The translations under genes were made by a program, and so were the position numbers. Source: Antedon bifida (lineage: Eukaryota > Echinodermata > Crinoidea > Comatulida > Antedonidae). From it: DNA of 64,000 nucleotides. This document shows, piece after piece, positions 1-64,000 of the stretch. Under the pieces are notes generated by a model, which saw only the letters and a list, made by a program, of their open reading frames with translations, searched no databases and was not told the DNA's origin. Position 1 is the first letter of the stretch; every line of letters starts with the position of its first letter. Location of the stretch: NCBI GenBank assembly GCA_963402885.1, contig OY727097.1, forward strand, positions 29,629,401 through 29,693,400. Direction: 5' to 3'.

Positions 1-1208
1 CAACACCAGTGTACACGCTGTGTGTCCGTCCGCTAAGTTTTGTCAACATGTCTATTGCATCTGATTTGTCTGCTGGTTTTTCCATTATCTTCTTATCTAA
101 AGCCTATGGTAATAAATTTTAATTTTCTTTACATGATGATGTTGGCTTCTGTTTTGTTCTATAACATTTTATTCTTGTTTTTTTTATAGTGAATAAGGTC
201 AGGTTTGGTATTAAACATACAGTAACATTCCCTTCCCAGCTTACAGTAGGCTCTTCATACAAAGAGTCAGTAACCACCACACTATTTTTTAAATAGCCTC
301 TAATACTTTTGTCTAAAAAGAATCCTGCTTTTAACTGAATTGTTACTTACCACTACGGTGTCGGCCCCTATTATAAGAGATGGTGGACTACCCTGTGGAA
401 AAAATAGTGACATTATTTATTTAATAGGTGTATTCATTTACATTTTTTTGCTTTTTTGGTGTTGAAAATATTGACACACAGACCCCTCCGTCAGGCAAAA
501 TAATAATAATACAAACTTGAAATGAAATATTACTTACTAAATTTGATAATCGTTCTGCCACTTCTTGGGTTTTTCTCCTTGCTGTTTCTTTGACATATTC
601 AGCTGGTGTTGAAAATTGACTTTTATCAAGATTCTCGTCGAAATTTGATGGTGTAATGTTAAAAATTAAACCCTGCAAAAATTAAATTTCATATTTAAAA
701 GTACTAATAGTAATTCTGTACTTACAAGTCTTATTACTAAGTAAGAAGACATATAAATATAATGTAATGAAATAGTGCATTCTGTTGATATTTACTTATT
801 GATTTGCTTTGTTTATGCATTATTATCAAACATTAATTCATAATATGGCCTCAGAGTCATCTAGAACCAAATATTGTTTATGTTATGCAATAAAGAAATA
901 ATAGTAACGTATACAAGTACAGTGTACGAAACGACTCGTCTATGAGGCAGCAACCACACATCCAAACAATTCCCCACAAACCAAACACTGGCAGCACCTA
1001 ACGAGGGGCCTAACTTACTGGGCCTAGAGTTCCAAGCTGCACATTTATTAATAGTCTCGCTTTAGAAATCGATAAAATTATAAATATCATAAGAAAATGT
1101 AAGTATTTATTTATCTACCGTTGACTTCAAAATCTCTTTTCTTCTCAGTGAGCCACTAGCTAAAACGATTTTTGATAGCGACAATTCTGAAATTATTGGT
1201 TGCAACAT
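1..1208 (-). CDS. ASMTL: Maf-domain nucleotide pyrophosphatase, ASMTL-like (5' part, continues off window)
   Basis: Four coding exons were joined by eye: 1119-1208 (starts ATG at 1208), 538-672, 351-392 and 1-103 (cut by the window edge). All junctions are GT-AG and in phase 0, giving about 123 residues. The protein opens MLQPIISEL and has the Maf N-terminal motif LASGSLRRKEIL (residues 16-27). Then come FNITPSNFDENLDKSQFSTP, the core IIGADTVV with Asp86, and KKIMEKPADKSDA through SGRTHSVYTGV. This follows the Maf domain of vertebrate ASMTL block by block. Maf proteins are known to hydrolyse non-canonical or pyrimidine nucleoside triphosphates to monophosphates. Whether the methyltransferase-like half of ASMTL follows cannot be seen, so a stand-alone Maf protein remains possible. 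Family members usually have SASPRR where this one has SGSLRR. It is transcribed in the same direction as the FAXDC2-like gene upstream, only about 730 bp away. Confidence 0.88.
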
Positions 1209-1936
1209 GATGAAAAAGTTTATGCACATTAAATATGAGGGCGCTAGACAGATTTGTAATCGGAGTTAGTTGAACCTATTATTTTTGGTACAAACTTTTT
1301 AAAGAAATACATGTAGATATATATAATAAAACGATAATAATGTTTTAGACATTTCATTCATTTGACATAAAATCTTTATTTGCTTTACAATAGAACGTTT
1401 TAAACTTTTTTACCAGAAATAAATAGAAATAAAATAGTATACTCATTCGTATACCAAAGATAAATACTATTAAAAGCAATAATATGAATTATGTAATAAA
1501 ATAAAATAAAAATGTTTTCTTTTTTTTAAATACATTAATCTGTCTGTATAATGTACCATACCAAACCATACTTTTTATTTGGTTTATTGTTTTCAGTCAA
1601 CAAGCAGTTCTTTGTCTCATTTACGTTACTTAAAATTGCATTATATGTGCTCAATAAAAATAAAATCTGCTTACTTATACATTTTTAAATTTTAAAAAAC
1701 TATTATATTTTGGTCATTTTCAACTCAATTGAAATTGAGTAATTTTCTATTAATTATATACATATCCATACTGCACTGTAAGAAGCTCCAATATTTGGTA
1801 TACATTTCTAATAATGAAACTGAAAACTAAAAGCAATAATTTTTTCGCCATATTTGGTTTACCGAAACATGTCAGTCTTTTTTTAAATCTATTATGTTAT
1901 CACTCCATCTTGAACAAAAAGAAAACAGCAAATCGC
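1209..1936. other. Short spacer between ASMTL-like and FAXDC2-like copy A
   Basis: AT-rich, with no coding signal. It must hold both the promoter of the ASMTL-like gene and the 3' UTR and poly(A) site of FAXDC2-like copy A, since both genes are on the minus strand. No TATA box or clear poly(A) signal could be assigned with confidence. Confidence 0.5.
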
Positions 1937-4900
1937 TTATGATTTGTCAAATTGTTTACAGGGGCTACTACACAGCTTTGGATCATCGGGGAAACTTTCC
2001 GTGATCGGATTAATACCAAAGAGAAAAACGTGTCGTTGGAATTGCTTCGTCTCTCTGAACATGTTGTCGGTGTTGTGCAATCGATCCAAAAAGCCTAACA
2101 CACCGTAGTTGTTAGTGAACCTGGGAAAACATATAGTAATAAAGTCAAATTATGTAAAATATAGATTCATTTGCAATGTTAGTTAATTTAAAGCCTAAAG
2201 CTCTGTCTACACTATCAAACTAGTTTGACAAAAAAAGTGTTATGTGCCGAAAGATGGTAGTGATATGCCCAAATACGGTAGTGATATGACCAAATACGGT
2301 AGTGATTAACATCATAATGTCTATATATGGACACATCTCATATTTTGTCACATAAAGTTTGATAGTGTAGACAGAGCTTAAAAAGACATTTACAGACTGA
2401 CATACAAACAAAAGCTCTGTCTAAACTATCAAACTAGTTTGAAAACAAAAGTGTAATGTGCCTAAATATGGTAGTGATATGCCCAAATATGGTAGTGGTG
2501 TGACATCATCTGTCCATATTTGGGCAAATCGGATTTTTTTTGTCAAACTATGATAGTGTAGACAGAGCTTAAGAAACATTTGAAATATCTGTCTTTATTG
2601 GCTGTGCTCGCTATACATCAAGTTCACATTTTCAGCAACAAACACTTACTTCAAATGGTGGAAGTCGTGGGCTTCTGGTGAGGGCATCAATGGCAGATGG
2701 TAACCCGAATGGACAGTGACAGTCGTGAAAATAGCCAGGAGGAACCACAGCCAAGTGGTCATCATGTGGCTGCCCATGATCATTGGTCCGAGTGCCACTG
2801 GAAGGAAATTTGAGAGGACATGCTCAATGGGGTGGGCGTACAATGAGATGATGCCGACAGGAGCTGTCCACTGGTGGTGCTTCTTGTGGATCCATTTGTA
2901 AACAGAAGGATGATGTAAGAATCTACAAGAAAATAAATTAAAAAATTTAACATATCCCACAATATTTTTAGTTGCGTGGACGCGACTCAATAGTTCACTA
3001 TGTCGGTCGGGCGGTCGGTCTGTCGGTCTGTCTGTCGGTCCGGTATCACTATGCGTTTTATAGCTTTTCTGTACTCTTTGAACTGTTTTGATATACAGAC
3101 AAGTTTTAAAGTACATTACTTTTTGAAAGTTCATTTTTTTCTGAGAGCACGCAACTTATGGCTGTTGGCCTTGTTTTTATGCTCTTTTGTATAAATTCTC
3201 TGCATAATTCATTGTTTTATCATAAGTGATCTTTAACACAATGCAAAATTATTATCTATACAGATTAACACTATTGACTTCATACTTTATAATTTTACTT
3301 AAAGATGTATTGTCACCAAAAACATGAAAAATGAAGATTAATAAAATCAGACTCTAAATAGGCCATTTTGCAGTTTTAATAAAGTTATTCACTTCTGTAA
3401 AAAAAAATAAATTATTTCATTTATAAAAAGACAAAAAAAACCCGTTTAATTTTAATCAAAAACCATTGTCTGACAATTTAAGTATTTTGAGGTAAATATT
3501 TTTTTTTTCGATCCAGTTTTTGGTCAAAGTGAACAACTATTATGTGACATTAAAATGGCATATTAAAAAAAAACATTTTAGGGGGAACAATATATCTTTA
3601 AATATGCATTGTTTATCATATGTGCATGGTCACAGAAAAGAGAAAAAAACAATCCCACAATGCACTAAAAAAGTAAATGTATTCAATGAATGCTTTACCT
3701 ATGGGAATAATAAAAGGCAAACTCAACAGTGATGACGGACACCACAAGATCGAGAAGTACACGCTGAAAGGTTGGAAGCTGAGAGGAGAAGATGTTCGCC
3801 CTTTTAACCATCAACGGGTACAAGACTGCTGTGATGGGTATGCTGAACACCTGGTTAAATAACACCACAAGACACGCCTCTTTTAGTCGAGCTTTGTCCA
3901 CCTGTATGATGGAAAAAAAAAGAGAAATGATTATTGATAAAAACAATAATAAAGGTACCAATGTTAATAGGCGAACAAATTAATCTAAAACACTCACTGG
4001 AACATTCTTGTCTGCTTGAACTTTGAACTTGTAAAGAACGCTATCTTTTCCTTTAAGATCTGTGTACATCAAAAATGCATTGAGAGGCCAAAAAAGCAGT
4101 ATAGTAGTGATAACTTGAGAACCTAGAAAACAAAGAAATTAATTTTAATTAAACATAAATAATTGTCAAAAGGTGAAGAGTACATATTTGTCTTCTAAAA
4201 GCTAAAGCTCTGTCTACACTATCAAACTAGTTTGATATGGTAGTGATATGACATCATCATGTCCATATATGTGCACATCACCATATTTTTTTTGTTTTTG
4301 TCACATAAAGTCTGATAGTGTAGAGAGAGCTTAACACCTAATATTATTAGCCTTGTTAAAAATAGATATCAGAAAGTAGTTCTAGTTGTCAGAGAGTGCA
4401 ACACACAACCCAAGGGCTAACACCCTTAATCAACATGCATGTTTCACAAGAGACTCCACCCAAACCCCACCCAAAAAAGGCTTTCTAAAATATCTTACCA
4501 AATACGAAAGTGACAAAGTTGTTTCTGCCACACAACCATTGACATGTGTACCAGACCGTCTCCCAGAAGTTCTTAGAAGACCCCCAAAACTGCTGCAAGT
4601 GCCACGTGAAAGAGTTATGCATACACGCCAAGATGATCAAAGACGAACCAATCATAATCGTTGCACTTCGAACAGAGTCCAATGAACGAGCAATTCTGCC
4701 AGCCTGTGAAGATATCAAATATTAACATAACACAGTAGTATGAAAAATGCATATGCATTAAAGATGTATTGTCCCCCAAAATCATGAAAAATAAAGATTT
4801 ATAAAATCAGACTTTGAATAGACCATTTTGTAGTTTTTATGAAGTTATTCACTTCCACAGGAAAAAACCAACAAAAACAATTATTCCACTTTACTTATAA

Positions 4901-5344
4901 AAAGACAAAACAGACAGTTAAATTGAACCAAAAGCCCATTGACAGCCAATTTGACTGTTTTGCTTTAAATTACAGTTTTTTCAGATAAATATTTTTTTTT
5001 AGTGATCCAATTTTTGGTCAAAGTGAATGACGATTATGTGAAATTAAAATGGAATATTTAACAATAAAAAATATTTTTTTAAGGGGGACAAAATATCTTT
5101 TAAGTAATTAACCTAGATTTTATATTCTTTAATATTTTTCGAGGATGAACTTTTTTCTCTTTCTTTCCCTCAGGTGATTGGCTAAAACTTTATAATATAT
5201 ACAACCTATCTTTTCTATGGGGTTGTTGTGATGGCCTAACACTCTCTCAATACACGTTAGTTAGGCTTTACTTAATCCATGCAGGGAGTTGCTGCTCCAT
5301 AGTTATAACTATTTCAATCCTAAACTAATTCTTACCGTAAACAT
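1937..5344 (-). CDS. FAXDC2: FAXDC2-like fatty acid hydroxylase, tandem copy A
   Basis: Member of the membrane di-iron fatty-acid hydroxylase superfamily (sterol desaturase type), which acts on lipids in the ER. Exons on the minus strand: 5336-5344 (MFT, inferred), 4499-4703, 3998-4122, 3699-3901, 2650-2922 and 1937-2120. All have GT-AG borders and consistent phases, giving 332 aa. The three histidine boxes that bind iron are intact: HRFLHH (180-185), HKKHH (193-197) and HDFHH (266-270). Long hydrophobic segments lie between them. Blocks such as LPTFQRVLLDL, SLYAHPIEHVLSN, MGSHMM, YHLPLMPSPEAHDFHHLKF and NYGVLGFLDRLHNTDNMF match the FAXDC2 family. The ending FPDDPKLCSSPCKQFDKS lacks the dilysine ending seen in copy B. 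The first coding exon is the weakest part: two alternative ATG-plus-donor sites exist (5344 and 5720), and both splice in phase. Intronic repeats of two families interrupt the gene. Confidence 0.9.
2198..2379. mobile_element. MITE family A, copy 1
   Basis: Short inverted-repeat element. The left end AAGCTCTGTCTACACTATCA is repeated in inverse orientation at the right end (GATAGTGTAGACAGAGCTT). Between the ends lie direct repeats of a word like CACTACCATATTTGGGCACA and one copy of CATATATGGACA. The same structure is found about ten times in this window, which defines the family. It has no coding capacity and lies in the last intron of FAXDC2-like copy A. Confidence 0.85.
2412..2570. mobile_element. 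MITE family A, copy 2
   Basis: Second copy, 32 bp from copy 1, in the same intron. The left end AAGCTCTGTCTAAACTATCA and right end GATAGTGTAGACAGAGCTT are preserved. Confidence 0.83.
2968..3190 (+). repeat. Dispersed repeat with (TCGG/TCTG)n tract
   Basis: Begins with GTTGCGTGGACGCGACTC, then AGTTCACTATGTCGGTCGG and a run of TCGG/TCTG units, then TATCACTATGCGTTTTATAG. A second copy with the same order of words (CGTGCAACACGACTC, AGCTCACTATGTCGGTCGG) is at 20122-20215, so this is an interspersed repeat rather than a gene. It lies inside an intron of FAXDC2-like copy A. Confidence 0.6.
3299..3601 (+). mobile_element. Inverted-repeat element family C, copy 1
   Basis: Starts TTAAAGATGTATTGTCACC and ends GGGGGAACAATATATCTTTA, its approximate inverse. 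Shared internal blocks include AAAATCAGACT, GCCATTTTGCAGTTTTAAT, CACTTATAAAAAGACA and TTTTTGGTCAAAGTG. At least five further copies are in the window (4758, 29830, 41698, 49915 and 52262). No ORF. Confidence 0.75.
4205..4332. mobile_element. MITE family A, copy 3
   Basis: Left end AAGCTCTGTCTACACTATCA; right end GATAGTGTAGAGAGAGCTT with one substitution. A short interior carries the CATCATGTCCATATATG block. Intronic in FAXDC2-like copy A. Confidence 0.82.
4758..5102 (+). mobile_element. Inverted-repeat element family C, copy 2
   Basis: The most complete copy of family C. The left end TTAAAGATGTATTGTCCCCC pairs with the right end GGGGGACAAAATATCTTT. It lies in intron 1 of FAXDC2-like copy A, between the alternative first exons and the first conserved coding exon. 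Confidence 0.78.
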
Positions 5345-5870
5345 TTTACTAAACGATAATGCTAGTCCTATTATGAGGAAATTGAAAACCAATTAACAGA
5401 ACTGTCAAATTCGGGTGCACTACGTCACTACCGATGTCCAAATAAAAACAGCATATATGGTCATCAACCAGGTATGCATAGTGAAAGGTAATTCATTGTT
5501 TTAAGATGACCATGAGATGGGCTACCGGATCTACCCAGGTACCCTAACAATAGTAGGCTAAGAAAGTAGCACGGTTGGGTACGTTCTTACAGTACACAAA
5601 GCAACAACACTCATCATAATACCCATCATGTCTTATTATTAGACTCATAATATGAATTACTGTCACTAACGTACCAACTAACTACACTATTAACTATCAA
5701 CTTAGTATCGAACTTACCATGATAAGTTTACTAACGATTCACTATGAGAAATAAAAGAAAACGATTTTAAACCAATACAGAACGGTCAAATTCGGGGGAT
5801 TTTTTACTATGGATGTCAAAATAAAAACAACAACAATAAAGTGCCCCCTCTATCGTCATCAGGCAGATAA
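5336..5870 (-). promoter_or_regulatory. Tandemly duplicated first-exon/promoter block of FAXDC2-like copy A
   Basis: Two diverged copies of one block lie at about 5336-5480 and 5717-5870. Shared words include CTAA(A)CGAT, AGAAC(T/G)GTCAAATTCGGG and (C/T)GATGTC(C/A)AAATAAAAACA. On the minus strand each copy places an ATG directly before a splice donor: ATGTTTACG then GTAAGA (donor at 5335), and ATG then GTAAGT (donor at 5717). Both ATGs are in phase with the exon at 4703. The block probably contains the transcription start region. Which ATG is used is unknown. Confidence 0.55.
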
Positions 5871-6715
5871 GTTTTGTTGCATTTTTTTTCTGATCCTGAA
5901 CCTAACATACAAAAGGCTTGTATTCTAGTGTAATATTAGAAGTTTTACGTATTTTTATACGCTTTAATAAGGCAACGTATTTTACGTACATGTCTTCAAG
6001 CATTTCAGTTTTGTAACTAACCATTTTTCCGATCGCAACCTAACATACTTAGTGTCTAAACAAATCATTTAGGCGGCATATAGGCTAGTTAAGCAATGGG
6101 AATGAAATACAAATAAATTAAAGTACCCTTTCAATTAACCGTGGTATCATTTCTACTGCCTTGTGTCCAGTGCACAGATGTCAATGTGAATGTTCCTAGA
6201 TTATGGTGTCGATCACATGAAACTAAAAAATGTGACGATGCGCTATCACTATCGCATAATTAATTGTATTGGAATCTAGATACATCAGGCAGTGCTATCT
6301 TCGGCCTTGCAGTAAGTATCTCGGTTACGCATACATTTCCATTTTGCTGGTAGTGCTATAATTTTGTTATAATTCAGATTTAAATATAAGTGAATATTAA
6401 TGACAAGAGTACAACGAATTCACCGGACACAGTAAACCTAAACACCACGTGGTATATTATACTCACACACACACGCTTCTTGTACGTACGAATTCTTGAA
6501 CCTGATTGGTTGAAAGTTATATGACGCATGACTGGTTATTATACGCGTATTGGTAGTACATCGTATAGCAAAACGAGACCCGCATCTTAGCCTCCATTAT
6601 ATTGGTACTGTTACACTATAATATTAAACAGCTATTTGCTATATTTTATAATAAGTTATATACTATTAAATTATAGTAGAAGTAGTAGGCCCATAGTAGA
6701 ATTATTTTCTTTATC
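5871..6715. other. Intergenic stretch upstream of FAXDC2-like copy A
   Basis: No coding signal. Contains a (CA)n-like tract near 6464. Presumably holds distal promoter sequence for copy A. Confidence 0.4.
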
Positions 6716-7108
6716 GTTTTAAATGAATTAGTTAAATTGTATTGTATAAATAGAAATGAAAGATTATGCAAATTATGTGCTTTACAATCAATTGAAGATG
6801 AATATCATTTCACTTTAGTTTGCCCATTTTATTCAGATATTAGAACTAAATATATGTTTTCCTTTTATACAAACAACCCAACTAAATTAAAATATATATA
6901 TTTAACATTGTATTACATTGTATATTATTTGGGCCAAAGGCCATATATAATAAATGTTTCTTGGATTTCCAAGAAAGAAGAAGAAGAAGTATTATATCAC
7001 CTGGTGGTTAGTATTCATGTTCTGTGCCTGTTGTGTTTATATATTAGAAGGGCATATGTATTGTTTTCTAATGTTTGTAATTCCAGAAATTGCGGAGTTA
7101 TGAAATAA
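6716..7108 (+). pseudogene. C-terminal fragment of a non-LTR retrotransposon (LINE) ORF2
   Basis: An open frame of roughly 125 codons reads NERLCKLCALQSIEDEYHF followed by TLVCPFYSDIRTKYMFSF. The C-x2-C ... EDE-HF-x3-C pattern is the cysteine/histidine segment found after the reverse transcriptase domain in many LINE ORF2 proteins. Nothing of the upstream RT or endonuclease is present. An A-rich tract follows at about 7130, so this looks like a 5'-truncated insertion. It lies between the two FAXDC2-like genes. Confidence 0.65.
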
Positions 7109-9146
7109 GAAATACTCCGGTGCCATTAGTTAAAAAAAAAAACAACATTACTTTTAACTAAAATAAAATAAAACAATTTATAAAAAATGCCATCAAAATC
7201 ACAATTATTGTTCCGATCTGAAACTTGAGTAAAGTAATTCTGTTTTGAAATAGGCCTACATTTGAAACCCGCTTTGGGGCGGGCGGGTGTACTCGCTACG
7301 GTCATTAGAATTTGGTACGTTGTATAACGTACTTGGAATTTAATTATAAGCTAATCAAATTGCTTATACACAGAATGCCAACATTTGAATATCAAATGTT
7401 CCTGCGCATTCAGAGGAATTCTCCAATTCACTTTATTGTATTCCGATGAGGGGAAACTTGGTGGAAAAAATAGCGACAAAAGTAGGCCTATAATGTGAGT
7501 GATATATAAACACTGTCTTATTGTAACTTTAAAACATAGAGTAGGCCTACATAGGGAAATGTTGGTCAGTAAGATATGTTCATATCTTACAATATTACGT
7601 AATTAATTGAGTGTACAAAATGTAGGAAATACTCTAGCGGTATCTAGGTGTTCGGTTAAATTCGAGAGTGTTTTTGTGTCTGTAGGGCCTACGTTAGATT
7701 TTGCCCTATTACGTCATCATTGTTGATACTACAGATTACTAGTTTTTCAATTTGTTATTAGACAATACAAATGGTATACGTGGGTGAATGACGGTGTACC
7801 TCAAACCATTGAAGTGAGGCTAAAAATGTCAGCGTTTATCTGATGCACTTCTTTTTCTGACATTTTATTTTGTCATTGTGAATGTTAAAATTCCAGTATA
7901 CAATTTGTTTCGATGCTTGAGTCTGATCTGATTTTAAATACGGAATTATTTTAAATAGGCCTACTGTAAAGAATATCAAACAAACTTGTGCAATAATTAA
8001 CTAATTATTTTGCATACCTTTTTTAGGTCATTACAATTCCGAATCAAACCTCACACAATTCTTTAGTTCTAATTTGAGAACTTGGATGAATCAAGTTATT
8101 AAATATAACAAGCACGAATGTGCGATACTCGGGGTACAGCAAAAGAAGCTGTAATGACGTCATAAGACCCGATGTAACGTCACATACATCAATAACCTCG
8201 CTACCAAATACGGCTATACGGTACCATCTTCGAGACGTGGAATGGCTGCATCCGGTTTGAAATTTAAAAATCCGGCCCTATAGCTTTGAGGACATGTCCC
8301 TGTAGTATATTCATGCCAAATCCCAGCTCAATACTACAACGAATAAGGGAGGAGTAGTACTTTATAAATCGCACCTTTTACTCAATAGTGTCGGATGGAA
8401 GAGAAGATGAGAGAGTCCTAGACTCGGATACCCCGAGTAATAAAAAGAACGTCATATGGCCGCGGCCTACTGGAGTCTGCTGCGTGTACTGTGTGTTCGT
8501 TGTTTTCCCCAAAACACATCTTTCTTTCTTGGATAGGCTATTTGTGTTTTCATCGTAGCCATCAAACATTAACAAATTAGAATCAAAATATCCATTTTAA
8601 TTGATATAAATGAATGTTTTGGTTAAAAGCTATTTAGTATTAACACACATAAGATAACTACCCTGTTAAGGTTTTCGTCATGGCCTACTGGTAAGTTGGG
8701 TGGGGCAGAAATGATTTTGTTAAATTTGTATAGCGCAAAATAAATCTCAATGTTGTTATATATCTGTTTCAAATCGATACGATTTATTCTACAATCACAA
8801 ATAACATTCTAAGTAACATGATATAAATATTAGTAATATCGTCTATGTTATGCGTAACTTCACCTATCAACTGCATATCTATCCGTCCATACTCACTGGC
8901 TATACTATTTATTGTCTTGTTTGTCGTCTGTTTATACATAACAACATAAAAGGGTAAATAACGTATTTATACATTCTAGATATTTGCATAAAATATACAT
9001 GAGAATGTTAATATTTTGCATTGACGGCATAATAATATTATTACACAGCAATTATTATTATAATATAATCATTTAAAATAATATCTACAAAATAACAAAG
9101 TTTCTAATGCGTATGTTTATGTATAATGAAGTTTGTGAAGAGCCAA
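7109..9146. other. Non-coding stretch between the FAXDC2-like copies
   Basis: AT-rich with scattered short ORFs and no recognisable protein motif. No repeat with a second copy in the window was identified here. Confidence 0.4.
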
Positions 9147-9302
9147 TAGCCTGGTTTCCAGAGACGCAACGCAATGACGTAAGCGCAACGTAAGTGATTT
9201 TACCAATCACAAACGATGGATCATCCGAACTATCGCTTGTGATTGGTCAACTCACTTGCGTGTACTACGTCATTGCATTGCTTCCAAGTGGGAACCAGGC
9301 TT
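9147..9302. mobile_element. MITE family B, copy 1
   Basis: Inverted-repeat element. The left end GCCTGGTTTCCAGAGACGCA mirrors the right end AAGTGGGAACCAGGC. The interior has paired CGCAACG(C/T)AA words and an ACCAATCACAA / TTGTGATTGGT pair. Further copies lie at 16791, 28857, 28978, 29466, 50740, 54230, 55101 and 56049. Confidence 0.78.
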
Positions 9303-9934
9303 TAACCAATGATGATGAAGATAATAAATATGCAAATATTTATAATAAATAAGCTATATATTTCTCGAACAAAGTCAAAATGGAAACTAATATCATCCAC
9401 TGCATAATATTCCCAAATAAGGGTAGGGTGAAAAGAGGAGAGTGTATTTTGTCAAAATTTCTGTTAAAAACCCGAGTAAATATGTATTTGTCGCCTTATT
9501 TATGTGGTTATTTTAGCATTTTAATTATTATATTTAATTGTAATTTAAATAAATATATAAATAAATATTTTACAGCTTAAATACTTATATATGTACTTAT
9601 ATACTATCTTATTGAATGCCCCTCAATAGATGAAAAATAAATTATACAATTATGATTTGAATCATGGCAGTGTGTCAATTTTGGACTTCATTCTACCCTT
9701 GTCGGTGGTTCGAATCCCTACAACACTCTTGTACGTTTTAAAGCAAAGCACTTTGTGACGTCATTGTTCATACTGTCAATAATATGCCAGTATGGTGTGA
9801 GTTAGTAATGAATTAAATACATTTAGTTATTATTAAAGAATTACAAGGGTACCAGTATATTACCACAACTACAAATTGACACCAATACATAAACATTAGA
9901 ATATTAAACAACCTCCAACAATTTCACTAAACTT

Positions 9935-10069
9935 AAACTCTGTCTACACTATCAAACTTTATGTGACACAAAATGTGATGTGCCCATGGACATGATGTAG
10001 TCATATCACTACCATATTGGGCACATCACATTTTTTTGTCAAACTAGTTTGATAGTGTGGACAGAGCTT
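9935..10069. mobile_element. MITE family A, copy 4
   Basis: Left end AACTCTGTCTACACTATCAA; right end GATAGTGTGGACAGAGCTT. The interior is in the opposite order to copy 1 (GATGTGCCC first). Intergenic, about 400 bp downstream of FAXDC2-like copy B. Confidence 0.82.
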
Positions 10070-10472
10070 TAAGCTCTTTGTAATTATATAACTGTATTTT
10101 TAAACTCTCCACATTGAAAATATAAATATATCGACTATGATATTAAGTAAAAATGGATCTATTCTGACTGATACAGTAGAACCAAGGAAACATTCCCCTT
10201 TAATACTAATAGAGGTCCTAAATATGGGTTGACCCTAGTGTTGTATTTATCTAGTTGATTTCACAGGCAAATGTCCCCTTAATAGGGGTGCCCAAAAGAG
10301 AGGTTCAACTAGTATCAGTCAGAATTTCAAAGAAGCTTGTTGGTGGACTTAAACCTGAATCAGATTCCATAAACCCTGAATAACCTAACTACAAATTATT
10401 ACCCAACACGCACTTAATCTATGTTTGGTTTATTTAACATGATAACATTTTGAGTATTTTTCTAATAGCACA

Positions 10473-13400
10473 TTATTTAGATTTTTTAGGGCTGTCAGGG
10501 AAGGTAGCGGCGACTGGAGTTAGATTGGTCAGAAGGATGTGGCGATCGTATTGCTTACTCTTGCGGAACAAAACGTCAGTGCCGTGTAGACGATCCAAGA
10601 TTCCTAGCGTGCCGAAGCAATTGGTGAATCTGTAAATAACATAATATTTTGTTAGCAACTGTTCTCATTGCATGAACTAGATGATTTTTTTTATATATAC
10701 AAATTCAATGGCGAGAACCCAAGTCAAGTATTTCGCTCAGATTTATAATAATTATTATTAAAGTGGTGTATATTATTGCAATTCATTAAAAAGAAATTTA
10801 TCACAACTATAACATACTTTAAATGATGAAAGTCGTGAGCTTCTGGCGACGGGAAAAACGGCAAATGATATCCACAGTGAGCATTGACCGCTGACGAGAT
10901 GACCATAATAAACCACATCCATATAGTAGCAATGTGGGATCCCATGATGATAGGTCCAAGAGATGATGGAAGAAGGCTTGATACAATATGCTCAACGGGA
11001 TGAGCGTAGATAGCGGTCAGTCCAATTGGTGATGTCCATTCATGGTGGAGTTTGTGTACATGCTTGTAGATTAAGGGATGGTGCAATAGTCTGTAATAAA
11101 ATTTGAGATTTTTATGTTTATAATATATAATACTGTCTCATATTCATTACTAAAGTTCTGTCAAACTTTATGTGACAAAAAAATGTGATGTCCATATATG
11201 GACATTATGATGTCATATCACTACCATATTTAAGCATATCACTACCATATTTGGGCACATCACACTTTTTTTGTCAAACTAGTTTGATAGTGTAGAAAGA
11301 GTTTTAGGGATCTTGTTAAAATTATTCTCATGCAGTTACTGCAGTAACTACATTTTTACTGCAGTAACATATTAATTTAGTAGTTTTGAGGCATATGAAA
11401 AAATTCCTAAAAATTGCTTAAGCAGGTTAACTAAAAATGTAGTTACTGAACGGCATTTGAATAATTTTGATCCCTTCAATTTATATAAGTATGATAAAAT
11501 GGCCTGGTTGTATCAATATGTATAATACAGTAGGCTACAATGTATTGTCTTGACCCCATTATAGAGTTGCAAATAAATGTTTTTGAGCTGCAAAATTGTC
11601 TTTACCTGTGCGAGTAATAAAACCCTATCTCTTCAACAATGAGAAATACAGCCAATTCCACAAGCACCCATGAGAATGTTGGTAGCTCTCTGACAACACT
11701 GTCACACCGCCACTCCATCAACGGCATGCACGCAAGTGTGAAAAGAGTACTGACTACAAGTTGGTTGAACAGCACTACTTTCAATGCTTTCATTAGTTGT
11801 GGCTTTTTAACCTAAAAAGTATAAAATACAATTAAAATACTGTAGTTGATTAACAGTATATAAAAACAAATCGTATTAATAATAATAATAATAATATCGA
11901 ACATTTATGAGTTCTTTACCAAAGTCTCACAACGCAACATGAAAAGAATAGCTATTGAAATAGGTGAGTTTTTAGGAGAGATTTGAATTGAACAACTCGT
12001 TGATGCTTTTGTTACGTCACGTCTAGACCTGCCGAAGATCAAAATCAAGCATCTCCACCATTTGCAAAATATTGCTACAACAAGTGACAATCATTGCAGC
12101 AATATTTTGACCCAGGAGAACTCATAACACCAATTTTAAAATATCTGCATTTGCTCCCAATTCCTAACAGGTTTTTTGTTTTTTTTTTAATATTTGTTTT
12201 TGTATACCGGGATATTGTGAGACTCCTGCGATTACTGAGAGAATTCGGAGGTCTGAAACTGTTACTTACTGGAACATTTTTGTCGGCTTGGATTTTGTAA
12301 GATCTGAGGAAGGACGGCCTGCCTGTTATATCCACAAACAGAAAGAAGGCGTTTAGGTACCAAAAGATTACACACGCTACCACATTTGTTCCTAAAAAAG
12401 AATTTAGTGAAAATCTGGGTGGATTTAAATGTACACCACACGATGATTTAAACAATCATTTTATGGGAAAGCAATACAAATTATATTATATGCAATGACA
12501 AAATATAAAAACAGTGATTTGGCAAGAAGCCAACAATTGATCAAATTACATCATTCATCATATTTATATAGAGAAACGGATTACACTATTATATTGCCCA
12601 GCAGATGAATTCCTGTATATTTTGGCTACTTGCCAATGTTGTAACTATATAACTAACAACTATATAACTGTGACCTTGATGTTGAAAGGTCAATTTGTAA
12701 GAGTTAACTGTAGTTATTTGAGAATCCTATAAATAGAATGATATGTACACACATCAGAGAAAACATTTTTTTTTGTGTGAAGGTAGGGTCCACAACTTTT
12801 TTAACACCATGAAATACTCTAGGGTCTAAAAAGCTCTGTCCACACTATCTAACTTTATGTGACAAAAATGTGATGTGCTCATACATGGACATGATGTCAT
12901 ATCACTACCATATTTGGGCATATCACACTTGAATATGGCATTGTTTTTATGATTAAGGTTTTAATTTTTTTTAAAGACTCAAGTTTGTTTCATACCCCAA
13001 AAACCTATAACCCATTTATCTCCTTCAAAGTAATCATACACTTGGGCCCAGAGAGCTTGCCAGAAGTCACCAGATGCTCCCCAGCACCTCTGTAGATGCC
13101 ATGTCAGTGTGTTTCTGATGGCAACAAAGATTATGATAACTCCACCTAAGATAAAAAATGACTTGTGTATGGACTGCTTCACACGACTTTTCTGAAAATG
13201 AAAACAAATGTTCAATAATATGAAAATCTTGCGCTGTAATGTGACAAAACAAATTTATGGTCAAATTGCTAGATATTTTGTTGATAACTATAATAATTTT
13301 TTATTCATTTCCTCATTGAAATCAGTCGCAGGAGTATTCATAATTTATATTATTCAATATTTTACATTCCTTCCCTGGGTGTCATTCTTTACCTTTGGTT

Positions 13401-13503
13401 CCTTGGGCTCAAACTCAATATTTTCATCATCCTCTTCTACTGGATGACAACAAGGCTCATTTTCAACAAAATGGCATGAATCCTCACTTAGAAGAGATGC
13501 CAT
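10473..13503 (-). CDS. FAXDC2: FAXDC2-like fatty acid hydroxylase, tandem copy B
   Basis: Complete six-exon coding region on the minus strand: 13393-13503, 12996-13191, 12270-12391, 11606-11811, 10818-11090 and 10473-10629. Total 1065 nt, 354 aa. Exon sizes and phases parallel copy A (the 273-nt exon is identical in length), which supports tandem duplication. Di-iron histidine boxes: HRLLHH (211-216), HKLHH (224-228) and HDFHH (297-301). Family blocks include FFLFVDITGRPSFLRSYKIQ, ELPTFSWVLVELAVFLIVEE, AIYAHPVEHIVSSLLPSSLG and GYHLPFFPSPEAHDFHHLKF. The N-terminus (MASLLSEDSCHFVEN, then an acidic stretch to residue 37) is unrelated to copy A. The C-terminus is KKSK, which fits the dilysine KKXX signal for ER retrieval. 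The known family role is sterol or fatty-acid hydroxylation in the ER; the substrate is not inferable. Confidence 0.94.
11152..11304. mobile_element. MITE family A, copy 5 (left end eroded)
   Basis: The left part is reduced to AGTTCTGTCAAACTTTATGTG. The interior has two CACTACCATATTT words, and the right end GATAGTGTAGAAAGAGTTT is slightly changed. Lies in an intron of FAXDC2-like copy B. Confidence 0.75.
12831..12931. mobile_element. MITE family A, copy 6 (right end lost)
   Basis: Left end AAGCTCTGTCCACACTATCT and interior CACTACCATATTTGGGCATA are present. The element stops after ATCACACTT with no right terminal repeat. Intronic in FAXDC2-like copy B. Confidence 0.75.
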
Positions 13504-14000
13504 ATCAAACCAGCTGAACAAGAAAACATTGTTGTATTTTATTTTTATTAAATTTTATGTAACTTCCTTATATATTAAATTAAATACAATTAATATAAAT
13601 AGTATACCGTTATACTAGGCCTACAGTAATAACATTCACAATTCAATTATTTGGGTGTTTTACGCCTTGATGATACCGGCAATAATTAACATATTATTTA
13701 ACATAATCTGTCTTCCATGCCTCCTCCTTGCTTGATCCTCCCCCGGCGGTCGATCGAGATCTTGAAGTAAATTTGGGCTTGGCATAATTTTAGGCTTAGC
13801 TACCTAGAGCCTGAGCCCTATAAGACTACACACACGCAAGCATTTCAGATAAATATAGAGATCCTATACATTAAAACGTTTAACTATTTCACAGGTTATT
13901 ATTCTTACCTTCAAAATCGTCCTAGGCCCAGTATTTTTTGAAAATGTAGACCCCCCAGTTACGAAAACGAAATCGCAATTGTATCTCGTGAGTCACTGAC
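13504..14000 (-). other. 5' UTR and probable non-coding first exon of FAXDC2-like copy B
   Basis: Upstream of the ATG at 13503 there is an acceptor (TTGTTCAG ending at 13514). A good donor on the minus strand follows GATTTTGAAG (exon end 13909, GTAAGA). This implies a leader exon ending at 13909 and a leader intron 13514-13908. The transcription start is not visible. Confidence 0.5.
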
Positions 14001-15230
14001 GCATGAAAAATAAACAATGAATAGCTGTAATATAAAATTGGATAGCGCCACCTATAATTATAAGTAGCTTTAAAACGTTTTGCAAGAGTTGATTACAGAA
14101 AAGCTATCATAAATTGCCTATTGCTTTCTGTGCACGTCATTGTCACCATGGCATCATCTGCGTCTTGTGGCATTTGCACGTGTGAATTCATTAAAATAAA
14201 ATAATCATGTGTACATTATGTTGAAATAATTTATGGTTTAGTTGATGGTTTGATCAAATTTGTAGAGTAAATTAGATAATATTAAGCTGAGTAAGCTCAT
14301 TTTTTTTGGCTGTTCCCACTCCATCTTAATACTCGATCAATCATAACATTATTAGGCCTACATAAATAATTTTTTTAATTTAATAAATGTAAATAAAAAG
14401 TAATCTCGAAAGGAAGACCATCTCGAAATCAAGCCTGGGCCTCTTTCAAGATAGTATATGGGCTTCTTTACATTTCGAGATACTGTGAATGTCAAAGAAT
14501 TCGGAATGTTGTGTTAATACATCAATAATTCATAACCTTACAATCCTAACTCAAATCAAGCCTATAATTTATTCTACAATTGATTGTTTTCCATGGTACT
14601 TTGATTGCATGTTGTTGTACCTATTTCTTGTCTGCTTCTCGGCAAATATACTGTCTCAAATCAATTGTAGCACTTTCAGTCCATAAAGAAGCCAATAGGC
14701 TAGGATTCGTTTCGAGGTTTCTGGTAAATGTGTAAAAAGTTTGTTAGCCTTTTAGAATTTAGACCCCCCGCGGCCCCATATATTTCTTTATCTCTGAGGG
14801 AGAGAGAGAGCAACTGGCTTTTTACTATGGATTATAGCGCAAACCAACTTTTACTACTTCTTTACATTGGACTCCGGTTCACTGGTCCAAAACTATGGGA
14901 TAATGTATGTAGGCCTGGCCAGTTCCGCCGTCAAAAGTGCCTTATCAAAGGCTTTTTTCTTTTAAAAATTTGAAACGACACCTCTTAAGTTAATTGATGA
15001 GTTTTTCGGTACTCTGAAACTAAAAGTCTTCATTACATTTTTGTCCTGTTTCCGCTTATACCGTGTTGTCCTGTTTTCTTTTTTAGTTTTATGGGTTGCC
15101 TCACAAGCTTTGCTTTTGGATTTTGCCCCTGTGAGTTTAATCAATGATTCTTAGCTCTCCAACATAACTAACTGCTGTGGACGTGATTGGTTTCAAACGA
15201 ATTTTCTAACATACATTTTTAGATGGAGTC
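14001..15230. other. Divergent intergenic region between FAXDC2-like copy B and the PP2C gene
   Basis: The two genes are transcribed away from each other, so both promoters should lie here or at its edges. A weak LINE-like relic (RFTGPKLWD at about 14866-14900) may be present. Nothing else is recognisable. Confidence 0.4.
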
Positions 15231-15245
15231 GAGATGCGGAAACAA

Positions 15246-15274
15246 GGGGAGGAGGGGGAGGAGGGGAAAAGGGG
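15246..15274 (+). promoter_or_regulatory. G-quadruplex motif at the 5' end of the PP2C gene
   Basis: Four runs of at least four G (15246-15249, 15254-15258, 15263-15266, 15271-15274) are separated by loops AGGA, AGGA and AAAA. This is a textbook four-tetrad G4 motif inside a longer purine-rich tract on the sense strand. It lies just before the putative leader exon that ends at 15417 (CACAAG, then GTAAAT). Confidence 0.6.
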
Positions 15275-15417
15275 ATAGATCGGAGGAGAGATGATCGGGA
15301 ATAAATATAGATCTGAGATTATAGATCTATAGAGGGCGACATTTCTGCATCATGAAAATTTACAAAGATGGTGATTTGATCGCTAGAAGTTAAGAGGAAG
15401 CAAAGCAAATACACAAG
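15275..15417 (+). other. Putative non-coding leader exon of the PP2C gene
   Basis: A plausible donor (ACACAAG, then GTAAAT) ends the segment at 15417. The first coding exon has a clear acceptor at 16570-16571, so an upstream leader exon is required. The start is not defined and the assignment is inferred from position. Confidence 0.35.
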
Positions 15418-16573
15418 GTAAATTGTCATCTTTAACTGAACTTATATGTAATTAAGTATATTTGTAGTATTAAAGTGACAATATAAAAGAGTATATGCTT
15501 CGAAAGGATCAATTTCGTTGTTATTTGAATGAAAAATACCAACATTAATGTGAGACACCATGTTGTTTTCCATTCCGGCCGATTTGGGCAGCCAATGTTG
15601 TCGCGCGGGGAAGGCCTGGCCCTGGGGGTTGACAGCCTAGCTTACCTTCCTGTACATCATGAGCCGTAAGCGGCTGGCCTACAGTAGTACCTAGCCTAGG
15701 CCTAAATGATAGTGTTATTTTAGCCTATTTATTTTCAAGGAACATGCTACGTATTGCATACATTATCTCCTATTTTTTAACTGTACTGAAACAGGTTTTA
15801 ATAAACAAAATATTTAGGCCTAGGCCTAGTCGTCTGATTTTATACAGTATGTTTTGTAGTAATGAATGTTAAGTTTTGACTACGAATTGTGAATACAACA
15901 TGTTGGAGCATTACTGTATATACCATTATTATTTTATTTTACATGTGGATCAATTGGATCATATTCACTCAAGATAGTATTTTGTAAATCTTTTTATTAC
16001 AATAATTTTTTTCTCCAGTTATTTTTTAAATCAGTCCTGTACATTTCTTATTGTTAAAATTAAGAATCAACCTCCAATAACCCTTGACAGCGAATATCTT
16101 TAAAGATGCAGCAACTGTTTGATTAAACTCATTCAACAGTAACTTTATTCATTGCTGTAAATATAGATGTAACACAATACCAACGTTTTAGAGTACTTTA
16201 CAAAGGCCTTCGTTTAACCTTACTGTAGCTTCTATCTACTGTTATTCTTCAGTCAACCAAGTCATTTATGATGTTTTGTTTTTGTATTTCTCTCTTGGAA
16301 AGACCACATACTTTTTTGCTGTTATGTGATATAAAAATGTAACTCCATTGTTTAATATTTCAAATAATGGTTCTGGTAAACACATTGTAGGTTCAAATCA
16401 TATGTTGGTCAATTAGGTATACACAGCACACTACCTGTATGTATACCTTAGAAGATGAATAAGGTTATGTTTTAATTACTAATACTAAGCAGAGTAGGGA
16501 GAGAGCTCTCCTCACACACCTTTTTTAAACAATGCCAGAATTAATAACTGTAATTTTTTTTTCATTTACAGAA

Positions 16574-19500
16574 ATGGGTCAAACATTGTCAGAGCCGGTA
16601 ACGGTTAAGGAAACATCGTCTTGTGAAAATAGTTTTTTTAAAGTTGGATCATCCTGTATGCAGGGATGGCGTATCAGTATCCTTGTTGTTTGAATGAAAT
16701 TAGTATTTGTTATTATATTATTATTATTATATTACTTACAGTTAGAACCCCAAGAGTACACATTCGGGATCAATCAAAATGTCCCTTGATGCTTGGTTCA
16801 CACTAGAACATAATGCAAGCGTGTTGACCAATGACAAGTGACAGTTTGAATAATCTATCACTTGTGATTGGTCAAATTAATTGCATTGCGCTTTCACTCT
16901 TGCATGGTGTCTTAGTGGGAACCAAGCATTAATTTAAATCTGGACAGAGGTCGGCCTTAGTGTTAAAAACCTATTCTGTATTTCCCCTTGTTCAGTTCAT
17001 AAGAAAAGTTCCCCCAGGGTGTTCCCCCAGGGTGTCCCCCCACACCCTGAATATAAGTGCCCCATAGTGTTTATCAATCATGATATGTTTGTATAACTTT
17101 AACAATTCATTTATTTTTATTTTGCTATGTCATCCATATAGATAGGCCATAGATTTGAAAATACAGCAAATCTAAATTCTTAAATTTAAGATAGTAAATA
17201 ATATAATCTAACCTTGAAAAAAAATATATCAATTTAATATTATTTTGACATACCCATCAAGATGTCGGCAACAACTGTGATAATGAAACCTACTGTCATT
17301 GATGGCATCTTCAGAAGCTATTTATAGACACTCATAGTTCAACAGATAATTAAATATTGCCGTGTGTGTACAGTTCTAGGGATGCCTCTTATAGGTCAAA
17401 GGTCAATTCATTTGTCGTTGATCAAGTGTTGTGTTTTCATTGATGATTTTTCTTGCGTGTATGTTTGATGGCTCAGCTGTGGGTGCTCACTAATTTAATT
17501 TGTTTGATATATTTTGACCTAATGTTCATTTTAAAGTAAACGTGGGTTGTGATGCCTTCCTAAAATAAACATGTCATCAACTGTATTAATAGACAAATTA
17601 ATGTAAAATTAGCAGTTATTAATATATTATTAAAATATTTTGGATTATTTTTTAATAAACTATATTAATGTATATATATAAATATAAGAAAATTAATGAA
17701 AAAAGGAGTAATACGGAATTCATATATGTAAAAATGTTACTTATGAATTGTAACGACATTTACAAGTTAAATAATACGATTTTTATGTAATATGAGATAA
17801 TATGAATGTGAATAAAAGTGGTGTTTGCGCCACAAAAGAGAAAAAAAAACTATATTAATGTAAAATTTTACAGTTATACAGTGTTTTGAAAGTTATGCAA
17901 ATACGTATTTCATTTTTCAAGGAAAATGACTTTGGTTTCTGGAAAAGTGTTGTAAATATTGAAAAAAAAAGAAGAAATTTTCACATACATTGTTTTTTAA
18001 AAAGGGTTCTGAATTTTGTTAACTTGTATGCGAAATTGGTTTTTAGAAATTTACATTTATGCTTTTTGGGAAGGTTATTTATATTGTTTTCACTCATCAA
18101 AGTGTATGAAATAAATATTTCCTTCACTGAGCTATTTTTACTAGATATGGAAGATGCCCACACACAGCTACTCTCTCTTGGTGACTCAGAAGGCACCGCA
18201 TTCTTTGCAGTGTACGATGGCCATGGGGGTAAGTAGAAACAAGGGGTGGGGTAAAACTAAAAAGGTATTGTACAACTGGAGGCTCAGCTCATAGCTCAAA
18301 AAGCATTAGAGAGGGACCAGACATTTGGATGGCTCCATCTTCAATTGGCCAATCAGAAGTCGTGCTCACTACTCAGCCTTACACTAAGACAGTTGCCACC
18401 AAATTATTATCCATTATTTGATTTTAAATATAATTCTATAAAAAAAATGTGTTTTATAAATTGTAGTAATATTTTGGCCATGAGAAAATAAAAATTTAGT
18501 GTGACCATGGATGAATAATTCCTCCATGGTATGACTAAGTCATGATGTGAACCCAAGACCCTGTGATTAGTAAGCAAGTCCACCACTAAGTAAAACAATG
18601 GCTAGATGTTTTGAATCCCTAAATTACTGGATATTAAATGTTCAAATTGTGGCTAATTATTTTATGTAAGTTCACATTTATTTAGCAAAAGCATTGATTT
18701 TACAAAATAAAAAAAAGCGTTGCCTGTAATTGTAAAACCCTTAACAAAGAAGACAAAAGTAAAAGGTTTTGGGTAGTGCTAAAAGAAACCTTTTCGAGAA
18801 CCAGGCAAGAAAAAAAAAATAGTTAAAAAAAATGTATTCATTCACGACAAATCAAAACATTTGAAATAGTCTTCTGACTAATAATAGTTTTCTATTTTAC
18901 CTCCTCAACCATTTTAGGAAATCAGACGAAAAAAATAAAAATCTCTACATTAATATAGTAGGGACTAATATAGTTCTTTTATGAGACTAATAGTTCCTTC
19001 ATGATTTTATTGCACCTTCTCGGCCACAATGTACCGGTGTTGCAGGGGGTGTGTGTTTGTATCTATTTGATCGACTGTTTATCTTGTCTAACAAAAGAAC
19101 ATCATACAATTGATGATTAATTGTAAAGTAAGCGGGGTCAAAGGTTAAATTGTAGTTGATAATAGACAGTACCAATATAAATTTAATGTTAGGTTTTATT
19201 GATAATAATCTGGGTCATTGGTCAAGAATTGAGGGGAGATGTGAGAGAGAAGATGGCTTTCCAACTTTTCGTAGAATAATCCACAAAATATTATATGAAG
19301 CATCATTGATGTTCTTTTTTTTGCTTCTCTAATCCCTAATTTGATTAGTTTTTTTTTTATATAACTTTTTAAAAGGTGTATCTTTGTCAGAAGGTGTTGA
19401 AGGGGACCCCTCAGGATGTATCCTCTTTTGGGAGATTTAGATTTAGAACGTTTTTCGTTTGGTTTGGTTGGTGTTTTTTTTCTTGTATTGGTATCAAACT

Positions 19501-22500
19501 AAATCAAATCTCTCACCCCTCCCCCAACATTAAAAATGGATCAACAGATATTTCATAGTGCATTTTGATTTGGTAAAATACCTACTTATGTGTCATACAT
19601 CATTTGGGGTGCTTCACAAAGAGAGACCTAGATATGAATTTTGCTTATTCCTTTTCCATTGTCAACAAAAGTGAGTTCAGTTACCTGTAGGGTAGATTAC
19701 CGTAGTATGGCGAGTTCAATGTATTCAAATACATTTGAGTGATGTATGCACATTTATCCACCACCTCCTTGATAACCTCCTAGCGATGATGTTGCTGCTA
19801 GCAACACATAATAATGACCTCTTGACCTTTCCATATCCTGTCTTTTGAAGTCATGTGTCATTCAGATATTAATTACATGATTTGTTGTCATAGTGACAAG
19901 CATCTCTCGATATGTGATTCTACTACTGTACTACTAGTCTTAATATGTTATTAACATATATTATTATGGTATATAATTTTAACAAGAAACAACAGCGAAA
20001 CATTAAGTTGAATGGATCAAATACCAATAGATTTTCGTTTTTAATGAGTTCGCAATATAGCGCAATGTGTCCGTGACACAAATATACCCCTGAAATGATA
20101 ACGTTTCTTTATGTGGTTTTTAGTCGCGTGCAACACGACTCTACAGCTCACTATGTCGGTCGGCTGGTCGGTCGGTAAACACTAACTTGAGAACGCGACT
20201 GCAGCCATGTATATGGCCTTGTTTGGAATAGAGAGGTGGAGTTAAGCAACCAATTTAACAGAATATGTGTGTGTTAAGCCTAATCTCCATCCGAATTAAG
20301 TATATGTCATTGCTCGATTACTACTACTGCGAGTGAGTGGCCGAGCGGTTAAGACAGTGGAACCGTAATCAATACTCACTCGCTCCATGGTTCTGGTGGT
20401 AGAACAAGTCTTCTCGGATAAGGACTATAAACCGTAGATCCAGTGTATGCATATTGCTCGTGTGCACTTTAAAGAACCTAGTACATCTTTCGAGACGAGT
20501 AGGGGGTTACCCCGGTGTATTAGTTCACACACACACACACACTGTGGCTGCCGATGACATGTGACCCTTAGTGGAGAAGAATCCACAGCGCTCTGATCTT
20601 CATGAAATAGCGCTATATAAATATCGCATTACATTACTACTGTACAGTGGGCTAGTCAATTTATCTTCATTTCCCAAGCATGGGCTAGTAGCAGTAAAAT
20701 GTAAACTATAGCTAACAAAAGGCCTTTAAATGTTGTTGACAAGAGGGCTTAGGGTACAGTATATGTGATGTGTGACAAACCTGTATATAGTTGACAATGA
20801 CAATTATTAAATGATTATATTTGTGTATTTGCTTTTATGAAATACAGTACTATATACATGTATTGTATTGTCTTTTTGCGATCCCATCACAATGAAATGC
20901 TTTTATCCAAATTATACTTTCGTGTTATTTTTTCCCGCAACCATATTCATTCCATTAGCAAATGCCATTAAAAAAATGCATTTTATCCTAATAATACCTA
21001 CGATTCTACTTTAGTATTGTCTTTCATACATGATACTGTGTTCTTAGATCAGATCTGATCACGAGACACTAATAATATTAAAGTTCTGTTTAATACTTTT
21101 GATTCTAGCTATAATTTAAAGTATTGTCTTTCAGAAGTGATATTTATGTGTTTTTGTATCGGATAATGTTCAGATTGTATTAATGAGTTTAGATAAATTT
21201 TACTGATAACGTTTTAATTCTCGTACAAATGACCTTTTAGTGTACAGATGACCTTTCATTGAAACTTGCGTGGATGTTTTTCACTTGTTTTTGTGTGCAA
21301 CATTATTGAATTTCATTCAGAAGTAGTTAACTATATTATTTCAAATCAGTAACTGACCTTTCCGTGTGTAGGTGGCGTTGGCCACGCACTTTATTAATGT
21401 ACTATACATCTGTGACAATCATTCTTGAATATTTCATGTCTACACAACATTGCCACCCACTTGTCATAACTTATGTTATCTGTCTGTGGTCCTGCAGCTT
21501 GGCACATGCTTGTTGTTCATATAACCTGGGATCGATTCAAGAAGTAATCAACTTTAGTGTTGATTGGTTTTCAACATACCTTTCTTTTGTATATAATTTT
21601 TTTTTTTTTTTCAAACTTTCATAATGCAATACATGAACAAAAGAGGCAACAAAGGCAACTTGCTTATCAATCGTAAGATATTGGGTTCTAGTCTACCAAG
21701 GGCCAAATCAGTGAACCTTGACACTAACTTTCTCATAGGTTGTGTTTATAAAATTTGTAAGCACCCGGATGTTGGGATCAGAACATCCGCAAATCTAGTC
21801 AGCAGTTCACGAAAACTGAACAGCACTAGATAACAATTAAAATGTTTATGCGAACATATAGTAGTATGATTTGGATAGAATTGTCATAAATAGTATGTTT
21901 TTTTGAAACTACAAAGTCCCAAAGGACTGGTGTGCACAATTTGCCGGGTCAACTCCGGCTTCAAAAGCCCTGCTAAATCCAGACGGACACCCAATCAACT
22001 GCAAAGCCTTGTAATGTTATGTGACAAAAAAATGTGATGTGCCCATATATGGACACGATGATGTCATATCACTACCATATTTAAGTTTCACTACCGTATT
22101 TGGGCACATTGCAGTTTTTTTGGTCAAACTAGTTTTGAAAGTGTAGACAGCTTGACAAGAAATGGTTTAGAAAACATTGGTTGTCAATTGGCATGGTAAC
22201 ATTGTTGGAAGTATGCCAAAACTAAAAACATTAAGTATTTGGTAGTTTTATATTTCTCCTTTATCCTCCTTGTTATCAGGTGCTAAGGTAGCTCAATACG
22301 CAGGTGAACACCTACACAACAAGATAGCAAACCAACCCGCATTTAAACGAGGTGATATCAAAGAAGCGGTCAATACAGCGTTTCTTGCACTTGATGAAGA
22401 CATGCTTAACGGTAAGGCGATTACATGCGCAAACAATCCGAAGCAATAGACTGGAACCAACGTATACATTACAAACGCTATGTTTGTGTTCTTTGTAGGG

Positions 22501-24619
22501 CGCCGTATAAAAACTTTTATAGACTAGAATAGAATACCTATATTAAGTAATAACTGAACACTAAGAAAGAATAGTGTTGTGACAGTGTGTACTACACCAA
22601 ATTTTGTGTAGAAAGTTTGTTGCCATCTAAACTTTATAATATAATAATGTATGAGTTAGTTATCATAGTTAATACAGTGTTACCACTACCTTTGTATTAA
22701 AATTATTTGAAAATTAAATTTTATTTTTTAGATGAAAATATGAAGGATGAGCTGGCAGGTACGACAGCAATTGTAGTTATACACAAAGATAATAAATTGT
22801 ATTGTGTAAGTAACATTACTGTATTTTGGAATAATATTTATTGTTGGTATGGTAACCAATGAAAAAGAATGTATAATTCTGCACTCGCTCGCTCCATATT
22901 ACAGAAAAATAAAGTAAAGTGTATGATTATTAGAATTGCAAAGTAAAATCTTGCCATGTGATCTGTAATTTTAACAGTTTACTTTTTTATTATTCATAAA
23001 AATTGCATTACTTTCTAAAAAATACAGTCTCATTGTAAGTACTGTAATGTGTACTTACTTTAGAAGTGATTTGGGTTTTGATTCGTTCTCTAATTTCTTT
23101 TTCCAGGCAAATGTAGGCGATTCAAGGGCTTTATCCAGCGTTTGTGGTAGGGTGCAGAATCTATCTTACGATCACAAACCTGGTAACGAAGAAGAGTGCA
23201 AAAGGATCACAGCTGCTGGGGGGTGGGTTGAATTTAACAGAGTTAATGGTATGTCATTTTACAGAATCTTGTTATTTAGATGGGGGAATAACCTGCGCCT
23301 TGCAGCCTACTGGGCTGAATTACGCACAGGTGTGGACGACACATACCACAACTTTCTTCTCTCCTAAGGGTGTCGAGTGCTGCCACCAAACGGTGCCCGT
23401 TCGTCTGTTCACAACGACAGGGGCTATATGAACCAGTCCACTGGGGTAACCCCCTACTCTTTAGAAAGATGTACTAGTTCTTTAAAGTGCACACGAGTCA
23501 GATTTGTACACTGGACCTTCAGTTTCAAGTCCTCATCTGAGAAGACTTGTTCTACCACCAGAACAATGGTTGAGGAATGCCTTTAGCATGTGCCGATTGT
23601 ATAGCTTTGGTTTGCGCCCCTGCCTAACCATTCGACAACTCGAATTTAAGATTTGTAAGGAAATGTATATTGTCCTTGATCCCAACACGGGTCACTGGCC
23701 AAATAAACGTAAGGAAATGTAGTTGTGAATTTTGATCTGTTTATGTTTTTTTTTGTACAGGAAATCTTGCATTATCAAGAGCACTTGGTGATTTTGTGTT
23801 TAAGAAAAATGAAAACAAAAAAGCAGATGAACAGATAGTCATAGGTAACAAGCAAACATTTTGTTTATTAAAAGACACCTCTTTCGCTTTGATATCTAGT
23901 TTTCTCTCGCCAATTTCCTGTCTGTCCGCTTTCCATTCTAATCGCATTGTTTCTGTTTTTAGCGGTACCAGATGTAATAGACGCGGAAGTAACACAAGAC
24001 CACGAATTTGTAATATTAGCATGTGACGGAATCTGGGATGTATTGACCAATGAGGAAGTGGTAGAGTTTGTGCGATCACGGATAGCAATGAAAATTGAAC
24101 CAGATAAAGTAAGCTCCCTTTTTTTTACAAAATGTTATCGATTCCTAAATCTTGATTCAAATAAATAAAAACAAGATACTATTGCTTTAAGGGTCTTTCA
24201 CACCTGTTTCGGCACGGTTCCAGTCCAGCCCTGGAAAATCAAGTTTAACGTCAATGTTTCGTTTTCATGACGATCCACGTAACTATTCACCAAGTTGATT
24301 TGCCGTGGCCGGACCGGAACCGTACCAGGTGTTAAAGACCCTTTACAGTACCATCGAAAAAAAATCTACCCCCTGCGTGTTTACTGTGTCAATATTCTGC
24401 GAGGTGTCCATTATGTAATACTTCTGATTTTTTCTACAGATATGTGAAGATTTAATGACCAGATGTCTAGCTCCAGATTGTCAAATGGGCGGCCTAGGCT
24501 GTGATAATATGACTGTAGTCCTTGCATGCTTTCTACAGGGGAAATCTTATGATGACTTAGCATTACGCTGTTCAACACCGGTGCAACAAGCTACGTCAGA
24601 TGGTAGTGCTAATCTCTGA
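16574..24619 (+). CDS. PP2C-type Ser/Thr phosphatase (T23F11.1/Ppm1-like)
   Basis: Metal-dependent protein phosphatase. Exons: 16574-16676, 18145-18228, 22280-22411, 22732-22805, 23107-23248, 23761-23844, 23963-24108 and 24440-24619. All borders are GT-AG and all phases agree; 945 nt, 314 aa. PP2C motifs in order: MEDAH (36-40), VYDGHGG (57-63), DELAGTTA (112-119), NVGDSRA (133-139), LSRALGDF (183-190), ACDGIWDV (226-233) and GCDNMT (275-280). Asp59, Asp228 and Asp277 match the metal-binding aspartates. MGQTLS fits an N-myristoylation signal. The order and words (FNRVNG, CLAPDCQMGGLGCDNM) resemble the invertebrate T23F11.1/Ppm1 group more than vertebrate PPM1G, whose long acidic insert is absent. 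Human PPM1A/B are also related. Introns 2, 5 and 7 carry repeats. An alternative 3' end is possible: donor at 24603 to acceptor at 26723, giving VRP and stop. Confidence 0.94.
16791..16929. mobile_element. MITE family B, copy 2
   Basis: Ends TGCTTGGTTCACACTAGAAC and AGTGGGAACCAAGCA form the inverted repeat. The central pair TGACCAATGACAAGTGA / CACTTGTGATTGGTCA is also present. Lies in intron 1 of the PP2C gene, close to exon 1. Confidence 0.75.
20122..20215 (+). repeat. Dispersed repeat with (TCGG)n tract, second copy
   Basis: TAGTCGCGTGCAACACGACT, then AGCTCACTATGTCGGTCGG and a short TCGG run. Same order as at 2968-3060. Lies in intron 2 of the PP2C gene. Confidence 0.6.
20325..20637 (+). 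mobile_element. tRNA-derived SINE (family E), copy 1
   Basis: Begins with a tRNA-like head containing an A-box match, TGGCCGAGCGGTTAAG. The body includes AACAAGTCTTCTCGGATAAG, CACTTTAAAGAACCTAGTAC and TAGGGGGTTACCCCGG. It ends with a (CA)n tract and GCGCTATATAAATATCGCAT. Two reverse-orientation relatives are at 23379 and 36590. The expected pol III B-box is degraded here but visible in the 36.6 kb copy. Confidence 0.8.
22012..22153. mobile_element. MITE family A, copy 7
   Basis: Left terminal repeat mostly lost (starts near TTATGTGACAAAAAAATGTG). The interior words are intact; the right end AAAGTGTAGACAGCTT has small deletions. Lies in intron 2 of the PP2C gene, about 130 bp before exon 3. 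Confidence 0.75.
23379..23600 (-). mobile_element. tRNA-derived SINE (family E), copy 2
   Basis: Reverse-orientation relative of 20325-20637. Shared words: GGGGTAACCCCCTACTCT, GTTCTTTAAAGTGCACACGA, ACACTGGACCT and GAGAAGACTTGTTCTACCAC. Lies in intron 5 of the PP2C gene. Confidence 0.78.
24189..24343. mobile_element. Inverted-repeat element family D, copy 1 (PIF/Harbinger-like ends)
   Basis: Ends AAGGGTCTTTCACACCTG and CAGGTGTTAAAGACCCTT are inverse. The repeats continue inward as GGCACGGTTCCAGTCCAGCC versus GGCCGGACCGGAACCGTACC. The flanks are compatible with a TTA target duplication, as expected for PIF/Harbinger elements. About 155 bp, no ORF. Lies in intron 7 of the PP2C gene. Confidence 0.7.
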
Positions 24620-24716
24620 GTACCAAAATGGAATGTGGTTGGTTGTCTTCTTGTATATATTAGTTATACACTGTTCTCATTGGCATGAGAGAAATAACAA
24701 TTATTTTTATATTATA

Positions 24717-26492
24717 TATGTGACCTGCTCTGGCATAGTGAAACATAACTCGCTGATCTTAATATTCAGTGTATTGACCTATAGAAGTACTATATACGTT
24801 AAAAATCACTATCTTGGTGAAAATAGGGTTTTCCCCTTTTTGGAATCTACAACTATTTAAGAATCAAGATCAAGTTTCATTTTGTGTGAATTAAGTTTAT
24901 AAAAGGGCTAAATAAGTGATTTTAATGAGTACCTTTTTTGTCTTGATTTCATTTTGTTGCAAAAAAATGAAATAAAGTGCATGAAACACTGTTAGAAAAC
25001 TGTGCAGTTTATGAAAATATTTGTATAGCTACCTTTAGAAACATGGTAGAGTCTGAAAATTTAAATATTCATAAACCATATTCAGTGGGTATTTCAAGTG
25101 GTTTTCAATATTTTTGGCTTCTTCAGCGGGAATTAGAGGAGGTAAAAAGCTTCTCTGACGTGAATTATAAACAACAGAAATCCGTTGTCAAGGATACGCC
25201 ACGTAATGGCTAGCGCGTAGTAGAAATACAGTACTGTAATTGGCTTATCCTTAAAATGACCTTTGACCTGTTTACTTTCTACGCGGAGAGGAGATTGTAA
25301 ACAATTCAGATTAAGGATAATCGATGGATCTAATCTAGGCCTAGGCCTAGTCCAAATACAATGACTAAAAAATACCAACATAATGAAAGTAGCAAAGGAC
25401 CTATGATATTAAATTATTACAGCCAGTGTAATGACTAGCCTAGCTAGGCCTACTAAGTAGCCTTTTGGACTCCAGGCTGGGTCCTTCTAGGGCCAGGCCT
25501 ACCTGTCCTAGCCTAGCCCTAGGGTAGGCCTAGCCTAACTAGCAGGTCTAGACTAGACTAGCTAGGCGTAGGTAGGCTAGCTAGGTAGGTTAGTAGCAGG
25601 GCAAATAGGCCTAGCTAGGATAGGTAGGCTAGGCCTAGGTGGCACTGTTATTTGCCTACATACCACATAGGCCTACCATATTTATTGCTTTTACATAAGT
25701 ATTGTATTAATTAATGTTATTGTAGGCGATTATTAAGCACTAATACACCAACATAATTTCATAAACATTACACAATTTTAAGTAAATGCTTAAAACAAAC
25801 TTAATACATTAGTATGTGCTTAACATATCCATTATTTAATTGATTAAAGCAATCGCATATTGTTATTTAAGTTGTATTTGTTATCTAATCATCAGGCACT
25901 ATACACAACTAAAATTTAAATTATTTAAGTACACTTTTAAGAACGTACTTAAATCCAGTAGTTCAAGAAATGGTATTTAATGTTATATAACTTAATTTAT
26001 TGTATACATTTAATTAATTTTTAAAGAATGATACAGTTTTTTTAGTGTAAAAACATTAATTTATCCCCTTTTTTACCATTTTAAGTAAGTGCTTAAAAGA
26101 AACACAAGTATGTACTTAACATAGAATGTGGAAATATTTTTTTGTATGCATTGTCACTGTAATCAATATCCTATCAAAAAACATTTCATTGTATCATATT
26201 TTGTGAATGTGTGATACTTAGAAAGTATACACTATTAGATTAACAAATATTAATTTGTTTTGTTGTTTTATAAAATAACATTGACATTCAATCATGATTT
26301 TCTCAAAACTGTTATTTGTATATTTCTTTATACATGCTTCGACTTAACGTACAATATCTCAGGATCCCCTTCATGTTAAATATTAAGTTTGGTATCATTG
26401 TAAAGGATATAACATTTCCTACCAGATAGAATACAAATCTGAAAAATTTAAATTTTCGACTTATGTTTCACTTTGCCAGAGCAGGTCACATA
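24717..26492. mobile_element. 1.8-kb terminal-inverted-repeat element without transposase (family G)
   Basis: The left end (24717-24752) starts TATGTGACCTGCTCTGGCAT and continues AGTGAAACATAACTCG. The right end (about 26457-26492) is its near-exact inverse: CGACTTATGTTTCACTTTGC then CAGAGCAGGTCACATA. Flanks TATTATA and TATTATT resemble a 6-7 bp target duplication. The interior has no long ORF, so it is a non-autonomous or internally deleted DNA transposon. It inserts just downstream of the PP2C stop codon. Confidence 0.72.
25330..25660. repeat. Low-complexity CTAGGC/TAGGCCTA region
   Basis: Dense overlapping words such as TAGGCCTAG, CTAGCTAGG and TAGGTAGGC over about 330 bp. The same words are scattered through the whole window at lower density. 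Non-coding; lies inside the 1.8-kb inverted-repeat element. Confidence 0.7.
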
Positions 26493-26499
26493 TATTATT

Positions 26500-26661
26500 A
26501 TCTACAATATCAAACTTTATGTGACAAAAAAAAGTGATGTGCCCATATATGGACATGATGATGTCATATCACTACCATATTTGGGCACATCACTACCATA
26601 TTTGGGCACATCACTACCATATTTGGGCACACTTTTTTTGTCAAACTAGTTTGTTAGAGCT
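26500..26661. mobile_element. MITE family A, copy 8
   Basis: Carries three consecutive copies of a 20-bp word like ATCACTACCATATTTGGGCA, more than in other copies. The ends are eroded (TCTACAATATCAAACTTTAT at the left, TCAAACTAGTTTGTTAGAGC at the right). Sits directly next to the right end of the 1.8-kb element. Confidence 0.78.
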
Positions 26662-26723
26662 TTTGATGCAGAAAGTAGAATTTGATCAATACTTTATTGT
26701 AATTTTTATGTTTTTCCCTGCAG

Positions 26724-27600
26724 TACGACCTTGATCTGTGGCTTCCTAAAATGGCTTCTTCAGACCAAAGATAAACTCTCATCAGAACATCAATCATCAA
26801 GGAGCTACAACCACATAACACCAGTGCTGGCATCTACAAACATCAACAATAGACTCACTCAAACCTTTGTTATTTTGTTTATACTAGGACGACAAGCATC
26901 CTTGATTTTAATTACACTAACGAAGTACAGTACCAATCAGCACTAGAATTAAAAACCTCGTCAAATTGTATATTAAGATATGTCTATATTCTGATAAAGT
27001 TAGTGTAATTTTTGCAAAGAATTTTGTATGGAGTATATTACTCTCTCATATCACCACATACATCAATATTGTTTAGCCATTCTTAAATGTGCGATCGTGT
27101 TATTAATTGGGAAGCAAAAGTTGTTTCAAATAATTGTAAATTTACATATGTCTTTATTCCTAAGTATTTAGTGTACAGATATTTTGTCTTTCCCCATCCC
27201 CCGCATCCCCTTGTTGTGTCATGATATATATTAGTTGACATTTATTGGTTTTTCCTGGTCGGAGGGTTGTATAGTAAAGTGTATTTGTTGTTTATTTACC
27301 TGTTTTTGCGATCTTTTTAGTCCTCAACCAGAAAGGCCATTAATCCAAAAATATCGAAATGAGTGAAATCTGATCAAATCCAAGTAATGTCAATTACTGT
27401 AGATTTTACGTAATTTTTTGACCCAACACAACCTGTTTGTGACGCATCCATTACAAAATGGGAGTTATTGTACGATTTTTTAAACAATATTTTATATTAG
27501 AGAAATTGTACAACAAGTTGTACAAACTATAATGTATATCTTAAGCTTTGTTGAATATTCATTTAATTAAGTTTAAATTGTCGAGTATATTGTTTTTGAC
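26724..27600 (+). other. Possible alternative last exon or 3' UTR of the PP2C gene; otherwise nothing seen
   Basis: A good acceptor (TTTTTCCCTGCAG ending at 26723) would join the donor at 24603 and add VRP before a TGA at 26732-26734. The rest shows no conserved protein. Read-through of the exon 8 donor already gives a stop at 24617, so this is optional. Confidence 0.3.
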
Positions 27601-27734
27601 AGGGAAGAAATTAATTTTTTTCTGCTTGGTACAATAATATTACTGACAAAGTATTTGTGAAAATTCTATAAACAAAATTGATTGGGAAAAAGTTTGTTGA
27701 AACTGCAACCAACACAAAACATCTCATTTGATAA

Positions 27735-27886
27735 TACATCATTTTTATGTGACAAAAAAAATGTGATGTGCCCATATATGGACATGATGATGTCATATCA
27801 CTACCATATATGGGTATATCACTACCATATTTGGGCACATCACACTTTTTTTGTTAAAGCTAGTTTGATAGTGTAGACAGAGCTTA
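27735..27886. mobile_element. MITE family A, copy 9
   Basis: Left end reduced to TTTTATGTGACAAAAAAAATG. The interior has two CACTACCATAT words. The right end GATAGTGTAGACAGAGCTT is intact. Confidence 0.78.
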
Positions 27887-28856
27887 ATACATATATTTTG
27901 TGGACTAGTGAAATTTTAGTCAGGGGTTCAAATCCCTAGTACCAGGATTTATCTTAAAAATAAAAAGAGTATAATTGACAGTTGGATGTGGTTAAGATAA
28001 AGTTTAAAATTTTTAGCCAACTTCCAAAACTGTGCGTGTTACCATTTAGGATGTCCTATGAAGCATGGTGCTGGGCTCTGACTTGCCCAAATGTCTTCTG
28101 GGGGGTCACTTTGTGACAAATAATCCCTGTCCTTTCTTTTATTCTATATGACCAGATGTTGGTTGGAGGTGGTGTTTTCTCAACACGTTTGATTGGAAGA
28201 CAATCAAGCTATTCCTACTACAAAATAGTATAATTACAATATCTAGTGAAGGGACATGTTCATATTAATTTAGGGAGGGTATGTAGGGACTGTGATCTAG
28301 AGTACATGAATATTTAATATGTTTCGTACCTTCCATAGTATCCTGCTACTCCCGTACGAAAACAAACAAAAGTTGGGGGAGGTGTGCGCGTGAATCCGTA
28401 TCAATATGAAATGGCAATTGTAGCTTTCGTTTTTGTTTTGTTTTATTTCATACGCTTCTAACAGCGAGCACACACTCGTCAATTACAGGATGGATAATTT
28501 ATCGTGCTTATAATTTATTTCTGAAAATGTTTTAATTTATGCCAAGGGAAGTTCATTTGATTTAAATTTCAACAAAAGTAATAATTGTGAGTTGTATTAT
28601 GAAGATGAAAATATGTATAATAATGTAACTAAGTATAGACATATGGGTATTCCCATCAGTCCGGGTTTGTTTTTCCTCTCCCACCCCCTTCCCCGGGCCC
28701 CTTCCCTCATCTCTGTACTCTGTCATTCCGTCCTTTTAAAATTACTTTTTGTGTTGTGTTCGCATTGTAAAAAAAGCATGTTGACACCAATTTATGAAAT
28801 ATTATTAATTAAACAAAAATGTTAATTTTACGGTAACACAATCGGAGTTTTAAAAC
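27887..28856. other. Intergenic stretch, nothing recognised
   Basis: Short ORFs only. A B-box-like GGGGTTCAAATCCC occurs at about 27923, without a tRNA fold. Confidence 0.4.
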
Positions 28857-28975
28857 TTGATTCCTACTTGGACGTAACGCATATACGTAAGCAGCACTTT
28901 TGCGTCGTCGGTTCGCACTTGTGATTAGGCAATACAGCACTTTGCGTCAATATGTCGCTGCGTTGAGTTGCGTCG
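28857..28975. mobile_element. MITE family B, copy 3 (diverged)
   Basis: Starts TTGATTCCTACTTGGACGTA and shows CGTAACGC / GCGTCGTCGG and GTTGAGTTGCGTCGTT words of family B. The ends are degraded. It abuts the next copy. Confidence 0.55.
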
Positions 28976-28977
28976 TT

Positions 28978-29127
28978 AAGCTTGGTTCCCACTAGGACGC
29001 AACGCAAAGACGTAGACGCAACGCAAACGAGTTGACCAATGACAAGCAGCAGTCGAATAAATCCATCGCTTGATATTGGTCAAACCCCTTACTAGTGGGA
29101 ACCAAACATTAGTGGGAACCAAAGCTT
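28978..29127. mobile_element. MITE family B, copy 4
   Basis: Left end AAGCTTGGTTCCCACTAGGA; right end TTAGTGGGAACCAAAGCTT. The interior GTTGACCAATGACAAGCAG is shared with other copies. The right arm is partly lost. Confidence 0.78.
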
Positions 29128-29465
29128 TGTGTTTTTACATTCTACCAACTTGTCATCGTTTCAATTTCTCTCGATCTCTAGACTTTTCACGATGTTTCGG
29201 TATCTAAGTAATAATTGTTATTCCTCTTCTAGTGATAATTAATCAGTTTAATATATCATTTAAGACTGAAATTAAATATAAATAATAATTATGTTTTGAT
29301 TACGTTGTATTATTGTTTCAATATGAAGATATTATTTTTTTATTTATTTTTTCAACAATTTGAAGTAGGGCTATTTGTGAATATAGTCCTCCATGAATGC
29401 TGTGGATATTTTGTGTGCGACACCACATGATATATACTGTAGATATAAATAGCCTTACCCTTCTT

Positions 29466-29625
29466 AAGCTTGGTTCCCACTAGAACGCAACGCAAAGACG
29501 TAGACGCAACGTAAGTGAGTTTACCAATCACAAGCTTTGGATTATTCAAACTGTCGCTTGTCATTGGTCAACACGCTTGCGTTGCGTTTACGTCCTTGCG
29601 TTGCGTCCTAGTGGGAACCAAGCTT
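29466..29625. mobile_element. MITE family B, copy 5 (best preserved)
   Basis: The left end AAGCTTGGTTCCCACTAGAA and the right end CCTAGTGGGAACCAAGCTT are perfect inverses over the last 17 bases. Inverse CGCAACGCAA(A/G)GACG words and an AATCACAAGC / GCTTGTCATT pair follow inward. Useful as the family reference. Confidence 0.85.
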
Positions 29626-29829
29626 AACTTTTAATGTACGTTGTCTCAGACAAAGATATTATTTACACTAAATAATGACAAATTATTGACGAACCATCAC
29701 GATTAAATACTGAACTTCATTGAAACGATTTTATTGAATTGGTTCGTCAGTTTTCCCTTCGTCGTTTCGAAAGCATCTCTTTCAATCCGATCATAGAGAT
29801 ATTATACTGAACTAGTCTATACTATGATC

Positions 29830-30124
29830 GGATGTATTGCTCATGATGAAAATGAAGATTATAAAATCAGACTTTGAATAGGCCATTTTGCAGTTTTAAT
29901 AGTTATTCACTTCCGCAGAAAAAAAACAAACAAATAATTATTTCACTTATAAAAAGACACTAATAAAATGTTAAATTTAACTAAAAACCATTTAATTGTC
30001 GACAACTTTAAATTACAGTTTTTCAGGTATATAATATTTGTCGATCTATTTGAAACTTATGTGATATTAAAATGGCATATTCAACCATTTTAAATAATTT
30101 TTCAGGGGGGACATAATATCTTTC
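29830..30124 (+). mobile_element. Inverted-repeat element family C, copy 3
   Basis: Left end partly lost (starts GGATGTATTGCTCATGATGA). The right end GGGGGGACATAATATCTTTC is present. Middle blocks AAAATCAGACTTTGAATAGG and CACTTATAAAAAGACA match copies 1 and 2. Confidence 0.72.
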
Positions 30125-31090
30125 AATATAATTTTCGCTGAAATTTAAAAATATTTCGTCAAAACGTTGATCCACAACTTGTTTGTCATTCATTTTTATT
30201 AATTAGTTAATTAAGAAATTTTTTTTTTCATATTTTTATAGCATTGGGTAGCCTATATAACATTAATGTGGCGTAGTAGGTGTGCACGTACGAGAACTTT
30301 GCCGCATGCTCTTTTGGGATACCACTAATTACTATCTGTAGCAGACAACAAGCGAGCAATATACAGTATATCAGAAATACAATAATTAATGAAATACTGT
30401 AATATTGTTTATTTTTATTGTAAACAATCACAAAAAAATATATTATACATAACCATATATTTATTGCTTGAATTAAGTGATGTTTAATCATTAATAAATA
30501 ATATTATTCTAAACATTTTATGTATAACTTTAAAAGCAGACGACCAAATTGACCTTCTCTGACCCCCAGCAGTACAACGTGGAAACAGGAACAACGTAAA
30601 CATACGGTACGTGTGTACTCCTCCTTGCTTGCTGAGTTAGTACTGTTTAGAAATAATAATAATAGTATATGAAATTTGGTTGTTTAGGTCAATTGCTTAT
30701 ATCCATTTATGGTGCAGAGATACGTTAAAATTTATACATAAAAAGGGTAGGCCTAGCCATATAAATAGCCTATCTGTATGTACCACTGTGGTGTGCCCAT
30801 AGTCGGAGTCGGGACTGGGCCAGCAGAGCTAGGAGGAGGCTTAGCTCCCAGCCAATCAGTGACTAGCCTCTACCATGCCTCTACTAATACGATTCAGTTT
30901 ATGGTGGTGTGTAAAAAACTATAAAAAAGAAGGTATTTCCACAACATACCTGCCTATTTTTATTAATAATAAAATAATAAATAATAATATAATATTATTA
31001 GTAAAATAATTTTAACACTGTAATTGTAAAGTATATATACGGACCCTATATATATTATATATAATAAAGTATGTTATCATGTTCATAGTT
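30125..31090. other. Upstream region of FPGT
   Basis: AT-rich, no coding exon recognised. It should contain the FPGT promoter and leader. No core promoter element could be called. Confidence 0.4.
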
Positions 31091-33126
31091 ATGGAAAACT
31101 CTCTTGATAGTAACGATGAAATTAAAGATGCCACTACAAATCGGATAAGAAAGTTTCAGGAAATCAGAGGTTTGTTTTTTATTTTGGTGGAACATGTCGT
31201 TTTAATGTAAATCATTTCTATTAAATGAATCTACAAGTTTGCTATATAATTCATACCTTCAAAATGATTTAATTGCAGGGAAAGATGTTGGAAATGTACA
31301 GTTTTGGGATATTGTTGTAATAACTGCAAGAGATGAGAATCAAAGAAGAGCTTACAATCTCCAGCTAAAGGAAAAACTTGAAAATAAACAGCTCCCTCTT
31401 GGGGTGAAATATCTTTCTATTGCAGACCCACCTGAAGCAAAAGTTGGTAAGTTTACTGGATTTGAAATATTATATATAAATAATTATTTAGATTTTAAAA
31501 TGTTTTATTATAAAATATTATTATATTTCAAACTATAGCAATGTTTGTAATTTATGTAAATTAAAAACATAAGCTAAATTAAACTAAAAACGACCTACTT
31601 TAGACTCATAAATTATCTTATATCTCTTTGCAGGTAATGGAGGATCAACAATGCATGCACTGTCGCAGTTAAAGACTCGGTTTGAAAGTGACCTAGCATC
31701 AATGAAAGTGCTGCTGATTCATGCTGGAGGTTATAGCCAACGATTACCCAACGCTAGCCTGCTGGGCAAAGCATTCATGCCTCTACCCCTGGGGGATCCA
31801 TTATATCAAATGCTGGAGATGAAGTTAATTACGTACATTGATTTACCTTCAAGAATGAATCCAGGAGTGTTTGTGTGTTCTTCTGATACTCTTGAGCTGT
31901 TTGTTTTGGACAGAAGTCATCACAATCATTCTTGGTCTTTCAAGAGTCCAGGATTCACCGCTCTGGCACATCAGTCATCCTTACTGATAGGCATAACTCA
32001 TGGAGTCTTTGTACTGTCTGAAGATTTGGATTTAGATTCTAATGATCCCATCTTCATTGAATGTCTTCAGTTTCTTCATAAACCTTCGATGGATGTGATG
32101 AAAGAGATGGGTGCTGTTAGACAGCACTCCTCCGGATCTAAAGACTTTGTGTTCACAGATAGTGCCTATTTTATGGACTACCATACGGCGAGTAGATTAA
32201 TAGGTTTCTATCGGAATCATGCACCAATACTTTGTGAGATTGATGCATATGGTGATTTTTTACAAGCTCTTGGTTGCAGGGGAACATCAGAATATACAAA
32301 GAATTCGCAAAATGTTAGTGAAGAGACTGACAATCTTGTTTCTACTCGAGAACAAGTCTTTCAACTTCTTACAGGAACACCATTCCATGTCATAGCTTTT
32401 AACAAATCTGTGTTCTATCATCTAGGGACGACAACCGAATACCTTCACCATCTCTGTGAAGATGTACAACTCTGGAACCAGTTAGGAGTTGTTTGGGATG
32501 ATAACACGACCACAGAACCTAGACATAAAAGGATAAGAGCGACTGATGGCAGACCAGGAAGGATGTGTTTGATGCATTCTGTGATTGATGAACAAGTAGA
32601 CAAAACTATGATGTCAATTGTGGAATACTGCCATCTTAAAAATGTCAGAATTGGCAACAACTGCATCATCAGTAACTGCAGACTAAAGTCAAAACAACTG
32701 GTTGTGGTTCCTGACAACACATTTCTTAGCACGGCATGTATTCAAATTAGCAACAAACAAATGTATGTTACCTTCATCTTCAACATTCATGACAACTTAA
32801 AACAATCTTCACGCTCTTTAGCGGATTTACATTTTTTCAGGCAACCTGTGGAATCAATTTTTTCTGAAAATCAAGAACAGATTAAGGCAACATTATTTCC
32901 TCAAAATTGTACAACTTTCAAGCTATGGGAGATGAAGATGTTCACACCTTCTGAAACGATGGAAGAGTCTGTAACCATAGCTTTGAGGTTACAGGTGGAC
33001 ATCACATCCAATATACAATTGAAGTTGGCAGAATTTTCAAAGTCGTTGTCCATGAATGATATACTAGAAATGAAGTGTGTTGAGGGCGTCCTTCAATACA
33101 GACGGAATCTTGCTGTCATTTCGTAA
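31091..33126 (+). CDS. FPGT: Fucose-1-phosphate guanylyltransferase (GDP-L-fucose pyrophosphorylase)
   Basis: Enzyme of the fucose salvage route: L-fucose-1-phosphate plus GTP gives GDP-L-fucose and pyrophosphate, in the cytosol. Three exons: 31091-31169, 31279-31446 and 31634-33126; 1740 nt, 579 aa. GT-AG borders and matching phases. Family blocks: QFWDIVVITARDENQRRAYN, LPLGVKYLSIADPPEAKVGN, the nucleotide-binding NGGST (84-88), IHAGGYSQRLPNAS (111-124), MPLPLGDPLYQMLEMKL, SPGFTALAHQSSLLIGITHG, CEIDAYGDFLQALG and YHLGTTTEYL. A GDP-sugar-pyrophosphorylase-like region (VRIGNNCIISNC) and MKCVEGVLQYR complete the C-terminus. Length and order match vertebrate FPGT. Most of the protein is encoded by one large last exon. 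The stop lies only about 40 bp before a 3.3-kb satellite array, so the 3' UTR probably enters repeat sequence. Confidence 0.97.
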
Positions 33127-33162
33127 TTAAATTGCCATACTTGACTGACTGTATATGCAGGT

Positions 33163-36100
33163 CCATAGTACAGGGATTTTTTCGAAAAAAAATAGACAAT
33201 ATATATATATATATATTTTTTTAATATGTTGAGGTAACATGTGCAGAACACATCATGTGCGTCTGCGCGTGCCAATTTATGATATAGTAATCAGTTATGT
33301 CGAAAAATAAAAATTTCGAAATTTGGGCATTTTTCAAAAAATCCCTGCACTATAGTACAGGGATTTTTTCAAAAATCGCCAAAATATCGACCTTTTAAAA
33401 TTCAATTTTTATGTAATAATATTGCCATATATGCACATATATTGCGTTATCATCATCTTAGAGAGTCATAGTAACCAGTTATATAAAAAAATAAAAAGTT
33501 CGAAATTTGGGCATTTTAGTACAGGGATTTTTTCAAAAATTGCCAAAATATCGACCTTTTAAAATTCAATTTTTATGTAATAATATTGCCATATATGCAC
33601 ATATATTGCGTTATCATCATCTTAGACAGTCATAGTAACCAGTTATATAAAAAAATAAAAAGTTCGAAATTTGGGCATTTTTCGAAAATTTCCCTTTACT
33701 AATAGTACAGGGATTTTTTCAAAAATGGTCAAAATATCGACCTTTTAAAATTCAATTATTATGCAATAATGTTGCCATATATGCACATATATTGTGTTAT
33801 CATCATCTTAGAGAGTCATAGTAACCAGTTATATAAAAAAATAAAAAGGTCGAAATTTGGGCATTTTTCGAAAATTTCCCTTTACTATAGTACAGGGATT
33901 TTTTCAAAAATGGCCAAAATATCGACCTTTTAAAATTCAATTATTATGCAATAATATTGCCATATATGCACATATATTGTGTTATCATCATCTTAGAGAG
34001 TCATAGTAACCAGTTATATAAAAAAATAAAAAGGTCGAAATTTGGGCATTTTTCGAAAATTTCCCTTTACTATAGTACAGGGATTTTTTCAAAAATGGCC
34101 AAAATATCGATCTTTTAAAATTCAATTTTTATGCAATAATATTGCCATATATGCACATTGTGTTACCATCATCTTAGAGGGTCATAGTAACCAGTTATAT
34201 AAAAAAATAAAAAGGTCGAAATTTGGGCATTTTTTGAAAATTTCCCTGTACTATAGTATAGGGATTTTTTCAAAAATGGCCAAAATATCGACCTTTTAAA
34301 ATTCAATTATTATGCAATAATATTGCCATATATGCACATATATTGTGTTATCATCATCTTAGAGAGTCATAGTAACCAGTTATATAAAAAAATAAAAAGG
34401 TCGAAATTTGGGCATTTTTCGAAAATTTCCCTTTACTATAGTACAGGGATTTTTTCAAAAATGGCCAAAATATCGATCTTTTAAAATTCAATTTTTATGC
34501 AATAATATTGCCATATATGCACATTGTGTTACCATCATCTTAGAGGGTCATAGTAACCAGTTATAAAAAAAATAAAAAGATCGAAATTTGGGCATTTTTC
34601 GAAAATTTCCCTTTACTACAGTACAGGGATTTTTTCAAAAATGGTCAAAATATCGACCTTTTAAAATTCAATTATTATGCAATAATATTGCCATATATGC
34701 ACATATATTGTGTTATCATCATCTTAGAGAGTCATAGTAACCAGTTATATAAAAAAATAAAAAGGTCGAAATTTGGGCATTTTCGAAAATTTCGCTGTAC
34801 TATAGTACAGGGATTTTTTTCAAAAATAGCCAAAATATCGACCTTTTAAAATTCAATTATTATGCAATAATATTGCCATATATGCACATATTTTGTGTTA
34901 TCATCATCTTAGAGAGTCATAGTAACCAGTTATATAAAAAAATAAAAAGTTCGAAATTTGGGCATTTTTCGAACATTTTCCTGTACTATAGTACAGGGAT
35001 TTTTTCAAAAATGGCCAAAATATCGACCTTTTAAAATTCAATTTTTATGTAATAATATTGCCATATATGCACATATATTGCGTTATCATCATCTTAGAGA
35101 GTCATAGTAACCAGTTATATAAAAAAATAAAAAGTTCGAAATTTGGGCATTTTTCGAAAATTTCCCTTTTCAAAAATATCGACCTTTTAAAATTCAATTA
35201 TTATGCAATAATATTGCCATATATGCACATATATTGTGTTATCATCATCTTAGAGAGTCATAGTAACCAGTTATATAAAAAAATAAAAAGGTCGAAATTT
35301 GGGCATTTTTCGAAAATTTCCCTGTACTATAGTACATGGATTTTTTTAAAAATGGCCAAAATATCGACCTTTTAAAATTCAATTTGTATGCAATAATATT
35401 GCCATATATGCACATATATTGTGTTGCCATCATCTTAGAAGGTCATAGTAACCAGTTATATAAAAAAATAAAAAGGTCGAAATTTGAGCATTTTTCGAAA
35501 ATTTCCCTGTACTATAGTACTGTACAGGGATTTTTTTCAAAAATGGCCAAAATATCGACCTTTTAAAATTCAATTATTATGCAATAATATTGCCATATAT
35601 GCACATATATTGTGTTATCATCATCTTAGAGAGTCATAGTAACCAGTTATATAAAAAAATAAAAAGGTCGAAATTTGGGCATTTTTCGAAAATTTCCCTG
35701 TACTATAGTATAGGGATTTTTTTTTAAATGGCCAAAATATCGACCTTTTAAAATTCAATTATTATGCAATAATATTGCCATATATGCACATATATTGTGT
35801 TATCATCATCTTAGAGAGTCATAGTAACCAGTTATATAAAAAAATAAAAAGGTCGAAATTTGGGCATTTTTCGAAAATTTCCCTGTACTATTGGCCTAGT
35901 ACAGGGATTTTTTTCAAAAATGCCCAGAATATCGACCTTTTAAAAATCAATTATTATGCAATAATATTGCCATATATGCACATATATTGTGTTTTCATCA
36001 TCTTAGAGAGTCATAGTAACCAGTTATATAAAAAAATAAAAATGTCGAAATTTCGGCATTTTTCGAAAATTTCCCTTTACTATAGTACAGGGATTTTTTC

Positions 36101-36440
36101 AAAAATGGCCAAAATATTCACCTTTTAAAATTCAACTTTTATGCAATAATATTGCCATATATGCACATATATTGTGTTATCATCATCTTAGAGAGTCATA
36201 GTAACCAGTTATATAAAAAAATAAAAGGGTCGAAATTTGGGCATTTTTCGAAAATTTCCCTTTACTATAGTACAGGGATTTTTTCAAAAATGGCCAGAAT
36301 ATCGACCTTTTAAAATTCAATTATTATGCAATAATATTGCCATATATGCACATATATTGCGTTATCATCATCTTAGACAGTCATAGTAACCAGTTATATA
36401 AAAAAATAAAAAGGTCGAAATTTGGGCATTTTTCGAAAAT
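33163..36440. repeat. Satellite array of about 17 palindromic units (period about 184 bp)
   Basis: Each unit begins CAGGGATTTTTTC, passes through AATATCGACCTTTTAAAATT, TTGCCATATATGCACATATA, TCATCATCTTAGAGAGTCAT and AACCAGTTATATAAAAAAAT, and ends AAAAGGTCGAAATTT...TTCGAAAATTTCCCTG. The first and last roughly 40 bases are imperfect inverted repeats, so each unit can fold into a hairpin. Junctions such as CCCTGTACTATAGTACAGGG are themselves palindromic. Starts occur near 33357, 33522, 33711, 33893, 34077, 34258, 34444, 34623, 34807, 34992, 35526, 35713, 35904, 36088 and 36270. One unit near 35168 is shortened, and the first unit (33173) has a different middle. Short ORFs inside are chance readings. 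Confidence 0.92.
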
Positions 36441-36589
36441 TGCCAGAATATCGACCTTTTAAAATTCAAAATTCAATTATTATGCAATAATAATAATTTG
36501 GCCAATTTATTTTATTTTATGTCTTTAGGCAATGTGGCCAAGGATTACCAATAGTGAATTAATCACTGTCCTATCAGATAGGTGGTAAT

Positions 36590-36790
36590 CCCCCTGATAC
36601 AGGGGCTATTTTGTGAACCAGTTCACCGGGGTAACCCCCTACTCTTTTCGAATAATGAACTGGGTTCTTTAAAGTGCACACAGGTTATAACTGTGTACAC
36701 TGGACCTACGGTTTATAGTCCTTATCCGAGAAGACTTGTTCCACCACCAGAACTAGGAGCGAGTCGGCCTCGAACCCTTGCCGATGTTGT
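36590..36790 (-). mobile_element. tRNA-derived SINE (family E), copy 3
   Basis: Reverse-orientation copy. Shared words: GGGGTAACCCCCTACTCTTT, GGTTCTTTAAAGTGCACACA, TACACTGGACCTACGG and CCGAGAAGACTTGTTCCACC. On the minus strand it carries a B-box-like GGGTTCGAGGCC. It lies at the distal end of the satellite array. Confidence 0.78.
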
Positions 36791-36886
36791 TTGTTTGACA
36801 AAATCCCTGTACTTTGGCCTAGTGCATAAAATTGTCAAAAAATAAAAGGGTCGAAATTTGGCCAAAGTAGGCCTATTACATTTTTA

Positions 36887-36922
36887 AAATATGTTGAGGT
36901 AACATACGCAGAACACATTATC
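36887..36922 (+). repeat. Direct repeat of a segment at the start of the satellite array
   Basis: AATATGTTGAGGTAACATAC followed by GCAGAACACAT closely matches 33223-33254 (AATATGTTGAGGTAACATGT, then GCAGAACACAT). The nearby ATCCCTGTAC (36803) and GGGTCGAAATTTGG (36847) are satellite-like. An older element type is therefore found at both ends of the array. Confidence 0.65.
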
Positions 36923-37328
36923 TCGGCGTACCTTGGTTTTGCAATGTAAGAGCGGGAAAGTTTAGCGCAGACAAAAAAAAAATGATGACCATTCACCCTC
37001 TAGATTATATCTCTCAATAGGGGATTGAGTTACAACATACATTAATGAATTTTACAGTAAAATCCTTTTTTTTTTCAATTTGTTGAAAGTGCAACTGGGG
37101 GTATCGTTATTCAACTTTTTTGATTTCTTACGCGATTACTCAGAATTGTGCCTGTCACACCTCTCTTCTATCTGGTCATCTCATCCCTTTTGTTGTAAAA
37201 GTTCGGACAATTTTTTTCTTTACAAAAGAGTTACCTGCGCAGGATATAATAAAACAAACGATCCCAGCAGATGGCAGCCTATTGTCTACCTTGGTTGTGT
37301 GCATTTTGCATGGGCATGGATCATAGGC
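36923..37328. other. Non-coding stretch after the satellite array
   Basis: Only chance ORFs. Nothing with a second copy in the window was noticed. Confidence 0.35.
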
Positions 37329-37365
37329 CAGGGATCGAGTTGAATTTTTATTTTACAACTCCCTG
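37329..37365. mobile_element. Tiny hairpin element (family F), copy 1, 37 bp
   Basis: Left arm CAGGGATCGAGTTG and right arm CAACTCCCTG are inverse apart from a 3-base insert. The right 16 bases (ATTTTACAACTCCCTG) are identical to the element at 45135-45179. Flanks CATAGGC (37322-37328) and GATAGGC (37366-37372) match at 6 of 7 positions, like a 7-bp target duplication. Confidence 0.65.
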
Positions 37366-37608
37366 GATAGGCTTAGGACTACTTGCAATTGCGAACATGT
37401 GCGTAAATCAATATAGTCTAGTTCGATGATTGAGAAGGTCTTTTACGTCAAACGGACTGCAAAATGGTCAAGCCCCTTCCCTTGCAGTGGAGGGGGAAAA
37501 TATGGGAAGTGGGTCAAATGGATATGGGGTGTGTGGATATTTACTGACGCCTCGTAGATTTAGGTACGGTACATTTGGTAAAGACCAAGGAAGACGTAAG
37601 CATTTTCG

Positions 37609-37770
37609 CAGTGGCGTAACGTAGAGACACGAGGCCCTGGTTTAGGAACTCTAAGTGGCCCTTTTGGCCGTTTTAGTCCCTTTTCACATATTTAATGCCT
37701 GTTTTTTCCTCTGGACACTGCTCAGGGCCCCCTGAGTTTATCCAGTGAGCGCTTAGCCGTTACGCCACTG
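37609..37770. mobile_element. hAT-type MITE, 162 bp with 8-bp target duplication
   Basis: The terminal inverted repeat CAGTGGCGTAACG (37609-37621) pairs with CGTTACGCCACTG (37758-37770). Flanks CATTTTCG (37601-37608) and TATTTTCG (37771-37778) differ at one of eight bases. An 8-bp duplication and CAGTGGCG ends are typical of hAT elements. The interior (GGCCC...GGGCCCC) has no ORF. Confidence 0.82.
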
Positions 37771-38101
37771 TATTTTCGCTGTGAATTACAGATTTGGACT
37801 CGCAGTCGGTTTACACTTTCTGTACACTGTAGCCCTACTTCAACATCGTCTTGCTCTAAAATTAGTCTCCTTACCCAATAGTGTCGTAATAACACTTCCG
37901 ATATCTATACATCCTCGTGTACAGACCACACACGATTTTAATTGAGGATTACCTTTCAGATTACATATGTTTGATTGTCTTATCACCGACAACAATCACC
38001 CAGTCCAGATTATACCTTACAATTAGCTCCGAAAAAGATCAATGCCACGTGTGAACTACTTCCGGTTAGGATACTTACACACCCTCCCTCACGCGTGGCT
38101 G

Positions 38102-38430
38102 CTAGATAGAAATCAGGATGGGCAACGCGTGTCTATGAAAGGGGAATGAATGCTTGGTGGTTGCCCGTTGGTGATAGCTGCCAGGCCCGTTTATATGAGG
38201 CATAAAACAATTGGTTTGATGATCATAACAAGTCATCGTATTATAGAACTGAATATTATAGAAAAATAACGAATCATCATCTGACATATTGTCGTCTTCG
38301 CCATCGTTGTTGTCATCATTTTCTTCGCCTGTCAAGTTCATCAATTCCAGCTCAACTCTACCAATCCCATACCTCACGTGCCCATACTTTATATCATGAT
38401 GATGAAACTCGTCGTTCAAAATTGCAGACG
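38102..38430 (-). CDS. Unrecognised candidate terminal exon (weak)
   Basis: An open frame of about 109 codons follows a plausible acceptor (ATTTTAG ending at 38431 on the minus strand) and ends in TAG at 38102. It reads ILNDEFHHHDIKYGHVRYGI, an acidic stretch GEENDDNNDGEDDNMSDDDS, then FMPHINGPGSYHQRATTKHS. It contains no recognised domain. Flanking exons were not found. It may be a lineage-specific gene exon, a repeat-derived frame or chance. Confidence 0.2.
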
Positions 38431-38454
38431 CTAAAATATGGAATAACTTACCTA

Positions 38455-38640
38455 CTGAAATTAAATATTCCCCCCAACAATTGCTTCATTCAAAGCTAGA
38501 TCTCGATCTCATTTTTTTTTCACAAACTAAACATTTTCCCCCCTGATTTGTTTGTATTAAAGACAGGACCACAATGCAAAACAGGTTTTTCTTTTACCTG
38601 ATTGTGTAATCCTGTATAAAGATGCTGTTAAATAAATAAA
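38455..38640 (+). mobile_element. 3' end of a LINE-like interspersed repeat, copy 1
   Basis: Shares ordered words with 58860-59020: CAACAATTGCTTC, GCTAGATCT/GCTAGATAT, GACAGGACCACAATG, AAAACAG, TGTATAAA and a terminal AATAAATA tract. The layout (short conserved tail ending in an A-rich tract) fits a truncated non-LTR element. Confidence 0.5.
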
Positions 38641-41600
38641 TATCATAGCGCATGCTTATCAACAGGATTCGATTTTGGCACGCGTAACGGAATATCGCGA
38701 CCTGGGAAGGTTTCAGATAATTGATAATTTCCTATGATACTTATATCTGTTTCTTTAATTTCGTATATTGCTTTAAAATGCCACTCAATTATAACCGACA
38801 GCGTCAATAACATTCACTATAAATATTTTGTAAATTTTATTTATGAATTAGGCCTAAGAAAATGTTCATTTTATAACAATCACAAAGCAGACGGAGCAAG
38901 GTAAACCAAATAGGGCCTACTGTTTACAAAAACATTTTTAAAGATAGTCTCAAATTATTGTATATTATATTTCTGGTTTTATTCGTTCTACTCATTGCAA
39001 TATATAACATTGAATTGTGAGTAAATTACATATACCATTTGTACAATAATAAAAAACAGATCTCATGCAGAACATCAATAAGTTGAAAAAGCTTATAAAA
39101 ACAAAATATCATAGCAAAAAACGATTAACCTGTACACAAAAACATTGTACATACATCAAAGATGTTTCTTTGTCAATTTGTTTTTATAAAATTCTCGAAG
39201 TTTCTGAAGGTCTAGGGCTACATTTAAAGATCCATCCGTAGAATTCATAAAAGATTGGCGGCAATTAGCACTACATTATTATTGTTATTGCAATATATCA
39301 AAACAAATTAATCGAATGATTTAAAATTAAGTCTGGAGGAAATACAATTCAGTTAATTTAGTTCCTCCACACGCCTTTTTATTAATATAATAACAACTAA
39401 TGTATGGGTTGGCCTGGTCATCTTATCAACAACATTTCCATCAACAGTTTCCGAGAAGTCAAGCCTTAAGAGAAATCAAGCCTTAAGAGAAGTCAAGCCT
39501 TAATCATTTCAAAAGTACCGCAAATAAATCGAACAAACAAACTTTGTCTTCTTAGCAATATATGTCTAAAGTTATCACAAGATCAAGTTTTAAGCTTTTT
39601 TTTTATTTGAGAACAAATAATCATTGTTATTGTTGTCATCTACGCCATAGTTAATACATTGCTGTTATATGAAAATTAAATATTAAAACGTTCATTGCCT
39701 AAATTGATTCGTTATATCTACTTGTTTTATGGGTAACAATTCATAAATGTTGATTATCATCAAGGAATTTATTGATTATACAACGTTCGTTTATTTATTT
39801 ATTTTTTTAACCCGGAGTTAGAGTGCGCAGAGTCAAGTCCAGAAAACTCTGCATTCTCACCCCTGAAGAGGGGCGAATATATTGATCGAAACGTTGAGAA
39901 GCTGAGCAGATTTTGTTTCATAACTACAGTATATAATATATATCATTTTATGCAGGCCTATATATTCCATGAAAAGTAACTTTCCATTTCACATCTTAAT
40001 AACAAAATAATAATTAACAAACTCAATTTTAGGCCTGCAATTGAAAATTGGAAAGTCCTTTTTTGATTATAATATCATTCTTGGTCATATTGGAACATTA
40101 GATCTTACCCTAGGCCTGCTGTAACGACATAATTCTTTTAATTTCTCCAACTAACAATGAGTTCAATAAAATCTATTGTGTTATGATTTTTAAATTGATA
40201 TATTAACCTACCCAGTTGTATATTTTTGGAAAATTGCAATGTTAGAATAAAATATAACATACGCTGCCTTTCCCTTTTATCATATTACAACTCACTACCA
40301 TCCTTACGCGGATAAAAGGGTCTGGTTTCCGGTATAGTAAATTATCCGGTATATTTTTACATTGATAATTAATTTAATCATTAAGAACATTCCTTTCATC
40401 ATTGGTATACATAATTATACAGTCTTCATCATCTTACGATGTTGGGTAAGTTTTGAAAATTATTAATTTATTTCTTTCAGTTTAATTCATTCATTTCATT
40501 TATTTATTCATGGTCAAACACAGTAAAATATACTACATGGTTTGGAAATATTTTCGTTTGTTCAAAGTTAAAAATGCAAATAAAAATACACAAATGAGTT
40601 AAAAAGGTTAACATTTGGTAAAATATAGATAAAATACATCGTTTAAAATACAAATTACAAGCAACGTTTCCAAGTTTCATTGAATTGCCTCATTGCAGTA
40701 GGGAGAAACGAGTTTCTCATCCTGTTGGTTTTCCATCTTGGAAACACTAAACGCCCTGAATTAATTACAAAGACAAGGTAATGGTGGAGAGGGTGATACT
40801 CATCCGACATAATCACTTTAATTTCTTACTTATGTTTACAAACAAAAACAAAAGTTTTCGTTTGTTTGTGGACGTTGAACATAAATATGTCTGAATATAC
40901 GGTATGTCATCAGTAAATTATTATAACAATTAGGTATGGAAGTATACATTTTTAACGATAACAATATTTTGTAATTGTGGGACGATTCCTTTGATTGGTA
41001 GGATCGAGTTTTATATTTCAGTTGACTATATAGTTTAACACCTACATAGTACAGTAATTTCAATATGTATAAGTATGTAATATAGGCCTAATCTCCAAAA
41101 TGATTGAGCAGGTTTATTTTCTCATATTAAAAAAAAAAGAAATGAGACGATACGTACGATGGAGGGAGAAGGAGGACCGATAGCTACCGGTACTTAAGAG
41201 CGACGAGGGGATGTGACGTATCTGAACACAATAATATACTCGTTTGGAATTTTCCACGAGTGTGACACAGTTAGAATTATAATTTCTCTATATACTATAC
41301 TACTATTACTAAGATTATTAAAATATGTCATATAAACTTATTTCCTAAAATAAATTATTTTTATAAGAATGGTAACTATGAAAATAATGTTTGGATTGTG
41401 ATTAAAATCTTAATCAACTTATAAACCTATACAAAAAATATCATATTTTATAAATTATGAATTTACTAAAATTTGCTACTAAGATTATTTGAATAACAAT
41501 ATTATAAAAAGATTATAAGAAGTTTTTGAGGTCGGTTATATAGCAAGAAAAACATATTATTATTACATCAATGTGTTTAAATTACGGATAATTAAAATAT

Positions 41601-41697
41601 ATTAATTTTGTTGATTATTTAACTAATTTGAACGAATTATCTAGAATAAGGCTATGAGATTTCGTGGATGTGGAAAGATATATTTATATATAATTGA
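38641..41697. other. Non-coding stretch
   Basis: AT-rich, no gene recognised. Contains a three-unit 19-bp tandem repeat (AGAAGTCAAGCCTTAAGAG type) at about 39453-39500 and an imperfect hairpin near 39830-39870. Confidence 0.4.
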
Positions 41698-41860
41698 ATT
41701 AAAGATGTATTGTCCCCCTGAAAAAATAATTCTTAACAAAATTTTTGTTGAATATGCCATTTTAATGTAACATAATAATTATCCACTTTGACCAAAAATT
41801 GCATCGAAACAAAAATATTTACCTGAAAAAACTGTAATTTAAAGCAAAAAATGGAGTTAT
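41698..41860 (-). mobile_element. Inverted-repeat element family C, copy 4 (truncated)
   Basis: Reverse orientation: AAAGATGTATTGTCCCCCTG, then TGCCATTTTAATGTAACATA and CCACTTTGACCAAAAATTG. Only about half of the element is present. Confidence 0.7.
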
Positions 41861-44800
41861 GCACATAACAGATACTTGATAAATGTACTGTTAATGTAAT
41901 ATCTCTGAGAGGGGTCGGCAAATATCAGATAAATAAATAGGCTATTGTTACATGCCTGTGCGTAAATTACACGTAATAAAATACAAAACAGAAAAAAATA
42001 TGATGCTGAAAACATCCAAACAAAAAACAAGATAAAATCGTTCTCTGATAAAAGATTCGTGAGATGCATCGATAACTTTTAGAATATATTCCATATTGAA
42101 GTGATGTACTTTTTCGGTTTCCTTGTGCAGGCGCGGTTTCCTTAATTAATTCACGGTCGACACAATGTTACAATTGTTTTGAATTATGACGGACAGCAAC
42201 TTGTAGACAAATTGTATGGTTTAGTTCAAAATTAACAATTGATAAGATAAACAAAACATTATTTGTTTCCTCTCCATCGCCACCCCCTTTTAGAAAAATA
42301 TACTTCATAAAAATTAAATATATTACGTTGTTTTTTATTCGTCAAAACTGATGATCAGCGCGCTTCATAAATATGACGTTGATCAGTTAAAAAAAATTAA
42401 AGATTAATTTATTTCATTTGTGTAATATTGTAACCGTTCTAGTGTTAGAAGTCCCCTATACCCACGTTGGTCCAGATTTTAAATAAACATCATACTGTAT
42501 TTGATGAACTTTTTAAATAATTAACTAGCATGTACTTTTACTTTTTTTGTCTCATGTGCAATAGGTACTCTCAATTTATGAATTTTAATCACTTTTTTGC
42601 TGTGGTTCATTTTCCCTTTGTGTTTGTATGACTATTTCGTGTTTGACTGTTTTTTGTATACATTTGTATTAATATAATGTTTGGTATTTTTCTATGTTAA
42701 TGTTTTCATGTTTTTGTGTACTTTTTATACTGATTTTATGTAAATGCAATACTTTCAGCGTCTGCTGCTTTTTGTATATATATGTTTTTTATACCGAAAT
42801 ACATACATAAATAAATAGACTATGTGTACCACGAATCTGTCTCGAAAACATATCGACATTTTTTACTTCTATTTTAACAATAGTAGAACACGTTGATTAC
42901 GGTATTAATTTATAAATAAAAGTTGCAACTTAAGATTTCTATAAAGTTTTTAAAATATTTTTTTTTATCACTTCGTTTCTAATGTTTAATTAATAAAATA
43001 AAAAAAATACATAAAAGTACAATTGTTGATCATATTATTTATCATCATTATTATGTTATCATTAGGCTATGTATTTTATAGCAGTTTAGCGTGAATTATA
43101 TATTTAAAACTTATATATATGCGAACAGGACCTTATTGAAATCAAGATTTATCTTGAACTTTTTTTTAAATAAGAAAGGAAATTTATTAGGAAGAATTAT
43201 AAAAAAATTAATTGCCGTACACAATCAGAAATACAAAATGATCAAATACTACAAAATTTCCCAAAACTATTAATTTATTTGTAAACTAATTTTAGTTGTA
43301 GATCGCTGTGTCGATTCACTTTTTTTTATGGGAATGGAATATAAGAATTATTGGAATGATAACAAGTTCAATGTTCAGAATAACAATAATAATATAATTA
43401 ATACTTGTTTTTTTTTTCATCTCATTTATTCAATTTCAATTTCTCTTACATAATCATACATACATAAGTTACAGAGCTCTTAACCATAGTGTAAGCAAAA
43501 TAATAACTCAATTTGATGCCAGATGTCTATCATTGGTTCACGAATAGATCACTGAGGAGTTTGTATTTATTTTTACATGTTTTGGAAGCAGTCTTCTTTA
43601 ATGTGTTTCTCAACCTCTAAAGTAAATTTCATTTTTTGAAAAAATACATTACAGTCTGGTTTCTTATTGTTCACTTTACAGTTAAAAATATATTGTTTAC
43701 AATAAAGTATATAAAAATTTACTGGGTTGTAAGTATCTTGAATTTTACCAAAGAATATAATTAATACTTATTAATACTAATTAACAATATAATAACAACA
43801 GTATTAGGAAGTTACAAAGTTTTAAATGTGTTTGTTCTTACACGGATATCCTCAGTTTATTCTGTTAATATTGTTTTCTTGTACTTTTTTTTAAAATAAA
43901 TCAAATGAAATAATAAATAACAATAATACACGGTAATCGTGATGCTCTTAAAAAAGTAGACATAAACGTTCAAAGCAAGCCGCAATATAATCAACCTGTA
44001 CTTTTAAATCCTGTTTGTTTTTTTTATGATTCATTTGATCTATCATTTTAATTTTTTGATTTGTCATGATTTGTAACCAAACTTGTATAATTTAACCACA
44101 CACTGTGTGTATAAGTAGTCTATTTCGTTGTAAAAAAACAAGCAAATCCTTCAATTTTAGTTTCAATTTATAGATAGCGCCATCTTTATGACAAGCGAGG
44201 GACAGACACCATAAACAGTCCGATTTCACATTAGGCTTAATTTAATGATAGAAATTGTTGATGTACTTTGAAAGGAATTAGTTAAATAGAAATAATTAAT
44301 ACAAAAACAAAACAAAATAATGTACAAATTAACATAAAAATTATTAAGCCTATTTAATATTGGACTTAAAATAGATGCAAAAAAAAAATGAAGGAAAAGA
44401 ATTAAATACCGGGGTCTCATAAGGTTACATTTATTTGCTTATAATAATCAAATTGATTCTTTTAATCCTTTTGCGATGGACAGATGCAGACTACGATAAC
44501 AAAATAAAACCATTTTGGCGCTCCCTTTCCTTTGAATGCTAAGTAGCGGTGTTTAAATGAAGACCTTCCACCTAGTGCGTACATTCTGCATCAAAGTCCG
44601 CTTTCGTTATTTCAAATCCTCCACGATGGAGGATTATATTTATAGTCAGTTTTAATTCTATTGTTTTTATCTTAAGATGAACTTAAGTCTTTATTTATTA
44701 AACAATATAACCCCCCCCCCCCCCTCTCTCCCTCCCATCCTTTCTTAATAGTTAATTTTTAGTTAAAGTTAATAAAACAGACCCGGATGAATTCACAATA

Positions 44801-44976
44801 TCCGTCTGGGGTTAGTTCAAACATGGAGGTATCATCAAATTATCATTTTTTTTACTGAAACCATGTTTTAAGATTAAGAAACATTTTTTGTTTTGTTATT
44901 TAAGCAAGATTGATATGGTAAGTCCGGAGACGTTGTAATTAAGCTTCGTATAGGTGTGGACCACAGCAATTTGTGA
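41861..44976. other. AT-rich non-coding stretch
   Basis: No coding exon or known repeat recognised. Contains a poly-C run of about 17 at 44710-44726, followed by a CT-rich tract. Confidence 0.4.
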
Positions 44977-45134
44977 CGCGTTTTCATCAACTTGTAACGA
45001 ATCTTAGTTGAGAACGCATTACACAACGAATGCATTGCTTATAAACCGTTTGCGAATTGCGTTTAGTATTTATATTAAAACGCGTTTTAATCAACTTGTA
45101 AGAACGAATTTTAGCTGAGAACGCATTACACAAC

Positions 45135-45179
45135 CAGGGAGTTGTAAAATAATAATTATTATTATTTTACAACTCCCTG
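45135..45179. mobile_element. Tiny hairpin element (family F), copy 2, 45 bp perfect palindrome
   Basis: Two 22-base arms (starting CAGGGAGTTGTAAAATAATA) are perfect inverses around a single central T. Flanked by ACACAAC on both sides (45128-45134 and 45180-45186). Confidence 0.8.
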
Positions 45180-45186
45180 ACACAAC

Positions 45187-45234
45187 CAGGGAAGAGTTAA
45201 AATACAGGGAAGAGTTAAATTTAACTCTTCCCTG
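45187..45234. mobile_element. Tiny hairpin element (family F), copy 3, 48 bp
   Basis: Contains a perfect 30-bp palindrome (arms CAGGGAAGAGTTAAA / TTTAACTCTTCCCTG) preceded by an extra partial left arm, CAGGGAAGAGTTAAAATA. Flanked by ACACAAC at 45180-45186 and 45235-45241. Confidence 0.78.
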
Positions 45235-46380
45235 ACACAACGAATGAATTGCTTATAAACCGTTTGCGAATTGCGTTCAGTATTTATATTGAAACGCGTT
45301 TTAAAGCGTGTACACATTTTATTAAAGCGGTTGTCATCCAAACAAATACACACTTGTCGTGGCTAGAGCCACTGCAAATTCATTTTTTAAAACGTGTAAA
45401 TGCACTTGATTATTGCATTGCTCTAGACACGTGTAAGTATATCCAGGCCAGTCTACTTCACATCAAATAAGCACCAGTAGGTATTACAATGATAATCTGA
45501 AGTGTAAGTCTACTCGTCAGTAGTAGAATTAAATTTACAATATCTGAATTATATATGAAATTACGCCCAACCGCCAATTATGATAAATGGGAGATGAGTA
45601 AGCATGGATTGTTAGAACTAGAAATACATACAATAGGTTAACAATTGATTAATGTTACAAGAATACAAAATGAGAAAATAAAGATAATGAATAATTTTAG
45701 TTACACTACTACAGTGCTTTACAACACCGTACTAACCCTATTCTTATATATTGTATGTACCGTATATGAAAAGAATAAATATGGGACGCCAAAGAGAAAA
45801 AAGAAGCACCACGCACTAATGCATACAATTGTACATACTGAACAAATACAAGATGTTAAAGAGAAACATGGTTTCATTATTCTGATACAGTAGGCCTATA
45901 AGAATATGGGCTATTATGAAACACCGCCTTCAGGGCTATTTACACGTTCACACTAGAGACACAGTCACTTCGCTGTCCAAAGTTTAAACAGGCAAGGTTT
46001 ATAAAAGAAGAAATATGTTAATATGTATTTGTTTAAGCAAAGAACGAATGTAAAAAAGGTTACCGTCGGGCAAAAACACAGCGTCCGATCTCATCTCGTT
46101 TTTACGTTTGTTTTGTGCATGCTGCACTTTTCTACGCGCTTGCAAAATTGCAAATTCACGACCGGCATCATTAAAAGACAGTGTAAGTACGTAGACAAAA
46201 ACCAATCGGACTGAGTGGCTGTATAAAATACAGATACTACAATATTGAAATATGCGTGCACGTCGCCGCGTCAAACCCCCTTGGTTTGTGTACGCTGATG
46301 AAAGCACAACGCTTGATTTAGTGTATCGACTCTTGAATTGAGTCTCTGCTGCATAAGTTATTCTTTTATTAATTAAACTT

Positions 46381-46570
46381 GTCAGTGGCCGTGTGAACAG
46401 ACTTTTCAGTGGTCGTGCAAACTTGTCAGTGGCCATGTGAAGGGACATGTCAGTACGTGAGTGTGTGAACATACTTGCCAGTTGCCGTGTGAACAGACCT
46501 GTCAGTGGCCGTGTGAACATACTTGCCAGTTGCTGTGTGAACAGACCTGTCAGTGGCCGTGTGAACTGAC
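46381..46570. repeat. 24-bp minisatellite, about 8 units
   Basis: Units of the form CAGTGGCCGTGTGAACAGAC plus CTGT, with variants ending ATACTTGC. The period of 24 is a multiple of 3, so the minus strand stays open and reads VHTATDRS / VHTATGKY repeats. No gene context supports translation. Confidence 0.8.
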
Positions 46571-49500
46571 TTTGACAAACGTGAGTGTGTGAACCACAGC
46601 GAAATGTAGATATGCACTTTTGTGGATTTAACCGGACAAAACGAACGCAAGCCAGACTAAGTACTATAATAGATGAACTGTATTCACGGTAAACCTGATA
46701 CAGCTATCAGTGAAAAGGTTATAGTAATACGGTTTACATCAAAATTACTAACTGTTTCCATTGGTTGATGTTGCCTTTAGGGTGTTGACATTACGTCTAT
46801 TACTCCCCATCTCTTGGGGGAAATATCCGTTTAAATGTTTGTTCAACGAAATTATAAATTTGAAGTAACAATCTCAATTGATACGCAATCACCCAGTTTG
46901 ACATCAACTCAGTTGGATTATTAGTTTAACTTTAGGTCATAAGGACAGAAAATACAGGTCAATTCGACATTGTACGGGCAATTACATACATTGTAATTTT
47001 CAAAGGCAAAGAGAAAAAAGATCATTTCAACATGCCATAAGGCAAAAAGTCACATAAAACGAGATTTCAATCTCTTCTTTTTAAAAAAAAAATCCATAAA
47101 ATAGATAAGAAACCAAGCTAAAATATCCACACAAAATAATCGTGTATTAACAGAACTAAGTATTTCACTAAAGTCAAAGTATTTACTTAAGTTGTAGTAC
47201 CGGTACTATATAAGATAAATTATGATGTTTAAATCCACTGTAGGGTCCCTTGGCCTTAGTGTGATTTGTAAATGTAACTATATCCACCAATCAACTGAAA
47301 AGAGTACCAACACCATCTAACTTAAGTGAGATATTTCCATTAGATATGCCTTTTAAGTATTTCACTTAAGTTAATCCTAAATATTTTTATTATTTCTTTA
47401 GTTGTACTTATAAAATGCAATGTAGGCCTACATTGGCCAAAGTGTGACTGGTATTTCACTTAAGTCAATCAATATTTTCACTTTCACTTAGATAGGAGAA
47501 TGTTTACATTTTAAGGGTGTTTATCTCTCAGTCTATATTTGATTGGTTTCAAATTTGTAGGCGTATCACTTTAGGGCCTTTTTCGTTTATTCATAGCACA
47601 AACCATTCGTCATTATTATTAAATTTATTCTAAGGCTAGCTATATTTCATGTTTATTGATAATACTCGTGTACAGTAGTTGTGTTTTTTTTTTGATAATT
47701 ATTATATGAAAATGTAAGTAAATAATAATATATGTGCTTTACATACGGCTTACCTGGTCTGAGACTATTGGGCGCCAGGTAGATTTTAAACTAGGAAGCG
47801 GGATTAAACAGGACGATCGTCTGACGTACGAATTGATATTTTGGTTGTTGTTTGTTATATCATGCAGAACGACGAATGAACACGTTACTTTACACGAATT
47901 GAATCTTGTATTCGAACTTAATAACGTTAGATCTTATATTGTTCAATAAACTGTTGTTCTTTGACCAGAAAAACGTAAATTAAGCTTCTTTTCTTCTTTC
48001 ATGGATTGTTTAAAAAGAATACAACTCGATAAGTCTTAGTTCTGTTTAAATTTAAATTGCGGTATCAGATGTGTGTTAATGAACAAATAAGAAAACACAA
48101 TTGTTTACATTATCAATTATCTTCATTATTTTGTTTAGAGTTTTCTTAAAATGTGAAAAATAATTATTATAATAAGTAATTTGTAGGCTAATCTTTTAGC
48201 CACTTTTTATCAGAGAATTGTGTTGTTTTCGTGTTGTTGTAGTGCTTATCTTAATGGTGCCATTTTATGACTATGATTCTTTAATCTTTTCTGGAGGAAC
48301 GGCCATTTTTCATTCATGAATTATCATCATGAGAACTAATATGATTAATCATATAGTAGTACTATTGAGGGAACAACTTTGGGACCAAACCATATTTCTA
48401 AAGGTGTCTCCTAAATGGGGTTGGGCTGTAGTAAAAAATATTGAAACCTCAGTCGTTTAAATTAAAGTGTCCCCTTAAAAGGAGCGTCCCAAAAGAGCGG
48501 TTTATAATACCGTTTGTTAATTCTACATCTTCACGCTTTTTTTTTAAATTACATTTTCGTTATTTTCTAAAAATCTTTCACCTAGGCCTAAGATAATTGC
48601 AGTGGCGCCGACATCTTAAACATATCCACATACATGTTTTGGTTGCGTATGGTTTACAAAACGTTTTCAAGTAAAACAACATTTAAATTTGTCTTTTATT
48701 TTTATTTTTCACACATAAATAACTGAAAACAACGAAGTGTTACCTCACAAAGTAAAACAACTCAGCGCCATTATTTATATCCTATTAAATTTCCATTTGT
48801 GTTTAAACACTGTCTTTGTACCCAGTTTATCCCGATTCCATTATATAACCCTATCAATTTACCCTTGATTGTTTTTTTCTTCTAGACGAGTAAGTATGGA
48901 ACGCCAAATAATTGAAAAGATGTTAATATATTTGTTTTTATTAGGTAATAAGATACCAGCGTATTGTGAAGTGTTAGGGTACGATAATGTACCGGTATAC
49001 AATATATTGACGTTGCTGCGGCGTAAGTGTTAATAAATATATTGACCCTTGTTAATTTCGTTGGAAAGTGTCCCCTTAATAGAGGTATTCTACTATAGCG
49101 ATAACATCACGAACGAATTATCTTTCTATTCTACCTTTCACTCCTTTTAATGCATTTGATTTTTAAAATCTAAAACATAAAAGGCATCAAATTTATACTA
49201 TACGCATATCTTCACTACTACCATGTTGTTTGCTTCATATTAAAATGCATATTCAGGGAACACTTTAATTTGTTGGGTCCTGCCTGAAGTTGCTCTATAC
49301 TGTATTATTAAACAAAAGAGGTATACAGTAGGCCTACGGTACAGAGTTTAATTTTGATTTGACCTAATTGCATCGTTTTGAAACTAGGGCATACATTCAT
49401 GTGGTTGAGCTATCATCATTGTTTTAGGGGGTAAAAATGACTAAGACAGAGATAGCCTCTCGTACTCTGTATAATGTTATTGGAATTTAGTTCACTTTTT

Positions 49501-50739
49501 AAAAGTTAGAAAATATCTTAAAATAGTAGAGTTGTGGAGATTAACAGATAATCTTTTAGACCTCGTGGCAGATGCATCACCTAGAATAGTATAGCATTGG
49601 ATCATATTGAGAGATGACCTTTGACATTGTTAAGTGATTTATTTTGTAAAACAGATAATGATGAACAAACTGTAAATCAAATCATTGGCAGCTCACAATT
49701 GGTTTTAAACCTACATGGTGACTAATTTCACTGTCTTGTTTTCAAAACAATTTTTTTTTGTGCCAGTTAGATTCAGCTCAATTTCTCATGACATCATCGT
49801 CCTGATCCCAACTAAATTACAAACTTCCCAATTAATTATGATTAGTATCTCACTTAAGAATGTTCAACATCTCAGTTAACAACACATATAGATGGTGCCA
49901 ACACTTTTTATGTAAAAAAATAATAATTTTTTTTTTGATATGCCATTTTAATATCACCTAATACTTATCCACTTTGACCAAAAATTGGAACGAAAAAAAA
50001 ATGTATTTACATAAAAAAAAAATGTAATTTAAAGCAAATAAATAGTCAAATTGGATACCAGCCAATGGATTTTGGTTGAATTTAACTATTTATATTGTCA
50101 TTTTATAAGTGAAAACATTAATTTTTCCAGGTTTTGACTTTATTAAAAATTTCAATATAATCTATTCAAAGTCTGATTTTATTAATCTTTATTTGTCATG
50201 TTTTTGGAGACAATACATCTTTAATTATTAACGAGTATAATGGAAATGTTGCACATTATTAATTATTATTTTTGAAAAAAAAATTGAAAAGGTTAGGCCA
50301 AGGAAGGCCACAATTTAGCTATTCTGAAAAATCGGACTTTCGCTGATCAGTTTAGTATTTCCCTGTAGCAGCAGCTGAACCATATGATTGTATATTATAT
50401 ACAGGTATTGCAACATACTTGTCTAGGCCCGCATGGTTTCCAGTTATACCGTACTAAAAACTAGAAGGTGTTACTATTGCAACCCACTTTGCCCTCAACT
50501 ATGTTGATTAATGATGTTATCAATATGTTATAAGTCAGCGTACTACTACCTTTTAACAGACGGATGAGACAAGGTTTAATTAGTTATAACCTCGATTCTG
50601 AATCATGGTAAAGCTGCGTGTTAAACATCTTTTTTGCCAAGTTTTTATAGGCAAACATTTAACGAGATATCGAACCATATGCACAAGGATTTTGAAACGC
50701 TTGCTTTGGGAAATTCATATTCAGGGATCACCCCTGTTA
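46571..50739. other. Non-coding stretch with scattered repeat relics
   Basis: No conserved gene recognised. A cluster of CACTTAAG-type words lies at 47160-47500. Fragments with GTGTCCCCTTAA(T/A)A words at about 48468 and 49070 recur at 10275, 55325 and 59220 and mark another old repeat. One family C copy is listed separately. Confidence 0.4.
49915..50225 (-). mobile_element. Inverted-repeat element family C, copy 5
   Basis: Reverse orientation, near full length: GATATGCCATTTTAATATCA, CCACTTTGACCAAAAATTGG, ATTCAAAGTCTGATTTTATT, ending GACAATACATCTTTAA. Confidence 0.78.
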
Positions 50740-51330
50740 AAGCGTGGTTCCCACTAGAACGCAACGTAACGCAACCTACGCAACGTAAGAAAATGCCCTT
50801 CCGATAATTGTGTTTTCCCCCGCCTGCGTGAAATCAAATCTGCTATATTTGCAGCATTGTTACGCTTGAATTCATTCTGATGTGCATCGCAGGTATCGAC
50901 CAATCACAACCGAACATTTGGATGCTATATCGCGCGTGACTGGTCATAATACTTGTACTTACGCTTGGTTTTCACTAGAGACGCAACGCAAGGACGTAGA
51001 TGCAACGCAAGCGAGTTGACTAATGACAAGCAACAGTTCGAATAATCCATCGCTTGTGATTGGTCGAATCACTTACGTTGCGTTACGTCCTTGTGTTGCG
51101 TCTGTAGTTGGAAGCAATCATTACACGTACTTGCGTTGCGCTTATGTGTACTTGCGTTGGGCTTAAGTTTACTTGCGTTGTGCTTATACGTACTTGCGTT
51201 GCGCTTATTCGCGTACTTGCTTTGCGCTTAAGTGTACTTGCGTTGTGCTTATACGTACTTGCGTCGCGCTTATACGTACTTGCGTTGCGCTTATTCGTAC
51301 TTGCGTTGCGTTCTAGTGGGAACGAAGCCT
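50740..51330. mobile_element. MITE family B, compound insertion (copies 6 and 7)
   Basis: Two or more family B elements are run together. An outer left end (AGCGTGGTTCCCACTAGAAC, 50740) matches the outer right end TTCTAGTGGGAACGAAGCCT (about 51312-51330). A second full element lies within (ACGCTTGGTTTTCACTAGAG at 50962 to about 51115). The stretch TGCCCTTCCGATAATTGTGT is shared with copies at 55101 and 56049, which form a sub-family. Confidence 0.75.
51126..51320. repeat. 21-bp tandem array inside MITE family B
   Basis: About nine units of the form TACTTGCGTTGCGCTTATAC plus G, with GTG/AAG variants. The unit is derived from the terminal ACTTGCGTTGCG word of the MITE. The minus strand stays open and reads a repeating STYKRNA-like heptad, judged a by-product of the 21-bp period. 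Confidence 0.85.
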
Positions 51331-53855
51331 TAAGCGCAAGATGCAGCAGCACCAAGCGATTCCCAATCCAGGACCTTTGTTTACATTAGTGGTGATACCA
51401 GACGATTAGTAATCTATTTTTGATAAATGAAACCACTTTTTTTGTTATCATTAATTTCATGATTTTAACAGATTCTAAAAAATCTAAAATAGAAAGTTTA
51501 AAAGATTAACAAAAGACTTAACTCCTCTTAATATTTCTGATAAATTACCTGATAATCTTACCACAATAGCTGAATCATAATACTTAGGGCAACAGCATGG
51601 CGACAAGTTTATACCGCGTGGGCGTACCATATCTTGTCTTTTAAAAAGTACACGTACGCGCTCGGTTGACTATTGACAAGTCTAATTTTATTCCTTCTAG
51701 AATGTTGTGCATTGATGTTATATAATCATTTGTATCTTGCTTAATTTTATTTGTCAATTTGACGAAAGAAAGAAGTGGTTTTTTTTTCTCTCACTTAAAT
51801 TAAATAATTAAATATATATTTACTTATCTGCAGGACAAAACTTAAATCCTTGGCTTAATGCTCGTCCTCCTCACACAATTATATTTATTAATTTATGTTC
51901 TGTATTATTATATTGTATTTTGTATTGTGTGAAACAATAAACTTGAAACTTGATCTCGAGAGAAGAATTGAAATTCAAGTGCATCATTCAATCAACAGTT
52001 CAAATTGTTAGCAACTATTTTATTTTACCCTGTGTAAAACACTAAAATAATACCGAACGATACAAAATAAAAATATACGATATATATATTTATGTTTTGG
52101 GAGTGGTTGTGGGAGTTTTTTATGTTTTGGGAGTGGTTGGATCTCAATTATTGATGCAACACCTGGATGCAATTCAAAAAACAAAATTTTTTTTTAATTA
52201 AACATGTAAAGAGAAACCAAACATTAAAGTGATTTAGGGAAAGTACCTGGAAATATCAAGATAAGGTAATGTCCCCCAAAATCATGAAAAAAGAAGATTA
52301 TAAAACCAGACTTTTAGTAGCCCGTTTTGCAGTTTTAGGTAAAAACGAACAAAAATAATGATTTCACTTATAGAAAGACAAAATAAACAATTAACCAAAA
52401 ACCCATTTTCTGTCAGGCAATTTGATTATTTTTTCCTTTAAATTACTATTTTTCAGGTAAATAATTTTTGCCGATCCAATTTTTGGTGAAAGTGGTTTGT
52501 GGAAAAAAAATTGGCATTGGCAAACAAACGGTTTTTTTTCAGGGAGATATATTTTAATATTGACAAACTAAAAATGAAAAAAAAAAAAAAAACCAAATTA
52601 AAATAGCAAATTAACTCTGTGAACAAAGTCACGACTCTACCAACACTTGAGGGAGGACGTGAAACAAATTTTATTTGCATAAACAAACTGAACACATAAT
52701 GATGAGTTCGTCAAAATGTCAATCAAATGAGACATTCGTGTTGTGTAATATTTACTTACTTATTATTTACATATTTAATTCTCTGCTAAGTATATACTAC
52801 CTATGTACGTTATTTCCGATTGAACTTGAATGATAACAAGTTTGTTTAAACAAGATAACATTGATAATATTCAAATTACTTAAATTCTGTATTTCACCCG
52901 ATGCATCTCCACAAGTGATAAAATTGTCCAGTGTCATGGCAAATTCTGTAATACAGCGTACATGTGCATCACATATGGTGCCTGTATCATGTAAGGTTAG
53001 GATAAATTAAGGGTCTATGAAACAGGCGTTATATGAATTGATTGTTAGTTGCGGATACGATCAAAATTGCATAATATACACCTAAATGTTAAATACTTAA
53101 TTACTGCAAATAATATTTTCAGTTCAGAATAGTTTTCAAAAATAATTATGTATCATGTATTTTTAAAATGTTTTATATAAACAACATGTTGTTGGGTGGT
53201 AGTAATCCTAAATATGTTTTAATTTGACAGGAACAAACATTAATACTCCATTTGAATCAATTCGTGAAGACATTGCAGGAACAAACAGTAGAATCGGAAG
53301 TTATGACATTGCTAGCCACGTTTTAGCCCTATAACATGTATATCTGTTTACCGTTACCATGATACAAGCGTCATGTTGCGCGTGGGAGTTTCGACTTACA
53401 CACTCTTCCGGGCTAATTCGTGTTGTCGGTAAAATCTAAGAGAACATTTCTATAGTAATAACTGAAAAATAACTGTTTAAATAAAAAGATATTGTGTATG
53501 ACGTCATAGAGTAACAGGAGGGGTCACGTGTAGTATTAACCATTCATGATGATAGACAGTCATTGTTTACTTTAGGTATTGTGAATTAAAACGTCATCAG
53601 TTTCTAAAAATTATTAATACAAGTCTCGTTATGATGATAAGTTAATATAATATGTTACGTGTGGTTTGGCTCGTTTACTTAGCATTTTATCGGATATTTG
53701 TGTAACCTAAACATACAAAAAATGATCTGATAGATTGTTCGGGTATTCCATATTCAAATTAGGCCTATCAGCCTGAAATTGATTGTAATGAATTGTGGCA
53801 TGTTGTTAATGCGAAGTAGTAACTAACTCAGTATATACAATAATCATCACTATAA
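51331..53855. other. Non-coding stretch
   Basis: No gene recognised. A LINE-like or poly(A) tail (AACAATAAACTTGAAACTTG) is at 51935. A 26-bp direct duplication with TATGTTTTGGGAGTGGTTG is at 52090-52141. One family C copy is listed separately. Confidence 0.4.
52262..52558 (+). mobile_element. Inverted-repeat element family C, copy 6
   Basis: TAATGTCCCCCAAAATCATG, CGTTTTGCAGTTTTAGG, CCAATTTTTGGTGAAAGTGG, ending CAGGGAGATATATTTTAAT. More diverged than the others. Confidence 0.65.
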
Positions 53856-53996
53856 AGCTCTGTCTACACTATCAAACTTTATATGATGTGATGTGATGTG
53901 CCAAGTTGTGATGTGCCCATAAATGGACATGATAATGCCATATCACTACCATATATGGGCACATCACATTTTTTGTCACATAAAGTTTGACAGAGT
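53856..53996. mobile_element. MITE family A, copy 10
   Basis: Left end AAGCTCTGTCTACACTATCA intact; right end shortened to CATAAAGTTTGACAGAGTT. The interior GATGTGCC word is duplicated. Confidence 0.78.
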
Positions 53997-54229
53997 TGTG
54001 GCAACACGTGTGTGTGTCAATAGATTGTTGTCAATTTGTAATTTTTAGGATTTGTACTAAAAGTTGTATTTGCGTTTAATTGGGGTCAAGCTTTATAATT
54101 AGGAGATATTTGCTCAATTCGTAATTGTACAGAACGTGATAGTAGATAGAGTAGATTTACCCTCTTTTAACGCCATGGATTACCGTACGCCTTGCGTTAA
54201 AGCAAACCTAACGCCGTCAGTCTGAACAT

Positions 54230-54385
54230 ACTCTCACTAGGACGTAACGCAAGGACGCAAAACGCAACGCAAACGTGTTGACCAATGACAAGCGACCGTT
54301 CGAATAATCCATCGCTTGTAATTGGTTAACTCACTTACGTTGCGTTACGTCCTTGTCTTGCGTCTCAAGTGGGAACCAAGCATTA
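54230..54385. mobile_element. MITE family B, copy 8
   Basis: ACTCTCACTAGGACGTAACG at the left and CAAGTGGGAACCAAGCATTA at the right. The central TTGACCAATGACAAGCGA / TCGCTTGTAATTGGTTAA pair is present. Confidence 0.78.
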
Positions 54386-54662
54386 GCTACATTCACGGAT
54401 ATCTTACGTTTTTCACACACGTTTTGTACGTAATCCGGAATGTGTTGGTGTGAACACTACATGTTTTATTGTGCTTATGTTTAAAAAATATGTATTCATT
54501 AAATTTGTAGGCCTATATAAAATAATAATAATAATTAAAACTTTATAAACTTAATATATATATATAAACACAAGAGGCAAAGAACATTAATTCTAAACCG
54601 CCCGGTGATATACTGAAATTTAATTAATTAATTTGAAACGATAAAGATGAGGAAATCTGTGA

Positions 54663-54745
54663 GAATGAGAAAAAGTCGCCCCAACCGAGACTCGAACTCG
54701 GACCGCCTGCTTGATATGCAGATGTCCTAACATTCTCGGCGTGGT
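54663..54745 (-). tRNA. tRNA-like sequence, probably a pseudogene or SINE head
   Basis: On the minus strand the T-arm is perfect (CCGAG-TTCGAGT-CTCGG) and the anticodon arm forms (TCTGC-ATATCAA-GCAGG, reading anticodon AUC). A T-run that could end pol III transcription follows. The D-arm region (GCCGAGAATGTTAGGAC) is only approximate, and the acceptor strands do not pair (GCCGTAC against TTGGGGC). This is best read as a decayed tRNA or a tRNA-derived repeat rather than a working gene. Confidence 0.45.
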
Positions 54746-55100
54746 ACGGCGGAACAGCACTAGTCCTCAGTTGTACGCACGCGCAACAGAGATCAAATTG
54801 ATACGCCCTCATCTTTCAGTATTTTTATTCACGATATATATATATTTTTAATAATTGAATATGAAATTCTACAACATACAGCTAGGAAGGTCTAGTTCAT
54901 TTTTTATTTTATACTTTTTCATTGTATGTTGTCAGTGTTATATGTTATACTGGGCCCTGTGGGAGAACAGTAGTTTACTACTGAACAGGCTCCCCTGCAG
55001 TATAGGCTAAAGAATCAAGAAATAAAAATACATTTAATTTCTATGATTTTTTTATCCGGTCACCGGACTAGAATTTGGGCACGATGTGAACGTGGCTCTC

Positions 55101-55306
55101 AAGCGTGGTTCCCACTAGAACGCAACGCATCGACGTATCGACGCAAAGTGTTGTATTTCGTAATCACAATTGGGAACCGACGACGCAATAGTGCTGCAAA
55201 CATCGCAGGTTTGATTTCACGTAGGCGGCGGGGGCAAACACAATTATTGGAAGGGCATTTTCTTACGTTGCGTCGTTGCGTTACGTCGCAAGTGGGAACC
55301 ACGCTT
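55101..55306. mobile_element. MITE family B, copy 9 (long sub-family)
   Basis: Ends AAGCGTGGTTCCCACTAGAA and AAGTGGGAACCACGCTT are inverse. The interior differs from short copies and shares TTGATTTCACGTAGGCGG and ACAATTATTGGAAGGGCATT with 50740 and 56049 (inverse orientation). Confidence 0.8.
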
Positions 55307-55849
55307 AAGGGGAAACTGAATGTCTCCTCTTAATAGGGGTACTACAATATTTGTTATGGGATACGGGGGACGTGGAGGAAATCACAAGCTTTTAGGAATG
55401 GCAATCAGAAACGGTGATACGAAGTATTCCTCATATTTTATATATATACCGGTAGGTCATATCATATACGGCAGTTTACCTTCAACTTGATAGACATTAA
55501 TTCTCCCATGTTATATATCAACACGTGTAAAAGCACTTCATTACAAGATCGTCTGATTAGAAATTAGAAAACATGAATATTAAAAAACAAGGAAATTAAG
55601 AGACGGAACTTTTACACTTTCAGATGAACAGGTTTAGAAACACTAATGCCTGATTTTATCTAAATGATGAAAAAGTACATTACACTAATCTGTCTGTATA
55701 TCATAAATGTAAACCTTTCCTCAATCGAACCTTAAAAATCACGACCCCAGCAAATGCTGTTTTCGTTTCCAATGAAAATAATTTGTAAACCTGGATGTGT
55801 CTGGGTCGGTATCGTTCAAGTCTGGAAAGTGTATTATAAGGCCTAGACA

Positions 55850-56020
55850 AGATAACCTGGGCCTAATTGGCAGCACCAGTGTCTTCAAATCTCTCCTCAA
55901 AACCCACCTTTTTAATTTGTAATTTTTCAAAATGTTCTGTCTTTGTAAAGCGCATTGAGGCTTTCAGCATAATGCGCTATATCAAGTACCAGTTATTATT
56001 ATTATTATTATTAGTTACCG
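55850..56020 (+). mobile_element. 3' end of a non-LTR retrotransposon (CR1/L2-like tail)
   Basis: In frame +1 a short coding end reads VFKSLLKTHLFNL followed by stop, the usual last residues of CR1/L2-type ORF2 proteins. Then comes GCGCATTGAGG...ATGCGCTATAT and a terminal (ATT)n microsatellite at 55996-56013. This is a 5'-truncated insertion. Confidence 0.7.
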
Positions 56021-56048
56021 AAACGGTGACGAGGTGGGTGAAAATATA

Positions 56049-56146
56049 AAGCTTGATTCCCACTTTCGACGCAACGCAATCTACGCAACGTAAGCAAATG
56101 CCCTTCTAATAATTGTGTTTGCCCCCGCCTGCGTGAAATCAAACCC
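56049..56146. mobile_element. MITE family B, half copy (long sub-family)
   Basis: Left end AAGCTTGATTCCCACTTTCG, then CGCAACGCAATCTACGCAAC and AATAATTGTGTTTGCCCCCG. The right half is absent. Confidence 0.7.
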
Positions 56147-56574
56147 CAATCCAAGAGTCATTTCGGTCAGGGGACTAATGTCAATTTGTGTGCTAGGGAG
56201 CAATCGTGTCTGCATTGCAAATTTACGTCAATTGACGAATAAGAGGGTTAAAACACACACATTGCTTACACTATTATTTACACAGTTCAACAGGTTGAGT
56301 AACTGCGAACAATGCGCTCGAAGTTCAAGGTAAATTTACGCACGAATATTATTACTTGACTGATTTGGGATCAAAAAGGTTTAAATAAACAAAACAGATA
56401 TTATGAATAGAGCAGCATAATCTACAATCATATTTTTAGTTCTATAAATGTGGATATAATAACGGTCGCCTATCGTACCGTATTTGATATCTGACATATC
56501 AGTTCATACTACTACCGTATGTCCCCCTCCTTGAGATCATACCCTAAGGGGACACTGATGAAGGGGAAGGGAGT

Positions 56575-56645
56575 CGCCCGTTTTTAAAGTGTCTTTAACA
56601 ACTCTTCCGGTACGGTTCCGGTCCGGCGGTGAAAGACCCTCAGCA
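56575..56645. mobile_element. Inverted-repeat element family D, copy 2 (fragment)
   Basis: AAAGTGTCTTTAACAACTCT followed by CCGGTACGGTTCCGGTCCGG and GGTGAAAGACCCTCAG. Both ends of family D are recognisable but the interior is deleted. Confidence 0.6.
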
Positions 56646-57838
56646 CTAACAAACCCGTATCATTATAGCATGGACCGATAAATTATAGGTCTATGATTAT
56701 AGTTCAGACTCCATGTATTGTTAATACAATCAAGATTCAACAAAATGACCCCTTCATAGGGGTGTCCCCGTCTTAAATAAGGGTTTTAGCGTAAACACAT
56801 ATATATTTTCTCCAGTTCGTGTACGGAAAATCCCTTCCGAGGTGTCTCCTGAATAGCGGTGTCCTACAGAGGATGGGTTCTATTGTATGACGCAATGGGC
56901 GCGCGATACGCACTTATTTTCATGAACACAAAATGACATAGTTACAATGCATGATAGGATTATGGAAACTGTCCAACTTGCCTATATACGGGGCCTCTTC
57001 AATTAGCAGTGCATAGAAAATAAGTCAGACTCGTCGTGTGGAAATTTCCTGGTTGACCCTGTTATCTTTCATGATGGGTATCACTCCTCCGTCATATTAT
57101 GTCTACAGTTAGATGGTATATATAGAAAAGATCTCTCAGCACACCTGTGTTTCATAGAAAATGGGGGAGAGAGAGACATAATTATACGAATGGTGTTTAC
57201 GACAGAATAGACTAGTATAAACAAATTAATATGTTGCGATCAAGCAAACATACGATTGAAAAAAATAGATTTGTTTCTAAAAGATAATTGATAATTTTTC
57301 TTTTAATAGTAATTTCAATATTTGAACTCAGATCATGATCTTTGAATTGTCAGTTAAGGGGCATGCGCGTGTACGAAACTGTCGTACTTTGATTAGCGTG
57401 TGAACACGAATGTTAAATTACGGAGTAGTCTATGGGTTCTCGAAACTAATATGAACGAATTAAACATTTATATTTTGTATTCAGTTAATATATATAAAAA
57501 TCAAATATTTAATTATTACGATATGTGAAACTGCAATTACCATTTTAACAAGCAATAACGAAAAGTACGCGACATACAGACAAAAAATATGATTGCCAAT
57601 CTGTCTATGCCTGATAAAAATTCATTATGCGGAACTTCCGTTATTTGATTGGTTGACATGTATCTTAGCGCGTGCCAGATAGACACGCGCACACTTGCGT
57701 ACAATCAAATATATATATATCGATATATCTTCTCAATACAACAAATTTCATGCTCTGCGCAGGTGTCTTCCAAAAAGTGGAAGCAAACTTCCTATAACAA
57801 TTGGACTACCAATCACAACCGGCGCTATCGGTGTAGAA

Positions 57839-57848
57839 TGGGGCGGGG
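57839..57848 (+). promoter_or_regulatory. GC box upstream of the KLF5-like gene
   Basis: GGGGCGGGGC stands out in AT-rich DNA about 140 bp before the start codon, and fits an Sp/KLF binding site in a proximal promoter. Autoregulation by KLF proteins is possible but not shown. Confidence 0.55.
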
Positions 57849-57986
57849 CCTCCGGTGATTGATGCTAAGTTTGGGACAATATCCAGCACCAGTAATAACA
57901 CGGTCCGACAGTTTCAGAATTTGATTCGGTAGCGTGGTGTTGAGGAAGACGGTCGATTTGCCCCGGGACTGTACCTGAACAAAACA

Positions 57987-60900
57987 ATGGTAGTACGATC
58001 TTTACCACAAGAAGGGATGTTGATATTAAATCAAGAAGACAAACTAGATTATATGAATGTTGACGATGGATTTCTACCCCAATGCAATCCAGACTATAAT
58101 GTGATTTTCCCGCCGAGTCCATTTGACGAGGAAGACGACGAAGATATGCAACAGGTAAGCAAGCGGTAAACATCAAAAGGTTGACGTAAGAGATGAGACA
58201 CTCTGTCAAAAAAAAACTATACAGTACAGGTCTATTAAATTATAATGATTAGCATAGTTTACTATTTCATTAATAACATATACGAAAACTAGCGTTCTTA
58301 AATTTGTATAATTTATTAGTAAAATTCTGCAACACCTATAATTTTAAAAGTTTAAATATAACAGTTACTAAATACTGTAGTAGTAGTTTTTTTAAATCTA
58401 GAACTAGATCGTTGTAATAAGGACATCAAAGACGCCGGTTATATGTACGTCGAAACGTATGTGTTGATTATAATACTTTTACTATCACAGTGTTTGTTTG
58501 TTTAGTATAATACTGTACTATAGGTTTACTGTATCTGTAGTAGTAAACTGTCGAAATCACCGGCGGTCGTGTAGGAGGCACGTTTACAATACACGGATGT
58601 ACAGTGAAGGCGAAAACGGAATACAAAATAAATCAATTCGTTACTATGTACGTATATGTGCTAAATGTACACAGATTGTAAAGCAGGGCTTTATTATTGT
58701 ATTGCGGGGTACCATTTTAATGTGTGCATTTTTAATATAGCGATTTGAGGGTCACGTGTGCTATGTTCGCTATACAAATACTGTAGTTTTCGTAAACTAT
58801 TTTAGTTTTACATTGTTTGTTGTTATGTTAGTATAGTAGAATAACCTACCAATTGATTTTAAACATTCACCAACAATTGCTTCCTTTAGGCTAGATATAG
58901 ATCTTATTTCTTTTCATAAAACTATTTACAACAGTATTTCAATTTTCGTATCTCAGACAGGACCACAATGTAAAACAGATTGTAAAGTATTTATGTATAA
59001 ATATGTTGTTGAATAAATAGTATATGCTTTACACAGTTAAATCACGTAGAACCATTAATTAATTTACATTTCTAAATTGTGAATTCCTGTAAAATATCAA
59101 TTTTAATCTTCACATCTTTGCTGGTACTTCATGATTGACCTAATTTGAATTGAAAACAAAAAAATAAGTTTTAATTAATTAATTTAATAAGTCTCGTATA
59201 GTCAGAGGACCCCTATAGTAGTCCCCTTCATAGAGGTTCTACTGTGTACCATGTTTCTCTCTATTTTGTTAAAAAGGTATTTATTGAATCAATTCAAGTT
59301 TAAAAAGTCAATCTGGAGGGGGCGGATTAATGTCACCCGAATGCCCTAACTACCTTTAATCCTCTGCTGTATTATTGGTGTTTCCTTAACTACTAGGGGC
59401 GCGTTAATAATTGACCAGTGTCTGTACAAAAGTAGACTAGCTATGGTGGTCTATCTGTTCGTTGTCCAAATCTGACAACTATTGACTACGGCTAATTAAA
59501 GCGATTACCAGAACAACTATTCTTTATCACTTAATCTGCCGTTTTAATTAAGTTACAAAAGGTCGCCGTCCTATTAATGTTCTCATCTTCTTAGAAATCA
59601 CCTGATGAAATAATTTGACATCATCTGGGTTTATAGTTGGCTGAGTAGGGACCTGGCTAAAATCCAGCATTTTTATTGGCAAATCACAATCGTTTTGTTC
59701 CATGTTCCCGACAATTGGGAGGTCTGAACAGACCCTTAGTGACGCTTGACAAATTCGCGATAGATCTCTTATTGCGTTATGACGTCACATTTTTTTTTCA
59801 CACATTCTTTAATTCTTCATTTTCATATATCTTGTGGCGATTCATTAATCTCGATTATTTGCATCAGTACCTGTTATAAAATGCTTCTGTTTTGACTGTC
59901 AACACAATACGTACCTACATAAATCGTTTGCTTGCCGTAGGGACAAGTTTAATTCAACTTGAAATTCTATACATGAAATAGTGCCGTTGTAGGTCGACAA
60001 GGGGTCACGAGAAAATACTATTTACCTTAGAGGGGTTACGATAATTATTAAATGATTTTTCGAGCTTTATTTTTTAAACACGGGTAGGAGTTTGTTTAGT
60101 GGGATTTAAATTGCCAAAATTGAGTTACCTAAGTTCTATAATTGCAAAAACTGCTTTTACCAGGGTGGTTCTATTAATAATTTATATACTTTTATAGAAG
60201 CAAGTTAAATTTTAATACCGACATTTCGGCACATCGACTTGAGAATTCAACCGTATTGCTTTTTAGTTAAACTAACAAGTTCCCGGGAAAGTGTTCATGT
60301 TGTATTATATATTATAAATATTCTTAATGAAAACTTTAAAAACACACAAATTGTTTGAAATGTTATTAATAAACCAACAGACCTATTCATAAATAACTTT
60401 CTAAAATATTTGTTTTCCCAGTTTGATAGGCTTTCTGTCTCTTCCTATTTAATTGTTAAATGTTTGCATTCTGTATACAAATGTATACAGTGCTTCTTTC
60501 GGATGGCCCGTAAGAGATCAGTAAAATTGTCAGAGGAGTGACTGCTAGGGTCGCAGTTTGTTTGTTTCATGAAACCTGTTATTCTTTTCGTTTGCTCTTT
60601 GAAGCGATAACCCGATCATCAACTCCACATTTTGGTGATGCGTTAAAAATGTTTACGCGCACTAGATTTATAGTTTCGAAAACAAAAGTAATTGAATTAA
60701 ATTTCAACATCCAAATAGAAATAATGTATGCCTAATTACAATTATTGTTTAATGATAATATCTAGTATTGTTAATTAGTACATAAAACGTGAGAGATAAT
60801 ATCGTGGGAATTATTCTTTACATTCCCTATGATGACATAGCAAATTGTCGAAATATAACACGTTAGCATTCATATATTTCTTTAAACTATAAATTACACT

Positions 60901-63900
60901 TTCTTAAATACAGGGTACTTTTGTGTAACCTGTATTTCAATTTGAATGCTAAGAATGTTGTAAGTATCGTCACCGAAATGAACCTTAATATTAAAGGTAT
61001 AATTTACTGCTAATGTTGTTGCCGATAGAAGCATCAACCTAGCCATACCGCCCTAAAAACAAGGGGTTAACTTACTCCCCAGACAAGATGCATTGCGCCA
61101 TGGGAGCTGACCCCCTTTACCCTTAAGTAGGAAAACAGTTATGGTATCTGTGCGAGGTAGAGATAAACTGGGTCTTAACAAAATTGATGCGTTTAACACA
61201 AATTCCGCCTTCAATAAGGATACAAAGTAGGCTTGAATAGAAATGGTATCAAGTTATCAGGTTAAATGTTGCAGTACTGTCACAAACCATATGAGATATC
61301 AGTCTAGGTATAGTTTAGGTTCTAGACGAGGATTCCACTTAATATTGGTAAAATATATAAACATTTTGGCACAAATGGCGTTTAATACTTAAGCTGGAAT
61401 TAAGACAAAAATCGAAACTCGACTCATAAGAACAACATAATAAGACGACAATAGCTAGAGACATAGATCAAATCTACACAGTTATAGGATAGTCTGGGTT
61501 CCAGACGGAGTTTTATTTTAATATATAAGTAAAAAGATAAATAATTTGGCACATATGGCGTTTCATACGTATACTACTTGAGCTTAAAAACATTGAAATA
61601 AAAACAAATGAATAAAAAAAAGACAATGAATAGGCCTACAGACTTGTGGCAAGTCTAAGTTATAGGAGCGAGAAGAGATATTTTTTGGTGGACTTCCCTA
61701 ATAAAAACTCTTCTTCGGCTCATTGCACCGTTGTACAGGTGTAAAACCTATTATATTGTGACTTTTTGAAGGAAGTTCAAGTTACATGATCACTATCTAT
61801 CATCAGGTGTTTTATTTGACAATGATCAGACCAGACAACAAGAAGAACAGTATACATTTAACAGTGCACCAAAGTTGCACCAATTCAGCATTCATGAATA
61901 ATTAACAATTAACAATTATTTTAACTTTATATCAACATTTTTTCTTCTTTCAGACAATATTTGAATTCGACAAGTACCTTCCAAAGGAGGCACAATCATG
62001 CCCGTCAGATAGTAACCACGTGATGACACCAGCAATGAAAGAGATCCGACGTCAAAGTGTTTCAGGAATCGATGACTTCTTTTACGACGATAGGTTACCT
62101 CTTGATATTCTTGGTAACTTTAACATAGTTCTATCAAACAATATGAAAGCGGAATCGATGGAAAGCAAATCTTCATGTAACTATGCAAACTCGTGTATAT
62201 ATTCTCAAAACGCAAATGTGTCTTGTAATGGCAACAAGACTAACTTAAACAGACTGCCAAATGGCATCCGTATTAAAGAGGAACCTTCAGATGACTTTCC
62301 ATCACAGTGCAATATGCCTTCATCTTTACCTAGTTTTTCTACAATGCTTTCCATTCCACGGATTGCATCTGTAACACCGAATCATGGCATCGTCAAAGAA
62401 GAAACTTTACATATTGATGTAAACAATTCCCAATTCCAGTCACCGAACTCTTTCCAAATTTCACCACAGTACATGAACAATAACTCATTTTTCATGCCTC
62501 CGACGCCCCCAAGTTCTCTTCCAGGCACACCGGAAGAAGGCCTGTCAGAGAGTCCTCTAAGACCGCCACCACCCCCATACCCAATTGCCCTAGCCAGTAA
62601 GATATCTACCAATCATTTTCAAGCTTGCCAATCAAAGTATAATCGTCGAAATAATCCAGATTTGGAAAAAAGGCGGATTCACTTCTGTTGTTATCCAGGT
62701 AAGAAACTTTAAATATTGGTACTGGTTTTAGCAGCATTGATACTGGTTTTAGCAGCATTGATACTGGTTTTAGCAGCATTGATTCTGGTTTAGCAGCATT
62801 GATACTGGTTTAGCAGCATTGATACTGGTTTTAGCAGCATTGATACTGGTTTTATCAGCATTGATACTAGTTCTAGCAGCATTGATACTGTTTTTTGTAG
62901 CAATATCAAACAATTTCAGTAACTAACAGATAATTTGCATATCAGAGATTAACATATTTTATTACTATTATTTCAAATCATTCACCTTTGAACAGTGACA
63001 CTCACACAAACTGTGATCTGGTCAAAAACAAACTATTTTTTATTTGATAATCTGACATTTCATATCAAATTTCATAATACAAATAAATGTTTGTCACAAT
63101 TTGTTCTGAAATTGTTGGCGATTTCTTAAGTAGTCCTATAAAATGGTTGCCTTTAATCCCCAAAACAGGTGACAGAGAATGAAACTTTTCACAAACCACC
63201 ATCTGGTTTTCATTGGAAAGGCTAACTACTTAAAAGTGACTAAAAGCATCAATCAAATGCTTGTCATATGCTTAGTTACCTGGGGTAACCACAAGCAAGT
63301 TAAGCATTGGGTTAAGAAAACCTGCTGGGTACCAAGGTTACTCACCTTTTCTTGCTACCTATTTTCACCTGAAAAAGAAACTGGAGAACATGATGGGTTA
63401 CAAATGTTTTTATTGGTCAGCAGAGTGTGTGGACATATCAGTTAAAAAATACCCTTAACTAAAACAAAAAGTTTTCATTGGTCATTGAGTGGAATAAAAT
63501 TTAACAAAACAGTTTGAAAGAAACAACGTTGTTTATTGGTCGATATGGTTCAATAATGATAAAAGAAAATCTTATTGGTCAAGTTCACATATCTTTAATC
63601 AACAGTTCGTTTCAAAATTTCTTTTAATTATCTTTTTTTATTTCTTACTCAGGTTGTACCAAAGTTTATACAAAAAGTTCACACTTAAAGGCTCATCAAA
63701 GAATACACACAGGAGAGAAACCATATTTATGTACGTGGCCGCAATGTCAATGGAGGTTTGCTCGGTCAGATGAGTTAACAAGGCACTATCGCAAACACAC
63801 CGGTGCCAAGCCATTCAAATGCAAGGTATGCGAACGTTGTTTCTCAAGGTCAGATCATCTGTCGCTGCACATGAAACGTCACCAGGAAAAAGCGCAGAAT

Positions 63901-63909
63901 AGACGATAA
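57987..63909 (+). CDS. KLF5: KLF5-like Krueppel-type zinc-finger transcription factor
   Basis: DNA-binding nuclear regulator. Coding exons 57987-58154, 61954-62698 and 63653-63909; GT-AG borders and matching phases; 1170 nt, 389 aa. Exon 1 encodes an acidic region (DEEDDEDMQ). Exon 2 has EFDKYLP and the [12 protein letters not shown] block seen in vertebrate KLF5 (KYRRDSASVVDQFF). It also has two sumoylation-type sites (IKEE 163-166, VKEE 203-206), [13 protein letters not shown] (237-249) and a PPPPPYP PY motif (260-266) that could bind WW-domain ubiquitin ligases. [17 protein letters not shown] leads into three C2H2 fingers (301 to about 383) with the KLF signatures [29 protein letters not shown] and [14 protein letters not shown]. 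Fingers and the preceding block identify the KLF5 type. The C-terminus extends past KRHQ with EKAQNRR. Finger 1 is split by the last intron. Confidence 0.95.
58155..61953 (+). other. Intron 1 of the KLF5-like gene
   Basis: 3.8 kb with no coding sequence recognised. Contains a LINE-like tail (58860-59020) and a fragment with the GTCCCC...AGAGG word at about 59205-59240. Such long first introns often carry enhancers, but none can be called here. Confidence 0.7.
58860..59020 (+). mobile_element. 3' end of a LINE-like interspersed repeat, copy 2
   Basis: CACCAACAATTGCTTCCTTT, AGACAGGACCACAATGTAAA, then TGTATAAATATGTTGTTGAA and an AATAAATAG tail. Same order as in 38455-38640. Confidence 0.5.
62719..62905 (+). 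repeat. 21-bp minisatellite in KLF5-like intron 2
   Basis: About eight units of the form AGCAGCATTGATACTGGTTT plus T, some missing one T (20 bp). It starts about 20 bp after the exon 2 donor. Confidence 0.85.
63205..63580 (+). promoter_or_regulatory. Cluster of ATTGG (inverted CCAAT) words in KLF5-like intron 2
   Basis: ATTGG occurs at about 63211, 63412, 63477, 63535 and 63573; the last four are ATTGGTC preceded by TT(A/C)-type words. Spacing is about 40-65 bp. It could be a degenerate minisatellite or an NF-Y site cluster; only the words themselves are seen. Confidence 0.35.
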
Positions 63910-64000
63910 ACAGGAAACAATCGCTATATTAAAAGACGATATTAACCAGGAAGAATACCTATGTATATTTGTACATTATTAAAGATATCTATGTATATAT

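Follow-up and report, generated by a model that had tools for sequence, protein, structure and literature searches.

Tiny palindromic inserts in a crinoid genome as probable excision footprints of P-superfamily transposons

The pair of tiny hairpins at 45128-45241 of the window (by which we mean the whole stretch of 64,000 nucleotides analysed, C10:29629401-29693400) very probably represents two excision footprints of P-superfamily transposons at a single target. Inserts of this kind recur across the genome of Antedon bifida (315.6 Mb in 27 contigs), and they are most likely the scars of departed P-type elements rather than elements themselves. Their anatomy is that of such scars: a target duplication, 15-21 nt of a terminal inverted repeat (TIR), a junction of microhomology or filler, the same end inverted, and the target duplication again. 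In addition to these inserts, the window holds a fucose pyrophosphorylase ORF and parts of other cellular-type genes.

The double insert in the window

An earlier sequence-only reading of the window described three copies of ACACAAC around two inserts, and this is what the window sequence contains, in the order ACACAAC, 45 bp, ACACAAC, 48 bp, ACACAAC (45128-45241). Both inserts had been called palindromes. The first (45135-45179, 45 bp) is one, with 22-nt arms that pair without a mismatch on either side of one central base. The description of the second (45187-45234) has to be amended, as 14 of its 48 positions disagree with the reverse complement of the insert: its palindromic part is perfect but 30 bp long, and 18 nt stand ahead of it, a partial copy of the left end in which 15 of the 18 nt repeat CAGGGAAGAGTTAAA. 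The features are listed here by window position; none is assigned a strand.

18506..18528, CATGGAG footprint-like insert, flanks GTGTGAC/GTATGAC (7 bp, one mismatch)
37329..37365, further CAGGGA footprint-like insert, flanks CATAGGC/GATAGGC (7 bp, one mismatch)
44976..45079, tandem unit 1 of the 104-bp duplication, unoccupied
45017..45032, uninterrupted target CATTACACAACGAATG, with a single ACACAAC at 45021-45027
45080..45304, tandem unit 2, split by both inserts, and the start of a partial third unit
45128..45134, target-site duplication copy 1, ACACAAC
45135..45179, putative excision footprint 1, A-type end CAGGGAGTTGTAAAATAAT and its inverted copy, joined via TAATAAT-type sequence
45180..45186, target-site duplication copy 2, ACACAAC, common to both putative footprints
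45187..45204, filler-like partial B-type end (CAGGGAAGAGTTAAA + ATA), a direct repeat ahead of the palindrome
45205..45234, core of putative footprint 2, perfect 30-bp palindrome of two 17-nt B-type ends overlapping at AATT
45235..45241, target-site duplication copy 3, ACACAAC

The 104-bp tandem duplication noted in the sequence-only reading is likewise present, with the empty site kept in the first unit, one unit upstream of the inserts (45017-45032). When the inserts are taken out, an alignment of the two units spans 115 bases and shows 6 mismatches and a single 3-nt gap. One copy is unoccupied and has a single target, while the occupied copy beside it has three; this is direct evidence of two insertions with target duplication, and the proposal that a 7-bp duplication by insertion took place twice at one target stands. 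As insert 1 is of A type and insert 2 of B type, two different elements used the same target. At the Drosophila allele singed-weak, two P elements lie at one site. The window has three occurrences of the pattern CAGGGA-N4..34-TCCCTG, where shuffling leads one to expect 0.02, and none of 100 shuffles reaches three.

The locus very probably arose as follows. A P-type element would have entered ACACAAC, duplicating the 7 bp, and a second element, with ends of another subfamily, would have entered one of the resulting copies to give three. Both elements would later have been excised. A P-type transposase cuts at the element end on the transferred strand and some 17-20 nt further in on the other, and each flank would then keep the target duplication and a 3' tail formed by the outermost 17-20 nt of the TIR. 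By end joining, either through microhomology or with templated filler, the two tails would become one short palindrome. What we infer from the scars is that excision took place, in which order it did so and where exactly the cut fell, and also that a P-type transposase moved the CAGGGA families.

Junctions of the same anatomy are known from Drosophila. There, the cut that P transposase makes in the second strand falls 17 bp into a 31-bp TIR and leaves 17-nt 3' tails (passages of PMC7776569). Excision of P{w-a} in flies without Rad51 leaves two inverted TIR tails between 8-bp duplications, and passages of the report on it assign about 58% of junctions to the classical end-joining type and 29% to microhomology of 5-10 nt, with insertions of more than 3 bp, whose templates could almost always be identified, making up 13% (PMC2895639). 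The 18-nt partial copy that opens insert 2 looks like templated filler of this sort, and so do the TAATAAT runs of the A-type inserts.

Two other repeats in the window are recorded here. Imperfect 48-nt palindromic units (AAAAGGTCGAAATTTGGGCATTTTT...) form a many-copy array at 33300-36900, and a short inverted repeat around GTGATGTGCCCATATATGGACATGAT, possibly of a MITE family, is present in three copies (26533-26594, 27763-27822 and 53907-53968).

CAGGGA inserts and a long element with the same ends

A two-sided search of the genome with CAGGGANNNNTNAAA-N0..30-TTTNANNNNTCCCTG found 281 places, and the reversed-pattern control found none. Flanks were read at 44 of 50 places listed among the 281 (C1 and part of C7; the six unread are exact 34-mers), and since 8 of the 44 repeat the flanks of another site, 36 are independent. 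The expectation that copies elsewhere would carry matching 7-bp flanks is borne out: 19 of the 36 have exact duplications of 7 bp and 2 have exact duplications of 8 bp, while 10 more have one mismatch (8 of 7 bp and 2 of 8 bp). Together this makes 21 exact and 10 with one mismatch; the 5 that are neither comprise 1 of 6 bp and 4 with none. When the left flank of one site was set against the right flank of another, 4 of 1,260 pairings matched exactly and 24 of 1,260 with one mismatch. Among the 19 exact 7-bp duplications, 16 carry T as the second base and 16 carry A as the sixth.

Three types of end can be distinguished, namely A (CAGGGAGTTGTAAAATAAT), B (CAGGGAAGAGTKAAATTACA, in which K is T or G) and C (CAGGGAGATGTAAAAT). 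Both arms are of the same kind in 28 of the 36 sites (14 T/T, 8 G/G, 5 C/C and 1 A/A), and the remaining 8 are mixed T/G or show point differences. The junctions vary from site to site, giving 32 distinct insert sequences among the 36 sites, and where both arms of a B site are intact (n=15) there are 7 overlap, 1 blunt and 7 filler junctions.

A second sample comprised 30 loci from a search with one 19-nt B end. A script found a partner end with a duplication of 6-8 bp (at most one mismatch) at 16 of the 30, and inspection by eye, tolerating a letter or two at the end, added five duplications (L024, L026, L029, L031 and L041). Four loci have a partner end and no duplication (L035, L036, L047 and L053, the first two being one place). 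At the five loci without a partner end (L034, L039, L043, L044 and L048), a partner end with duplication was sought in the 4 kb beyond each, and none was found; in L054 a single 9-mer matches the end with at most one mismatch, but no duplication adjoins it. On C7, at 6243500-6243856, at least eight direct copies of a 19-nt B-type end lie within 360 bp, including two runs of three with a 22-bp period; this cluster may be a small satellite that expanded from a P-type end or from a scar.

The 30-mer of window insert 2 is the most repeated insert after a 34-mer. It is present at 8 places in the genome, all read and all in different sequence contexts, and 7 of the 8 are directly bordered by their own 7- or 8-bp duplication; in the window copy the 18-nt filler lies between. 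The sequence is the product expected of two 17-nt B tails annealed at AATT (arms 17/17, overlap 4). The 34-mer was considered as a high-copy element and dropped, as all 6 copies read (5 exact, 1 with a substitution) have the same flanks; from these six it seems to be carried inside a larger repeat, and 6 further exact copies exist.

Long elements with CAGGGA ends were sought with the B end and the continuation common to two footprints, allowing up to two mismatches. This gave 26 places, 5 of them exact for the parental next letters ATGGAAAA, and among them a 3,644-bp element at C15:3891919-3895562 that has both B ends, a perfect 33-bp TIR (CAGGGAAGAGTTAAATTACATGGAAAACTCACG) and the 7-bp duplication AGTATAT (52 bases read at each end). 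Two further inward-facing pairs among the 26 lie 0.56 kb apart on C12 and 1.7 kb apart on C16. Long candidates are therefore few against the scars, with three inward-facing pairs, of which the C15 element alone was read at its ends. The first 19 nt of the B end have 394 matches in the genome, and 98 of these continue AAT; this route to a parent was rejected, as the inward-facing pairs at the 98 places were only tiny palindromes, and the true parental continuation is TTACATGG. A search for an A-type parent gave 13 places and no long inward-facing pair.

Against this 33-nt TIR the arms of the inserts are short. Among the arms of 30 B-type sites, 42 are intact as far as nt 15, and all of these end at nt 15-21, the numbers being 2 at nt 15, 3 at nt 16, 11 at nt 17, 9 at nt 18, 4 at nt 19, 10 at nt 20 and 3 at nt 21, although the total-length limit of the search still permitted one arm of up to 33 nt. 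Outside this set, L044 and L052 are exceptions that keep about 28-30 nt of the parental TIR on one side. The arms thus stop where the inner cut of a longer TIR would lie, with those that reach 20-21 nt going slightly past the 17 of Drosophila.

The C15 element can be placed with the P type by analogy, through its TIR length, its 7-bp duplication, the arm limit and the parallel with the P1 family described below. Among the matches listed in genome domain searches for PF21788, PF21787 and PF12017, none lies in its 3,644 bp, and because no P transposase domain was found inside, its link to P transposase is one of anatomy. The element may be non-autonomous, or it may carry a divergent gene.

The first interpretation that we considered was that the inserts are ultrashort MITEs, units of 30-50 bp made of two TIR ends only, which a P-type transposase mobilises in trans with 7-bp duplications. 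The sequence-only reading, too, had offered mobilisation in trans as one of two possible origins of the hairpins, and had not recognised their family. MITEs resemble the inserts in being short, with inverted ends, a target duplication and no coding capacity. The exact 7-bp duplications, the small number of long elements and the very large number of CATGGAG-ended palindromes (1,958 places, see below) would all suit such units, and so would the recurrence of identical inserts at independent sites: three tiny sequences do this among the 36, as a mobile tiny element would also bring about, and besides the 30-mer with its 8 places the other two occur at 2 independent sites each. However, the inserts share little internal sequence between sites, and with 32 distinct sequences at 36 independent sites there is no interior common to many independent copies. 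Furthermore, a mobile deletion derivative would be expected to retain the whole parental TIR, whereas the TIR in the inserts ends at about 20 nt (nt 15-21 of 33 in B, no more than 19 of 31 in P1). The commonest insert, the 34-mer, is without a shown independent insertion, its 6 copies read sharing one flank, and the specific transposase sites that Drosophila P has inward of its 31-bp TIR would be absent from such units (passages of PMC7776569). With its distinct junctions and truncated TIRs against it, we have set this interpretation aside as the main one and consider it quite unlikely.

P elements in the same genome

The genome contains P transposase domains in some number, with at least 41 matches to PF21788, at least 58 to PF21787 and at least 18 to PF12017. 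One family, P1, is represented by four copies with a common right end and four different flanks. Two copies, of about 5.1 kb, were read from end to end and show a 31-bp TIR (CAAAGATCTTATATACTAAAGATGTGACACT) and duplications of 7 bp (CTATAAT) and 8 bp (GCCTCCCT), and in both the reading frame is split in two pieces. In a further copy, L079, read short of its left end, there is an open frame of 758 aa with PF21787, PF21788, PF12017 and PF21789 that matches Drosophila P transposase 6p5a (E 3.2e-44). Judged by its sequence, P1 is a member of the P superfamily, its transposase domains, TIR and 7-8 bp duplications all being those of that group.

If the CAGGGA inserts are excision footprints, P1 should have left tiny palindromes as well, and this had been expected before they were sought. 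They occur at 24 places in the genome, with none for the control. Of the 20 that were read, 4 repeat the flanks of others (L139 those of L138; L136, inverted, L140 and L143 those of L130). The 16 independent sites comprise 8 with an exact 7-bp duplication, 2 with an exact 8-bp duplication, 4 with one mismatch and 2 with none, and in the 20 the longest arm is no more than 19 nt of the 31-nt TIR. A family with an identified transposase gene has left palindromes of like kind, and this counts against the earlier view of the hairpins as inserted elements. P1 provides the same-ended P element with transposase that excision footprints call for, while CAGGGA B has a long element in which no domain was detected.

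Could the same anatomy have been reached from the opposite direction? Cut-off ends held by transposase might insert in the manner of tagmentation and their broken inner ends then be joined, which predicts an identical order of duplication, end, junction, inverted end and duplication. Such integration, however, requires pre-cut ends of uniform length, whereas the P1 limit of about 18-19 nt is near the direct prediction of the known staggered cut that leaves tails on the donor flanks, and scars of this type are documented for P excision in passages of PMC2895639; we therefore hold integration of end fragments to be very improbable. Finally, replication slippage, template switching or assembly error would sit well with the filler of insert 2 and the TAATAAT runs of A-type inserts, which resemble templated synthesis, and to that extent an aside on template switching in the sequence-only reading agrees with what we find; as an origin for the family as a whole it is already refuted and scarcely credible, in view of the 281 places with like ends, the 7-8 bp duplication that most of the 36 independent sites have as their own, the 3,644-bp element that shares those ends and has a 7-bp duplication, and the unoccupied single-target copy in the window.

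Several observations were made near P-type sequences. Near the 5' part of P1, L081 (C1:19359000-19364300) contains two diverged units of a repeat, set 424 bp from each other within P1, and both hold a footprint-like palindrome of CAGGG type. In the upstream palindrome the first CAGGG is missing from one side, and GTTATAT stands at both flanks. By arithmetic, a P1-type tiny palindrome at C10:16372569-16372603 falls within about 100 bp of the expected left end of the C10 copy of P1. PF21787 matches with the same score occur at 15 or more places, including L074 and L075, which are 99.7% identical over 4 kb and encode PF21787 and a weak zf-AD match; from their predicted products they would be a P-related transposase outside the classical P layout. 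A CAGGGA terminus was sought in the P-like copies L074/L075, L076, L077 and L083/L084, and none occurs in the stretches read.

Known scars and the CATGGAG palindromes

Footprints of this kind are known from Drosophila, and the closest likeness is to those of the P element, with the same order of duplication, tail, junction and inverted tail and with tails set by a long staggered cut (passages of PMC2895639). The scars described there, however, come from laboratory lines and have 8-bp duplications and 17-nt tails, whereas those described here are natural and accumulated, with duplications mostly of 7 bp and tails of up to 18-21 nt; moreover, as far as those passages of the P{w-a} report extend, two scars at one target are found only here. 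Galileo, also of the P superfamily, resembles the present system in its duplications, mostly of 7 bp and some of 8 bp, whose consensus GTANTAC is similar to the NTNNNAY seen here (passages of PMC4168063), but it has long, internally repetitive TIRs in place of the 31-33 bp TIRs of this genome. Similarly, Pdre2/THAP9 of zebrafish is a P-type element of a non-insect animal whose termini start with CA and end with TG, but its TIRs are of 13 bp and its duplications of 8 bp, and excision footprints are not described in those passages (passages of PMC10983969).

A search by title and abstract opening, a weak one in that subscription journals are largely uncovered, found no report of P-type footprints accumulating across a genome. 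Thus, as far as our searches show, what is new is the mass accumulation, the duplication length of 7 bp and the presence of two scars at a single target. If the excision reading is right, abundant tiny palindromic repeats can be the leavings of transposons and not transposons, and the genome would preserve, as a natural archive, how the germline mended double-strand breaks of a single defined kind, with known ends and known target duplications. That archive would number about 300 CAGGGA and P1 junctions, and possibly about 2,000 CATGGAG junctions. Potentially, the inner cut of non-insect P elements could be read in this way from genome data alone, excision bursts could be dated, and annotations that call scars MITEs could be corrected.

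The CATGGAG inserts came from a scan over 303,705 bases of partly overlapping loci, mostly chosen for a CAGGGA end. When short inverted repeats were required to have CA/TG ends and a 7-8 bp duplication made up of at least three letters, there were 14 hits, against 0 in ten shuffles of the window; 12 are of the CAGGGA kind at places chosen for it, and 2, in flanks, begin with CATGGAG. In the genome, CATGGAG-N4..34-CTCCATG occurs at 1,958 places against 11 for the reversed pattern. Five of these inserts were seen with their flanks (2 with an exact 7-bp duplication, 1 with one mismatch and 2 with none) and no parent was seen; provisionally, the family can be regarded as the same kind of scar. Were scars to become transposons again, with a P-type transposase moving units of 22-50 bp made of two truncated ends, the 1,958 CATGGAG palindromes would be the most numerous such family; we consider this unlikely.

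When the CA/TG condition was dropped, there were 25 hits, and 18, 5 and 4 when the duplication was shifted by 5, 10 and 20 bases. Of the 18 hits at shift 5, 13 are footprint inserts that the scan entered at a point further inside, while the other 5 fall in an internal array of L077. That array also accounts for 3 of the 5 hits at shift 10 and for all 4 at shift 20. At L077:3334-3849, AT-rich palindromic units (GAATTACTAATTCGTTTGAAC) are arrayed downstream of a P transposase ORF.
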